64,000 nucleotides of DNA from Chiridota heheva (taxonomy: Eukaryota > Echinodermata > Holothuroidea > Apodida > Chiridotidae). Made by a program: the position numbers and the translations under genes. The DNA is taken from NCBI GenBank assembly GCA_020152595.1, contig JAIGNY010000703.1:1805001-1869000 (forward strand). Reading direction: 5' to 3'. Under the pieces are notes generated by a model that did not search any database, was not told the DNA's origin, and was given only the letters and a program-made list of their open reading frames with translations. Below are positions 1-64,000 of this stretch, one piece after another; the first letter of the stretch is position 1, and the number at the start of each line of letters is the position of its first letter.

Positions 1-519
1 TTATTCTTTTCAGGCCTGACTAGTGTGTAAATCCTATACCTGTTTGCAAAATCATGACCATACATAGTATTTCATACATTTCTACAGTAAATAATGGAGT
101 ATAAACTAATTTTACAAATAAATCAACCATCTTGGGTGAGAATATATAAACATTTTAGAATAAAAAATTTATCTGGGTGACATGAAACTCCTTTTTATAA
201 GAAAATGAGTCAAAGTTGGGATGATATTTGCATTTTCCTAACCATGAAACCATTCCCATATTTAATTTTACTTTTTATTTTGAGATAATTTGCATATTAA
301 TTAGTATGCAAAATATATTAAACAACCTTATAAATATTACACAATTGATTTTCAACATATTCAAGAGCCCACAAACAAGGATACTTTATTTTCAGGTTAT
401 AGCTCTCCCACAATCTTTGAACCAGAACCAAAAGGTTTTGTGGTTCTAATGATTTTTCATAAGCTGATTGATTTGCAAAATTTGTATTAACTGTCATGTC
501 ATTGCATATCATGAAATAT
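1..519. other. AT-rich non-coding sequence
   Basis: No splice-flanked or family-recognisable reading frame is seen. The sequence is AT-rich and holds only short chance ORFs on both strands. Confidence 0.5.
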
Positions 520-1450
520 TTGTTCCATGATATTTATTCATAAACCACACCCACCATGCATATCAATAAAAATTGTTGACAACAGCATTTGCACAATAAT
601 TAACAACATCATCAAAGCAACTATGATGCAAAAACGATTGCTCATTTATCCTATTTCAAGAATTTGTCAGTAAGCCCTGCCTACTCATTAGCATTCATGA
701 CATCACTACCACAACATTAGAACATACGTACAGACCATAAACCATCTGTGTACTACATATAGCATAAATCTGATATCGTTTAGGTTGTTTACATCATTCA
801 CTTTCACATTAAGCCACTTCCACGATGCATATCAATGACACCTGTTGATAACATAAGCATGTACACAATAACGAACAAAATTATAATGCCCAATATGACG
901 CAAAACAAACATACAAATGTTTATTTATTACTCTTACATTAGGTCTTATCTGCAGACCATCCCTGACAGAAAAACTAGCTTGCGGCACGCTAACAATTTT
1001 CAGCTTGCTTCAGCTTGCCGCAACCTTGCGGCAAGATTGCAGCAAGTTTGAAGCAAGCTAGTATTTGGGACAAATGCAAGTTTGCTAGCTTGTGCAAACT
1101 AGCAGAAACCTTTCCGCAAGCTTGCACAAACTTTCTGCAAGATTGCACAAGCTTTACAAGATTTATGCTAAAATTGTTAGCAAGTTATGTTAGTTTGTGC
1201 AAGATAGCTTTTTCTGCATTTGTAATAATAAAGAACATTTGCTATTGCAAGCTTTTACCAGAGAATACAAAGCACATTACAAGCAATAACATATAAAATT
1301 GAAATAGCTTGTCAACAGAAAACAGAAGGACAAGCTACAGTATCTGTGTACTATGCATGATGTGATTCCAGTTCATAGTTCTGGAGATCATGTTTACTTG
1401 TGCTCTTTGTTTACAAAATCATATTAAGCCCCACCCACTATGCATATTAA
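520..1450. repeat. ~265-bp dispersed repeat, several units, interrupted
   Basis: The same series of phrases recurs: a CCCACTATGCATAT block, a GCACAATAA block, CATGACATCACCA, ACAGACCAT, ATCTGTGTACTACATAT, then a TTTACA...AAATCATATTAAGCC block. One unit is near 520-820 and a partial one at 820-960. The rest of that unit resumes near 1336-1450 after an insertion. Two more units lie at 6775-7262. The unit has no coding capacity. It looks like an old non-autonomous element or local tandem repeat. Confidence 0.6.
961..1335. mobile_element. Insertion of CAAGC/GCTTG-rich sequence inside the ~265-bp repeat
   Basis: The host repeat reads continuously from ACAGACCAT (ends near 960) to TATCTGTGTACTA (starts near 1340) in its other copies, so this stretch is an insertion. 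Its first 250 bases contain many irregular copies of a GCAAGCTTGC-type palindromic core (TTGCGGCAAG, GCAAGCTTG, CTAGCTTGTGCAAACTAGC). The 93-residue plus-strand frame over it has no family resemblance and reflects the motif repetition. Confidence 0.45.
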
Positions 1451-1837
1451 CCCTTACTCTACCACGCTGCGATACTATTGTAGTTTTGGGTGCCCCATCT
1501 TTGAACCCGCCTCCCAGGTGCATTTTCAAAAAAATACTTTTGACCCCGCCTCCCAAGCGCATTTAAAAAAAAAGCAGTGATAGAGTAAAGGTTAATCAAC
1601 CAACGACAAGTATGCCAACTCGAAAATAAATGCAGCATGGTCCCGTTGGGCGGCCCATTGGGTCACTGAAGCGGAACGAGCCAAACTCTGCTGCTCGGAA
1701 GACAGAGGACCTTTCAATAATCAGCTCGTGCTTAACCCTTACTCTACCACATGGCGATATTATTGTTTTGGGTGCCCCATCTTTGACCCCGCCTCCCAAG
1801 CGCTTTTTCAAAAGCGCGCTAGTAGAGTGAGGGTTAA
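1447..1837. mobile_element. piggyBac-like composite MITE with TTAA flanks (copy 1)
   Basis: Two palindromic modules are present. Module A (1447-1595) starts TTAA-CCCTTACTCTACCAC and ends in a diverged inverted copy with TTAA. Module B (1732-1837) starts TTAA-CCCTTACTCTACCAC and ends AGTAGAGTGAGGG-TTAA. A ~135-bp spacer lies between. TTAA duplication with CCC-starting ends is the known signature of piggyBac-type insertion. There is no transposase frame, so it is non-autonomous. It interrupts the ~265-bp repeat. A second copy lies at 15554-15904. Confidence 0.6.
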
Positions 1838-2658
1838 GGAAATTAATTAAAAAACAGATTATAAACGCAGAGAAACATATAAGCAGCTTATCTCCGCATG
1901 CTTATCTTCCATTTATCAATTGGGCCTGGGTTTATGAAGCATTCTTTGTTAGCAAAAGATATACTGTACAGATACACTAAGTTACGTTCACTAAGAAGCA
2001 AAAATTGGCAAACTTCAACATGGTGGCTTGTTAGTAAGGCTGACTACGTAAGCAAGGAAACAAGAAAAAAAAAATTAACTTTAGATATGAAAATAAAAAT
2101 TTCCCTCACAATGGATTGGCGAGAACCAAGCCTAAGTTCGCTGCGGTGTTTGTACTTTGTGTATACATACATATTATTTTCCATTGTACATGCATTGGTG
2201 AAACGATACTTTACGTTAGGCTTACACATTTGTTACATGAATGTGAATATAAAAACTCAAAAAATAAATTTGTTTACAAAAAGGCGTAGGGAACGGGGAA
2301 TAGAGGTCAATCTCCCAGCATGAGACCTCACTCTGAGCAAATTTATCCCTGCATCTGGTGGGGTCAAATAGTGTAAATTTCTTACGCAGGCGGCCCCCTC
2401 GATCCAGACATAATGGCACCTCCCATTAACTCGCACACTTAAGCCTTCCAGAAAAAAGCAAATAACAGTAGTTAGAAGCATTATTCTAACACACGTTTTT
2501 CATACAACAAACAGCCAAGATGTTAAAGATCAATCTTGAAGCAACTTTTGAACAAAGAATAACTTTGTCATCAAACAGTGAATATTCAACTTCATTGCTC
2601 ACCCTTTCCCACCTTCTCAAATTTACAAGGATGTTTTAAAGGGATATAAGTCACTTAC
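1838..2658. other. Non-coding
   Basis: A 141-codon plus-strand frame (1898-2323) and two minus frames cross this stretch, but none has domain or splice support. The 2400-2440 segment (minus) resembles 11284-11320 (plus), so it is probably repeat-derived. Confidence 0.4.
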
Positions 2659-2791
2659 TGAAATCTAGGTTTATGAGAGTTAGATCCCCAGATCGTAGCC
2701 TATTATGTTTGTGTCCAGGTCTCCAACTTCCATTTCTTTTATATTTACAAGCATTCAATATCTTTTTTCCACAGGTTATACAATAGTTCAT
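2659..2791 (-). other. Candidate short exon with consensus donor (unconfirmed)
   Basis: On the minus strand an ATG at 2791-2789 opens a 44-codon frame that runs without a stop into a strong donor (TTTCA|GTAAGTGA, last exon base 2659). The peptide is basic with a CxxC near its start (MNYCITCGKK...). It could be a small first exon or a more 3' exon of the C12orf56-like gene upstream on this strand, but no homology is recognised. A chance ORF next to a chance donor is the main alternative. Confidence 0.15.
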
Positions 2792-5700
2792 GATAAACAA
2801 ACAAAAAAGAGAGAAGAAAAATATTGCTCAGTTTGGTTTTTTTTCACATGAAAAATAAAGAAGCAGAAAAACCATTTGCTTCGCTTTTTTTCTTATACCA
2901 TTACTAGCACACCCAGCATTTGCAATAAAACATTCCCAAAATTCCCTGAAGAAATCATTGTTAATGTGTTGTTGGAGTTTGATTAAACAGTGATATGTCA
3001 TAGCACATGTCTGATATAAATAAATCCCTCCTGGGAACTTGTGTTTAGAAAATATCCCTATAGGCCTATACTATTTTCTTTTATTTTAAATTTTGATATT
3101 TCCTTTTTAATTTATTTTAAAAGTTTCTGCAACAAGAAGAAAGTAATTACTGACTTTGTTTTTGCTTTTGACTTTTGCTGAAATTTATTTTTAATATAGC
3201 GTTTGAGTCGGTTTGACTTTACATACGATTTTAAATATATCGTTTCACAATACATTTCCCATATAACCACGTCGTAATTACTTTTAAAATTGTATTTCGA
3301 CAGAATGATATCATTTTCTTTAAAAATCAAGAGGTAGCGGGAAATTACGCAACGAGCATTCGGCGATTCCTGTATAATGATATAAAAAATATATTGTGTT
3401 AAAAAAACAAACGTTTTTGGTTACTTACATTGACTTTTGGCCCGCACTTACTTTGTTGTTAGACAATCCCTTGGCTAGATTTGGCATTGGCGTTATTTCA
3501 TTTGGGAAAACATGGCCTCTAAAGGAGGGAGGGGGGAGGGGGCGCATGCCCCTGGCTACGCCTGTTTCTTTGATAGAAGTTAAAATCTTTATAGTCTGAA
3601 AAACCGATAAGATAAAGGTGTTCAATATATACCGTCAGACATTACTTGTGATGAACTGCAGTAAGAGGTCCTTTTATGTTGTGTTACTTGAGTATTTGAA
3701 ACAACCGCTTCCGCAAATTTTTAAAAGAGAAATTGTAAACGAGTATCAACACAACTTTATACTCTGCGGCTCCCAATTGTGTTAACCAGTTAACATGATG
3801 ATCATGGCAACAATGACTTTCTCAATTTTCCCATTCGTTATTAAATGATTAAATACTCAAAATTCGAAAGAATTAAAGGAAAACAATTTTGTCATTTGTT
3901 TCCAACTATTTTTCTTTCAAAGCATTGAATTTGTTAATAGTTCAGCCATAGGCCTTTAATTGTCCTCCTTTTACTCCATAAAAAACTAATGTTTAATATT
4001 CTCTCTCATTGCTTTCTCTTTAGGGAGATAAGTATACTTTATCCTAGTATTATTTTTTGCTTTTAATTATTTGTTTGATTTTTTAATTTTTAGTTGTTTT
4101 ATTTTCTTAATTTTTAGTTGTTTTATATCTACTTTAATAAGTTTTCTTTGTTCGTTCTGCAAGATTTTTTAAATTGTTTATTATTGTTCCACGTATTTCA
4201 TTTACTGTCAAGTCTGCAACTCTGCATATGGGTCCCACTTATCAGAAAATTAGCACAATTTTCAAAACCGAAACAGAGATGGGAGGGGGACAGAATACAC
4301 AGGTCTGCGCCCTGTCAAAATTTGTAGTCACAATTGCACCGCTTGAAATTTGCGAAGTGCATACTGTAGCTTGAAGAATTGTAGGCAGGTGGGTTTATAG
4401 ATTAGTTTAGTAACACCTCCCCAGTGTGGCCCTGGAACTGGAATGGAACGATAGACATAACAATGTTTATTAGACATTTTCTGCTTTTCATTTAGCTATG
4501 TCACTGTATGATGTATACTTACGGAATATAAATATAAATTTGTCTACCTTCTTGCTTTTTGTAGAACTGTTTTCAATGATTTCATTGCATGAAACAGTGG
4601 AAAAATTGAAATATGACACTTACAAGACTCCATACTATAAAAAAAACCTGGTAGGTCTTCGGCTCATGATTATTTTTAAACATCTATTTTTAGCTAATTT
4701 GTATTTTTAGTACCAAAAAAGTAATAATGCCACAAATATACTACAAGTGAAAATACAAGTATATCACAAACATACAAATGCCTGGTTTTAATTACCAGCT
4801 ACATGTACTTGTACGGTAGTCCTTAAGGAGTGTTGTCATGTTCTGGAGCTGTCATGTCACACCGTAACTTAACTTACCCGAATCTTGCTCAAAAGTAGAA
4901 CCCAATTTATCAATCATAATAGGCCTACATTGGAAAGCATTGACATGTAGCAGATTTCCATGTTTTTATATTTTTTTTTGCAAGGAAAGGGGTGGAGGGG
5001 GACACATACTTTCACAAGAGGGAAAAGCTCCCTCCCCACCCCCAAGACAACACATGCTGGCCGGAGTGGTCTTTTGGTCACCTATATTTATCCTCTGATA
5101 TGAGAGCCCCCTTGCAAGTTTGCACTGGACCCTCGTAATCCTCTCAGTGGCCCTAAATGTTAGTACATACTGTGCTTAACCCCCCCACCCTCCATTCATT
5201 TGCATTGCATGCAAAACTACCATGCAACAAGATAAGAATTGAACAAATGATAAACGAGTCGAGATAAACAAAAAGAAAAAATGACAAACGAATGAATACA
5301 TTGATTGATACAATCAATGAAAAGTTGCAATGTCATAAAATCTAGATCACAATGTCAAGCCATGCAGTTTCCTTCAGAAGAATACGGAAACAAAATTATC
5401 AAAAACATGCATTCGATTGAAAAAATGCAACCTTCAAAACATAAATTAAAGAACAGTGTTGACAGAGCTTTAATTCTTGAGAAACAGAATGACAGACGGG
5501 GGGGGGGGGGGGGGAATCTTAAATGAGAATCATTTCCCTGGTATTGGGTGAGAATTAGTAGAGTTAAACATTTTTTGTTTGCATTTTCAAAATTTTTGTG
5601 GAATGGTATGTTTAACAACTTTGAACATTTGTGACTTTAGCCTACCATTTTTAATACCTAAACGGGAAAAGACATAAAGAAATAAAGAAAAAAAAACATT

Positions 5701-6774
5701 AATACACAACATTATCATATGAAGTTATGAACATATTAAAAATAAGTTATCTATATTTGAATTTTGATTATTTTGTAGAAGAAACAACAAAGCTGAAATA
5801 TCATGATTTGCACGGTAGGCCTACTGTATGGACTGTTTTGCCATATCAAGAAAGTTCAAGCAACATCAATATATCCAAATAAATCCCTTGTCTAGCTGCC
5901 CCGCTTCTGTCTTAGTATTAAAAGAATTTGACATTTTCACAACAATATGCCAGCAACAGGAAATGTGCAAACATTCATAGACATTTTACACCAAATAAAA
6001 ATATAATAACATCTCTGAATGAAAAATGTTCTTCTAAAAACTATAATGTGCAAGTCAATGGATAAAGCCCTTATGTTGGAGATTATTGACATTTAGTGAA
6101 AGTGAAGGTCAATTTGACTGCACCACATCGTAGCAGATAACCATTTTCAAATACAACATATGTCCAGAATATAATGCATAAATAAAATACTTATAGTTTA
6201 TTGTCACGATATTAGTTGCGTACACCCACTTGTGCCTCTGATCTTTATCCGGAGGTAGCTAGCCCTGTATTCGCATAACTTTACAGGTGTTGAGTCAGAA
6301 AGATTGATAGACTAGGTTAAATATTTTCATTACATGACTCGAAATAAAATTGTAAATGAAACATTTTTATATTTATTATTAGGGAACATATGTATTCCTG
6401 TTTTGTAGACAGTATGTGCTTAAAAAGAACATACTATTACTAAGGTTTCTAGAGTTAGGCCCAAGTGGAGCAAGCTAGCTCAACAATTGAGGTGTAGCAC
6501 TAAACGTTAGCGGTAATCAATGACGGAGGATTAAAGGATGATTATAAGCGAGTTATATGTTTCTATATTAAAAGGATGACATAGAGATTATACTTTAAAA
6601 AGACAGCTTAAACGGGGCTTATACATCCTTATACTTTGTGTCTACAAAGATTAAACAACATTTTTGCAGCTCTATGTTTTTATAAGAAATATACATTCTT
6701 ATAGTGGTTTAGCCTGTAGTATTGTACATTCTATATATGGGCAAGTTATATGCAAGCGGTATTGTAACAACATA
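2792..6774. other. Non-coding, AT-rich; short G tracts
   Basis: No supported gene is seen. Notable only are a run of about 17 G at 5499-5515 and a G-rich stretch at 3527-3542. The ORFs here are short and without domains. Confidence 0.45.
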
Positions 6775-7262
6775 ATTATACAACTATGAAACAAAACAGA
6801 TATGTGGTTCTTAGAATATGAGCATTTCAAGATTTTTACATTAAGCCTGCCATGACATCACCATCAAAAACATTAGGGCACATCTACATATATGGCTATC
6901 TGTTTACCACATATGACATGAATCCAGTTTATCGTTATTAAGATACCGTGTTTACAAGCTCTTTTCAACAAAATCATATTAAGCCCCGCCCACTACGCAT
7001 ATAATTGAAATTCAACATTTTTACATCATGAAGATGTACACACTAGCTAAGATAATTAGACCAAATATAAAGCACAAACAGACATGTGGTTGTTAGAATA
7101 TGAACATTTCAATTTTCTTTACATTACGCCATTACCTACTCATTAATATGACATCACCATCAAAATCAATAGGGTACATCTACAGACCATGGGCTATCTG
7201 TGTATCAAATATGACATGAATGCAGTTGATCGTTTTGGGGATATTGCGTTTACGAGCTGGCA
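6775..7262. repeat. Two further units of the ~265-bp repeat
   Basis: Units at about 6775-7005 and 7015-7262 share the TTAGAATATGA, ACATTAAGCC, CATGACATCACCATCAAAA and CCCGCCCACTACGCATAT blocks with 520-1450. They differ by scattered substitutions, so they are old copies. Confidence 0.6.
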
Positions 7263-7282
7263 GTCACACACACATATATATA

Positions 7283-7321
<39 letters not shown>

Positions 7322-7395
7322 ATACTTACATACATACATACATACACACATACTGTACATACATACATACATACATACATACATACACACACATG
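7263..7395. repeat. Microsatellite (TA)n then (CATA)n
   Basis: A CACACA/TATATA run of about 50 bases is followed by two blocks of CATA tetranucleotides. The 71-residue frame across it is a translation of the repeat. Confidence 0.9.
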
Positions 7396-8723
7396 CCATC
7401 ATGACTCATGACCACAGAGGTTCCTGAATTGGAACCAAACATTGATGATGATGATGATCGAACCAAACATTGATAAAAATAATAATAGGTCATGATATAG
7501 GTCAAAATGTGACATTAAGAACTAATTTGTATATTCCAATTGTTCCTACTTCCAAAAAAACCACAAGTGGTATCTATCACTGAAAAGAACTTTTCATCAA
7601 CATTTCATAAATTTATTAAAAATGCCACAACTGCTACTACTGTACAAGAGAGTACATAAACTGTTATCAGGGATTTGTTACTAACTTAAGTAATAAATCC
7701 ATGATCTTACATTGTTCAGGAAATATTGAGTTCAAAGTTTGAAGATGATGTGAAAAACTCATTCCTTTAACAATTGCTAATGTATTTAATTAATAATAAG
7801 TTTTAACTTTTTTTTTTTAACTGACTGAAAATATTTCTTTAAATTTAAGACATCAGATCACATTTACTTGAGTAGGCTCGTCTGGTGACTTGTATCCAAT
7901 GGATACAAGCCCCAAATTTCTGAAGAGTATAAATCTAATCAAAAACAATACAACTTACTGAGGAATCATGAATGTGAGGCTGTGATGTCATCTCTAGTCT
8001 GATTTCAGTCACTTCTACACAAATCTGATAGATTTGATATTTCTAATATCTCCACATAAGGAATAAAATATATTTTCTTCACCATTATAATACTTGACTG
8101 TATTTGAACTCTCTCATATACATGCATACAGGTGAACATCTGAACTTTTTCTTTAATGTGTGCTTTCACCTATTCCCATTCTGCATCCTCCTGGGTGCAG
8201 CAAACTTTGAAGCATACAGTATTCCTGTAAATCATTAGGCTACAGGCAATGTTTTGCCCTTCGATAAAAACAGCTGACAAATATCTTTATCTAACGACAA
8301 TTTCACTGATTTAAAAAGCTCAGGACATTCCTGCTTAAGATTCAATACAACAGCCTGTAACCATGAAAGGAATATCAATAGATGATTAAATAGAAATATA
8401 TCATTCTACTGTATTTTTGTTAGCACAGTGATATAATCTTTATAATCTTGTTGAATATTGATTAAGCCTAAAGCGGTCCTGGAGTATTCTAAGAATCTCC
8501 AAACAAAGAAGCACACACATTGCATGTCATTTACAGTTTGATTATACATGAAAAAATACAATACTTCATGGGATCCAATTTACATATGCTTGAATACCAT
8601 TTTCGATATTTTGCATTTGTGACCAACTATAAGAATTTATTCCGTTTCCCCATGCAAGATACAACCTTAATGACCTTCACCAAAGAGTAATATACTGCAG
8701 TACTGTAAATGATTTTTAAACAA
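7396..8723. other. Non-coding; partial MITE arm near 7960-8100
   Basis: No gene is seen. The stretch 7960-8100 (GAGGCTGTGATGTCATC, TCTGATTTCAGTCACTTCTACACAAAT) matches the right arm of the long-arm MITE at 8724-9299, so a decayed relative is present. Confidence 0.45.
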
Positions 8724-9299
8724 TTTCAAAGAATAACTTCAGTGATCAAGCAAGTAAATCCCATATGAAAGGACTTCAAAAAAAACAATTTGAAAGCATT
8801 CAAAAATCTTATTCTGTTAAGGAGATATTGAAGTTTAAAGTTTGGTATCATTTGTGCAGAAACAAGTGAAAGACTAGTTGTGATGTTATAGCCTCAGATT
8901 CCTCAAAATCTTTATGTCTTCTATCATATTATGTCCTGCAATTTTGTGGCTCAAAAACCATGGGATATGTCAAAAAAGTAGTAAAACTGAATTTAGAAAG
9001 GATATTTATAATATACCACCTAAAGAAAGTTCAAGAAAAAATGATTTAAGAAGTGAAAAAATTAAATAAACTTTCTCTTAAATACATTAACAATTGTTAT
9101 AAATGTGAGGAATAAGAATCAAACTTTCCATAGTAGACTTACTACACCAGACATTTCTACACAGATAAGACAGAGTTTAAACTTGAATATCTCCTTAACA
9201 GAATAAGATTTTTGAACACTTTCTTCATCATTTTGTTTCTTTTCAAGACCTCTTTCATATAAGATGGACATGCTTGACCACTGAACTAATCCTTTAATG
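8724..9299. mobile_element. MITE with ~170-bp inverted arms (copy A)
   Basis: The left arm (TAACTTCAGTGATCAAGCAAG ... AAAATCTTATTCTGTTAAGGAGATATTGAAGTTTAAA ... GTTATAGCCTCAGATTCCTC) is repeated as an inverted complement at the right end, which finishes GCTTGACCACTGAACTAATCC-TTTAATG. The ~230-bp interior matches copy B (59419-59979) in inverted orientation. It has no coding capacity. Single-arm relatives occur near 7960, 12094, 50570 and 60880. Confidence 0.7.
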
Positions 9300-9775
9300 G
9301 GACATTCTTAAGAAAAGAGGAATTATTTGGGTCTTAAAGGAGCAATTACATGATCCTCACAAGAGAGTTAGAAGTGTGACCCCTCAAAGGGATTTCTTGA
9401 AAATCACTTGGGAATTAATTCATTACTTCAAATAATTGGTGTAACCCATATCAGTAAACTGATGTGTTTCCCACCCAAAGAGTTACAGTGGTATCTCCAA
9501 AAGAAGGGGTGGAGGGGGGGGGGAGGCATATTGTGACAGGTTCACACTGTATGAGAACTGGAATGAAATGAAAAATACTAAATACCCCACCCCTCACCCC
9601 TGCCCAAGAATCCTGGTATGACCTGCACTAGAGAACTGGTGCTAACAACACAAATACAAATGAGAAGGTACATTAAGAGGACTTAGTCTAGGTCTCTGCA
9701 TGAAAGGATGGGGAGTGACCCTCATACAGTAGGACCACAAATTGCTCAGATCTACTGTAGAATATTTTTCAAAAT
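9300..9775. other. Non-coding
   Basis: No gene is seen. It contains a short G tract near 9513-9525. Confidence 0.45.
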
Positions 9776-10410
9776 ACATGGTGTGACTTCCAAAATAAAT
9801 GGTGTGACTTCCAAAATAAATGGGTGTGACTTTCCAAAATAAATAGTGTGACTTTTAAAATAATGGTGTACCTTTTCATTATAAATGTTGTGACTATTCA
9901 AAATAAATAGTGTGACTTTTCAAAATAAATGATGTAACTTTCATTATAAATGGTGTAACTTTTCATTATAAATGGTGTAACTTTTCATAATTAAAGTGAC
10001 TTTTCATAATAAATGGTAAGACTTTTCATTATAAATGGTGTTGACTTTTCATTATAAATGGTGACTTTTCATTTTAAATGGTGTAACTTTTGATAATAAA
10101 TGTGTAACTTTTCAAATGGTAACTTTTCATTACAAATGGTGTAACTTTCCATAATAAATAAGTGACTTTAAAATAAATGGTGTGACTTTCAAAATAAATG
10201 GTGTGACTTTTAGAATAATGGTGTACCTTTCCATTATAAATGTTGTGACCATTTAAAATAAATGGTATAACTTTTCATTATAAATGGTGTTGACTTTTCA
10301 TTATAAATGGTGTAACTTTCCATAATAAATAATGACTTCAAAATAAATGGTGTGACTTTCCAAAATAAATGGTGTGACTTTTCAAAATAAATGGTGTGAC
10401 TATTCAACTA
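9776..10410. repeat. ~20-25-bp minisatellite (AAATAAATGGTGTGACTTTTC)
   Basis: About 25-30 degenerate head-to-tail copies alternate AAAATAAATGGTGTGACTTT and CATTATAAATGGTGTAACTTT variants. Unit length varies by a few bases. There is no open frame of note. Confidence 0.9.
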
Positions 10411-10494
10411 TTCATACACTTATCTAACATCAGGTTTTAATGATTTTCAATGACTTTTTAGCACAAATTCCCTGACTTTTCCATGACCTACACC

Positions 10495-10784
10495 CATTAC
10501 ATGTACGTTCCCGATAAGAAAGACAGTGTTATACTAGAGTTCATATCAGGTAGGCTACACATTGGCTCTTTACAAACATACAAATATTGTATACAGTGTG
10601 GGCTATGCTTATTCAAAAAAGATCCCTGAAAAAGTAGTTCCAGTCAAATGGAATGTGTGCATAGTGTTTTATGAATAAATTCCTGTGGTATAAATTACAA
10701 GAATAAGAGTGAATTCTTGTGTGCTGGGAGTAATTTGATTTAAGCAATAACACTGTCTTTCCTATAGGGAACATACATGTAATG
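10495..10784. mobile_element. MITE with ~37-bp terminal inverted repeats
   Basis: The left end CATTACATGTACGTTCCCG (continuing ATAAGAAAGACAGTGTTAT) is matched by its reverse complement at the right end (ATAACACTGTCTTTCC ... TACATGTAATG), with about four mismatches in 37 positions. The 290-bp element abuts the minisatellite and has no coding capacity. The flanks show no clear target duplication. Confidence 0.6.
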
Positions 10785-10853
10785 CATAAAACTTCAGAAA
10801 ACTGTTACCAAACTGTAATTAAAGATTGTTGAGGCAAAGTGTTTTAATGAATG

Positions 10854-10913
10854 TTTAATGCATGGGGCAAAGGACTTTACGTGAGTGCAAAGTCCTTTGA
10901 ACAGTGCATTAAA
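10854..10913. repeat. Two-stem hairpin
   Basis: Outer arms TTTAATGCA/TGCATTAAA and inner arms CAAAGGACTTT/AAAGTCCTTTG are both perfect. They are separated by 5-nt internal loops and close on a 10-nt loop. See the findings. Confidence 0.6.
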
Positions 10914-12093
10914 TATGCATATAAACAAGATGCCAAAACATTAATCTTTTTATAAAATTTCTGTGTAAAATTTCCGTGTTAGATTGTTTAAAATGCATAA
11001 AAAACAACAAATGAGAATGAAAAACGAGAAAAGTTTACATACTTTTCTTTTATTTAAAAAATTCACCTGTTGTAAAAATGGACTAAATTAAATACTCAAG
11101 GTCATACATTACGCAGATTTAATGCACAGGTCAGCGCAATGCAAATACTCCACTGAAATTGTATAACTCCTATAATATATACAATAGAATATCTTCCAAA
11201 AAAGAAAACCCAAAAAGATTCCTCTGCAAACATTTCTAAAACTTTCTAAAAAGTATTTCTAACAGAAGTTACCTTTTTATGCAAAGCTTAAGTGTGTGGG
11301 CTAATGGGAGGATCAGTGCCCCATGTGAAGAAAAAGAAGTGAATTTCCCTCAAATTAAGTGTTGTCACTTTACGTTTGTACACAACATGTGTTGAAAGTA
11401 TACTACAATGTGACGTGTGTGACACTCCGGTAGCTTGTACAATATGATAGGAAATCCTCCTGATGGAGATATACCCCTCATGAATCTCAATCAGATGAAA
11501 CTCCGTAAGCTATCAAATCCAAGTGCACCTTGTATACCTCAATCAGGGCATGCACCAAACACAACCCAAATTACATGTTCATAATCCAAACATTTAGAAT
11601 TACTGTATATCTTTACATGTCATGTTACATCTAAAAGAGGAAAGGTTTAGTTAGCAGAAATTTAACTAACCAAAATTAGTCAGTGAAAAATAGTGATAAT
11701 TAAATTCTACAAATATGACATCACATTTTATTTAATCTCCATACGAAACAAATTTGTAATGTATTCTGTATTGTAGAGTGCACCCAGCAACTGTGTTTGT
11801 AAAACTAAGTAAAATATATATTACAGTTTCAGCAATAACAAAATCGTATTTACTAAAAACATTTAAATCTGTTTGGAAGGCCGGTTAAATGAATTTCATT
11901 CTCAAATGCATGCATCCAAAAATAACTTGTTTTGCAGGATTTATACCCAAGAGAAATCAACCAGTGCCTTAGTGAGCCATTGTAATCCTAAATAAGTCAA
12001 CTATGAAAGACTGAGAGACAAAGATACTGGTTTTCTTGAGTCAGATAAGACATCTTCATCTTGTTTGTCATGACAGAGAGGGAGAAAGTACTT
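10914..12093. other. Non-coding; downstream exons of the C12orf56-like gene not found
   Basis: This stretch should hold an intron of the minus-strand gene that begins at 30783. I found no reading frame here with family resemblance and good junctions. An open minus-strand stretch near 11370-11500 has no recognisable similarity. Confidence 0.35.
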
Positions 12094-12240
12094 GAAGGAT
12101 TACTTCAGTGGTCAAGCAAACTCAGTGTATATGAAAGACAAAATAAAATGGTGAAAAGAATCCTTCATTATTAATTTCAGTTTAGTTGTTCAAATTTAAA
12201 GTTGTGTCAAATATGTGTAAAAATGACTGATGTGAAAAGA
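12094..12240. mobile_element. Single arm of the long-arm MITE
   Basis: GAAGGATTACTTCAGTGGTCAAGCAAACTC ... AAAATGGTGAAAAGAATCC ... TCAAATTTAAAGTTGTGTCAAATATGTGTAAAAATGACTGA follows the left arm of the 8724-9299 element with many substitutions. No partner arm is visible nearby. Confidence 0.4.
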
Positions 12241-12378
12241 CTACTGTAGAAGGCTGGTACCATCATACTCACTTTCCTCACTTTATGTATTATAAAGAAT
12301 TTTTTTTTCACGAATTGATTTTTTTTTCTTCTTTAAATTACAGTACAAACAGCAATTGAACAGACAAGTCATACTTAC

Positions 12379-13197
12379 AATATGAAAATTTGTCCATGAA
12401 CTTCTCAGGTGCATCAAAAATGGTGACGACGGTGCGATGACATAAATATGCAGCTCCATTTTCTTATTCTCTCTCTTGTTTGCTTTTAAAATCTTTTGCT
12501 TATCTTTTGAGAAAACTCCACTAGAGTCTAAGCTCAGTCTTCGCATCAATGACGGATGGGATGGCACATTATTGTTCTCCTTTAAAGTCGGAAATTGAAA
12601 CGGTTCTTTCCTTCGATCCAGATCTGTAATGTCCGGAGAAGGAAGTCTTCGATAAGGTCCTTTAAACGAACCGTTTCTACTGGCAACCTCTGAAATGCTC
12701 GAAGTCTCCGAATGATTTGAATTTGTAGGGAGTGGTCTTAAGGTATCTATAGCAATGACTCTTGAACCCCCAAACTGGGAGCCACTAGGACTTTCCAAGC
12801 TGCTGATGGAACTATTTCTTGACAAATCTGATAATTCTGAAGACGGACACGATAGAGATAATTTATCCTCTTCCGACCCCGAAGTATCCAGATTCATTTC
12901 TCTCAAGGCTCGCATATCAGATTCGTTGAGACTGCTGTGCAATTTCATATTTATTTTACGGGTCGGTGACGGATTTCCATTCTCCGAGGAAATTTCAACA
13001 TCTCTGATATTTCCATTTGGTTCTGTCACAAGGAAATCTGGAATGCTACCCTCTTCAACTTCTTCCTTTTCCTTGGAATTACCTCGCTGGAGCTCATTCT
13101 TCTTTTTGGTCTGTGTTGAGGTATTTTGGTATTTGACCAAAATGTGCTGAGCCGTCTCTCGCTCTTCGCCCGTGAAAAATTCTGGAATATCATTCAC
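12379..13197 (-). CDS. C12orf56-like protein, coding exon 2 (273 codons)
   Basis: This is an internal exon of a gene on the minus strand. The acceptor is TTTCCACAG|GTGAATGAT (first exon base 13197). The donor is TTCATATT|GTAAGTATG (last exon base 12379). The exon is 819 nt and both junctions are phase 0, matching the phase-0 end of exon 1 at 30529. Its start, VNDIPEFFTGEERETAQHI, closely follows the PEFL...E..QHI segment I recall from vertebrate C12orf56. The middle is serine-rich and probably disordered (SELSDLSRNSSISSLESPSGS), and it ends in a more hydrophobic MELHIYVIAPSSPFLMHLRS segment. Reading on past the donor gives lysine-rich intron translation, so the exon does not continue. The family's molecular function is not established as far as I know. 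Later exons were not found to the left. Confidence 0.75.
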
Positions 13198-13324
13198 CTG
13201 TGGAAATTAGGAAAAGCAAACAAAATTGAGGAAAGTAACAAGCGGAAATTCATCATTTGTATTATGTTTTATCAGGGGAGACAAGGGGAACACCGTAACC
13301 ATGGAAGTGCTATGAGGAATCCTT
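13198..13324. other. Start of the 17.3-kb intron 1 (13198-30528) of the C12orf56-like gene
   Basis: Polypyrimidine-poor but clear acceptor. The rest of the intron is described in the entries below. Confidence 0.6.
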
Positions 13325-13402
13325 GGCAAGGTCAACATATGTGGGGAAGGTCAACATAAGTGGGAAGATCAACATAAGTGGGAAGGTCAACATATGTAGG
13401 AA
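13325..13402. repeat. ~19-20-bp tandem repeat (GGTCAACATAAGTGGGAA)
   Basis: Four near-identical head-to-tail units within the intron. Confidence 0.8.
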
Positions 13403-14090
13403 GCCAGCATTTCCAAAATATCAAGAAGTTGGACCTACATATTCAATGACCTGTTCCTGTAAATGTTTTAAATGAAAAACATATTGCTCACTAAATTATG
13501 CAGCCTGATATCATCATCATACTTCCATTTAAATCATTTATTAAAAGCTTTGAGGTACCAGTCAACTCTTGGAAATCTCTTAAAAGCATTAAATGCATCT
13601 CATGAATCACTGAGAGAACTTTTCAATGATCTTTACTTTTTAAGAAGAGCACTTAACATCCAATCATTGGAATGAGTGATGCATTTTGCCTCTTGACAAA
13701 TTTGCTTAAGCTTACAAATTAATAAAGATTTTATTCCACTGTATGCTTTTTCCAAAGTAATTAAGAATAGAAGAAAGAGGTTGCTTAGATTAAAGTGACG
13801 AATGAAAATTTGATTTGAATTACAACTTAAAATTAAAGTATATAACTGTAAAGTTCACTAAAACAGTAAATACTTGACACATTACCATAGCAATAACTCC
13901 TCCACTCCAAATAAAAATCCGATAATTGTAAATTACTTTCAGAAGCTTACAAATTACCCATTATTGTCATTACTATTGCTTTTTCAAAATTATGAATAAA
14001 AAGAAAGCGACTTCAAATTAAGCTGACTTACAACTTAATCTGCAAAGTTCATGGAAACATGTAAATACTTGAAATATTATTATAGCAATA
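13403..14090. other. Intronic, nothing recognised
   Basis: AT-rich. Segments near 13720-14090 recur loosely at 14880-15020 and 16020-16640 (TTTTTCAAAAGTAATTAAGAATAGAAGAAA, GAAACA.GTAAATACTTGAAA), which suggests a low-copy local duplication. Confidence 0.4.
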
Positions 14091-14865
14091 AGCGGCAGGG
14101 GAAACACGAGACAGAGGGAAACAAGAGACAGGGGAAACAAGGGACAGGGGAAACAAGGGGCAGAGAGAAACAAGAGACAGGGGAAACAAGGGACAGAGAG
14201 AAACAAGGGACAGGGGAAACAAGCAGGAGGAACAAGGAGCAGGAGAAACAAGGAGCAGGAGAAACAAGGAGCAGGGAAACAAGGGGCAGGGGGAAACAAA
14301 GGACAGGGGAAACAAGTGGCATAGGAACACAAGGGACCGGGGAAACAAGAGGCAGGGGAAACAAGGGGCAGACGAAAACAAGGGACAGGGGCAAATGAAG
14401 GACAGGGGAAACAAAGGACAGGGGAAACAAGGGGCAGAGGGAAACAAGGGACAGGAGAAACAAGAGGCAGAGGGAAACAAGGGGCAGAGGAAAACAAGTG
14501 GCAGGGAGAAACAAGGGATGGGGGAAACAAGCAGGAGAAACAATGAGCATGGAAACAAGGAGCAGGGGAAACAAGGGGCAGAGGGAAACAAGGGACAGGG
14601 GAAACAAGGGGCAGAGGGAAACCAGTGGCAGGGATAAACAAGGGATGGGGAAACAAGCAGGAGAAACAAGGAGCAGGGAAACAAGGGGCAGGAGAAACAA
14701 GGGGCAGGAAAAACAAGGAGCAGAAGGAAACAAGGGGCAGGGGGGAAAAGGCACAAGAGAAATAAGGGGCAGAGAGAAATATGGGGAAGGGAAATAATGG
14801 GCAGGGGAAATAAGAGCAATGGGGAAATAAGGGGCAATGGGGAAATAAGGGGCAGAAGGATATAT
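14091..14865. repeat. 17-bp purine-rich minisatellite (GGGGAAACAAGGGACAG)
   Basis: About 45 variant copies of a 17-mer built from GGGGAAACAAGG and GCAGAG/ACAGGG. One strand is nearly pure purine plus a few C. Because 17 is not a multiple of 3 and stop codons are rare in the unit, long frames appear on both strands (up to 315 codons on the minus strand, Pro/Cys/Leu/Phe repeats). These are translations of the repeat and not genes. The array is intronic. Confidence 0.9.
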
Positions 14866-15553
14866 GGGACATTGTCCCTTCTCCTCCATAGGAAAATCTG
14901 ATATTGTAAATTACTTTAAGAACCTTAAAAATTACCCAATTGTGTTCATTACTATGCTTTTTCAAAAGTAATTAAGAATAGAAGAAAAAGTAACTTGAAA
15001 TGATTTAGTGATGAATGAAAATTTGATTTAATTAAATGTGTATGGACAAGTAGAGGCAACATTGGCTAAATTGATTAAAAATCCACTAAAAACATGAAGA
15101 AAGCAAAAAAATGAAATGCAAATCAGTTAAAAGTTGGCCATTTTACAGCTTTTTGAACATTTTTGCACAAATATTGGCAAATATACAAACTTTTGTGTTA
15201 CTCTTGTGAGGTATGAACTATACTCTTGTGAGGTATGAACGGGATTATAATCTCTATTTTCTTATGTAAATCCATTGTTTTTAACCTCTGTGATTTCTCT
15301 TTGAAAAATGGAAGATAATTCTAATGAAGAGGATTTGATCTTTACCATACCCCCAACCAACCTCAAGCTGGAGAAGGCATTTTGAACATTTTCAAGGTCT
15401 GAAATTAAGGGAAGAAATATCAAAAACAAAAGCATTTTGAGATGTTTTCCTGTTTATCCATCACATTTGTTTCAATATATTAGAATAATTTCAAACTTTG
15501 ATTACTCATAACTTGAAAGCTACACATATGCTATTTCTAAAATTCAGAGACTA
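14866..15553. other. Intronic, nothing recognised
   Basis: AT-rich, no supported frame. One short direct duplication (ACTCTTGTGAGGTATGAAC twice near 15201-15240). Confidence 0.4.
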
Positions 15554-15904
15554 TTAACCCTTACTCTACCATGTGGCGATATTACCCCCGTTTTGGGGGC
15601 CCCATCTTTGACTGTGCCTCCCAGGCGCATTTTCAAAAAGGTGCTGGTAGAGAAAGGGTAAATCAACTCGAGACAAGTGTGCCAAGTCGAAAATATATGC
15701 AGCATGGTCCAGGTGGGCGGAACACCGGGTCACTAAAGCGGAACAAGCCCGACTTTGCTGCTCGGAAGACAGAAGACCCTTCAATAATCAGCCTGTGCTT
15801 AAACCCTTACTCTACCATGCAGCGATATTATCGCCAATTAGCGTGCCCTTTTCTTTGATTCAGCCGCCCAGGCACATTTTCAAAGAGGTGCTTGTAAGGG
15901 TTAA
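15554..15904. mobile_element. piggyBac-like composite MITE (copy 2)
   Basis: Same architecture as 1447-1837: TTAA-CCCTTACTCTACCA at 15554, a diverged inner end near 15641-15662, the shared spacer (GTGCCAAGTCGAAAATA ... CTGCTCGGAAGACAGA), a second start near 15799-15819, and AAGGG-TTAA at 15896-15904. The two copies are about 80-90% similar by eye. Confidence 0.6.
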
Positions 15905-18104
15905 ACTCATAATTTAATGCTCTTTTCGGTACGTTGTTGAACATAAATTTGTTGTACCTGTCCACAGACCTTTAAGCTGAATTACATACAGTATGTACTG
16001 TATACAGTAAAATTGAACTGCAAAATTCACTGAAACAAGTAAATACTTGAAACACTAGCATACTGTATACATGGCTATAAGAAGTATGAGGCATTCAAGA
16101 TGGCCCCCACAGAAAAATATGATAATTGTAATTTACTGTGAGAAGCTTAAAAATGATCAAATGCTATACTCTATAATTTGCACTGTATCAAGAATTGAAA
16201 AAAAAGGTTACTTTAAAGGAAAAATAAAATTAAGGTTTTACACTTTTATACTTTCACTAAAACCTGTAAATGTTAGAAATACTACATCATTGGTGTAGCT
16301 AAGGAAGGAGGGTTGAAAGGGTCATACGACCCCATAAAAAGCAAAATGACAATGGTAATATGCAAAACGGTTAAAATATTTCCCTTAGTGACTGGCTACA
16401 CTCCTGTTTATGTAGCAGGCAAAATTGTCCGCGAAGGAAAATCTGATCATTACAAATTACTATAAAACACTTACAAATTATCAAAAAGTTTCACAACGAC
16501 AAAGTACATGTAATCAAGAATAGAAGAAAAAGTTGCTTCAAAAGAAGTAATATACACAAAATTTGATTTCATAAAGCTGAATAACAACTTAAAGATATAA
16601 CTACTGTGCAAAGTTCACTGAAACATGTTAATGCTTGAAATGACCATACAGCAGCTATAGAAGGCAGGGAAATGTAGAATCTTAATGCTTGTCCATCTAA
16701 AAACTTGTTTTTCTAACTTCCTTTGGGTAAATATTTGCTTTTCATGTTCATTATGCAATTTGAAATATGTTAAAATCATTAGGTCAATTTTTTTGAAAAC
16801 AAACCTTACAGGAACGTAGGTTTTTGCAACATTGAACAAATTTGTAATTCAGAATTGAAGGTCTTTGCATAAAGCAAATCAAATAAAGTTAACTAACCAG
16901 GGGAAGATTCTCCCTACTGTAGGTTCCCCACAGCACTTAAGCAGAGAAACGGAACATTCAAGAAGCTCAGACAAATTGGGCATAAGTGCTTGACTAATAT
17001 TTGTACTATTTAAAGGAGCCATTTAAACAACCCATTCATGTATTTCACCAATCACCTATTGTTAACTTTTCATCATTAAAACTATATGCTGTTGTAGGTT
17101 GTTTTTTGAAAAGATTAACGCAAGAAGTAACACAGTAAGTACGTAACAATTACCAGTAATCAATACACGTCTGGCAATCAATAGTGTCAATGATACTTAT
17201 CTGAAAGCGGAATAGTGTCTAATTTTTTTGTGGGGAAGGTGGGAATAAAACACCAGACCTCATCTTCCAAACTCACCTGCCCCAAGTGTCTCCACTTGAA
17301 GTGTTCGTGCACCTTTCCCCCCCCCCTCCCCTTCTTTTCAATTTGAGAAAATCCTGCCTATATGCAATATGCAGCATATTCTGACAGTATTCACAATAAG
17401 GTGCGGGGATTGTGGGATTCCTGAAGATATTATCAAATTTCCGCTCAAACATAATTAAAGAAGGGAATCCACAAATTTGCCCAAATTCAGCCAACTTTTG
17501 GCATTTTGAAAGGATATTGTTGGCCTTTTTTTGTATTTTTGGCCTTTTTTCAAAAAGAAATCCTCCCATTTCTTTTAAATCCCCTTCAAAAAAATTACAC
17601 AGGAGAAAATCCCCCCAAATTTTGAATCTTAGTGTGACCACTGTATTCTAAGAAATATATTCAAAATGTAAATTGCTTGAATTTGAAGATTTAAAGAGAG
17701 ACCTACTGTACATGTACAGTACAGTAGAGTAATCTTCCTATAAAGAAATTAAGCCAATCATTTTTTGGATTTTCTAGGTTTTATTTATCCTTACAGCATT
17801 CAAATTGGCTTAAGGCGAGAATAATGAACTCAAGTTTTTCTTGTTAAAAAAATTATTCCACTGCCCTTTCGTTATCCATAATTCTAGTCATTCTGTTTGA
17901 AAGAACAACACTAAAGAAAAAATTCATAAAACTAACCAAATACTATTTAAAATTATCGAAGCAAAATCTCATTGTGTAAATTTCTGGCAAATTAGCCCAG
18001 GAGGATATGTCTTAAACAGTATATTTGAAGTTATTGAGGTATAAAATCATGGGTTGAGGAAAAATTGTCATGTTAAATTGACTGTCAATCTAATCTTTTA
18101 TTTT
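15905..18104. other. Intronic, nothing recognised
   Basis: No coding evidence. A 122-codon minus frame at 17273-17641 is built on G/T-rich low-complexity sequence. It contains a C tract at 17316-17330. Confidence 0.4.
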
Positions 18105-18350
18105 AAAGGAAAGGTATCGTCTCATGAATAAATTAAAAAATGAACACTGCCGTACTCGTAAGGTCACTTCCGTTTTTTGATTTTTCTCTATTGATTGCGA
18201 GAAATCTGTTATGTCATCGACCACACATGTAGGCCCTATGTTGAGTCCGGCAGATGTGTGATTGATAACATCGTAGATTTCTCGCGATCAATACGGAAAA
18301 TTGAAAACCAGAAGTGAGACATTATCACTTGTGAATGTATCTTTCTTTTT
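18105..18350. mobile_element. Fold-back element, ~110-bp inverted arms
   Basis: The left arm (GGAAAGGTATC ... CACTTCCG ... TTGATTGCGAGAAATCT ... CACACATGT) and the right arm (CAGATGTGTGATTGATAACATCG ... AGATTTCTCGCGATCAAT ... AGAAGTG ... GATATCTTTC) are inverted complements with scattered mismatches around a short centre near 18235-18248. It has no coding capacity. Confidence 0.6.
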
Positions 18351-20839
18351 TTTATGATATCTTTGCTTTAAATCATTTCTTGGCATTTGATGCATGTGCT
18401 GGCCATGTTCTCACTTACTGTATATCCGGATCATGATCCTTGACCTTGCTCAATGATTGCAGAAAAAACAATGTCATGCGTTCTCACTTGTGTGAGTCTG
18501 CGATCAGACCCACTACAGGCAGAGATTGGAGTGATGATTGATGGCTTGTGACAAAATGTTACATCACAAAATTTTTAATTTGTCACATAAATGTCTCAAA
18601 TGTCGCATTATTTTGGGCACCTTTTGCACAGAATGCCACTTCAGTTTTGCATTTGTCACATTTGATTGGCATAGATTCACACATGATGACCAATTGACCG
18701 GTGATATTCATAGAAAGGATCAATTTGTTATGTCTGTGTCATGAAAAATGGAATCCCCCACTAGAATGCAACATCAAATTACCAATGAGTGTGAGAGGAG
18801 GGTTAAAATATGTCACAAAATGTCAGACAAATTTGAATACATCTGTTTATGTTCATTTTGTCACAAAATGTGACTGAATTTCACAGATTTTCGGACAATG
18901 AAATTTTGTCACAAAAGGCATCATGTCATGGACGCTCCATTCTCTGCACTATAGGCGATCTGATTGTGGGGCATGAGTGAACTGAGAGTTCCCCAAATGG
19001 GTCATTGAAAAAAAGTTTAAAGTCTTCATAAAATATTGTGTAAATAAGGCCCCATTAAAAAAAAAAAATACTCGCTTATCACCGTCGCACACATCAGTTT
19101 TGAGAGAATCCCACATTTTTATTTTTAAAAAGTACCAAATTTTTCTCTCGGAACAGTCATTCAGCAGCCGTACTCCCTTTTTTTGACTTTCTACCGAAAT
19201 TCGAACAACTGTTTCCAATATTTTTCAATATTTATTACGCCTTATGTGGTTGACCTGATCCTGAATGCTGCAAATCGCCAAAATAAATTGGCCTGGGAAA
19301 AAGGTAAAAAACAGCACATGCCCACCTCCCTTTTCCAACTGAATTCGGGTGATAAGTTAATATTTTTTTACGGGCCCTAACGTGATCGCAGGTAAAAACA
19401 TGTGTTCGCACACATTTTGTAATTCTCCTCAATGGATCTGATGGCCTGCTCCGGATCACGATCCTACCCTTGCCTAGAATGAAGATCAAGTGAGTACGAT
19501 CAGATCCGGTGAGCATTCACACAGTTAGAAATCTCCAGCGGATCTGATCGCCTGCAGTGAGTCTGCTCGTGAGCTTGTGCTCAAGTGAGAATGCGTTCTA
19601 AGAGTATTAAGGAGCTTAACAAATTTCACTTCTGGATTCAAATGTGAGTGACTCGTTGAAAGTCTACATGGACAAATAATAAAGTCTTGTTTAACTACAA
19701 GTAATAAAGAATAAAAACAATTAGCTTAAATTCTGGGAAAACAGTTTGAAGTAAATGTTCCAGCTGCAGGACATGGTTGTTTGAAGTTCAAATTTTAATT
19801 GATTCATAAATCAAAATTTGTGCAGGAAAAAATAAAAATAAATGCCGCCCATAGTGTTTATGTAATTCTTCAAATTTCACTCCTAAATTTCCACCCATGA
19901 AAATTATGAAAATGGTTATTCTGGTTGAAGTTGAATGGGAATTTTATTCAGATTTTTTGTTAATTTCATGATTTTCCCAAAAATTCCTTCAAGTTTTTCA
20001 ATTTTAATTTAATAATACTGCAACCAGAAAGAAAGCATGCAACCGAGAAGTCAAAATAAGAATTCATTCCAAAAAAAAGTAAACTAAAATATTGTTTGAA
20101 GAAAGAAATTTCTACAATATGTGAGCCTAACAAGTGACTTAATCCCTATAAGCTGCCACACGTAATATAGATACACAAACTGTAAGGACAAAATCAGTTC
20201 ATTAAAACTAACTTCAACTACTGTATGCGAAGTTCTTTAAAAAAGAAAAAGACATTTCTTATTTTTAATTGAACTCTGGGAGGTTACATGTAGATCTACG
20301 AGGATGTAGCCATACAGTATTTGCACTTGAATTCATTACATTTCAACACAAACAAAAAATTACTGTAAATCATCTTTTCCCTAGGGCAGTATAACCCAGA
20401 AAAACAGCCATTTTTACACCTAAAGTAATGTAGCGTATCATGAACTTGTCCCACTGTTAACTATATGTAAATAAACCCCATTGAATGATACATGTAGAAG
20501 GTTGTTGATCTAGGGGAATTAATGTTTGAATGTTTATTGTTCTCAGCTTCCTCTCAAGAGGGTACAGCGACTGAATACATGAATAGTGAAAACAAAACAA
20601 GAAGGCAAGTAAACCACAAAATAAGGAAGAAGGAATATATACAGTACATCATGTATAAAGAAAAACAAATAAAACTAATGTCACGCACTCATAGAAAAGG
20701 TTAAGATGCCATGACACCAGCGCCAGCGAGCATAAAACGAACAAAGGTAACTTGTAAATGTTTTCAAAATTTTGCATCATTTGCTAAGCTGCTGTAGTTT
20801 GTAATCTGTTTGTTGCATGAAACCGTTGCTCCAATTTGA
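18351..20839. other. Intronic; possible decayed element 18400-19610
   Basis: A TTGTCACAAAATG-type phrase recurs across 18545-18920. GTTCTCACTT at 18406 and 18480 has an inverted counterpart (AAGTGAGAATGCGTTCT, about 19583-19600), with GATC-rich sequence next to both ends. This hints at a non-autonomous element, but the ends are not well matched. Nothing else is recognised to 20839. Confidence 0.3.
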
Positions 20840-21439
20840 GAGTATTTGATTACCAAAAATATGGTTTTAAAAAGATCTTTCTGTCATCTGAGAATGCTGA
20901 AGATTCAGTGGAATTTATCACCAAGTTTATTATTGTTGCATAAATGACAAATTCTTTCATGAAGAGAAATTTCTTGAAATCTACATAACACAGATGGATT
21001 GTATGAATTAGGGCGACGGAATTTGCAGAAATTGATACGCGGATCTCGCATGTTAAGTTTAATCCAATACTTTTCAAAAAAATCAAGTTTTTCTTGAACA
21101 TACGATAGATTCTACATTGTGAGTTTCTATTTCCTTCAGCAAACCAGTCTTGCTCATAAATATCACCTAAACGGAGACTAAGGACCTTACTTAAAATTTC
21201 CTTTGATATATAATTATAACTGTTTTGATAATCTCTCTGGTTGGGAAGCTCCCAAATATATGACATTCCAGCTTTATGAAGGACATTCTTGGCCTTTCTT
21301 ATTCATGGGGATTTATACATATTGTGTTCAAAGTTAATTCTAAGGAATTTATAGACTATATGTGACAACTTACGCTCAGAACTATTAACAATTTCACACC
21401 AGAAATGAATCATTCTGAGCTCTATTGTCTTGATAACTT

Positions 21440-23095
21440 TACTACGACCAAGTTCACCATAGACCATGGAGTTGGGAGTATACTTGTTTAGGCTTTACTG
21501 CAACCAAGTTCACCATAGACCATGCAGTTGGGAGTATACTTGTTTAGGCTTTACTGCAACCAAGTTCACCATAGACCATGCAGTTGGGAGTATACTTGTT
21601 TAGGCTTTACTGCAACCAAGTTCACCATAGACCATGCAGTTGGGAGTATACTTGTTTAGGCTTTACTGCGTCCAAGTTCACCATAGACCATGCAGTTGAG
21701 AGTATACTTGTTTAGGCTTTACTGCAAGTAAGTTCACCATAGACCATGCAGTTGAGAGTATACTTGTTTAAACTTTACTGCAACCAAGTTTACCATAGAC
21801 CATGCAGTTGGGAATATACTTGTTTAGGCTTCACTGCGACCAAGTTCACCATAGACCATGCAATTGGAAGTATACTTGTTTAGGCTTTACTGCGACCAAG
21901 TTCACCATAGACCATGCAGTTGAGAGTATACTTGTTTAAACTTTACTGTGACCAAGTTCACCATAGACCATGCAGTTGGAAATATACTTGTTTAGGCTTT
22001 ACTGCGACCAAGTTCACCATAGACCATGCAGTTGGGAATATACTTGTTTAGGCTTTACTGCGACCAAGTTCACCATAGACCATGCAACTTGTTTAGGCTT
22101 TACTGCGACCAAGCTCACCATAGACCATGCAATTGGAAGTATACTTGTTTAGGCTTTACTGTGACCAAGTTCACCATAGACCATGCCATTGGAAGTATAC
22201 TTGTTTAGGCTTTACTGCGACCAAGCTCACCATAGACCATGCAATTGGAAGTATACTTGTTTAGGCTTTACTGTGACCAAGTTCACCATAGACCATGCAG
22301 TTGGGAGTATACGTGTTTAGGCTTTACTGTGACCAAGTTCACCATAGACCATGCAATTGGAAGTATACTTGTTTAGGCTTTACTGTGACCAAGTTCACCA
22401 TAGACCATGCAGTTGGGAGTATACTTGTTTAGGCTTTACTGTGACCAAGTTTACCATAGACCATGCAGTTGGGAGTATACTTGTTTAGGCTTTACTGGGA
22501 CCAAGTTCACCATAGACCATGCAGTTGGGAATATACTTGTTTAGGCTTTACTGCGACCAAGTTCACCATAGACCATGCAGTTGGGAGTATACTTGTTTAG
22601 ACTTTACTGTGACCAAGTTCACCATAGACCATGCAACTTGTTTAGGCTTTACTGCGACCAAGTTCACCATAGACCATACAGTTGGGAGTATACTTGTTTA
22701 GGCTTTACTGCGACCAAGTTCACCATAGACCATGCAGTTGGGAGTATACTTGTTTAGGCTTTACTGCGACCAAGTTCACCATAGACCATGCAGTTGGGAG
22801 TATACTTGTTTAGGCTTTACTGCGACCAAGTTCACCATAGACCATGCAGTTGGGAGTATACTTGTTTAGGCTTTACTGCGACCAAGTTCACCATAGACCA
22901 TGGAGTTGGGAGTATACTTGTTTAGGCTTTACTGCAACCAAGTTCACCATAGACCATGCAGTTGGGAATATACTTGTTTAGGCTTTACTGCGACCAAGTT
23001 CACCATAGACCATGGAGTTGGGAGTATACTTGTTTAGGCTTTACTGCAACCAAGTTCACCATAGACCATGGAGTTGGGAGCATACTTGTTTAGTC
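21440..23095. repeat. 56-bp satellite, ~29 copies, derived from LINE coding sequence
   Basis: Unit (plus strand): TTCACCATAGACCATGCAG, TTGGGAGTATACTTGTTTAG, GCTTTACTGCGACCAAG. Two units lack the TTGGGAGTATA part (near 22080 and 22637). Read on the minus strand, one frame of the unit is LNKYTPNCMVYGELGRSK, which joins directly to the LINE C-terminal frame on both sides. Since 56 is not a multiple of 3, each added unit breaks the frame. Confidence 0.9.
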
Positions 23096-24018
23096 TCAGC
23101 AGTTACTTACAAACTTTAAGATGAAAAACCTCAATTTGTTTTGCATCATCAAAGCCCTAGACCTCACAGCCATAAATCATAATAGGAAAAACCATTTGGT
23201 CAAATAATTGCAATTGTAAGTCCGCAGGAAGGCACAAATTTCCACATTTTTGCAACTAACTAAAGTGAGCACATCTAGCCCAGTCCGCTTGTTTCTTTAT
23301 GGCTTTTGAAAATTTGTTATTGTAATTAAAAGTTGTACCTAAATAGCTGTTATTGTCAACAACTGCCACTGGCTCATTATTAAATGTGAATGGAAGGTTT
23401 CTTCCTAATTTTTCCCCTTGAAAAAAACAACAATCTTAGTTTTACTGGTATAAACTTTTAAACTCCACATGTTGCAATAACTTCTAACACCATCAAGAGC
23501 TGAATGTAATTCTTGAGCACTTTCTGCAAGGAAAATGGTATCATCTGCATAAAGCAGAGAGAACAACTTCAACGATTTTTCCCACGTAATCGGTACTTAA
23601 TGATTCTTTGATAGAATCAGATACAGTAGGTCACCTAGACCATTATAGAAATGGCTAATAAATTCCTCAAAATCGCTAAGAAAAATTGTAAAAAGTAAGG
23701 GTGGGAGGTTTTTACCCTGTCTCACACCAATGTTACAATTGAAATAATCAGATCTCTCACCGTTTCTCATTACACAAGATTTTGAATCTTTATAAGTTGA
23801 CCCCGGATGTAAGAATTTTGACCACAAAGATAATCTTTCAATAAGATCAAATGTTTTCTTGTTATCTATAAATGCAAAATAAACACGTTTTTTCTTATTC
23901 AGGTAAATCAATGATAGATTGCAATAAAAAATGTGATCTAAAGTTGAATGATTACTTCTGAAACCAGCCTGCTCATCACCTATGAGACCAATGTTATTAA
24001 CGTAATTCATTATCTGAG

Positions 24019-24053
24019 CATGGAGGTACCACTTCTTAAGTGGTACCTCCATG
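24019..24053. mobile_element. 35-bp perfect palindrome inserted in the LINE RT frame
   Basis: CATGGAGGTACCACTT and AAGTGGTACCTCCATG (16-bp arms) enclose a 3-nt loop. The flanks are ATCTGAG on the left and ATCCGAG on the right, a 7-bp direct repeat with one mismatch. On the minus strand it adds a few residues between NTRI and QIMNYVNN without a stop. Confidence 0.7.
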
Positions 24054-24226
24054 ATCCGAGTATTCAAGATAGAGGTGAATAACTTGCGAAGGCCATGAAG
24101 ACGTTCTTCTATATATGGGAATTGGTCAAAATTGCCTAAAGCATCCAGACTGCCAATCTTACATTGCACCGCACAAGACAGCTTGCCAGACCAGTGTGCA
24201 ACCCAATCCCCTATTCATCTTCTTTA

Positions 24227-24912
24227 CTCACATCATGGAGGTACCACTTTAGAGTGTTACCTTCTCCCCTACTCATCTTCCTCACTCACATCATGGAGGT
24301 ACCACTTTAGAGTGTTACCTCCTCCCCTACTCATCTTCCTCACTCATATCATGGAGGTACCACTTTAGAGTGTTACCTCCTTCCCTACTCATCTTCCTCA
24401 CTCACATGATGGAGGTACCACTTTAGAGTGTTACCTCCTCCCCTACTCATTCTCCTCACTCACATCATGGAGGTACCACTTTAGAGTGTTACCTCCTCCC
24501 CTACTCATTCTCCTCACTCACATTATGGAGGTACCCCTTTAGAGTGTTACCTTCTCCCATACTCATCTTCCTCACTCACATCATGGAGGTACCACTTTAG
24601 AGTGTTACCTCCTCCCCTACTCATCTTCCTCACTCACATCATGGAGGTACCACTTTAGAGTGTTACCTCCTCCCCTACTCATTCTCCTCACTCACATCAT
24701 GGAGGTACCACTTTAGAGTGTTACCTCCTCCCCTACTCATTCTCCTCACTCACATCATGGAGGTACCACTTTAGAGTGTTACCCCCTCCCCTACTCATCT
24801 TCCTCACTCACATCATGGAGGTACCACTTTAGAGTGTTACCTCCTCCCCTACTCATCTTCCTCACTCACATCATGGAGGTACCACTTTAGAGTGTTACCT
24901 CCATGCTCACGT
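24227..24912. repeat. 58-bp tandem array with a palindromic core, ~12 copies
   Basis: Unit: CATGGAGGTACCACTTTAG, AGTGTTACCTCC, TCCCCTACTCATCTTCCTCACTCACAT. The first part is an imperfect version of the palindrome at 24019. The final unit keeps the complete palindrome ending CCTCCATG. Flanks are CTCACAT (left) and CTCACGT (right). The array sits between two parts of the LINE RT region. Confidence 0.9.
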
Positions 24913-25189
24913 TAAAGTTGACCACGTGTGCACACTATGACAACTGTGCAATGTATGGTACAATGATAATTGGATAGCCCAAAGGCGCCTTCCACAGCGC
25001 TCTGCATAGAGGCTCTTTGTTATGAGTGTAAACAAGCATGGGATACCGGATGTCTGGTTGGGTATTATACTGGATGTTTTTTATGAAAAGTTTGGTATCT
25101 GGTACGAAAAGCTGTATAGAGAAACTTTTTAGCATGGCAGCTTAGTAAAGTTACACCCCTATGATTGTCCACATCATCTTTGTAACCTT
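24913..25189. other. Sequence between the 58-bp array and the RT N-terminal part
   Basis: It does not read as LINE in any frame I can recognise, so it is probably inserted together with the array. Confidence 0.35.
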
Positions 25190-25400
25190 TACCCTAATGA
25201 AGCGGTTTAATGAGACCAATTTTCCAAATTGTAGGAACAATACCATTATCTAAAACAACATTAAAAAGTTTGATCGTTATCTTAACAACCCCATGTGCAC
25301 TATTTTTGAGAAGCTTGTTAATAATTTGATCAATACCTGGAGATTTATTTCTCTTGAGCTTTTTTAGTTGTACATAAACTTCATCCTCAGTTACTAAACA

Positions 25401-26959
25401 TACGGTAGTTAATGGTGGTCACGAGGTGGCACAGAGTTAGTTTGGTAGACAGATGAGAGGCAAAATCCCAGTATAAAGGTATAGCTGTATAGACATAAAA
25501 ATGTTCTTGTGTTTCCTCTAAAAAAAAATTGTAATTCTTATTAATTTTTAGAGTATGTGTACATGTTCGGATTTTCCGCATGTTGGAAAATCGAACACTT
25601 CAAGGCCACCAAAAATGTACGCATCACTGCTCCCACTTTCCATACACACAGTGTACAATTATACATACACTGTAGGTATGTACATACAGAGTTTATTTGG
25701 AAATGGTTTAAGCGTGACACATCGAGTACACTATTTAAGAAATATTAAGTGAGGGCGCTGCAAATAGCAATGTCGTAGATTCAGGGCACAATATTGGCAT
25801 GCTGAAAATATTGTTGCTAAATTTTTGTGTTAAAAATTGAATTGTATTAATAAACTAAGAAATCATAATAGTAGACTTGCATGTACAATAGTTCATCAAA
25901 CACTATATAGCAATTTACTGCTATACTTGGATTTGTCCACAGTGGAGCATGAGGTAAATTTTTCCACAGACGTTTGTTGTGATTACAAGAGCACTAAAAA
26001 CATTTATTTGAAGCAAACCTTATCCATGATGTAACAATTTATCCAAATCAGAGTCTTGTCAGAAATGAAAGAAATTATTGTGGTATCATTTTTGGTTTGT
26101 TATATTCAATTATGACATTACCATGAATTTTGTAAACAAAGTTGAATTAAATTACATTTTTTCATTTTCAGTCATTTCATTTTTTAAATGCATTTGCAAC
26201 ACAAAACCATGAGGCCACATTTCCCGACCTCCCCAAAGATTAGTTCCTGTGAGAGGCTGTTGAGGCTCCATAATTAATCCACCAATGACATTGGACAGAG
26301 TTTATACAATACCTGAGATAATTGACATCCCTGCAGCAGTTTTGTTCATAAGTTGTGATAAAAATGTACAGAAAGAATAATTGAGAGACCAATTTGTCAG
26401 ATAGAATGTACAATTTGAGATGTGTAATTTTATTCCTTAGAATCTACAATCTCAACAATACTGTTACAAATAATTAATTTCAAAATGACTGTTTCGCACC
26501 GAAAAGAGGTTGCTTTTTCCAAATTTTTCCTCATATTTCAAAAAAGTGTGGTAAAATTTAAAAAGGGAGTGGATTTAATTTTCACCAGGCAAAGAATTTT
26601 TCGCAGAGGAATTTAAAATTTGAAATTGATAACACTGCATAAGGCTTTAAGGGTAGTATAGCAAAGCATCATGGGACATATCACAAAATGGCAATATCCA
26701 TGTCCAAAAAGTTGTTTTAACCTACTTTAAGGAACCTTGTTTTAAGGAACCTTTTGGTTCCTTATTTAGGACCTCTCCCGGACTGTTTGTGTAAACACTA
26801 TGATTGGTTGACCTACAGGTTGGATAAATGTACTTTGATCAAATGTAGTGAGTCATTTTGATATTGTTTCAGAAGTGATTAAAATTTGGGACAAGGGAAG
26901 GAATGGAAGGTTGGGGGGAAGAGGGGTGTTTTAGGGGATCTTAATATACTGTAGGCCCC
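25401..26959. other. Intronic, nothing recognised
   Basis: AT-rich; short chance ORFs only. Confidence 0.4.
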
Positions 26960-27630
26960 TATATTGCAATGGCAAATAGGATGCTTGGTTTGATTAGAAG
27001 AAATTTGTGTTTTCTTGGTAGAGAGGTTGTTCTTAATTTCAATAAGCAGTTAGTCAGGCCCACCTTGAGTATGCTATTCAGGATTGGAGTCCCTTTTATG
27101 AGAAGGATAAGTTCATCTTAAATCAGGTTCAACGAAAAGTCACTAGACTCATTCCCGAAGTAAGGAATCTCTCTTATAAATCTAGGTTGTGGATTCTTGG
27201 TTTGACCATGCTTGAGTTGAGAAGAGTACATGGTGATATGATTCAGGTTTTTAAGTTCCTATCTGGTAATGATGCTTTGACTTCCTGCTATTTCTTGCAT
27301 GTTTCAGCTAATCCTCATGTGACACGTGGTAACACTTTAAAGTTGACCAAAGAGTTCTCACGGAAAGATATTCGGCGTTTTAGCTTTTCGCAAACACTTG
27401 TTAATGAGTGGAATAGTTTGCCTGAGTGGGTATTTAGTTCCAATTCTGTTCACAATTTCAAGGTCAACATTGATCAGTTCTTTACTAACTCTGGGCGTCT
27501 TTGGGGTTTTTTTTTTTTGGTTTTTTTTGTGGTGGTTGGTGGTGGTGTTAGTTTGGGCTTTTATGGGGTGACTAACCCTTCTTAGCCCGTAATCTTGTTA
27601 CGTTATGTTATGTTAAGTTAATGAAAAGCC
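26960..27630 (+). mobile_element. 5'-truncated CR1/Jockey-like LINE, RT C-terminus and 3' tail
   Basis: It starts at MANRMLGLIRRN (about 26970) and runs through the RT thumb (CFLGREVV...NKQLVRP; NQVQRKVTRLIPEVRNL; LRRVHGDMIQVFKFLSG; LVNEWNSLPEWVFSSNSVHNFKVNID) to a stop at 27583-27585. The 3' end (TAACCCTTCTTAGCCCGTAATCTTGTTACG) is followed by TTATG repeats. One frameshift falls near 27080. The same family occurs at 54420-57360 and 29806-29860 on the minus strand. Confidence 0.75.
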
Positions 27631-29805
27631 CCTAAACAATGAAGTCATGATCTGGGACAAAAACCACGAAATCAATTTTCTGGACTCTATTAGAAATCAC
27701 TATTTTTACCGTTTTTCAGTGCCGATGCTCTAATAAGAGCACACCCATGCAACATTTTCTTTGACATAACATATTCCAACATCAACAAATAATGTTAACA
27801 TGTGCATGTCTTTAATATGTGCAAGTCTATTTTTTAGCACATGTAGGTTTGTTATATTTTTGCAAACATTATTTTGTTTTAGGACTAGAACAGCAGTTCC
27901 TTATATGTTCAGTGCTACAGTACTAGTGCAGTTCAAACAGTATTGCATGCAACTCTGAGCATCTGTACTTTTAGGGACAAATTTAATTAGTAAAAAGTGA
28001 TACAATTCTATTTTCTTAAGCAACTGCCAATGAGCACTTATTACTGTACATAGATTATGGTATTTACATGTAAAACTTGCATCCTGTATATCTTACATGT
28101 TTGCTCATTTGCGAAGATCCTCATGTAATTGGGAGCTACTGCAGGTCAACAACACCACATCTATGGCATATTATCCTAACTTATGAAATGTGTTGCATAA
28201 ATATGAATGAAGAAATATGAATCTGGCAATCAATTGGTACTTTCTGAATTTGGACATTGAGTGAATGAAACCAGTCCCTTTTATGAGAAACGATCAGAGA
28301 ACCAGGTAATACAGTGCATCTACATAATATAGGCATCACACGCATTTAAACAAATTACAACTACTGTAGAATTATAACACTCTGCAGAGCGCATACCTCC
28401 ACCCCTGTTCATTCCCCATCCAGAATACAATCTACCTCAGAAACCCTAGGCCCACAAAGTTATAACCCAAAACAATCTCTTTCTCACTGTTGATCTGTAT
28501 TGTAATAATTTGCATTCTAAACACTTTAGGATCTACCCTCTGATCAGTTTTCAGTTTTATTCAGGCTAAGCATTTATTGTTTGAGCTCTATTCAGCCAAG
28601 ATTCACATTCCATTAGTTTCCTTTCATGCAAGAAACCACTTGATTTGATATTCTTAGAGTCCAGGAAATTAATTGTTTTGAATTCCTTGTTTAGGACATT
28701 CCACTGGAAGCCATTGAAATGTTTCAACTACACAAGTCTTCACAGATCTCATCCTAAAACAACGCCACCCCTCAATTTCTGCCCTTCCCATTTCAATAAT
28801 TCCCAAATTTTAAACTCTTCTTCCTGATACAGTAACAAAACCACACACCAAATTTAATCAAAATTCTTTCATCAGCTATTGAGATATCTTTAATGACAAA
28901 CAAACAAATAGAGGCAAAAACATAATCTCTGTCCAACTTTGTGGTGGAGGTAATAATAGAACATTATTATTATAGCTTCTTATAGCTTTCACTAGTTAAA
29001 GCCGAGTCAATCAACATATTTTTTCTGTCAAATTTGACGTTAAGACAATGTCGGTGTCAATACAGTAATTTTTCAAATTATTATTTCTCATACTCTAATC
29101 ATGCATCTCTTGTCTACCGATTAGGTTGAGGTCACACAATAAATAGCACTGATTCACACACTAAATCAAAAGTCAATGGGATTTTAACATGTATTCAAAA
29201 AAGTTCCTTTAACTTTTTAGGGCAATTAAATTTCGATATCAAAATCAACCTCCATTTCACTGAAAATCAAGCCACACTTACATCAGAATGTTTCCAGTTG
29301 AACTTGTAAAAGATGGAAAGAAATATTTACAATAAAAGGCTAAAATTTGAACCTAAAAAATAAGAATGACAATATTTTCCCATTTGTTGAAAATTGTGAC
29401 TCTAAAAAATGCCTGCAAATCCACCACATGAACTTGTGCATGCGCCAATAAGAAGGTTGCATCACATTTAATGCTTGCTGCATTAAATGCATACACCTCA
29501 CGCAACTTTACCTGTATTGTTCACACCTTTACATGATCGAGCATGCAAAGTTAGTCGTATGTTAGTCAAAGTTTGACTGTTGCTGATTACGGACCTAAAA
29601 CTCCAGATGGGAAAATATTGCTTTTTGGTGTTTATTTCATTGTTAATTCAACGAGGTGAAATTAACTGCTGATTCAGGAATGTCTCAATATGAAGGACAA
29701 ATTTTTTCTATAGGGGGAGAAATTGGCAGTCGAGTGAAAGTTGAGTGAATTCGATGCTGTTGCAATTTACAACTTGGATTACAGTCAGTGTATTGAGACG
29801 ATGGC
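27631..29805. other. Intronic, nothing recognised
   Basis: No supported gene. A palindromic phrase TTTAATGC...GCATTAAA at 29469-29490 resembles the outer stem of the hairpin at 10854. Confidence 0.4.
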
Positions 29806-29860
29806 TCACTTAACATAACATAACATAACAAAATGACATGCTAAGAAGGGTGAACTAAGG
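29806..29860 (-). mobile_element. Very short 3'-end fragment of the CR1/Jockey-like LINE
   Basis: The reverse complement reads TTCACCCTTCTTAGCATGTCATTTTGTTATG followed by further GTTAT units. This is the same 3' end as at 27560-27625, so it is an extremely 5'-truncated insertion. Confidence 0.6.
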
Positions 29861-30528
29861 TCCTAACGTTAGGCCTACTAAGGTTTTGAATGGAAAAGGT
29901 TTGGTTTTCATGATCATTTGGTGAAATTTTCTAGTGATTTTCAGCAAGGTACTGGTACCAAATCCATGGGCCTAGAAAATTTAGATTCTTCATTATTATT
30001 AATTCATTCTGTTTTAAAATGTGTTTAGAAATTAACTTTAATTATGTCCTATCATTATCAATATCAAATGTGCCCGGGGGGGAGGGGGGCACTCCCATAT
30101 GTGCCTTTTTTGCACCATTTTCGTAGTGCAGGTGTCTCATTTTTGTAGTGCAGGTGTCTTCTTTCACAAAAAAGATTGTACTAAATTTTTTCTCTTTCTT
30201 TCCTTTTTCGTAGTACACGTCCCAAAAAATGAGGTTTTACCGTCTTAATTTGGTACTGCTGGTTCATTTTTTCAATATTTTCGTTGAATACTCATAGGCC
30301 TAATGTTACTTGCATGTATCAAAATTGACTTGTTTCATACTGCGGTATCAAAATTGTATAATTTCATACTGCAGTTACCAAAAAATATGTCATACTGCGG
30401 GTATGTTTTTCGGTTAGTGGGCTGCACACTACCACTTTTATTAGAAGTTCCCCCTCCTCCCTTCCCCCTCCTTTCTTTCTCTCCTCTTCTCCCGGGCAAA
30501 TGTGTCCAAGTTGACCTGAGGAACTTAC
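29861..30528. other. Intron 1 near its donor
   Basis: It contains a G-rich tract (30076-30090) beside a diverged duplication GTAGTGCAGGTGTCT (30124 and 30146). Similar wording in inverted orientation is at 36655-36720. Confidence 0.4.
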
Positions 30529-30783
30529 CAATTGCACACCAACAAGATCTCCCAGAAAAACTGAGTCCTCATCACGAATCGTTTTTGGTGGATTATCGGT
30601 GAGATATATCCTTTGTGAGGTCAAGATAGCATACTTAAAAGCTCTCTTCTCCTTGCGAAAGTTAACTACACACGGCTCATATCCACGAATTTGCTCATAG
30701 ACATGTTGTGGTAAGTTCAGCTTAAGAAAACTTTCCAACTTACTGTTCCGTTTGGTTAGGAAATCTGTTCCATTTCGCGCCAT
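30529..30783 (-). CDS. C12orf56-like protein, coding exon 1 (85 codons)
   Basis: The ATG at 30783-30781 begins MARNGTDFLTKRNSKLESFL. The exon ends GTGCAATTG|GTAAGTTC (last base 30529) after exactly 85 codons, phase 0. The N-terminus fits the start of vertebrate C12orf56: a short M-A-R start, a LESFL-type helix, YEPCVV, an FKYAILTSQRIYLTDNPPK strand-turn motif, then a D-L-V-G-V segment. That order and the junction to exon 2 (VNDIPEFF) make the assignment fairly firm. The gene runs right to left with a 17.3-kb intron after this exon. No signal peptide or membrane segment is visible. The function is unknown. Confidence 0.8.
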
Positions 30784-31100
30784 ATAATTTTAATGTTACG
30801 TTGGACAATGTAACAAGTGGGAAGCTCTCTGATTTCGTAAAAAATATTATCTAGCTTAATCCATGGCATTCCAGAGAAGAACATACAACTACATTCAAAT
30901 CCGTTAACTAAGCATATTATTCGCGAATTTATATCGTGCAACTCTGCATTGTCTACCAGCGTTAAAGTGTGTAGCATTAGAGCTTTACGTTGTAGCCTGG
31001 TAATGTAAACAAGTATTTTCGCGGAATAAGCTCCTGTACAGATGCCTTATATGACGCATGCGCTAGCGTCATCGCAACGGTTCTTGACCAATGAAATCAT
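30784..31100 (-). promoter_or_regulatory. Probable promoter/5' UTR of the C12orf56-like gene
   Basis: Upstream of the ATG on the minus strand, in order towards the gene, come an inverted CCAAT (ATTGG, 31088-31092), an AGCGCATGCGTCAT block (31051-31064) that contains a near NRF-1 palindrome and TGACG-like half-sites, and a CATATAAGG box near 31046-31053. This is the most CpG-dense stretch within several kb. The transcription start would then fall near 31020 with a ~240-nt leader. This is inferred from motifs only. Confidence 0.4.
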
Positions 31101-31673
31101 GTTGGACAAGTTGTAGAAAGTCATAATGTGGCGTCCTCACTCAATTTCTTCTACCAGGGTTTAATTTCAAATTATGTATTTAAATCTAAGTAAAACTAAA
31201 ACTAGAGAGAACCGCATTGAGAAATGGGTGTTACTAGAAAAATTTCCAAGTAAAAACTTGGAAGTTAAAAGTATAAATCTTATTTTCTGTGGGTATTTCA
31301 TTAACTAAAGTTTTATACTCAATTCTTTCAGCTTTTTGTTCGAAAAAGTTGATGTTACTTGGTGTTTAATATATATCTGAAATATGCCAAAATGGAATCA
31401 AATCAACATACACATGATTTCAATCATTTTTACCTTTTAGCTTCTTGTCGGAGTGAGAGCTTCAATCCCGGGGCACTTCGTACTAAAAGTGATAGGGGTG
31501 TGCAGCCCATCAATCATAAACCATAGTCCCCCCCCCCCCGCCAGACTAATCACACACACACACTTTTCAAAACTTCCTACACCTCCACCCCTGGTACCTG
31601 CAGTATGGAATTATACAATTTCGATACCCGTAATAAGAAGGAAGTAAATTTTGTTACCTGCATGCAGTGCCAA
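31101..31673. other. Intergenic, nothing recognised
   Basis: C tract at 31530-31540 and a short CA repeat. No gene. Confidence 0.4.
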
Positions 31674-32010
31674 TAGTGGGGCGGATATGTAACAATTTTT
31701 ACCTAAAGTGTGCACTTCTGGATAGAAGCATGAAAATTTGCACAAAGGGGTTTTTGAGTATGCTGATTTCAAAAATTGCGGGAACCACGATGTCACTTTA
31801 ACGTTTCCCGCCAAAAAGTCAAAATTTCAAAATGGCCGCCATAAACACGTTTTTGCCCATAAATCAGATGTTAGTTCCCCGATTGCCATGATCTTGGTGT
31901 CTATACCTATGTTCCTGAGGTCAAGAAATCTAATAAAACATATGCCAAACATCATGAGATACATCTTCCCCCAAAAAAAATTCAAAATTCAAAATGGCCG
32001 CCACAAGAAA
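31674..32010. repeat. Left terminal inverted repeat
   Basis: Matches 36205-36540 in inverted orientation: AGTGTGCACTTCTGGATAGAAGC, AAAATTTGCACAAAGGGGTTTTTGAGTATGCTGATTTCAAAAATTGCGGGAACCACGATGTCACT, AAAATGGCCGCC, GGTGTCTATACCTATGTTC. The left copy has a ~10-bp extra stretch after GGATATGT. Confidence 0.85.
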
Positions 32011-32270
32011 GCTTTTTTACCATAAAACGGGTCTAAGTGCCCAAATAGCCATAATCTTGGTCTCTAGACATATGTTTTTGAGGTCAATGTACCCAATAAA
32101 ACCCACGTAAACTATCATAACATCTTCCCACGGAAAACCTAGAATTCAAAATGGCCGTCGCAAATCCATTGTTGGGCAAAATGGCTATCCAGCCATCATT
32201 TATTGGTATCTATACCTGTTTTATGTCAAGGAAGCCATAGAAAACATGAAATATCATGACGTACATTATA
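31829..32270. repeat. ~160-bp subterminal tandem repeats beginning AAAATGGCCGCC
   Basis: Three diverged units start near 31829, 31990 and 32147. Each has AAAATGGCCG, a CCATAAA-type block, an ATGATCTTGGTGTCTATACC-type block, a GAGGTCAA..A block and a CATCATGA.ATACATCTTCC-type block. Only the first unit and the start of the second fall inside the inverted repeat. They look like repeated binding sites for the element's protein. Confidence 0.7.
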
Positions 32271-32548
32271 TTGTGAATAGTAAAACAGATACAATCAAAA
32301 TGCCCTCACAAAACAAGTTTTTGACCAAAGAACCTGCCCCAATCACCGTGATCTTACTATCTATACCAAGTCGGTAGAATACAAATAAAATATTATGGTG
32401 AAAAGTTGAAAACAATTCCATATAATAGCATTTATTTGTCAGATCAAAGTATATCACAATTGAGCATGGTATACCCTTTTCAGGTAAAGCAGTCAAATAG
32501 TGTGTCATACATTATGTTAAAAATGATTACATGATCGCTGTCAGTATC

Positions 32549-35500
32549 TCATATGTTCAGATTTGCTTTATTCTCTGCTACACTGTCCGGAACAGAAGCA
32601 CAACTGTGTACACTTGAGATTTGCGCAGACACACTTGCATCTTTTGTACAAGACTTTTTGCATCCACATTTCAGCAGTTCCTGACAAGCTTTGGCTGCCT
32701 CTGGAAGAGTGGTCCAGCATGGAGTCCATGGGGAATCACCTCTTACTCTCTCCCAGCCCCATAAATCTGGCGATGGAACTTCAGGGTCTCCTATAAGTGA
32801 CTGTCCCCAGATGTGCCCTGCCTGATAAACAGCCCTTTTCACATGCTGTTCCAGGGCATGTAACGTTGGAGGAATGTTTTCCATCTTACGGTTTTGAGTG
32901 AACAAGTGCTTCCTGGCTTCATTTACATGGTTGAGTGATGATGTTTGCTGATACAAGAGAACAACATATCTCTCTATTTGCTCCAAGTCGCTGGGGAAAC
33001 CTGGCATGGAGCATGGGATAACCGAGCAAAAATTGGTTTGAGATGAGGCATACTGCACCATACAGCCCAAGCGGTTCTCTTTCCAATTCCATGAAAGGCA
33101 GAGACAGTATCACATCCTGATATTGCGTGCAAGAATAGTAAACCCCATGATGCGTCATTGCCTAATTCCGCTGCAATTAGGTGGCATGGGATGTAACGTA
33201 GTCTACCACCATGACCAAATGCTATCCATATTTCACAGTCCTGTAAAACGCTGGACACTGCAAGCGCAATAACCACCACATCAGTATCTGTTGCGTGTAT
33301 CATCAGCTTGGTAAATCCATGATGGAACGCATGGGAAGCATGAAAAAGAAGCCGTGTGTCCGCTTCTTCGTGAGTGCAGGACAAGCTTGAAAGGTCAGTC
33401 ATGGGAGATGATACAACATTCTGGCCATGTGTGGAGATCACTTGCTTCTCTGGGGAGGTTGAACTCTTGTATTGCATTGGCTAGAAGTCGGAACAGGCTG
33501 TCTTTGTTTGCATCACAGCGAAGGAAGTTCTTCCAGTTAACAGGAATATTGGTGTTGTTGTCCACCCGGAGATGATTACCAGATCCACGGCTCTGTCGTG
33601 TTTGTGTCTTTAGGCTGTCCTCCTGTAGACATCCCAGACAACATCTACACGAACAACGTCTTGTAACATGTGTTCTATGTAAGGCAAGAACACCAGTTGT
33701 GAATAGTCCTGGAATGTTTTGACAGAAAGTTTGGACTTCTTTGGATCAAGCATGTGCACAAGGGCAGCACCGTCAACAATTTTGACGTCAACTTTGGAAC
33801 AGATTCTGGTTATGGTACCATTGTCTCCAGGCATCCCATCAAGTCAGATTTGCATGTTTGATGCATAATACCATTTGATGCCAATGATGGAGGCCAGGCA
33901 TGATTTTCATGGCTGAAGAAGGCATCCATATCGCTTTCTCTAGCTTGACACGATATATACATCCGTGAAAAGAGACAAACATCACTATGCAGGTTGGAAA
34001 TCTTGGAAGCGGACTTCGCAGGTTTCTTTCGTGAACTAGAATTTAACAAAGGCAGATTGTTCTTATGTATGGTGTCTTTGAATGCAGTGATTGTGCCATT
34101 GATACGCTCGGCAACAAATTTCTTGTACTGTGTTTTGCCTATGTCTTCTGCGGACCTTATAGCATTTACCACACTATCAGACATTATCACTTTGGTGTCA
34201 AGTGCGTAGAGGTCTGTGCTTGTATCAGCAAAGGGGTTGCCAAGTTCATCCATTACATCAGTGACACTCTTGACGTGAGATAAGAAAGTCTTCTGTACAC
34301 TTGGTATTTGTTCATGGTGGCGTTCTGTGTCCTTCTTTCCCCTAGCATGTTTGTCATCATACTCCATTAGAAGTCTAGCTGTTTCTGGACCTGCCACCAT
34401 CCACCTTGTTAGTGCTGCTTCATTTTCAGTGATACCTATTATGCCTCCATCTCCCTTCACCATTGCATTCAGCTGTTCATGAAATTGATCATGGGCTAGT
34501 GCTGAGAATTTGTGCATAGTTTTCTGTGTCACAAAGTTGCCTTTGAGGAGCTCTGCATGTGTGGTAGGGCAGTTAATCTCAAGGGATTGTAGGTCTCTCA
34601 CATGAACGGATATCCAGCGAGCATAGTGGTAGTGGTCAAGAGCGAAAATCCATGGAATAATCTTTCCAAGTGACTGCACGTAGGCAACATATCTTTGCTC
34701 ACGCTGTGATCTAAGGAACTGTAGGAAGAGAAATTCCAATTGCCAGACTTTGTACCAGTAATCGAACTGAGGATGCTTTGAAGCCATCTGTTTACACCAC
34801 TCATCATAGTGTATTTGTTCGTCATCTGATGTGTTGATTTGATACTCAGCATATGACCTGTGAAGGAGAATGTACAGAGCCGCTGCGGTTACTTGATGTG
34901 CCCACTGACCTCTGGATGTGTGTGAACCTTTCTGCAGACCAGCTGCACGTCCCTAAGTTGTAACATTGGCGGAAGTCATAACATAGGTCCAACCACTACC
35001 ATCAAGCCAGTCGCCAATTACTTTCAACATGGCCATTTCTATATGGAGACCCCCCATCAGTACAACGTAATGTCTTTCACCATACTCTTCTGGCCATTTC
35101 CACTGAATTCGTTTTGCAATTGCATATAATGGCTGATCGACAGTGAGCAGTGGTATCTGGCCTGGATTGACACGAACCGTGATCTGTTTGATGATATTCA
35201 TCCCATGCTTGACCATAGCGGATGAATGTGCTTGATCTCGAAATAATGGTAAGAGAGAGAGATAATTGCAGATGTCTTGGGTAGAGACACCTGTAAGCTG
35301 GCAAAGTAGGCTGACCATGATATGTCCGTCTTCACCTGATCAATTTGATTTTCATTAGCCAACTTCGTCCTCACTTTTTCAAACCAAAACTTCTGCATTT
35401 CATCATCATTCATTTCCGCAGATATTGAATTGCTTCATCATCCTCTACTGTTGGGATGACATTATCAGGGAGCGAAACCGGTGGCACATCAGTATATGAC

Positions 35501-36116
35501 TTTGGTAATGACTTGATAGATTTCGACTTTGGTTGGGCCCTGTTTTCGGGAATCTCCTGAAGGACCCTAACAACACCAGGATTGTCATTTGTGATGTGCT
35601 GTGTTATTGATATTGCGGTGCCATGAAAAGAATCACGACTTGAGGTGGATGACGGGTTGTGATCTATATTATCGAGATTTCCAGTGGTGAACAGTTGGTC
35701 TCTGAGGTTTGAAGGACAGACAATGCCCTCATTCTCATATATGTCAATTATTCTATTAGCTTCATCAGTAGACAGTTGCAAAACTCTGTCATATGACACC
35801 GACAGACCCTTTTCAAATAGATTGTCAATGAGATCACGTTTACGCGTTCGGTTGTAAATAAGCAGGCCAAGATACAATGGGAGAACCGTCTCACAGTCCG
35901 AATTGTGCCATGCTGCTACACAATCTCTCCTACCTCGTTTGACGGCATTGAAGACAAGTAACCTACACGTTGTGTTGCATTTGTGATGGACAAGAGAGCT
36001 GTGACTATTGAAGTGGTATTTTTCTCAAATATTTCTTTGCGGACCAACTTTGCCACTCTCATCAATATTACAGCTTCTTCATCTTCGTTGTCATCTACAT
36101 GCCAGTTGTGTTGCAT
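32549..36116 (-). pseudogene. Broken transposon protein gene with XPG/FEN1-like block
   Basis: Successive minus-strand pieces all belong to one widespread invertebrate family. 36116-35916 and 35877-35410 form the N-terminal part. 35318-33810 is one frame interrupted by a TAG at about 34955-34953, between GGLHIEMAMLKVIGDWLDGSGW and HYHYARWISVHVRDL / GDGGIIGITENEAALTRWMVAGPE. 33834-33610 (DGAALVHMLDPKK; VFLPYIEHML) is in another frame. 33477-32974 has THEEADTRLL, an ATDTDVVV acidic pair and GCDTVSAFHGIGKRTAW. 33070-32549 ends in a Cys-rich tail (ELLKCGCKKSC). At least one stop and at least three frameshifts make it non-functional. HEEAD, DxD and GCD...GIGKrtA correspond to the acidic and helix-hairpin-helix motifs of FEN1/XPG nucleases. 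Confidence 0.75.
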
Positions 36117-36204
36117 TTGACCTCCCTAGAATCATCTTAGTATCTCTGACGAGGGCAGATAGAGAACATAATTGTTTTTTCATTTTCTTTTCTCATGAGA
36201 TTCT

Positions 36205-36540
36205 CATATAAGTTTGTGGCGGCCATTTTGAATTGAATTTTCAATTTTTTGGCAAGAAGATGGATCTTATGATGTTTCGCATGGGTTTTATTAGATTTCT
36301 TGACCTCAAGAACATAGGTATAGACACCAAGATCATGGCAATCGGGGCACTAACAGCTGATTTATGGGCAAAAACGTGTTTGTGGTGGCCATTTTGAATT
36401 TTGAATTTTTTGGCGGGAAGGGTTGGAGTGACATCGTGGTTCCCGCAATTTTTGAAATCAGCATACTCAAAAACCCCTTTGTGCAAATTTTCACGCTTCT
36501 ATCCAGAAGTGCACACCTCAGTCACATATCCGCCCCACTA
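36205..36540. repeat. Right terminal inverted repeat
   Basis: Inverted partner of 31674-32010, roughly 85-90% identical by eye. The 81-codon minus frame here and the 95-codon plus frame at 31738 are translations of the same repeat and not genes. Confidence 0.85.
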
Positions 36541-37032
36541 CAAGTATTGAAGGAAAATATTGTTAAAATGGACCAGCAGTACGAAATTAACAAAATAAAA
36601 CACTTGAGCATTTTGGGGGGAACTTGCACTTTCTGACTACGGATATGATGAAAAAAGACACATGCACTTCAAAAATGATGCAAAAAAAAAAGACACCTGC
36701 TCGGGTGGCACATATTGGCATACCTTGCAAATGAAAGTGGGGCTTCAGTTTGTGAGAATGATGAAATATTGTTGTTGTTTTTTTGCTTTTGAAACAGCGG
36801 GGGTAATAATCCATCCCCGAAAGTCGAAAAGAGAACAATCGGGACTGACGATTTAGAAGTTTAGAAGCAAATATGAAAGATTATCTGATGTAAAATTGCG
36901 ATGCCCCTTCTAATCTGTTATTAGGTCATTTACTGACGGCGGAATAAACGTTTTGAATACTTTCTTCACCATTTATTTCCTTCCATTTTTCTCTTTCACA
37001 CCAAATGCAATGCTTAGCCTTACCTGCACCTG
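36541..37032. other. Intergenic, nothing recognised
   Basis: Sequence at 36650-36720 (AAAAAGACACATGCACTTCAAAAATG...) resembles the inverted complement of 30100-30160, a dispersed short repeat. Confidence 0.4.
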
Positions 37033-38097
37033 CAGGGGCGTGTCTAGCTGTCTAGCTTTTCGTTTTTGAGGGGCTTAGGCCTACCAAAAAGATATTTAGG
37101 GCGGGTTTTAGATCCGGAGAGGACATAGGCGTAGGAAGTTAGGGACCCCTTCCCCCCCCTCCCTTCCCCTCCGGAAAGGATTTCTATTTCCCAGTTGCAT
37201 TCATGCTTTATTTTGAAGACAAATAGTGAAATTATTAACATAAAATTGAAAGAAAATGCGTACGATTGTTGGAAAATTCGTTCAATTTAGGCAACTTTCC
37301 TGAAATTTCTTGATATTGACAGTTATTTCCCGAAAGTAAAAACTTTTCCTGGAAATTGAAGAAAATTCTCCAGAAATTAAAGATCCACGAAATTGATGGA
37401 AATTTCCCAAAAAATGAAGGAAATTTCCCGAAAAATGAAGGAGATTTCCCGAAAATTGCCAAAAAAATTCTTCAAATTCATGAAAATTTCGCGGAAGTTG
37501 AATTTTTTTTCCTGAAACCAGTAAAGACAATTTTTTGAAAATGAAGGCTACAAATTCATGGAAATAAAGAAAACTTCCTAAAAGTTCAAGGAGAATTCAC
37601 GAAAATTTTCAAATTCTTTTTGATTAGTGTGGGCGAAAAGGTAATTTAAAAGGCTTATTTTAAAATTGTATTGCTTTGAAGATTATTGAAGGTGTGGGTC
37701 ATACGTGCATGGCCCTGATATTATAAAAACTTCACCTCACTATCTAAAGGTTTTGGTCTTTGTTGTAGATTTTAATCCAAACTTGAACGTTTTTAATCCA
37801 AAATTGAAGAATTTTGATAAGCCTGAAGATTTCTTATCCAAAATTGAAGATTTTGAGGCCAAAATTAAAAATGTTGTTCAAAATGGAGGATTTTTGGTGC
37901 AAACTGTAAAAGCTTTGGTCCAAAATTAACGATTACTCAGTCGATACGGTTACAAAAAAGGCCAACTTCCTGTTTTCACACATGGTTCATTTGATATAGT
38001 TGAGTTAATTATTGATATGTCTTAACTATGGTATTGTTTATGGGGTAATTCCCAATATCCCCTCCCCTCCCCCTCTCCCTTCCTATCCACGCCACTG
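37033..38097. mobile_element. Possible CAG-TGGCG element, decayed, with low-complexity interior
   Basis: The left end CAGGGGCGTGTCTAG (37033) and the right end CTATCCACGCCACTG (to 38097) are inverted complements at 12 of 15 positions. The interior starts and ends with C/G-rich tracts and is otherwise made of GAAATTTCCCGAAAATTGAAGG-type repeats. Two ORFs here are repeat translations. No clear target duplication. Confidence 0.4.
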
Positions 38098-38271
38098 ATT
38101 AGCTGCTAAAACTTGTATTCCTTTTAACCGTTTCTATCATCAGGTTGCTCTCGTTGACTGAACAATAAATCCCATACAGCCATACTCTGATACTTGCGTA
38201 ATTCGTTCTGTATTTCCTGGAAGTTTCGAAAAAGTAGCGAGAGGTCCTGAGTTCGATATACTTATAAGTAA
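38098..38271. other. Intergenic
   Basis: Nothing recognised. Confidence 0.4.
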
Positions 38272-38640
38272 GCGCTCGGGCACATAACAAACAATCGCAG
38301 TGTCATTGATCGGTGCCCCTAAATCTCGAGGTTTGCTCGGGATCCCACACTTTCCAAACTATAATTGCCTGATTGTTGCGCCACTGAAGTAGTCCCTTAG
38401 CTGCTTAGTTAACATGAAACACTAACAGTGCCCCTTTTCGCAGGGTTCACCAGTTTATTATTGCGCCACTGACAGTGCTGCAGAGTCATGGGCCCGTGGG
38501 GAAATTAGCGCTCGGATCCCCATAAAACACATATCGCAGTGACATTTCTCGGGCCCCCTTAATCTCGATCTTTGCTCGGGACTCCACCCTTCTCACTCTA
38601 TTGTTGCGCCACTGAAGTAGTTCCTTAACGCACATGAGCA
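38272..38640. repeat. Direct duplication, ~130-bp units at ~236-bp spacing
   Basis: AGCGCTCGG ... ATCGCAGTG ... AATCTCGA ... TTTGCTCGGGA ... ATTGTTGCGCCACTGAAGTAG occurs at 38272-38398 and again at 38508-38630 in the same orientation. The 38399-38507 spacer includes a further TATTGCGCCACTGACAG. Confidence 0.65.
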
Positions 38641-39743
38641 CAGTGGAGTACCCCCCCCCCCCCATCCTTGCGTAAAATCAAGCGAGCCTGCTTTAAGTGT
38701 CCAAGAGTTCCCACCAGGTGTGTCGGAAGGAGCTCGGGGAAAAGGGCTGAAAATTAAGTAAGGGCACTTTTTTTGACAGTAATTGAGGGGTACTTTTCAT
38801 TTTCAAAAATGGGTGTTTTTGTCAGTTTTCAAAAAAACAGTGGGGGACCTCTGAAAACTGCCCCCAACTTTGTTCCAAATGTATACTCGTATGGTGATGT
38901 TTTGTATCTTAGCGTGAATTTGGCCCTGACCTCCTCCACACACAATTTTGACTTTTCCTCCACTTTCGGTGTAGGCAAATCCCGCCTATGCATTTGAAAT
39001 TATGAAACCAGAAATTTCCCATCGGGCGAATAGGTAAAAAACCTACTTTTGAAAAACTTTTGGACCACCACGGTCCTCGGTGTCGGGCCCCTGGTAAATG
39101 ACATGCTTTAATTTTGTCAAATAAATAATAAATGTATGTTACATCTTCTAGGTATAATCTGTTAGTGACTGGATTTCTATTTGTTTTCAAGTTCAGCAGT
39201 TCAAGCAATTCAAGCCTATTCTACCTATAATTTCATAAAACTTTCCCGGTCCGCCCTCAACTTTCAAATGACACCTCCTGCCCCAGTCCGCCCCCAAATT
39301 TCAAAAGGACATTATCTACCCTTTCGCCTCTTACTTTGAGGCAAGGGGGAAGTGGCCCCCTTGCCCGCGGTTCCGACATCGCTGGTTCCCACAAACATCC
39401 AATTATTGATCCAATTGATCTTAGTGTCTTAAAGTAGATGAATTGAAGGGATCTTAATTCATTATCATGACCACAGTAGACCCCCACTTGACCGATGCCG
39501 TGGAGATGGAGGGGGGAGGGGGGTGGTAGCCTCTCATAAATAGTTATGTTAATTTGAATGTTTTTTTTATTATTCCCAAACGCCTGAACGCCAAAGGGTT
39601 GAAGATCTTCAATGGAGGGGGAGCATATATAGATATTTCTGACTGTCTAACATCTGAAATCCCTCAAGATATTTTAGCCAGCAAATTGTTCAATTTGGTC
39701 ACCTGTCATGTATTTATGAGCTGTAAGAATTAATACATGTAAC
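38641..39743. other. Intergenic; nothing recognised
   Basis: C tract at 38650-38663; G-rich patch at 39508-39524. No gene. Confidence 0.4.
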
Positions 39744-39773
39744 CATGGAGGTACCACTTTAGACACCTCCATG
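39744..39773. mobile_element. 30-bp palindromic insertion with 7-bp target duplication
   Basis: CATGGAGGTACCACTTTAG followed by ACACCTCCATG. It is flanked by ATGTAAC at 39737-39743 and again at 39774-39780, a perfect direct repeat. Same family as 24019-24053 and the core of 24227-24912. Confidence 0.7.
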
Positions 39774-39780
39774 ATGTAAC

Positions 39781-40514
39781 CAATTTGTAAGTGTTCACCC
39801 AGCTAGAAGACCATCCTCTGGCACACCCATCTTCCTTTCGCGGATCCGCCCTTGTTGTCAAAATGTAAATATCTGAAACAGAGCAAATTACTATATCTTC
39901 TAGAGTTTTCTGTGACCTACAATTAGCTGATTGGCAGGAAGCTGAGTATACTAAACATTCCATCATAGCTCCTCCCTCCCCAGTAATAAATTCAGCACCA
40001 CAATCATTATGCGAGCCATAGTCTTATTTGGGGACAGTGTCATATGGGGCGAAGTCATGTTACAAGCAATGGTGGTATATAGTATTTTTAGATATGATAT
40101 GCAATTGGAATTGGGGGCGTGACTTAACGAATGCATGGGGAAATATCCACCTGTCCCCTTTGGGTACGACACTGCTTCACTGCTGATGAGGAAAGTCGTC
40201 TACCACGACCTGTCCATAACGCCAACCACTGGTACTGAGCTGAACTCACTTTGATATTGAATTTATAATTTGGTAGTAATCTAGCGATCCTTATTCATGT
40301 TAAATAAATACAACAAAATCAACCTTTGGAATTTTCAACAGGCTGCTTATTCTATATCAACTAATCAAATCTTAACAACTTGTGATAATTGAAACAGCTA
40401 TTAGAAATCCCTGGAATTAATCAGTGTTCTTGTTATAGCAAGGACCTTCCTTGGTTAAATGTTGTGGCCTGCCGTCTGCAAGACAAAATCAGCGCAATAC
40501 GTCCCACAGCAAAA
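39781..40514. other. Upstream of arylsulfatase gene 1
   Basis: No clear TATA box. An in-frame ATG at 40389 lies 42 codons before the chosen start, but that extension is not signal-peptide-like. The region 40389-40514 is therefore read as 5' UTR. Confidence 0.4.
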
Positions 40515-40747
40515 ATGAGTCTAAAGTATAAAATTCTTTGGTTTCTTGTAGCCATTCTAGATCTACTAATGGCTGTAAAGAGTTCAAAGCCTAATGTTGT
40601 ACTTCTACTTGCGGATGACTTGGGATACGGAGATTTAGATGTGTATGGTCATCCGACATCACAGACGCCCCATCTGCACGAACTCGCTAGCAATGGTTTA
40701 CTGTTCACGCAATTTTATTCAGCATCATCTATATGCAGTCCATCAAG
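40515..40747 (+). CDS. Arylsulfatase A-like gene 1, exon 1
   Basis: Exons 40515-40747, 42349-42972, 43400-43655 and 44087-44536 join to 1563 nt (520 residues plus stop) with consistent phases (2, 2, 0). That is close to human arylsulfatase A (~507). The enzyme hydrolyses sulfate esters; by family it acts in lysosomes or is secreted. This start puts a hydrophobic signal peptide ([20 protein letters not shown]) first. Next come the metal-binding Asp pair in [10 protein letters not shown] (34-35) and the end of the first half of the sulfatase signature, Cys74-SPSR. Cys74 is the residue converted to formylglycine. The donor is TCAAG|GTATGT. The mature start is probably near residue 24. A paralogue lies tail-to-tail at 58.6-63.1 kb. 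Confidence 0.85.
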
Positions 40748-41035
40748 GTATGTATAGTAATCTTAATCACCCCATCATATTTGTATAAATCTACGCCTAT
40801 ATCTGTATATGGGCCGCTAATGCATACGGGTGGCATATTTCAGGGCCATGACGCCGGGGAGGGGCTGGTTCATGTCACAGGGGAAGGGCTGGGGAACTTG
40901 ACAGGGAGGTTGAGGGATTGAAGCCGGTGACAGAGCCTGGCCGGTAAGGGACTGGGGCAGGGGGAATGACTTATTAGTAATTTGCTATAGGCAGTATTTG
41001 TAATCGCATTTATCCTATAAAGAATACACTGAGGC
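40748..41035. other. Intron 1 of arylsulfatase gene 1, first part
   Basis: A G-rich quasi-repeat (GGGGAGGGGCTGG / GGGGAAGGGCTGG) at 40857-40895. Otherwise nothing. Confidence 0.5.
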
Positions 41036-41909
41036 CAGTGGCGTAGCCAGAGGGGAGCCAGGGGCAATGCCGCCAGATACATAGTCTTTCCCCTTCCCCC
41101 CCTCCAATTTCCAGTGATGTATATCAAAAATGATGATTCCTATATAGGTAGGAAACATAATTTTTTAGCCCTAGGGCCCATACAGTATAGCATTATATAC
41201 AACAATAACATTTAAATTTGGTTCTATACCGGCAAAGTTATTGCCTCATTTTAGAATAAGTATCATAATTCAATTCAGTGTTCTTCGGTCATAAAATTGT
41301 GCAGTGCTGCCATTTGCACTGCAATCGAGTGGAGGGTCAGAGGCGTAGGAAGCGGAGGTGGAACGGGAGGAAAACTTTCTCTGAGAGAATTTTACCTTCC
41401 CGGTTAGATTCTTTCTTCAATTTGAGGTGAAATTAAGGAATGATTTTTTTAAAAATTGGTATTGAAGGAATATTTGGTGAAATTAAAGGAAAATTTGGTA
41501 ACATTGGAGAAAAATTTGGTAAAATTGAAGAAAAATTGGGTAAAATTATTGGAAATTGGGTAAAATTTGGTAACATTTCCTATAAACTAAACAAAATTTC
41601 CCGCAAAATAAAGACAAATTCCCGAAAATGTAGGAAATTTCCCCAAAACGAAGAAAATGTTCCGAAATTTGAACGAGACTCCCCGATTAGCAGCAAAGTG
41701 GAAACTAATTTACCAGTGCGATTTTCCCACTTGTTAACCAGAAAATTTCAGGGGGTTCTTGCCCACTGAGAGGTGACCCTTCCTACGCCTCTGGGGTACC
41801 CGCAAATTTAAATATATAAAACTTGTTCATTGAATTTTTTTACATTTGTTGCTTTGCTTCATAGAGAGCATTGTTGCCACGTAACAATGTAATCCTGGCC
41901 ACGCCACTG
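41036..41909. mobile_element. hAT-like MITE in intron 1 with 8-bp target duplication
   Basis: The left end CAGTGGCGTAGCCAG (41036) and the right end CTGGCCACGCCACTG (to 41909) are inverted complements with one mismatch. The flanks are ACTGAGGC (41028-41035) and CCTGAGGC (41910-41917), an 8-bp duplication with one mismatch. CAGTGG-type ends and 8-bp duplications are typical of hAT elements. It has no transposase. A second element is nested inside (41338-41793). Confidence 0.65.
41338..41793. mobile_element. Nested MITE with perfect 15-bp ends and GGGT duplication
   Basis: CAGAGGCGTAGGAAG at 41338-41352 and its perfect reverse complement at 41779-41793. GGGT flanks both ends (41334-41337 and 41794-41797). 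The interior is AAATTTGGTAAAATTGAAG-type low-complexity sequence, giving a 109-codon frame that is not a gene. Confidence 0.65.
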
Positions 41910-42348
41910 CCTGAGGCCCACGACCATTTTACAGGCTTGACTTGGCCCCAATATCAATCACGCTGGAATCGAATGTCTTGCATTTTCAACGAGGGATAGT
42001 GCAGTATTCATTGTGAACAAATGTATGAACGTCATGTGTTGCCAAAGTGGGTCGAAGATGAAGCTGATTGAAAAGTAATTGATGAAGGCCGTCAGCAACT
42101 TTAGAATTGATTTTGCTTCACAAGTTTCAAAATTTCGATTCTTCCCCTCTCCCAGAATCTTCCCTCTCCAGCCATAATCCCCTTCCCCAAAATCTCTCTC
42201 CCCCAGTGGTGGCACTATAATTTGGGGGACAAATGGAGGAAGCCTATCTATGCCCCCATACTTGCACGCAGCTGCAAATATTTGCCTGAAGTTTAATTTT
42301 TCATTCATTGTTTAATTCAAGGTCTATGTATTTGTCTTCTATTGATAG
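41910..42348. other. Intron 1, last part, to acceptor at 42348
   Basis: Acceptor ATTGATAG|GGCGGCG. Short ORFs on the other strand are chance. Confidence 0.6.
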
Positions 42349-42972
42349 GGCGGCGTTAATGACTGGTCGTTTTCAGAGTAGATCTGGCGTATGGCCGGGT
42401 TTATTTGAGCCCAATTCCATCGGCGGTTTGCCACACAACGAAACGACCATCGCTGACCTACTTAAACCAGCCGGATACCAAACGGCTATCGTGGGCAAAT
42501 GGCACCTGGGTGTGGGAAAGGATAACATGTTCCTACCGACAACTCAGGGATTTGATGAATATTATGGAGTTCCGTATTCTCACGACATGTGCCCATGTAA
42601 TGTATGTTTCTACCCGAATGACAAATGTCTGAACGTATGCGACCCAGCGTACACGTCATGTCCACTTTTTGATGGCACAAAAATAATCGAACAGCCTGTT
42701 AATCTAACTACACTCCACGAGAGATATTTAAATAGGTCGTTGAGTTTCATTTCAGAAAATGCTGCCAACGGTACACCGTTCTTTTTATATTACGCTTTTC
42801 AACACACGCACCATCCTCAGTATGCCGGGAAAGCCTTTCGTAATTCGACGATCCGCCGTGCCTTTGGAGATTCTTTGGCGGAATTAGATGACGCAGTTGG
42901 GCAAGTGATCGCTCAACTGGGAAAAAGTGGCGTCGCTAACAATACCTTCGTCTTTTTCACGTCTGATAATGG
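42349..42972 (+). CDS. Arylsulfatase A-like gene 1, exon 2
   Basis: The first base completes Arg78, so the signature reads C-S-P-S-R-A-A-L-M-T-G-R across the intron. Further active-site residues are visible: GKWHLGVG with Lys128 and His130, QHTHHPQ with His230/His232, and TSDNG with Asp284 and Asn285, the other metal ligands. A disulfide-rich segment CPCNVCFYPNDKCLNVC lies at 159-175, where arylsulfatase A also has cysteines. Several N-x-S/T sites are present (for example HNETT, VNLTT, LNRSL). The donor GG|GTGAGT splits the Gly codon. The exon is 624 nt, the same length as in gene 2. Confidence 0.9.
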
Positions 42973-43399
42973 GTGAGTAAGTCTTCGAACTTCAGGAATT
43001 TTGAATTACTACCGAGCAGTGGCGGCGCCAGGATTTTATTGCCGGCCCCAAGGTCTGCCGAATATCAAAAGATTATTTTGTCCAACATGGTTAATCTTTA
43101 CCTTTTAATAGGGGTGGGGTGGGGGTTAGCACTGAGCACTGAAAAACGTTTGTAATCATGATCTTAATTAGTAGTTTAAAAACCGTGTATTGCACACATC
43201 AGAGTGTTTTGGGGCATCTAAAGTTCGAAAATGTGAAGTTTCCCGGGGGCTTGACCTCCATCGGTACTTTGACCCCGGACCCCATGCCGTAAAGACTGCC
43301 AAATAGATGCCAACTATCAAACCTTGACGACGCCACTGGTTGTATTCTGTTGATGATGCATGTTTTATTGAGATGTCTGCATGCTTTTTATAATTGCAG
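42973..43399. mobile_element. Intron 2 of gene 1, mostly a CAGTGGCG-ended element (43017-43338)
   Basis: CAGTGGCGGCGCCAGGA at 43017 and CCTTGACGACGCCACTG to 43338 are inverted complements with a few mismatches. The flanks do not match, so no target duplication is claimed. The acceptor is TAATTGCAG|ACCCTC. Confidence 0.5.
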
Positions 43400-43655
43400 A
43401 CCCTCTCTTCAGTGGGAGAATAACGCTGGCAGCGCAGGCTTACTCAAATGTGGCAAGGGTACAACCTATGAGGGTGGCCAAAGAGAACCGACAATAGCTT
43501 ATTGGCCAGGAAAAATCGGGGCAGGCAACCGAACTACGGAGCTTGGCGCTACTATTGATATATTGCCAACAATTGCAGCTATTATTGGCGTACCGCTGCC
43601 AAATGATACGTTAGATGGCGTCGATTTGGGCCCGGTATTGTTCAAGAATGAAAAG
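43400..43655 (+). CDS. Arylsulfatase A-like gene 1, exon 3
   Basis: Begins by completing Gly286 and continues [26 protein letters not shown]. Lys305 in [10 protein letters not shown] is the sulfate-binding lysine of the family. The ELGATIDILPTIAAIIGVPLPND segment aligns with the ELASSLDLLPTL stretch of arylsulfatase A, followed by LDGVDLGPVLF. The donor is GAAAAG|GTATTG, phase 0. Confidence 0.9.
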
Positions 43656-44086
43656 GTATTGTATATGTGAATGGAACCCCATTAAAGTTAAGTAGGGATC
43701 TCGTACCAAGAAATGCTTGACAGGTCACCAGTAAATCTGATATAAACTAGTGACGTCACTTTCGCCGTATGACAGTGTTTTGGTAAACATTTCAACCAAT
43801 CAGAAACGATGAATTGTATTCATTTCGACATTAATATAGAATTTTATCCTCATTTGAAAGAGAATGAATAAGAAAATTATCCGAAAGATAGCTACACCCT
43901 ATCGTGACAACATTAAATATATAATGTTGCACTTTGTCACAGACAAATTTCGTGTTACTAAATTTGCGTTATACTATTAGGCCTATGCATTGTGGCCATC
44001 TACTGAAGATATATCTTCATTTTCATCACAAAAATTTATCTTACAAATTCTGAAAATCAATCAATTCTCGTTTTTTCCTCCAACAG
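43656..44086. other. Intron 3 of arylsulfatase gene 1
   Basis: 431 nt, ends in a pyrimidine-rich tract TTTTTTCCTCCAACAG. No element recognised. Confidence 0.7.
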
Positions 44087-44536
44087 AGTCCAAGAGAGTC
44101 CTACTTCTTCTACCCATCCAATCCCACCGCGGTCATCGGCTTGTACGCTGTGAGACACCGCCAATACAAAGCACATTACTACACCCAAGGCAACTTCAAT
44201 TCTGGAATAAACAATCATGACCGCGACTGTAGCCCCATATCAGCCCCACTCAAGATGCACGACCCACCGCTGTTGTTTGATTTACATCAAGACCCTTCCG
44301 AACAATTCAACATCAATGGAAATCCAGGGGCGTCATCTATTTTGGCAGAAATAGACGCCATCAAAAAGAAATTTGAGGCTACAATGGAATGGGGGCCGTC
44401 TCAGATTTCGAAATTACCAAATCCGGATGTGGAACCATGCTGTACCCCGCTGTGTGACCCGTTTCCGCTGTGTTGCAATTGCGAGGGTTCCACTTCTTAC
44501 TCAAAGTATTATTTTCTGAAAAACCAAAGGGGTTGA
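44087..44536 (+). CDS. Arylsulfatase A-like gene 1, exon 4 and stop
   Basis: Encodes SPRESYFFYP...GLYAVRHRQYKAHYYTQG, then MHDPPLLFDLHQDPSEQFNI, which aligns with the C-terminal domain of arylsulfatase A (SPRQSLFFYP, KYKAHFFTQG, PPLLYDL). The end is cysteine-rich (EPCCTPLCDPFPLCCNC), again like arylsulfatase A. The stop TGA is at 44534-44536. No close AATAAA is seen; the nearest is about 0.8 kb downstream. The reading frame is intact, so the gene is probably functional. Confidence 0.9.
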   Translation, partial: SPRESYFFYPSNPTAVIGLYAVRHRQYKAHYYTQGNFNSGINNHDRDCSPISAPLKMHDPPLLFDLHQDPSEQFNINGNPGASSILAEIDAIKKKFEATMEWGPSQISKLPNPDVEPCCTPLCDPFPLCCNCEGSTSYSKYYFLKNQRG

Positions 44537-45259
44537 AATATTGTGACAGATATGAAGTGTATACAGGGGTTGCACCAATGGGTGCACACAACTTTCAGAG
44601 GCAGCATCTGGTCACCCAACCACCCACTGATCCGGGAAAGTCTTTTAATTTGTCTGTGAACAAAATGGGGGGAAATCATCTGTGCGACGAGCTTGTGTCT
44701 CGACTCTTGAATGGTATCTTTTCGTGGTAGCCAAAATCTGCCACCTCGATGGTCGAACATATACCAACAAGAAAGTTATGCATCATAGGCAAATGAAAGC
44801 CAGCCGCCACATTCAACATGCCGTTTTACTCTTTTAGGTCATTTGGATTTTTTGCACACGTGATCCCCTCTTCAAAAAATGAACTCAGGGTGAAACAGCT
44901 TAATAATCTAGAAACTTGGCCACACTCAGATGTTTAGGAAGGAACTCAAGACAAGGGGGCAGAAAATCCCACTTTCATTATTTAAGATTTCTGATGAGGA
45001 TCTGAAGCAGGGGAAAAGTATTTAGTTCCATGTCAGGGGTGGCGGAAGATGTTTGAATTGGGGGAGGGGGAACTCATGATTTAAAGAGCCCTTTTTCAAC
45101 AGACATGTTTTGAATTTTGTACGGTACAATTTAATTATAACTTTAGAGGAAATAATCCCCCCCTCCCGCCCACCCCACCTCAAGTTCACCAGAATATTTA
45201 ATGTCCAAAACAATTTGAAAACAAACAACTGACATAAGGGGTCCTTAGAATGGATAAGG
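44537..45259. other. Downstream of arylsulfatase gene 1
   Basis: 3' UTR and spacer. CAGGGGTGGCGGAAG at 45035 with G- and C-rich tracts resembles a decayed end of the CAGTGGCG family. Confidence 0.4.
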
Positions 45260-46210
45260 CAGTGGTGTGTCTAAACAGGACTATTGTGGGCCTAGCCCCT
45301 AAAAAAATATTATGCCTCCGCCCCCAAAAAATTTGTCAAAGCCATCAATAAAATTAACTGAAATATCAAATAAACCATGTGTAGCAAAACAGAAGATGAC
45401 ATTTTGGACTGAGTTATCGTTAATCTTGGACCAAAACCTTTTCAGTTTTCACCACAATTCTTCCATTTTAAACTAAACATCACTCACTTTGGCCCCAAGT
45501 TCTTCAATTTCCATCAAATTTTCTCCAATTTTCGTGAAGTTTTGTTCAATATTGTTTTTTTTCTCTCCAGTTTTTGAAAGTTTCCAATAATTTTACAAAC
45601 TTCTTTACAAATAGTTTTTAGACATAAGAGACACCTAGTATCTTTTCTAGGTTTGTTGAGATGAAAATTTCCCCCAACCCACACCTCCTCCCCCACCCAC
45701 AAACAGTCAGATAGTTTGAAAAAAAAGTCGGAGATTTTGAGAAGAAAGGCGGATATTTTAAAGAAAATTCAGATATTTTAAGGGAAAATCGGATATATAG
45801 AGGAAAATTCGGATATTTTGAGGGGAAATTATGATATTTTGAGGAAAAGTCTGATATTTTGAGGGAAAGTTCGAGTATTTTAAGGGAAAATTTGGATATT
45901 TTGACAGTTTGAGAAAACATTCGGATATTTTGAGGAAAAACTTCGGGAATCTTGCTAGTTCTAAATTTCTTAAACAGTAATAGGCCAATATTGACAATTT
46001 AGTTTTCAGAAATTTTGTGATCCTTTTTCCCTTAGATGACTGGTATATCAGTATATGCAACTAAACTAAAAGACCGATCGCTTTTATCAGGATTACCAAA
46101 ACTATTTGAATTTTTCTGTTATTTTCCAACTTTTTGGAGATTTTTGGTGGGCGGAGGGGGGAGGGGAGAAGGGGGGGGGGGGATCTCTGCCCCTTTCAGC
46201 TATGCCACTG
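45260..46210. mobile_element. Possible CAGTGG-ended element with low-complexity interior
   Basis: CAGTGGTGTGTC at 45260 and CAGCTATGCCACTG ending 46210 are partly inverted complements. The interior contains GATATTTTGAGGGAAAATTCG-type repeats (45730-45940), giving three repeat-translation frames on the minus strand, and G tracts near 46153-46181. No target duplication. Confidence 0.35.
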
Positions 46211-46229
46211 CTCGACTGCTTGCATTAGA

Positions 46230-48860
46230 TGTACAGGACCATTTTCAATGGGGGTAGATGGCTGAGTACTTTTGCCCAAAAATTTGAACGTCTTAACCTG
46301 TTCTAAGCACATTCCTTTTATTGTTAACCTTCGGTTTACTGCTCTACTGACCACCATTGTTTTTGTCTTTTTCACATTCATCTTCAAGCCTCTCTTCTTA
46401 CTTTCTTCATCTACTCTGTTGACAATCTGTTGTACTTGGATGCTTTGACTCAGCAAGAAGGGCGGTGTCGTCCGCATAGCGCAAATTTGTTATGTTGTTC
46501 CAACCAATGTTAATTCCTGCTTCTTCATTTGCTTTCCTAAAAAGCTCTTCTGTGTACAAATTGAACAGTTTTGGTGAAGGATGCATCCTTGACGTACACC
46601 TCTTTCAATGTCGAAATTATTGGACTCTTGATTACCTAATTTGATAGTTACAGTTTGGTTTCAGTAGACATTGTGTATGAATGTATGTCATTGCAAAGAG
46701 CTCTTTGGTTATTGCTGTCAATAGGTAGCTTTTGCAATGATTGTCAGCATTTCATGGTTGAGATCTAATAATAAGCGCATCAACTGATCAAGGACACTTT
46801 CGCATATGTCTTTTCCAACTTCAAGGTATTATCCAGGATAAATCTTAAGTTAAGAATTCTTTCTCTGGTTCCAATTCCGGCTCTAAAACCTCATTGTGTG
46901 TCTTCTATCTCCCTTCAATCTTACATCCATTTCGTTTCAAAGCGATCCTTAATATTATCTTTACCATGTGACTCATTAGAGTTCATTAGTTCTGTGTTCT
47001 GCGCACTCTTGCGCATTACTTTTCTTTGGTAGTTTTTATGAAGCCAAAGTGTTTTAGGTCATGTGGTAGGTGTCCAGTTCTATACACTTTATTACATATA
47101 ACAACTACTATGTCTATCTTCGTTGTCTAGGGCCACAGTTTAAATGCTCAATCAGCACATATTCTATTCTAGCTGCCTTCCCTAATTTGTTCATCTTAAT
47201 CGCTTTCACCAACGATCATCTTTCAAGATTTCTGGAACTCCTGTATGTCAGTATGTAGTCGACTCATTTCTCCCCAATTTCCTTTTTTATCTAGTAACAG
47301 TGTTCCATTTGTGTCCTTGATCAGTTGATGCACTCGTCATTAGATCTTACTTGTCTCTTTCTGTCTGTCAGTTGATGAACTTTGTCATGCATTTCTCTCA
47401 CTCTATGCTCTCTCTAGATCTTCCACCTCCTTGACTATATCATTATAAAATTGCTCTTTTTTCTGTTTACATTTCCTTATCAATCTGCTTGTATTCAGGC
47501 ATGTTTCTCTTTGCTCCCCTCACATTTATCAACTCCAGATTTTCTGGAGTCATCCATGACTTGTCTTTCTTCTTTAGCTTTCTTCGGTAGTGTTCGACGA
47601 CGACGAGTGAACACACACTTACAATGACGGGGTCGTCACCTGCGTAATCGGTTATGATAGTAACAATGCTATCACGAAACGCTGAATACGACCCAGACGA
47701 GAACACAGGTACGACGTACGGACAGACATAACATCGACAACCAAGTCAATGTCCACGGCCTTTGATAACCAGTTGTGGTGCACTGGCAAATTCGGTAGTG
47801 TTTTGACTTCGGATTCTTTTATACTCGATGTTAACGCCTCCCATTTCTTTTCAACAGTTTGTTGTGTATCTAGCTCTTAAGACTATAAGCACATTGTACT
47901 TGTTCTTGACCTCTTCAGACATTGTGTATGTAGTCGTCTTGCTTCAACAAGTTCATCTTGTGCATCTGTTGCTTCTCTGCGGTCTTTTTATTTTCAAACG
48001 TAACGGCCTGTAAGAGGCAATGGTCAGACACTATGTCCGCGCCTGGGTATGTTTTTGCATTGTGTGGAAGCTTTTTGGTTTCTGAATCTATTTTTGACCA
48101 AAATATAGCCGATTTGGTTTCTGTTCCGGTCTTCAGGGCTGATCCATAAAGATTTTTTCTTGTGATTTTTAAACATAGTGTTTGTGATAATGAGGTCATC
48201 TTGTTGGCAGAACTATATCTGCTTCTCACCTCTTTCATTACGCTCGCCCAGGCCTTATGGTCCTGTGACTCCAAATTTTTCCCGTGCTACTTTTGCATTA
48301 TAGTCCCCATTATTACAAGAACATCTGTACCTTTTACTTCGTTCATGCATTCTCTTGTTTGTCCATTAAATTGATCTACCTCTTCATTTGTTTGTTCTGT
48401 TGTTGGAGCGTACACCTCAATGATGACAATGTTAAATGGCTGTGCTTCAATTTTCAGCATTATAACACGATCTGACTTTGCTATGTAACCTTGCACTGAT
48501 TTTTATATTGATCTTCTCATAATTATCCCTACTCCTCCTCTCTGTTTGTTTCTTCCTAAGAAATACATTGTGTGATCTTCTTTGTCTATTACACCTGAGT
48601 CTGTCCATCTGGTTTCGGCTATACCTATTATATCAATGTTTAATCTTTCCATTTCCTGTAAGCAATTGTTTAACTTCCCCGCTTGGGAAAGAGTTCTTAC
48701 ATTCCATGTTGCTACTTTGAAGAGACTGCCATGACCGTCGATGTTTATCACATTCTCGGACTGTAACCACTCTGACGAGTTTGGGCTGCCTTCGTCATGA
48801 CGTGACACTGTACTGCCTGGTGACTCTTCTTCCCTGTCACTATAGGAGAGATAACCGCAG
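46230..48860 (-). mobile_element. Decayed RTE-like LINE (endonuclease plus RT)
   Basis: Read from 48860 down. The AP-endonuclease start is at 48808-48503 (FKVATWNVRTLSQAGKLNNC, DIIGIAETRWTDSG, RGGVGIIMRRSI). Continuation at 48496-48287 is VIMLKIEAQPFNIVIIEVYAPT; the catalytic GDxN is lost by a frameshift. The end of the endonuclease is near 47990-48060 (NAKTYPGADIVSDHCLL). RT motifs at 46620-46470 include RGVRQGCIL and NLRYADDTALLAES, and the thumb is at 46477-46230 (LKMNVKKTKTMVVSR, QVKTFKFLG). This is the type often labelled craniofacial development protein 2-like. Many stops and shifts; inactive. Confidence 0.75.
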
Positions 48861-51159
48861 GGGTCTCAGCCTCCCTTCTATAAATATGTACTTCTGGTGA
48901 AATTCATGATGACTATGCTTGTACGTAGTAAGCAGGTAGGGTGCAATCCTTTCTGCTGTGACTAGCCGTGTATACCTTATGCGTCAATACACACCAGATG
49001 AGTCACACGTCTTGCAGGTTGCGCTGTCGGAGCTATATGTTGAGTCCCTCTGCCTCTTTCACCGATCCAGTGACTTCATGCACTGGAAGTTGACGTCCTT
49101 CCATTCCTCAGGGACGCGCACAGTTGTCCATCTATCTTGTGAGGATCATCTGCCTTCAAAGAGCTAGGGTACCGGTTTTAAGGCGCTACGGCTCGCCTTC
49201 GCCCCTCCTGTTGGTAGAAACAGGCAAGGACATAGGAAGCAGGGGGTTGTTTACCCCCTGTTTAAAATGTCAGGGGCGGAAGTATGCTTCCCCCTCCCCA
49301 CTTTCCAGGGAAGAAAACCCCTTATTGTGCTTATTTGTACCCTCTGGGAAATATATAAACCTTTTCAGCGCTTGTTCTTCTGATTTATTAGAATATAATT
49401 TATAATACCTAGGTCCGATCCGGATCCTATTTTAGTTTCCCCAATTATAATCATTTGAGTTGACCACACTTGGCCGTAAAATATAGCATTACATCGTATA
49501 CACCGACGTAGCGCCTGTGTATGTGTAACATGCAGTTGAAGGTGGCAGGTCACTGCACAGCGAGCGTATATATGTACTGCTACGTACATCGTGTCTTATA
49601 CTAACTTAATTGTCTATTCTTCTTTGTTAAAAAAAAAGAAGAAACCTTCCCACAACTGTGAAAATAAATGGGACAAAAATGATACTTTTAAATGGAGGGG
49701 GGGTGGGAAGGGGGTGGGGAAGGGAGGTGGGGAGGGGAGGTTCATGGCAAATGAACATTCAGCCCCCTCCCTCTTCCCCAAGAAAAAAATTGTTCCTACG
49801 GCGTTGGAAACATGTATGCACGGGAAGGCCAGGATTAGGGCTTGGTTGTCAGAGGCTATATATTGCGCAGACATAATGCTGGGAGACAGACACATCTGTC
49901 CAACATGATTTTTTTTAAAACTATTTTAAAAAGTGAATCAAAAATAACTGAATATTGAATTCTGCCGTTTTTGATTAATTAATCTGGTTGAGTTAACTTC
50001 ATTTGTACGTTTATCTAGCCTATCTGTCAATCATTTGCCCGAAAAATTGCGTATATCATATGTTGCCTAAATAGGTAAGGGGGGAGGAGGATGCAACCCA
50101 CCTCGCACCCGTCCAGTACGCATATGCTCCTTCCCCTCCCGACCGAAGCTCAACAACAGAACAAGTTGCACATCCTGCATCCAAAAAATGCATCCCAAAT
50201 GAAAATGTGAAAAGTCTGGCGGGACACAAATGAAATGTAGTGGCGTCTTTAGTAGGAAAGAATTTTAGCCACGGTATTCCAAGATTGGTTATGTAATGCA
50301 GTCAAAAGCACGTGCTAATAACGTAGATGGTTCAAAACAAGAAATGTTGACGGCTGAATGACTGAAGCAAATTTCAGAAGTTTTTCTGCACGACAAAGCC
50401 TTTAAAAGTTCAGACAGTTGTTTTTTACTAACTGTTAATATATTTTAAAGAAAAGTAATTATTTGTTACTAATTTGTTTGTATTTCTTCACATGATGAAT
50501 TATATGTAGCCTATTATACTATATCATGTTGTATATACTTTGCAGACGGATCAGGACAAAGGCTTTGAGGAATTTGAGGATGTGACGTCATAATTAGTCT
50601 GATTTCAGTCGTTTTTACAAAATCAAGGCATAATTTAAAACTAGAATATCTCTTTAACTAAATAAGATTTGTAAGTGTTTTATTTTGAAGTCCTCTTTCA
50701 TATAAAATGCAGGGCTGAATTTAGAAATGTGGGGGCCATGGGCACATCCCGATGTGGAGGCCCCTGTCAGAAAATTTTCACCTGTAAAAATACAATATAA
50801 CTTAACATAATCACAGTCACACAATGATATAAATTCTTAATCATTTCTGATATACTGCAAAGGCTGCATGTATTTCCAGGACAACAAAATGGCCAAAACC
50901 TCTTCCTTCATTATTCAAAACAAATTATTTGTACTTTCTCTCTGCACAAAATTTTTCTTGTTCAATACATCACCATTAAATCTTCTAAAAATATAAGAAA
51001 AAAAGCTCGCTTTCAAATTAATAGCTCCCCTTATAATTAAATGCTAACTCAAACATATAGCTGACAATATTTCAGAAAAAGAATTACAGATATGGGAGAA
51101 AAATAATAACCAGTGTTCCAACTATAACCCCACTCTCCCTTGCTCAGTGACGACGATAA
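48861..51159. other. Intergenic; partial MITE arm near 50570-50710
   Basis: No supported gene. GAGGATGTGACGTCATAATTAG ... TGATTTCAGTCGTTTTTACA ... ATATCTCTTTAACTAAATAAGA ... CCTCTTTCATATAAAATGC matches the right arm of the long-arm MITE. G tract near 49695-49740. Confidence 0.4.
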
Positions 51160-51480
51160 GAAAAAGGTGCCCATCTTAGCAACCAAAAGGACCACCAAAG
51201 GGGCCCCTACATCGGGGAAGACGATCAGAAAAGGGGCCCATCTTAGCAACCGATGAGGCCCGTGAAAGGGGTCCACACATCGGGGAAGGCGATCAGAAAG
51301 AGGCCTCATCTTAACAACCACCAAGGTCCATGAAAGGGCCCCCCACATTCGAGATGACGATCAAAAGGAGGCATCATCTTAGCAACAGCCGAAGTCCATG
51401 AAAGGGGCTTACATTGGGGAAGGCGATCAGGTAAGGGGCCCTGTCTAAACAATCGACGAGGTCCGTGAAATGGGCTCCCA
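51160..51480. repeat. ~65-bp degenerate tandem repeat, 5 copies
   Basis: Each unit reads approximately GGGGCCCATCTTAGCAAC, CGAGGTCCGTGAAAGGGG, CCCACATCGGGGAAGGCGATCAGAAA. Copies differ by many substitutions, so the array is old. The ORFs across it are repeat translations. Confidence 0.75.
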
Positions 51481-54419
51481 CATTGCTTTTCACATGAATT
51501 ATAGGGAGGTATATGAATTTGTCTACCTTGGCGGGCGGTGGGGGCCTGCTATCACCACGCAAAAATATATATATATATATATTTAGTTTTTCAACTACTG
51601 TTTCGCATTGCATATTAAAACAAAACAAAAGATTGAAACCAAGCCAGTAAAAAGAAATAAAAACCCAGAAAAATCGAATTTGTGGTTGTCATGAATTATG
51701 ATATTTACATTTTTGGGTCCCCATAAGCATAGGTGCATATCATATCACCACCCCAGAAAAAAAAACTAGGGGAAACGTTGCATTTATATATATATTTGGC
51801 CTGAAAATGAAAATCTTTTGCTCGAATGATTAAAATTTTAGTGCTTGCCACTGGGCGCCCACCAACCCAGGTAGGAATTTTGAATACTTGTTTTCATATC
51901 ACATTTTTTAAAGTTGGAATTAAATCTACCATTTGGCCTGAATGTAAATCTAGAATGAAAATCTGTGTAAATTTCGTCGAAATCTATAAGACTTTAATTA
52001 ATTGGCTTCACTCTGGCCGACAACCCCACCCCCTCTCCCACCCTACCAGGTTAAAGTTTGTAATACTTTATTGTTTAAATGGTAGGCAATTCATTTTCTA
52101 AAGTTTGCAATTTTTGCCTAAATCTAAGCTAAATTTTCATCGAATTTAAGCTATTAATATGGCTCTCAAATGACGAAATTTCCCCAAACCAAATGATGAA
52201 ATTCGAAGAGTTTCCAAGGGCTTTTTCCCCAGCCCCACCAACTCTTCGCGACTACACACAATGTCTGAAGGAACAAATACACATGGTTTATCAAACAGAT
52301 GCCAGTGCGTGAATTATGTCATGATCACCTACTGCAAATTTTTGTAGGCGTTTGTTATAGTTGGTATTTGAAACGCCCATTCGACAAAATTAATATTTTT
52401 TCATTGAGAAGAAAATGGGTAGGCAGAAACACCAACCTTATGAGGCAGGCAAAAAGTTCAATTAGGGATCTGAAGACTGAAAGGGAGCATTTTTTTATCT
52501 TGGAAAGTGCACTTATCACCTCTAAAAACAGCACCTTTGTAAATTTCATTCTTCCAACTTTTTATGAAATGAACAAAAATGGCTTTTTATCAATTTTAAA
52601 AATGAATTTTAAGACCTTAAAAAGAGATTCTCATCAAGCTGGAAAATTGATTGTAAGGTTGTTGGCTGTGTTGATGCAATTCATTTACAATAACAAATAT
52701 TGTTTGTTTAATGAGGGCTCAACAGCACCACGACAGCGAGGGTCAAATTGTGCCTGAGAGGTTAGATCATTCCAGAGGTAAGAAGGAAAAAAAATAGGGG
52801 GAGATTGAGAGATACACAATAACTAAATGCCAGAAAGCTGGGATCGAGAGAGGAAGTGTATGGGTGGAAAAACAAAGTAGAGAGAGGACTAAATATGGTT
52901 GCAGAGGTGAGCATGATGAAGGTGATAATTTTTATCCAGAGTGTTTTTGTGGAAGAGCTCAGCTATTGTGTCCCCTATTTTTGTGCCAAAACTGCTGCCC
53001 CTCAAAAAAATGATAATAATTATGACACCAAACAAAATTCACAAAATCCAAGTCCCTTATTCTGTGCTTCTATTACAATACAAAAGTATTTATTCATCAT
53101 GAAAGACATTTTTTTAAACTTAATTTGTTGGTCATACAAGCTTGCTCCAGTTCACTGGCACAGTAATGACCCACTCACAATTATCAATTTTATTGACACC
53201 TCACGCAAAAAAGCAATTCAACTGTGATCACCATAGAACAAAAAGACAAGTAACATGATCTTAAATTGCTATAAATAGTCACGTTCTGTTACCAAGTAAC
53301 TTAAAACAAATTATTTCTTTTTAAAAGAACATGAAACAACGTAAAAATATATTTCCTTCCTTTCAAATAATAATAATGCACCCATCATGGACAAAAATTA
53401 ACCACAAGGGTGACAAAAGTTTAACTCCATGGGTGACAAAAGTTGGCCCCAGGGTGACAAAAGTTGACCACAAGGGCATAAGAATCCTGTGTGTTTATAG
53501 AATAGGGTCAAAGGACACCAGTACCATCAATGAAAGGGCAATTGCTAGGCAAAATATCTGGATACTAGAAAAAAGGTCATCACTCCAATTGCTGACAATA
53601 GCAATATTTTGGATTTAAACAAGTAAACCCTAGCTATTTTGAGGGTGCGAGATGACCTTTGGTGCAAGATGACCCCTTCAGGGGGTTCTTACTCCTCTAT
53701 CCCCACCTCAACACCACTTCTAATGGACCCATTACAGGAACAGTATACCAGGTGAAAATATTGCACCTCTCTAAAACAACTGTGCTAAGCTGCTGTTGAC
53801 TTCTTTAAATATGAAAAACACATGATTTCATAAGAGTAGACAGGCAAATTTTACATTTTCATATAAATACCAAATTCAGTTCTCCACACTTCTGTGATTA
53901 GCTTTTCTAATCAAGATGTTGAAGGTTCAGTATAATTAATTACCAAGACTACTTTTGAAGAAATCGTGCTGAGTTGCTACTATAATCGTGACAATCATGT
54001 TTACAATTATAAAAATTCTTGAGAAAATGAAAATTACTAATATTTACATAACATTGCAAATTTGCACCTTTTCTTGCATATTTGAACATGACAATTGAAA
54101 TAGCTGTAAACTGCCTAGAAAGTAAGATTGTTTGACATTTTTAAGGCGTTCAAAATATACATAAAGCACTCTTAAAGATATATGGACAGGTAGAGATGTC
54201 ATATAGATATATGGACAGGTAGAGATATCATATCACCAAAAAGAAATTAAAATCCTGAACAGAATAGTCTTTCAATTATGTCCATATATGTGTGTAGTTT
54301 CCAAGTTATGGCCAATCATCAAAGTTTGAAGGATCTTTAATGTGATTCTTTAAATTTCTGTCCGATATTTCAGTCACTAAAAATCATCAGACTGTCTTCT
54401 CCTGCTAAAGTTTAGTAAA
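51481..54419. other. Intergenic; one 152-codon frame without support
   Basis: The plus frame at 52299-52757 is AT-rich, lysine/phenylalanine-rich and lacks family motifs or splice context. A short GGGTGACAAAAGTTGACC repeat lies at 53410-53475. A ~30-bp duplication (ATATGGACAGGTAGAGAT..CATAT) is at 54180-54232. Confidence 0.4.
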
Positions 54420-57360
54420 GGATATAACATAACAAGATGACGAGCTTAGAAGGGTTATTCACCCCATAAAAAGCCCAAACTACAACACCAAAACAAATAA
54501 TAATACATTTTTTAATTAAAATCAAAGATGGCCCAAGATAGTAAAGAACTTATCAATGTTGACTTTAAAATTGTGAACAGAATTGGCGCTAACTACCCAC
54601 TCAAGCAATTCATTCCACTCATTAACAACCCTTTTCGAAAAGTAAAATGCCAAATATCTATCCGTGAGAACTCTTTAGTCAACTTCAAACTGTTACCACG
54701 TGTCATATGAGTATTAGCTGAAACATGCAAGAAATAACAGGAAGTCAAAGCATCACTACCAGATACGAATTTCAAAACCTGAATCATATCGCCATGTACT
54801 CTTCTCAACCCAAGCGTGGTCAAACCAAGAATTCGCAACCTAGATTCAAAAGAGACTTCTTACTTCAGGAATAAGTCTAGTGGCTCTTCGCTGAACCTGC
54901 TCCAGAGTGAACTTATCTTTCTCATAAAATGGACTCCAAGCCTGAAAAGCATACTCAAGGTGAGGCCTGACTAACTGCTTATACAAATTAGGAGCCTCTC
55001 TACCAAGAAAACAACAATTTCTTATAATCAAACCAAGCATCCTATTTGCCCTTGCAGCTGCTAAAGCAAACTGTTTGGAAGGCTTCAGATTGCTAGTAAT
55101 GACAACACCTAGATCCCTTTGTTGATCAACACAACCAAGACTTGAACCATTCATGCAGTAATCAAAAGCCAAATTGCTCTGACCGAAATGAATAAGTTTG
55201 CATTTATCAACATTGAATGACATCTGCCACGTTTGGGACCAAGAAACTAACTTATCCAGATCAGTTTGCGAAAGTGCAGAATCACTAGAATCATCAACAA
55301 TCCTGTACAGCTTAGTGTCATCGGCAAAATTATAAATCCTAGAGCCAAGGGAAACATCAATATCATTAATGAAGATTAAGAAAAGAAGGACCCAATACAG
55401 AACCCCGAGGAACACCACTTGTAACCTTTTTCCATGGAGATACTTCACCATTAACTACAACTCTTTGTAAGCTGTCAACTAACCAAGAATTTATCCAACT
55501 GGCACACTTTTCCTCCACACCAAGCGCTTATTGTTTTCATCATGAGCCTGCCTAACCGAACCTTATCAATTGCTTTTTGGAAGTCTAAATAGATAACATC
55601 CACAATGTGACCAGAATCAACTAGCTTAGTAACATTATGAAGAAACTTTCAATAATTAAGAACACAAGACCTCTTAGGTAAGAAGCCATGCTAGGACAAA
55701 TTCAACAAACCATTGAACATCCTTAACAATGGACCCCATGACCTTGCACACAACACTAGTAGTAAGACTTTTCATATCGGAATCAGTAATTTCCGGAAAT
55801 CTCATTTAAATATCACATTGCCGAAATTTACAAGACCTTTATGGACCAATCAAACTCCAGGGAATCCTGATAGTCTGCACAATTTTCTAAGCGTATGGGG
55901 TCAAATACAATATCACACAATAATCAACAGTATATACATACACCAATAAGCACTTCACTGAGACTTAAATGATAGCGTAATTTGGTTAGGAAATTCCAAA
56001 CCAAACAAAACACTTAGTATACACTGTATCCTCTCCATTCACACATTTTCCGATATGCAAAACTAGTTGTCTCATTCACAGATAACAAGGGATTTGCTGC
56101 CGAAAGTTTACGATACTATTTTCACATTAGGTTTCAGTGAAGTACCATTAAGCTCTCCACACTGAACATCAACGTTTTAAAATTTGAAAGATTTTTGCCA
56201 ATTTCCGTCCTATTTTTTTGTTTCAAATGTGCACAAATATTTGTAATGTTTCATAAATGTTGAGGGATTGTAAACCCCAACAAACATACAATGTTCCTTT
56301 CACAAAAACAACATTTTAACGTGCACACTAGGCCTAGGGCCTACAACTACATGCATTGAACGTAGTGTTATAAACATATGTGAGGCCAAGTTTTAACTTT
56401 AAATCTTACCTTGTTATCGCATATTCTTTAATTGTGACAATCTGATTGGAAGACAGTTCAGATCCTCTTGGAATATGACAAAACAAATATATAAAAATTC
56501 CCATTACAAAAGAATTATTCAGGCAGAGCAGTTGGAATTTTGATGCAAATTTAGATACTTTTCGTGTGCATACAACACAAAGCTTATACATTTCACATAA
56601 CGCTTATATACGTACGTACATGTAATTTACTTATTGTACTATTATGTACGTGCGTAAAAGCTTATGAAGATAATACACGTGCGTATTGTTGTTGTTTACA
56701 ATTTTTCCCTGCAGCTGATTGGTTGGTTAGTAAAAAGGAAAATTCCCAGCACTTTTTTGGTTAAAGTACGCGGATGTTTCACGTTTGGCTAAACTTGGTT
56801 GAAAAGGTCTGTAGTTACAGGGCAAACTGTGGTCACCATTTTCAAAAATATGAGTGACATTAGCAATTCTCCAATCACTAGGAACAACACCAACATCAAA
56901 GTTCTTTGAAAAGATAATACACAGGGGAACAGAAAGAACATCAGAACACTCACTTAAGACAGCAGGATGTATACCATCTGGACCGGGTGTTTAATTTGAA
57001 TTCAAACCTTTCAACTTTTTAGACACAACATCAACTGAAAAATCAGTAGCCATACTGGAGAGTGCACACTAAGATAATCCACAACATCATCAGCAGGGGA
57101 CTCCTTAGTAAAAACAGACACAAAATATTCATTCAAAACCTTAGCCATATCCTTACCACTATTGATAGTAACACCATCATTACCCTGAAGGGGACCAACA
57201 ACCTCCTTGGTTTTTTGCTTTGAGCGAACATAAGAATGAAATGACTTAGGATTAATCTTAACCTTTTTGGACAAACGTTTTTCAAAAAACATTTTAGCAT
57301 CTCTTATCAAAGTCTTTGTGAACTTTTCTTGATCCTTATACCTAGTAAGCTCTGCAAGAC
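54420..57360 (-). mobile_element. CR1/Jockey-like LINE, RT region, split by a 1-kb insertion
   Basis: Read from 57360 down. The linker before RT is at 57310-57011 (AKMFFEKRLSKKVKINPKSF, NEYFVSVFTKE). RT continues at 56990-56807 (TPGPDGIHPAVLSECSD, VVPSDWRIANVTHIFENGD, NYRP). After the insertion, RT resumes at 55767 (SLTTSVVCKVMGSIVKD, HGFLPKRSC, IYLDFQKAIDKV, VTSGVP.GSVLGP, FINDIDVS, NFADDTKLY, DKCKLIHFG). The thumb is at 55060-54600. The 3' end is CCCTTCTAAGCTCGTCATCTTGTTATG. Frameshifts and stops show it is inactive. Same family as 26960-27630. Confidence 0.75.
55768..56806. mobile_element. ~1.04-kb insertion in the LINE RT, CTTTTCA/TGAAAAG ends
   Basis: The LINE frame breaks between NYRP and SLTTSVV. 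The inserted block begins CTTTTCA (55768-55774) and ends TGAAAAG (56800-56806), a 7-bp inverted pair. It contains no coding sequence that I recognise. A CGTACGTACATG-rich stretch lies at 56608-56690. The family is unknown. Confidence 0.5.
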
Positions 57361-57483
57361 ACCCACTGTGTGATGTGATAGAGATTCAAAACCTCTGGGA
57401 CATATTCATCTGCTTCCATTCATCTAACGTTGGTGGATTAAAAAAATAAGTAAGGAAATTCATAGATTTTTCTTGCTGTGATG
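57361..57483. other. Spacer
   Basis: Nothing recognised. Confidence 0.4.
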
Positions 57484-57886
57484 TCACATAAGTTACATAA
57501 ATTGGCATAAACTATGTGCATAAACTATGTGCATAAAATATAGGCATAAAATATGTGCATAAACTATGTGCATAAACTATGCGCATAAAATATAGGCATA
57601 CACTATGTGCATAAACCATGCGCATAAAATATAAGCATAAACTATGCGCACAAAATATGTGCATAAACTATGTGCATAAAATATGCACATAAAATATGTG
57701 CATAAAGTATGCACATAAAATATGTGCATAAACTATGCGCACAAAATATGTGCATACCCTATGTGCATACACTATGCACATACACTATGTGCATACACTA
57801 TGTGCATAAACTATGTGCATACACTATGTGCATAAACTATGTGCATACACTATGTGCATACAATATGCGCATAAACTATGTGCATT
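57484..57886. repeat. 13-bp minisatellite (CATAAACTATGTG)
   Basis: About 30 copies with alternating variants (CATAAAATATGTG, CATACACTATGTG, CATAAACTATGCG). CATA...TATG makes every unit nearly self-complementary. Confidence 0.9.
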
Positions 57887-58242
57887 AGGCCTGAATATTC
57901 AAAATACTGTGAAATGGTCAGTTTGTAACCAATTCTAATAGAACTGTTTTCATGGTTTACAGTGGCGATTCTAAATAGGTGGCCTGCAGGCCAAATCTGG
58001 CCCACCAGACAATCCACTCCGGCCTGTGAACAATAGTCATAGCGGGAAAAAAATCTGAATAAGATCGGAGAAAATAGAAAAAAATTTGTTTATTTTGGGT
58101 TTTTCCTACACAGATCTGCGCACTATAACATCGTGGCTTATCAAGCAAATGTTATCTTTAGTTCCGTTATAAAATGGGAGGACTCGCAGCTTGTCAAAGG
58201 AAGGCTGATAAGAGAACCGCCAACATCTGGCATACATCCTTC
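57887..58242. other. Spacer
   Basis: Nothing recognised. AGTGGCGATTCTAAATAGGTGGCC at 57961 resembles a hAT-type end. Confidence 0.35.
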
Positions 58243-58376
58243 TTATCGCGCGCTCTCAGCTTGTTTGTATTCAGAGCGCTCTCAGCTTGTTTGTATTCAG
58301 AGCTCTCAGCTTGTTTGTATTCAGCACGCGCTCAGCTTGTTTGTATTCAGCACGCGCTCAGCTTCTTTGTATTAAG
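58243..58376. repeat. ~26-bp tandem repeat (CTCAGCTTGTTTGTATTCAG)
   Basis: Five copies of a unit CTCAGCTTGTTTGTATTCAG plus AGCGCT or CACGCG linkers. Confidence 0.85.
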
Positions 58377-58625
58377 GGATTGTTTTGACGGGTTTTGTTT
58401 GTCACGTGATGCTGGATTTGTCATGCGATTGGCCCACGGCCTGAGGTTGTTGTGAAATGATGGCCCTTGGAGAAAAAAAAATTAACAACCCTTTCCTCAC
58501 AGCATATATTTTTCTTAACAAGTTCAAGTTATTGCTACCTGTATCTAAATATCCAAAAATATGATTAACTTTGGTTCTCAGAGACCTATCACGTAAGAGT
58601 TACAAAGGTCATCAAGGCTGGAATA
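58377..58625. other. Downstream of arylsulfatase gene 2
   Basis: 3' flank of the minus-strand gene; nothing recognised. Confidence 0.4.
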
Positions 58626-59056
58626 TCAAGTGAATGTGATTCGGATGATACATAAATCGCAATGAACATTGACAGCAGGTCGGAAACGGATTGCACGTTG
58701 GATTACAACATGGCTCTGCATCGGGACTCCCTTGCTTTGAAGTTTGAGTTCTCCGTAGATCATAGTGGCCTCAAATTTAATCTTCACGTTTATTATTTCA
58801 GCTATTATCGATTGATATTCTATTTTGTTTGAAAGATCAAACTGCTCTGAAGGGTCCTGATTGAGGTCGTATAAAAGGGGCGGGTCATGAGCAGTGCGTT
58901 TGGCATCCGGGCGGCAATCTGCATCGTGATTGTACTCGTCAGAATTGGAACTACCTTGGGTATAGAAGTGTGCTTTGTACTGCTGGTACCTGACAGCATA
59001 CAATCCAATATCGGACTTGATTGATGTTGGGTAGTAGAAGAAACTCTTTCGGGGCT
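58626..59056 (-). pseudogene. Arylsulfatase A-like gene 2, exon 4 (apparent frameshift)
   Basis: The acceptor is TTGTTATAG|AGCCCC (first exon base 59056). Encodes EPRKSFFYYP...GLYAVRYQQYKAHFYTQG and AHDPPLLYDLNQDPSEQF, colinear with exon 4 of gene 1. After YGELKLQS the open frame leaves the family. A shifted frame, from about 58732 down, gives DAEPCCNPTCNPFPTCCQC, the expected Cys-rich terminus. This implies an indel near 58726-58740 next to short G and C runs. It is either a true lesion or a base-call error. The open frame as given stops at 58626-58628. Confidence 0.75.
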
Positions 59057-59418
59057 CTATAACAATAATTGATACAAAAAAACAATATTCAATCAATTAA
59101 TTACTGAATAGATAAAATTATACAAAACAGATGTTTATTTAAAGGATTGACATGAAAAGATTGTTTTCAAATATAAAAAAAACATTATAAGACTTTTAGC
59201 TGTATCACACTGCTAGCTAAATTATATTACATTTATCATTGCTAGCTTTCAGGTAATAAGCTAGTATAAGGGGACAAAATATCATAATCATAGAAATTAA
59301 AGGGTTCACAGATACTCTACTGAAGACTTTAAAGTTTTTTTTTCGAAGAACGAAGTACAATTTTCTTATTAAGAATAGTTGTAAATTTCCTTCAATTTGT
59401 ATGTTTATTTTTGAGAGT
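59057..59418. other. Intron 3 of arylsulfatase gene 2, part
   Basis: AT-rich, nothing recognised. Confidence 0.5.
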
Positions 59419-59979
59419 CATTATTTAGTTCAAGGGTCAAGTATGTCCATCTCATATTAAAGAGGACTTCAAAAGAAACAAAATGGTAAAGAAAGAATTG
59501 CAAAATCTTCTTCTGTTAAGGAGATATTCAAGTTTAAAGTTTGATACCATTTCTGTAGAAATGACTGAAATCAGACTAGTTGTGATGTCACAGCCTCAGA
59601 TTCCACTCTTTGTCTCTGGATTTAAAAGAAAGTTTATTTAATTTTTTCACTATTTAAATCAATTTTCCTCAAACTTTCTTTCAGGTGGTATATTATAAAT
59701 ACCCTTCCTAAATTCAGTTTCACTACTTTTTTGACATATCCCGTGGTTTTTAGGCCACAAAATCACAGGAAAAATTATGATAGAATACATAAAGACTTTG
59801 AGGAAACTGAGGCTATGACATCACAACTACTCTGATTTCAGTCGTTTCTACACAAATGATAACACACTTTAAACTGAAATATCTTCTTAACAGAATAAGA
59901 TTTTACAATGCTTTCTTCACCATTTTGTCCTCTTTCATATAAGATAAACATGCTTGACCACTGAACTAATCCTTTAATG
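59419..59979. mobile_element. MITE with ~170-bp inverted arms (copy B), in intron 3 of gene 2
   Basis: The left arm (TTTAGTTCAAGGGTCAAGTA ... TCTTCTGTTAAGGAGATATTC ... GTTGTGATGTCACAGCCTC) and the right arm (GAGGCTATGACATCACAAC ... TTCTTAACAGAATAAGA ... CTTGACCACTGAACTAATCC) are inverted complements. The interior (CAGGTGGTATATTATAAAT, CATATCCCGTGGTTTTTAGG) is the inverted form of that in copy A (8724-9299). Confidence 0.7.
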
Positions 59980-60270
59980 GTGGGAGTATCATAATACTTT
60001 TTGTTTTGTTTTACATGTCCTTCTAACTAAATTGAATATATCTTGCTTAAATTGTATTTATGCTATTATAGAGAACAATAAATAATCAAAAACAAAACAC
60101 GAAAATATTACTTATGCATTAAGTAGAATAATTATCAAAATTATTCAAAAAGGGAGAATTCTTTCTTTAAAAAATCACAAGACAGACAACTCATTTTCCT
60201 GTGCATAAGATTGCATAAGACAATTAAATTTGAAAATCATAAATTGTAATTTTCAGACCATAATCTTTAC
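59980..60270. other. Intron 3 of arylsulfatase gene 2, remainder
   Basis: Nothing recognised; ends at the donor of exon 3 (CGGGCAAG|GTAAAG on the minus strand). Confidence 0.5.
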
Positions 60271-60523
60271 CTTGCCCGTGTTTGAAAAGTACAGAGTGCA
60301 AATCAACACCGTCCAACGTGACATTTGGTAGAGGGACGTTGACAATATTTGCAATCGTTGGAAGTAAATCCAGGTGCTGGCCAGCTCAAGACTTCTGCCG
60401 GGCTTGATTCTCCCTGACCAGTAAGCAATGGCCGGCACACGCTGACCTCCTTCATATGTTGTGCCCTTGCCACATTTCAGAAGACCTGCATTTCCACCGA
60501 TACTTTCCCATCTTAAACTTGGT
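60271..60523 (-). pseudogene. Arylsulfatase A-like gene 2, exon 3 (apparent 1-nt deletion)
   Basis: The acceptor is CCATATCACAG|ACCAAG (first base 60523). [20 protein letters not shown] keeps the sulfate-binding Lys. The open frame then reads [23 protein letters not shown] and departs from the family. The +1 frame immediately continues [20 protein letters not shown] then [14 protein letters not shown]. One base, most simply a C at about 60381-60384, is missing. With that correction the exon ends in phase 1, which fits exon 4 beginning with two bases of a Glu codon. Compare the intact exon 3 of gene 1. Confidence 0.8.
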
Positions 60524-61290
60524 CTGTGATATGGAAATTGAAAATAATAAGACAAACAAATGCATTCAGTATCAATATTATAGCCAAGAACGTATTCCTG
60601 TGATTTGTCATGAAATCGCTCAAGAAAATTATGTTGATATCTTATTTCATTTAGTAGATCTCACATTTCCCAGATTCCCACAGTGTTTGTGAAAGCGCAC
60701 CTCCAAAACAATCTTTTCAATGTATTTCTTTGAAAATAAATTACCTCTTTCTAAATTATTGGAACCAATTTTTGTTTGATTATTGATATGGTATATAACA
60801 AACATTTTTAAAATGAGTCTTCTCTGCCCATCTGTTCATATATCTGAGAGAATAATGACAATTTAGTTTCATAGAAATACATTAAAAAAATGTCTTGGAT
60901 GTGCAACTATGACATCACAATGTATACTGTACCGGTCATTTTCAACAAACTTATGAAATCTTTGAAATGCAATAACTCACGGAATGAGATATCAACATGC
61001 TTTTTTCACTACTTTGTTTCTATAATAGTTCTCTATCATATAAATGAAAATTCACGGAATATTCCTTTGAAGGAGATGGAGGCGCACTCTTTCAGGAAGA
61101 AAGTACAGCTAGCCTGAATCAAAAATGAAACTTTGTTCATAGTAAATTAAAATGAATGTTGGTGAACTATTTAAATGAATATTTATGGCAAACACCTCTT
61201 GCCTGACGGAAGAAAGATATGTGCTGTACTTTCATTGAATAAGTGAAGTGAATTGTACAAGGCTTGTACACTACTACTAGATGTTTGAAA
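60524..61290. other. Intron 2 of gene 2, left part; partial MITE arm 60880-61080
   Basis: ATGTGCAACTATGACATCACAATGTAT ... AATGAGATATCAACATGC ... CTCTATCATATAAATGAAAATTC loosely matches the right arm of the long-arm MITE family. Confidence 0.4.
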
Positions 61291-61616
<326 letters not shown>

Positions 61617-62060
61617 CTAACATTTATAAGACACTAATTATAACTAACTTCATAGTTGTCAAAAGCATGGTACATATTGTATTCCTGCCAAATTTTCAGG
61701 GCAGCAGCTCAAGATCAGCGCCATGAATTTGACTGGACTGGGACATGATGTGAAATGAACACCGCGTTTTCACGCTTCTCTTTTTCAAAAAGTGTTCAGA
61801 GAACCAGGCAGGAGGTGAATCTCCTGCCATCAGTACCGCCATTTAACGTCCTCATCTGATGGACGGTGAGCGCCATCGAACCATTGGTCCACTTCTCCCA
61901 ATGGCTGGATGAGGGGTAGGTGCCGCAGATGACATAATGCTGCCCTCGATGCCTGCCGTATTTGTCTGCATAGCTGTGGAAAAATCTCCTAGTTGTATTT
62001 GGTGCGACTCGAACCTGGAACCTCCAGTATCTCAATCGTGCACTCTACCAACCCATCCCC
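61617..62060 (-). mobile_element. tRNA-derived SINE with A and B boxes
   Basis: On the minus strand the 5' end reads GGGGATGGGTTGGTAGAGTG. Box A is at 62055-62041 (TGGGTTGGTAGAG) and box B at 62015-62006 (GGTTCGAGTC), 26 nt apart, as expected for an RNA polymerase III internal promoter. A ~380-nt body (GCAGCATTATGTCATCTGCG, CATCAGATGAGGACGTTAAA, TGGCGGTACTGATGG) follows and ends TATAAATGTTAGGC plus ATT repeats. It lies in intron 2 of arylsulfatase gene 2, in the same orientation. It is not a functional tRNA: no consistent acceptor stem is seen. Confidence 0.65.
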
Positions 62061-62501
62061 TTCATTTTCTACTACTTTGCAATTTTTCCAAATTGTGATG
62101 TACTGTACCTTTTCCCAATTTTTCAATCCATGATATTTTCTTCCGATTTAAAATTTGAAAAGCAAAAATGGAAAGTTTTTGTAGTTTTTATGTCTGAAAT
62201 TGCAAACAGTGTAAACTTGAAATTTCTTACATTTTTTGAATTTGTATCACTCTATGTGAAACTTTCTTCAGGATAGTAATGCACATATATGCCTCAAGAT
62301 CTTTAGGTAAAATCCTAGCATAGCAAAACAGGTTTGGCAAAATGTGTTTTTTGTAATACAACTTTATTCCGTTATCTAAATAACTGAAACTTTGAGGAAT
62401 AACAATCTAAGAAACGCATAGTAAACTTACTTCATTAAACATATGGCAATAAACCGCTATACAACCGCTATACTAAGATTTTTCATATCTTTTTTACTTA
62501 C
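62061..62501. other. Intron 2 of gene 2, next to exon 2
   Basis: AT-rich, nothing recognised. Confidence 0.5.
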
Positions 62502-63125
62502 CCATTGTCTGAAGTGAAAAACACAAACGTGTTTTCCATGACACCACTCTCTTGAAGCTGGCCCATCACATCGCCAACTCCACCATCAAGCTCTGCTAGA
62601 GCATCCCCAAAAGCTCCTCGAATAGTGGAATTGCGGAATTCCTTCCCAGCATATTTTGGATGATGGGTGTGATGGAATGCATAATACAAGAAAAATGGCG
62701 TCCCTGAATCTGCGTTCTCTTTAATCACTTGCTTAGCACGACTGACGTATCGTTCATGCAAAATGGTTAAATTTACGGGTTGCTCAACGATCTTCGTCCC
62801 ATCGAAGAGGGGGCATGAGGTATATTTTTCATCGCAATGATTCAAACAGGTGTCATTGGGATAGAAACATATCTCACATGGACACATGTCGTGGGAATAT
62901 GGCACCCCATAATACTCGTCAAAGCCTTGCGTTGTTGGTAGATAGATGTTGCCCTTGCCGACACCCAGATGCCATTTGCCGACGATGGCTGTATGGTACC
63001 CAGCGGGCTTCAATATCTCAGCTATGGTGGTTTCATTGTGAGGAAGTCCGCCTGTGGAATCTGGTACAAATACCCCAGGATACACCCCTGACCTTGTTTG
63101 GTAGCGTCCTGTCAGCAAACCAGCC
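62502..63125 (-). CDS. Arylsulfatase A-like gene 2, exon 2
   Basis: The acceptor is TTTTTCACAG|GGCTGG (first base 63125 completes the signature Arg) and the donor is AATGG|GTAAGT (last base 62502). It is 624 nt, identical in length and phase to exon 2 of gene 1. It encodes AGLLTGRYQTRSGVYPG, then GKWHLGVG, CPCEICFYPNDTCLNHC, FHHTHHPKYAG and FTSDNG, so all active-site residues in this part are present and the frame is intact. Exon 1 with the formylglycine Cys must lie beyond 64000, because nothing like [10 protein letters not shown] occurs in 63126-64000. Downstream exons 3 and 4 show apparent frameshifts. Confidence 0.85.
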
Positions 63126-64000
63126 CTGTGAAAAAGAGTGAAAGTTTGAAAAAGAAGAAAATTACAAGGAACTTATTTACGAATCTTCCATCTATTCTTG
63201 GAAAAAAATTGTATTTTTTCATACTACTCATTATCGTTGTTGGCAAAAAAACAATGCCATTGAAATACAATGACACTTCACAGAATAGACCTGTTGACAA
63301 TTTTATTCCACCTAGAGAAAAACGAGCTAACTTTGCACACAGTACTGCAGTAATGTAAATTTATGCAAATTGTAAAATTTGTTGAATAATCAGAAGTTTT
63401 TATTGAAAGATGACTTACTCAGCCATCACTAAGTTACAGCTTGAGGAAAACTTTAAAGATCTGCTAGTGTTGCTATGCTGTGTACACAGGAATGTTAGCA
63501 GTCATGAAATGAGCATTACTAAATGATAATAATACATGTACTGTAGATACTGTACACACACAGAAACAGTGTACAGTACTTGGATTATTTATGCATTAAT
63601 TTGTGTTTCAATCATAAATTTAATAAGAGCAAAAAATCAGTATAAACATTTATATGGACATGTGGAGAGTAGGCCCAACCATGACTGTTAATCATGACTT
63701 TTAATTATTAGCTCACCAGAGCTTTCCATAACATGGATACGATGGGGTATTTTTTGTGATTGTCTTAATGATTGTTATGAGTTCATCTCCTCACCTTTGT
63801 ATATTTACTTGTAACGTTTTGCATATATTGTACTTCTTTTTGTAAAGAGCAATAAGTTTATGCATAATTTTTGTACTATGGGTTGGAGGCCTGAAGTTTT
63901 TGTTGAATAAATGAAATGTAAATGTATCATTCATGTTTAATTAGCCAGAAATATGATTTGGGGTGAATAGTTTTCTCCTGATATCCTACAACTTAATTAA
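63126..64000. other. Intron 1 of arylsulfatase gene 2 (open at window edge)
   Basis: No sulfatase exon or recognisable element. TACTGTA/TACAGTA-rich stretch at 63535-63580. Confidence 0.5.

Follow-up and report, generated by a model that had tools for sequence, protein, structure and literature searches.

A genome-wide family of short hairpins in Chiridota heheva, very probably excision footprints of a P-type transposon

P elements and P-type footprints are already known, and at Drosophila P donor sites remnants of both transposon ends are left between two copies of the target. The Drosophila P transposase is described as cutting one strand at the end of the element and the other (the 5' strand) 17 nt inside the 31-bp repeat (excerpts of PMC7776569). 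Galileo, a member of the P superfamily in Drosophila, duplicates 7 bp of target and prefers a palindromic site, GTANTAC (excerpts of PMC4168063), while zebrafish Pdre2/THAP9 is a P-like system outside flies with an end that starts CAT and a transposase that excises in cells (excerpts of PMC10983969). Natural sites of transposon excision with target copies, trimming and filler have been described in rice (excerpts of PMC4423477), and the Tetris foldback transposon/satellite of D. virilis provides a case of transposon-derived sequence expanded into tandem repeats (abstract of PMC4079207).

Here we describe a 30-bp hairpin in a 64,000-nucleotide stretch of the genome of the holothurian Chiridota heheva (the window) and the family to which it belongs. 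We conclude that this hairpin is very probably a P-superfamily excision footprint, left by a parent with 20-bp terminal inverted repeats that makes 7-bp target duplications.

The focal hairpin and its relatives in the genome

Read directly from the sequence, positions 39737-39780 consist of ATGTAAC, a 30-bp palindrome and ATGTAAC again, exactly the palindrome with a perfect 7-bp target duplication that the initial annotation had reported. The palindrome (CATGGAGGTACCACTTTAGACACCTCCATG, 39744-39773) has perfect arms of 9 bp, CATGGAGGT and ACCTCCATG. It can be parsed on the forward strand into the left target copy (39737..39743), 20 nt of one transposon end (CATGGAGGTACCACTTTAGA, 39744..39763) and a single nucleotide of junction filler (39764..39764), followed by 9 nt of the other end on the reverse strand (ACCTCCATG, 39765..39773) and the right target copy, again forward (39774..39780). 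Taken by itself, the site also permits a 9-bp reading of the duplication (ATGTAACCA), because the CA after the second copy matches the palindrome's opening bases. The family sets the length at 7 bp, since 356,819 bases scanned contained 44 exact cases at 7 bp and none at 5, 6, 8 or 9 bp.

The genome searched comprised 1,100,099,931 bases in 3744 contigs, the window lying on contig C699. A strict pattern (15 nt of one end, a gap of 0-30 and 8 nt of the other end) matched this 1.1-Gb genome 219 times in forward and 202 times in reverse orientation, palindromic copies scoring on both strands, and the reversed-pattern control gave 0 and 0. The first 100 matches listed correspond to 75 places: 3 in the window itself, 67 whose sequence was retrieved (66 loci, L047-L112) and 5 left aside; 70 copies were scored after one identical pair had been dropped, with one composite counted. 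The 7 bp on either side of these 70 hairpins agreed at 7/7 positions in 42 copies, at 6/7 in 14 and at 5/7 or fewer in 14, compared with 1.1% (7/7) and 2.0% (6/7) when flanks were randomly re-paired. The sampled hairpins measured 26-55 bp, most commonly 34 bp (19/70), and 27 of the 42 copies with a 7/7 duplication conform to a target preference NTNNNAN. The initial annotation had proposed a genome-wide search with tabulated flanks, and had taken copies without duplications, or confined to one duplicated block, as evidence against its reading. The search yielded hundreds of matches with the flanking agreement just given, at unlinked loci with different flanks, which rules out a single duplicated block.

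When the window was scanned blind for palindromes of size 18-120 with arms of 8 and a 7-10-bp duplication (at most one mismatch), the family turned up at three places, 39744, 24019 and 24872. Further matches fell in simple repeats or tandem arrays (7284 on, 51252, 57658 on), and two more, each with one mismatch, lay at 7427-7541 and 37281-37360. These last two do not exceed the yield of shuffling: ten windows shuffled by a Markov model produced 0-2 matches each, none with a perfect duplication. These shuffles, together with a genomic family whose reversed control is 0, rule out a chance palindrome. The focal flank is single copy and over its length has no other match in the genome; 11 of the 12 matches obtained with it cover little beyond the hairpin, and the same search returned no paralogous empty site for the focal scar. 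Of 46 matching loci elsewhere, 2 in viral contigs and 44 in prokaryote genomes, none had the hairpin and one had CCTCC nearby; they were taken as chance 16-mers.

Some copies are compound. A scar is nested in a scar at L106:580-634, another scar-in-scar at L124:1460-1520 involves the end of another family, and L064:601-668 holds a doubled scar with CATG in common and a single outer duplication, GTTATAC. Hairpins with other ends but exact 7-bp duplications occur at L148:1915, L072:1174 and L124:1474 (CAGGGAAGT..., CAGGGAGTTG... and CAAGGAGC..., respectively) and were probably left as scars by further P-type families. The L148 hairpin is common to L150, L153 and L154, and the L156 match ends before the hairpin.

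Parent element and retained ends

P-transposase profiles identified 2 places in the genome for PF12017, 12 for PF21788 and 46 for PF21787, with 0 in the controls (14 known genomes). Crossing these coordinates with the 84 copies of the end plus A left two candidate parents, on contigs C1505 and C3267. In C1505 the full 20-mer lies at 15276 (L161:1277) and is followed by CTTTAACCAAAAC; the second end lies at the contig terminus, 24664, where 17 of its 20 nt are present and the contig stops inside the end. P-transposase domains lie between the two ends: PF21787 (7.4e-27), PF21789 (9e-9, at L161:1495-1836) and PF12017 (2e-4, at 22.1 bits just below the cut-off of 23). Fly P transposases have a THAP domain at the N-terminal position; in the C1505 transposase the Pfam scan gave no THAP match, and an N-terminal zf-AD match reached 23.4 bits, below its cut-off of 28. 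This weak match accompanies PF21787 and PF12017 in an open frame of 662 residues encoded by the minus strand (L161:4674-6665), whose only PDB match is Drosophila P transposase (6p5a, E 1.2e-5). With transposase domains between its ends and inverted terminal repeats at both, the C1505 copy is a P-superfamily element. It is also the longer element with the same ends and a transposase that the initial annotation had suggested looking for, and its ends, exactly those of the scars, bear out the proposed P-type parentage. The 7-bp target duplication is known from the scars, the contig stopping inside the 5' end of the C1505 element.

As present, the C1505 copy is ~9.4 kb long, with later insertions. 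In C3267 the 20-mer is found at 1284261, followed by AAGAGTCCCAATAAAG, and the DNA beyond is colinear with C1505; the 1,001 bases read did not contain the 3' end of this copy. The two interiors diverge from nt 21 on (AAGAGTCC, CTTTAACC), and from this comparison of the C1505 and C3267 ends the terminal inverted repeat is 20 bp long. The CATGGAGGTACCACTTTAGA at 39744..39763 of the focal scar is identical to the 3' end of C1505 and the 5' end of C3267. A pattern joining the 5' end to its interior had five genome matches at up to 3 mismatches, two of them exact (control 1). One exact match is the scar at L137 and another match a hairpin on C2357; C1505's own 5' end, cut by the contig end, falls outside this set. 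The corresponding 3' pattern had one exact match and two with 3 mismatches (control 0). Recognisable parental ends therefore amount to a handful, against some hundreds of scars.

Other P-type loci were considered as parents and rejected: the end was absent from the stretches read of P family alpha (L148, L150, L153, L154, L156) and of P family beta (L151, L152, L155), and from the first P loci, L113 and L114. Within the C1505 element, a 7-bp duplication, CTATAGG, flanks a ~1.1-kb insertion that C3267 lacks. There, at L161:7165-8264, a scar is interrupted by ~1.06 kb bounded by TAGAGCTGTGA/TCACAGCTCTA, in what looks like another transposon lodged in a scar that itself lies in the P element.

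Exact matches to the complete 20-nt end number 155+118 in the genome (control 0 and 1). We took the first 30 of these 273 in contig order, blind to what lay downstream, a sample that partly overlaps the hairpin sample. A whole element was present at 0/30. A second target copy within 90 nt agreed at 7/7 positions at 19 of the 30 loci, at 6/7 at 8 (that of L131 probably a chance match within the remnant) and at 5/7 at 3, and the identical search placed 300 bp away as a control gave 7/7 at 0/30 and 6/7 at 3/30. In the sampled scars both target copies are retained and enclose what is left of the two inverted ends, as in a footprint. The element sequence retained per side has a limit of ~20 nt, the same as the length of the repeat, although one common junction (TTTAGAAAGTGG) is also readable as 23 nt retained. 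Because the terminal repeat is itself 20 bp, this limit could stem from the length of the repeat instead of the cut; retention of 20 nt is frequent, so the stagger may be ~20 nt here, or repeat length may set the limit.

These end points bear on the idea that resident copies lost their interior in place, without excision, through palindrome-driven slippage or interrupted gap repair. We regard this as very improbable. L137 is the one locus among the 30 that enters the element interior: ~25 nt of C1505-type 5' interior precede a copy of the neighbouring end, the kind of product expected from templated repair. It does favour such an origin, as does the 73-bp form with 5'-type interior on C2357. 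However, end points fall inside the last 20 nt on either side at 29 of the 30 loci, and there is no consensus past nt 20 among them. Random deletion should moreover give a spread of partly deleted elements, whereas the class of 54-84-bp hairpins is small (38 matches, 28+10, vs 421 at 23-53 bp). In that class 20 of the 38 matches fall in three dense runs, on C1066, C1287 and C2292, and the remaining 18 reduce to 13 places, among which are several nested or doubled scars (C91, C139, C140, C706, C776). One-sided scars would, in addition, require deletion to reach the very edge of the element. Five of the 30 loci (L115, L125, L128, L132 and L138) are of this kind, with 0-2 nt of the second end left and both target copies retained, perfect or near-perfect.

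The same one-sided copies, as they stand, could not transpose, which weighs against a second idea, namely that the hairpin of 26-48 bp is an ultra-short MITE, itself mobile and moved in trans by a P-type transposase. A MITE should have both ends present and be mobilised whole. The inverted ends, the 7-bp duplications and the large number of unlinked copies would all suit it, and one form, 17+17 (CATGGAGGTACCACTTTAAAGTGGTACCTCCATG), the commonest, recurs at 6 of 53 sampled scars. Yet the 53 scars with a duplication of at least 6/7 comprise 36 distinct sequences, whose differences cluster at the junction, and recurrent forms are expected from repair at identical microhomologies. A mobile unit of this size thus appears scarcely credible. 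The initial annotation had offered two origins for the palindrome: a DNA transposon that lost its interior and whose two ends became fused, which stands, together with the P-type parent, on the same-end element in the genome and the 7-bp duplications at unlinked loci; and a self-mobilising hairpin substrate, which these junctions and one-sided copies do not support.

Junctions are also informative about repair. Among 31 filler-free scars, 24 have microhomology of at least 1 nt, compared with 43% under a simple null (binomial 1e-4), and 11 have at least 2 nt, compared with 13% (p 0.001); the null places end points uniformly from 8 to 20, and 22 of the 53 scars, with filler or mutations, were excluded. 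This microhomology fits microhomology-aided end joining as the presumed pathway.

A proposed course from insertion to scar and minisatellite

We suggest the following course of events at the focal site. An element would have inserted at ATGTAAC, duplicating the target, and the transposase would then have excised it in the style of the P element, with one strand cut at the element end and the other ~17-20 nt within the terminal repeat, each chromosome break retaining up to ~20 nt of element. The host would fill, trim and join the breaks, frequently at 1-2 nt of microhomology, which here would have left 20 nt from one end and 9 nt from the other, separated by 1 filler nt. A scar containing parts of both ends resembles a small hairpin because the ends are inverted repeats, and remnants of both are expected because P transposase cuts 17 nt within the inverted repeat. 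Excision by a transposase cutting inside the inverted repeat is a more specific cause than the initial annotation named, and one in which we place high confidence; the exact stagger, the repair pathway and the order of insertion and excision at this particular site are the likeliest reconstruction from the sequences compared. As every excision by a cut-and-paste element leaves a scar behind, each surviving element should be matched by many scars, provided that repair from the sister template is rare. The single assembly showed no scar site with an allele that holds the whole element.

The scarcity of intact elements beside scars would equally be accounted for by abortive integration, in which single-stranded 3' extensions are joined to the target and the element body is lost before repair, leaving fill-in copies of the ends at a site that never held the full insertion. 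It predicts an identical scar. We nevertheless judge it improbable, as it is less economical than insertion followed by excision, and we know of no P-element example. The duplicated 1.1-kb insertion in C1505 is repeat-like sequence inside a scar and does not decide on abortive integration. Somewhat less improbable, yet still unlikely, is the broader proposal that P-type insertions here nearly always end up as scars, through abortive integration or very efficient later removal, and that the scars seed minisatellites. If true, transposition would usually yield a short terminal remnant instead of the element.

Our preferred reading, insertion followed by P-type excision, can be followed at two further scars on the forward strand of the window. 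The second (35 bp, 24019..24053) lies within a copy of a non-LTR retrotransposon between ATCTGAG (24012..24018) and ATCCGAG (24054..24060), and is absent from the paralogs L165 and L166. Relative to L166 the insertion is 42 bp, a multiple of three, and a reverse-transcriptase ORF on the minus strand (23597..24169; Pfam RVT_1, E 7e-10) reads through it. The third scar (34 bp, 24872..24905) is whole only in the last unit of a 58-bp minisatellite of 12 units (24207..24902, forward), each unit comprising 27 bp of host flank and 31 bp of the scar. Its target copies are CTCACAT (24865..24871, in the last array unit) and CTCACGT (24906..24912). At the same site L175 is empty, with a single target copy (CTCACATTAACGTTGACC), and L165 has a shorter scar with the array absent. 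Since the states empty (L175), scar (L165) and scar plus array (window) all exist, the order is insertion, then scar, then array. Empty sites are thus observed for two of the window's scars. A search of the window outside the array region at up to 5 mismatches found no further copies of the 20-mer.

Other repeats were noted alongside. Dense runs of ends at C1066:1961453-1962436, C1287:16535-16799 and C2292:228001-228985, with steps of ~49 bp, ~41 bp and multiples of 31 bp, respectively, are possibly scar-seeded minisatellites too. At 21437-23093 the window holds a 56-bp minisatellite of 30 units, a few with CATGGAGTT; the hairpin is absent there. The amphioxus 'mirage' minisatellites were rejected as a parallel, being described in excerpts of PMC3087553 as exon-intron boundary duplications, with inverted ends unmentioned in those excerpts. 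The window also contains two related sulfatase-like frames on opposite strands, 42308-42976 (Pfam Sulfatase, E 1.4e-33) and 62498-63118, the latter called by likeness only.

Probable scars of a nearly vanished element and described systems

Nothing obvious on such scar families was found in the open-licence literature searched, the 40 papers listed, out of 97 that contain one of five short strings of the sequence, included, judging by title, nothing on repeats, and we found no precedent in this literature for a natural set this large that combines a 7-bp target and 20-bp repeat with near-vanished parents. What repeat finders would label tiny MITEs or orphan hairpins can be the trail of a nearly vanished cut-and-paste element. 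The scars also amount to hundreds of marked double-strand-break repairs with known starting ends, from which germ-line end-joining outcomes can be read and dated. At one site of the window, the empty, scar and scar-plus-array states illustrate one route by which a minisatellite is born.

Compared with the Drosophila P element, the scar family shares a P-superfamily transposase and differs in its measures, with a 7-bp duplication, a 20-bp repeat and up to ~20 nt retained as against 8 bp, 31 bp and 17 nt in Drosophila P. The scars are a natural genome-wide set, whereas the Drosophila P donor-site products come from the laboratory. Galileo resembles the family in its 7-bp duplication and in the likeness of GTANTAC to NTNNNAN, the two being likened by these features only, as excerpted; its long, variable terminal repeats are unlike the 20 bp found here. 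Zebrafish Pdre2, as its excerpts describe it, differs in its 13-bp repeat and 8-bp duplication, and its excision in cells often brings larger flanking deletions, whereas in the scar family both target copies are mostly kept. In rice, by the excerpted account, 94 excisions included 8 perfect ones and insertions outnumbered excisions; in C. heheva scars far outnumber recognisable elements and terminal repeats remain. Finally, in a difference from Tetris, the seed of the window minisatellite is an excision scar together with its host flank.
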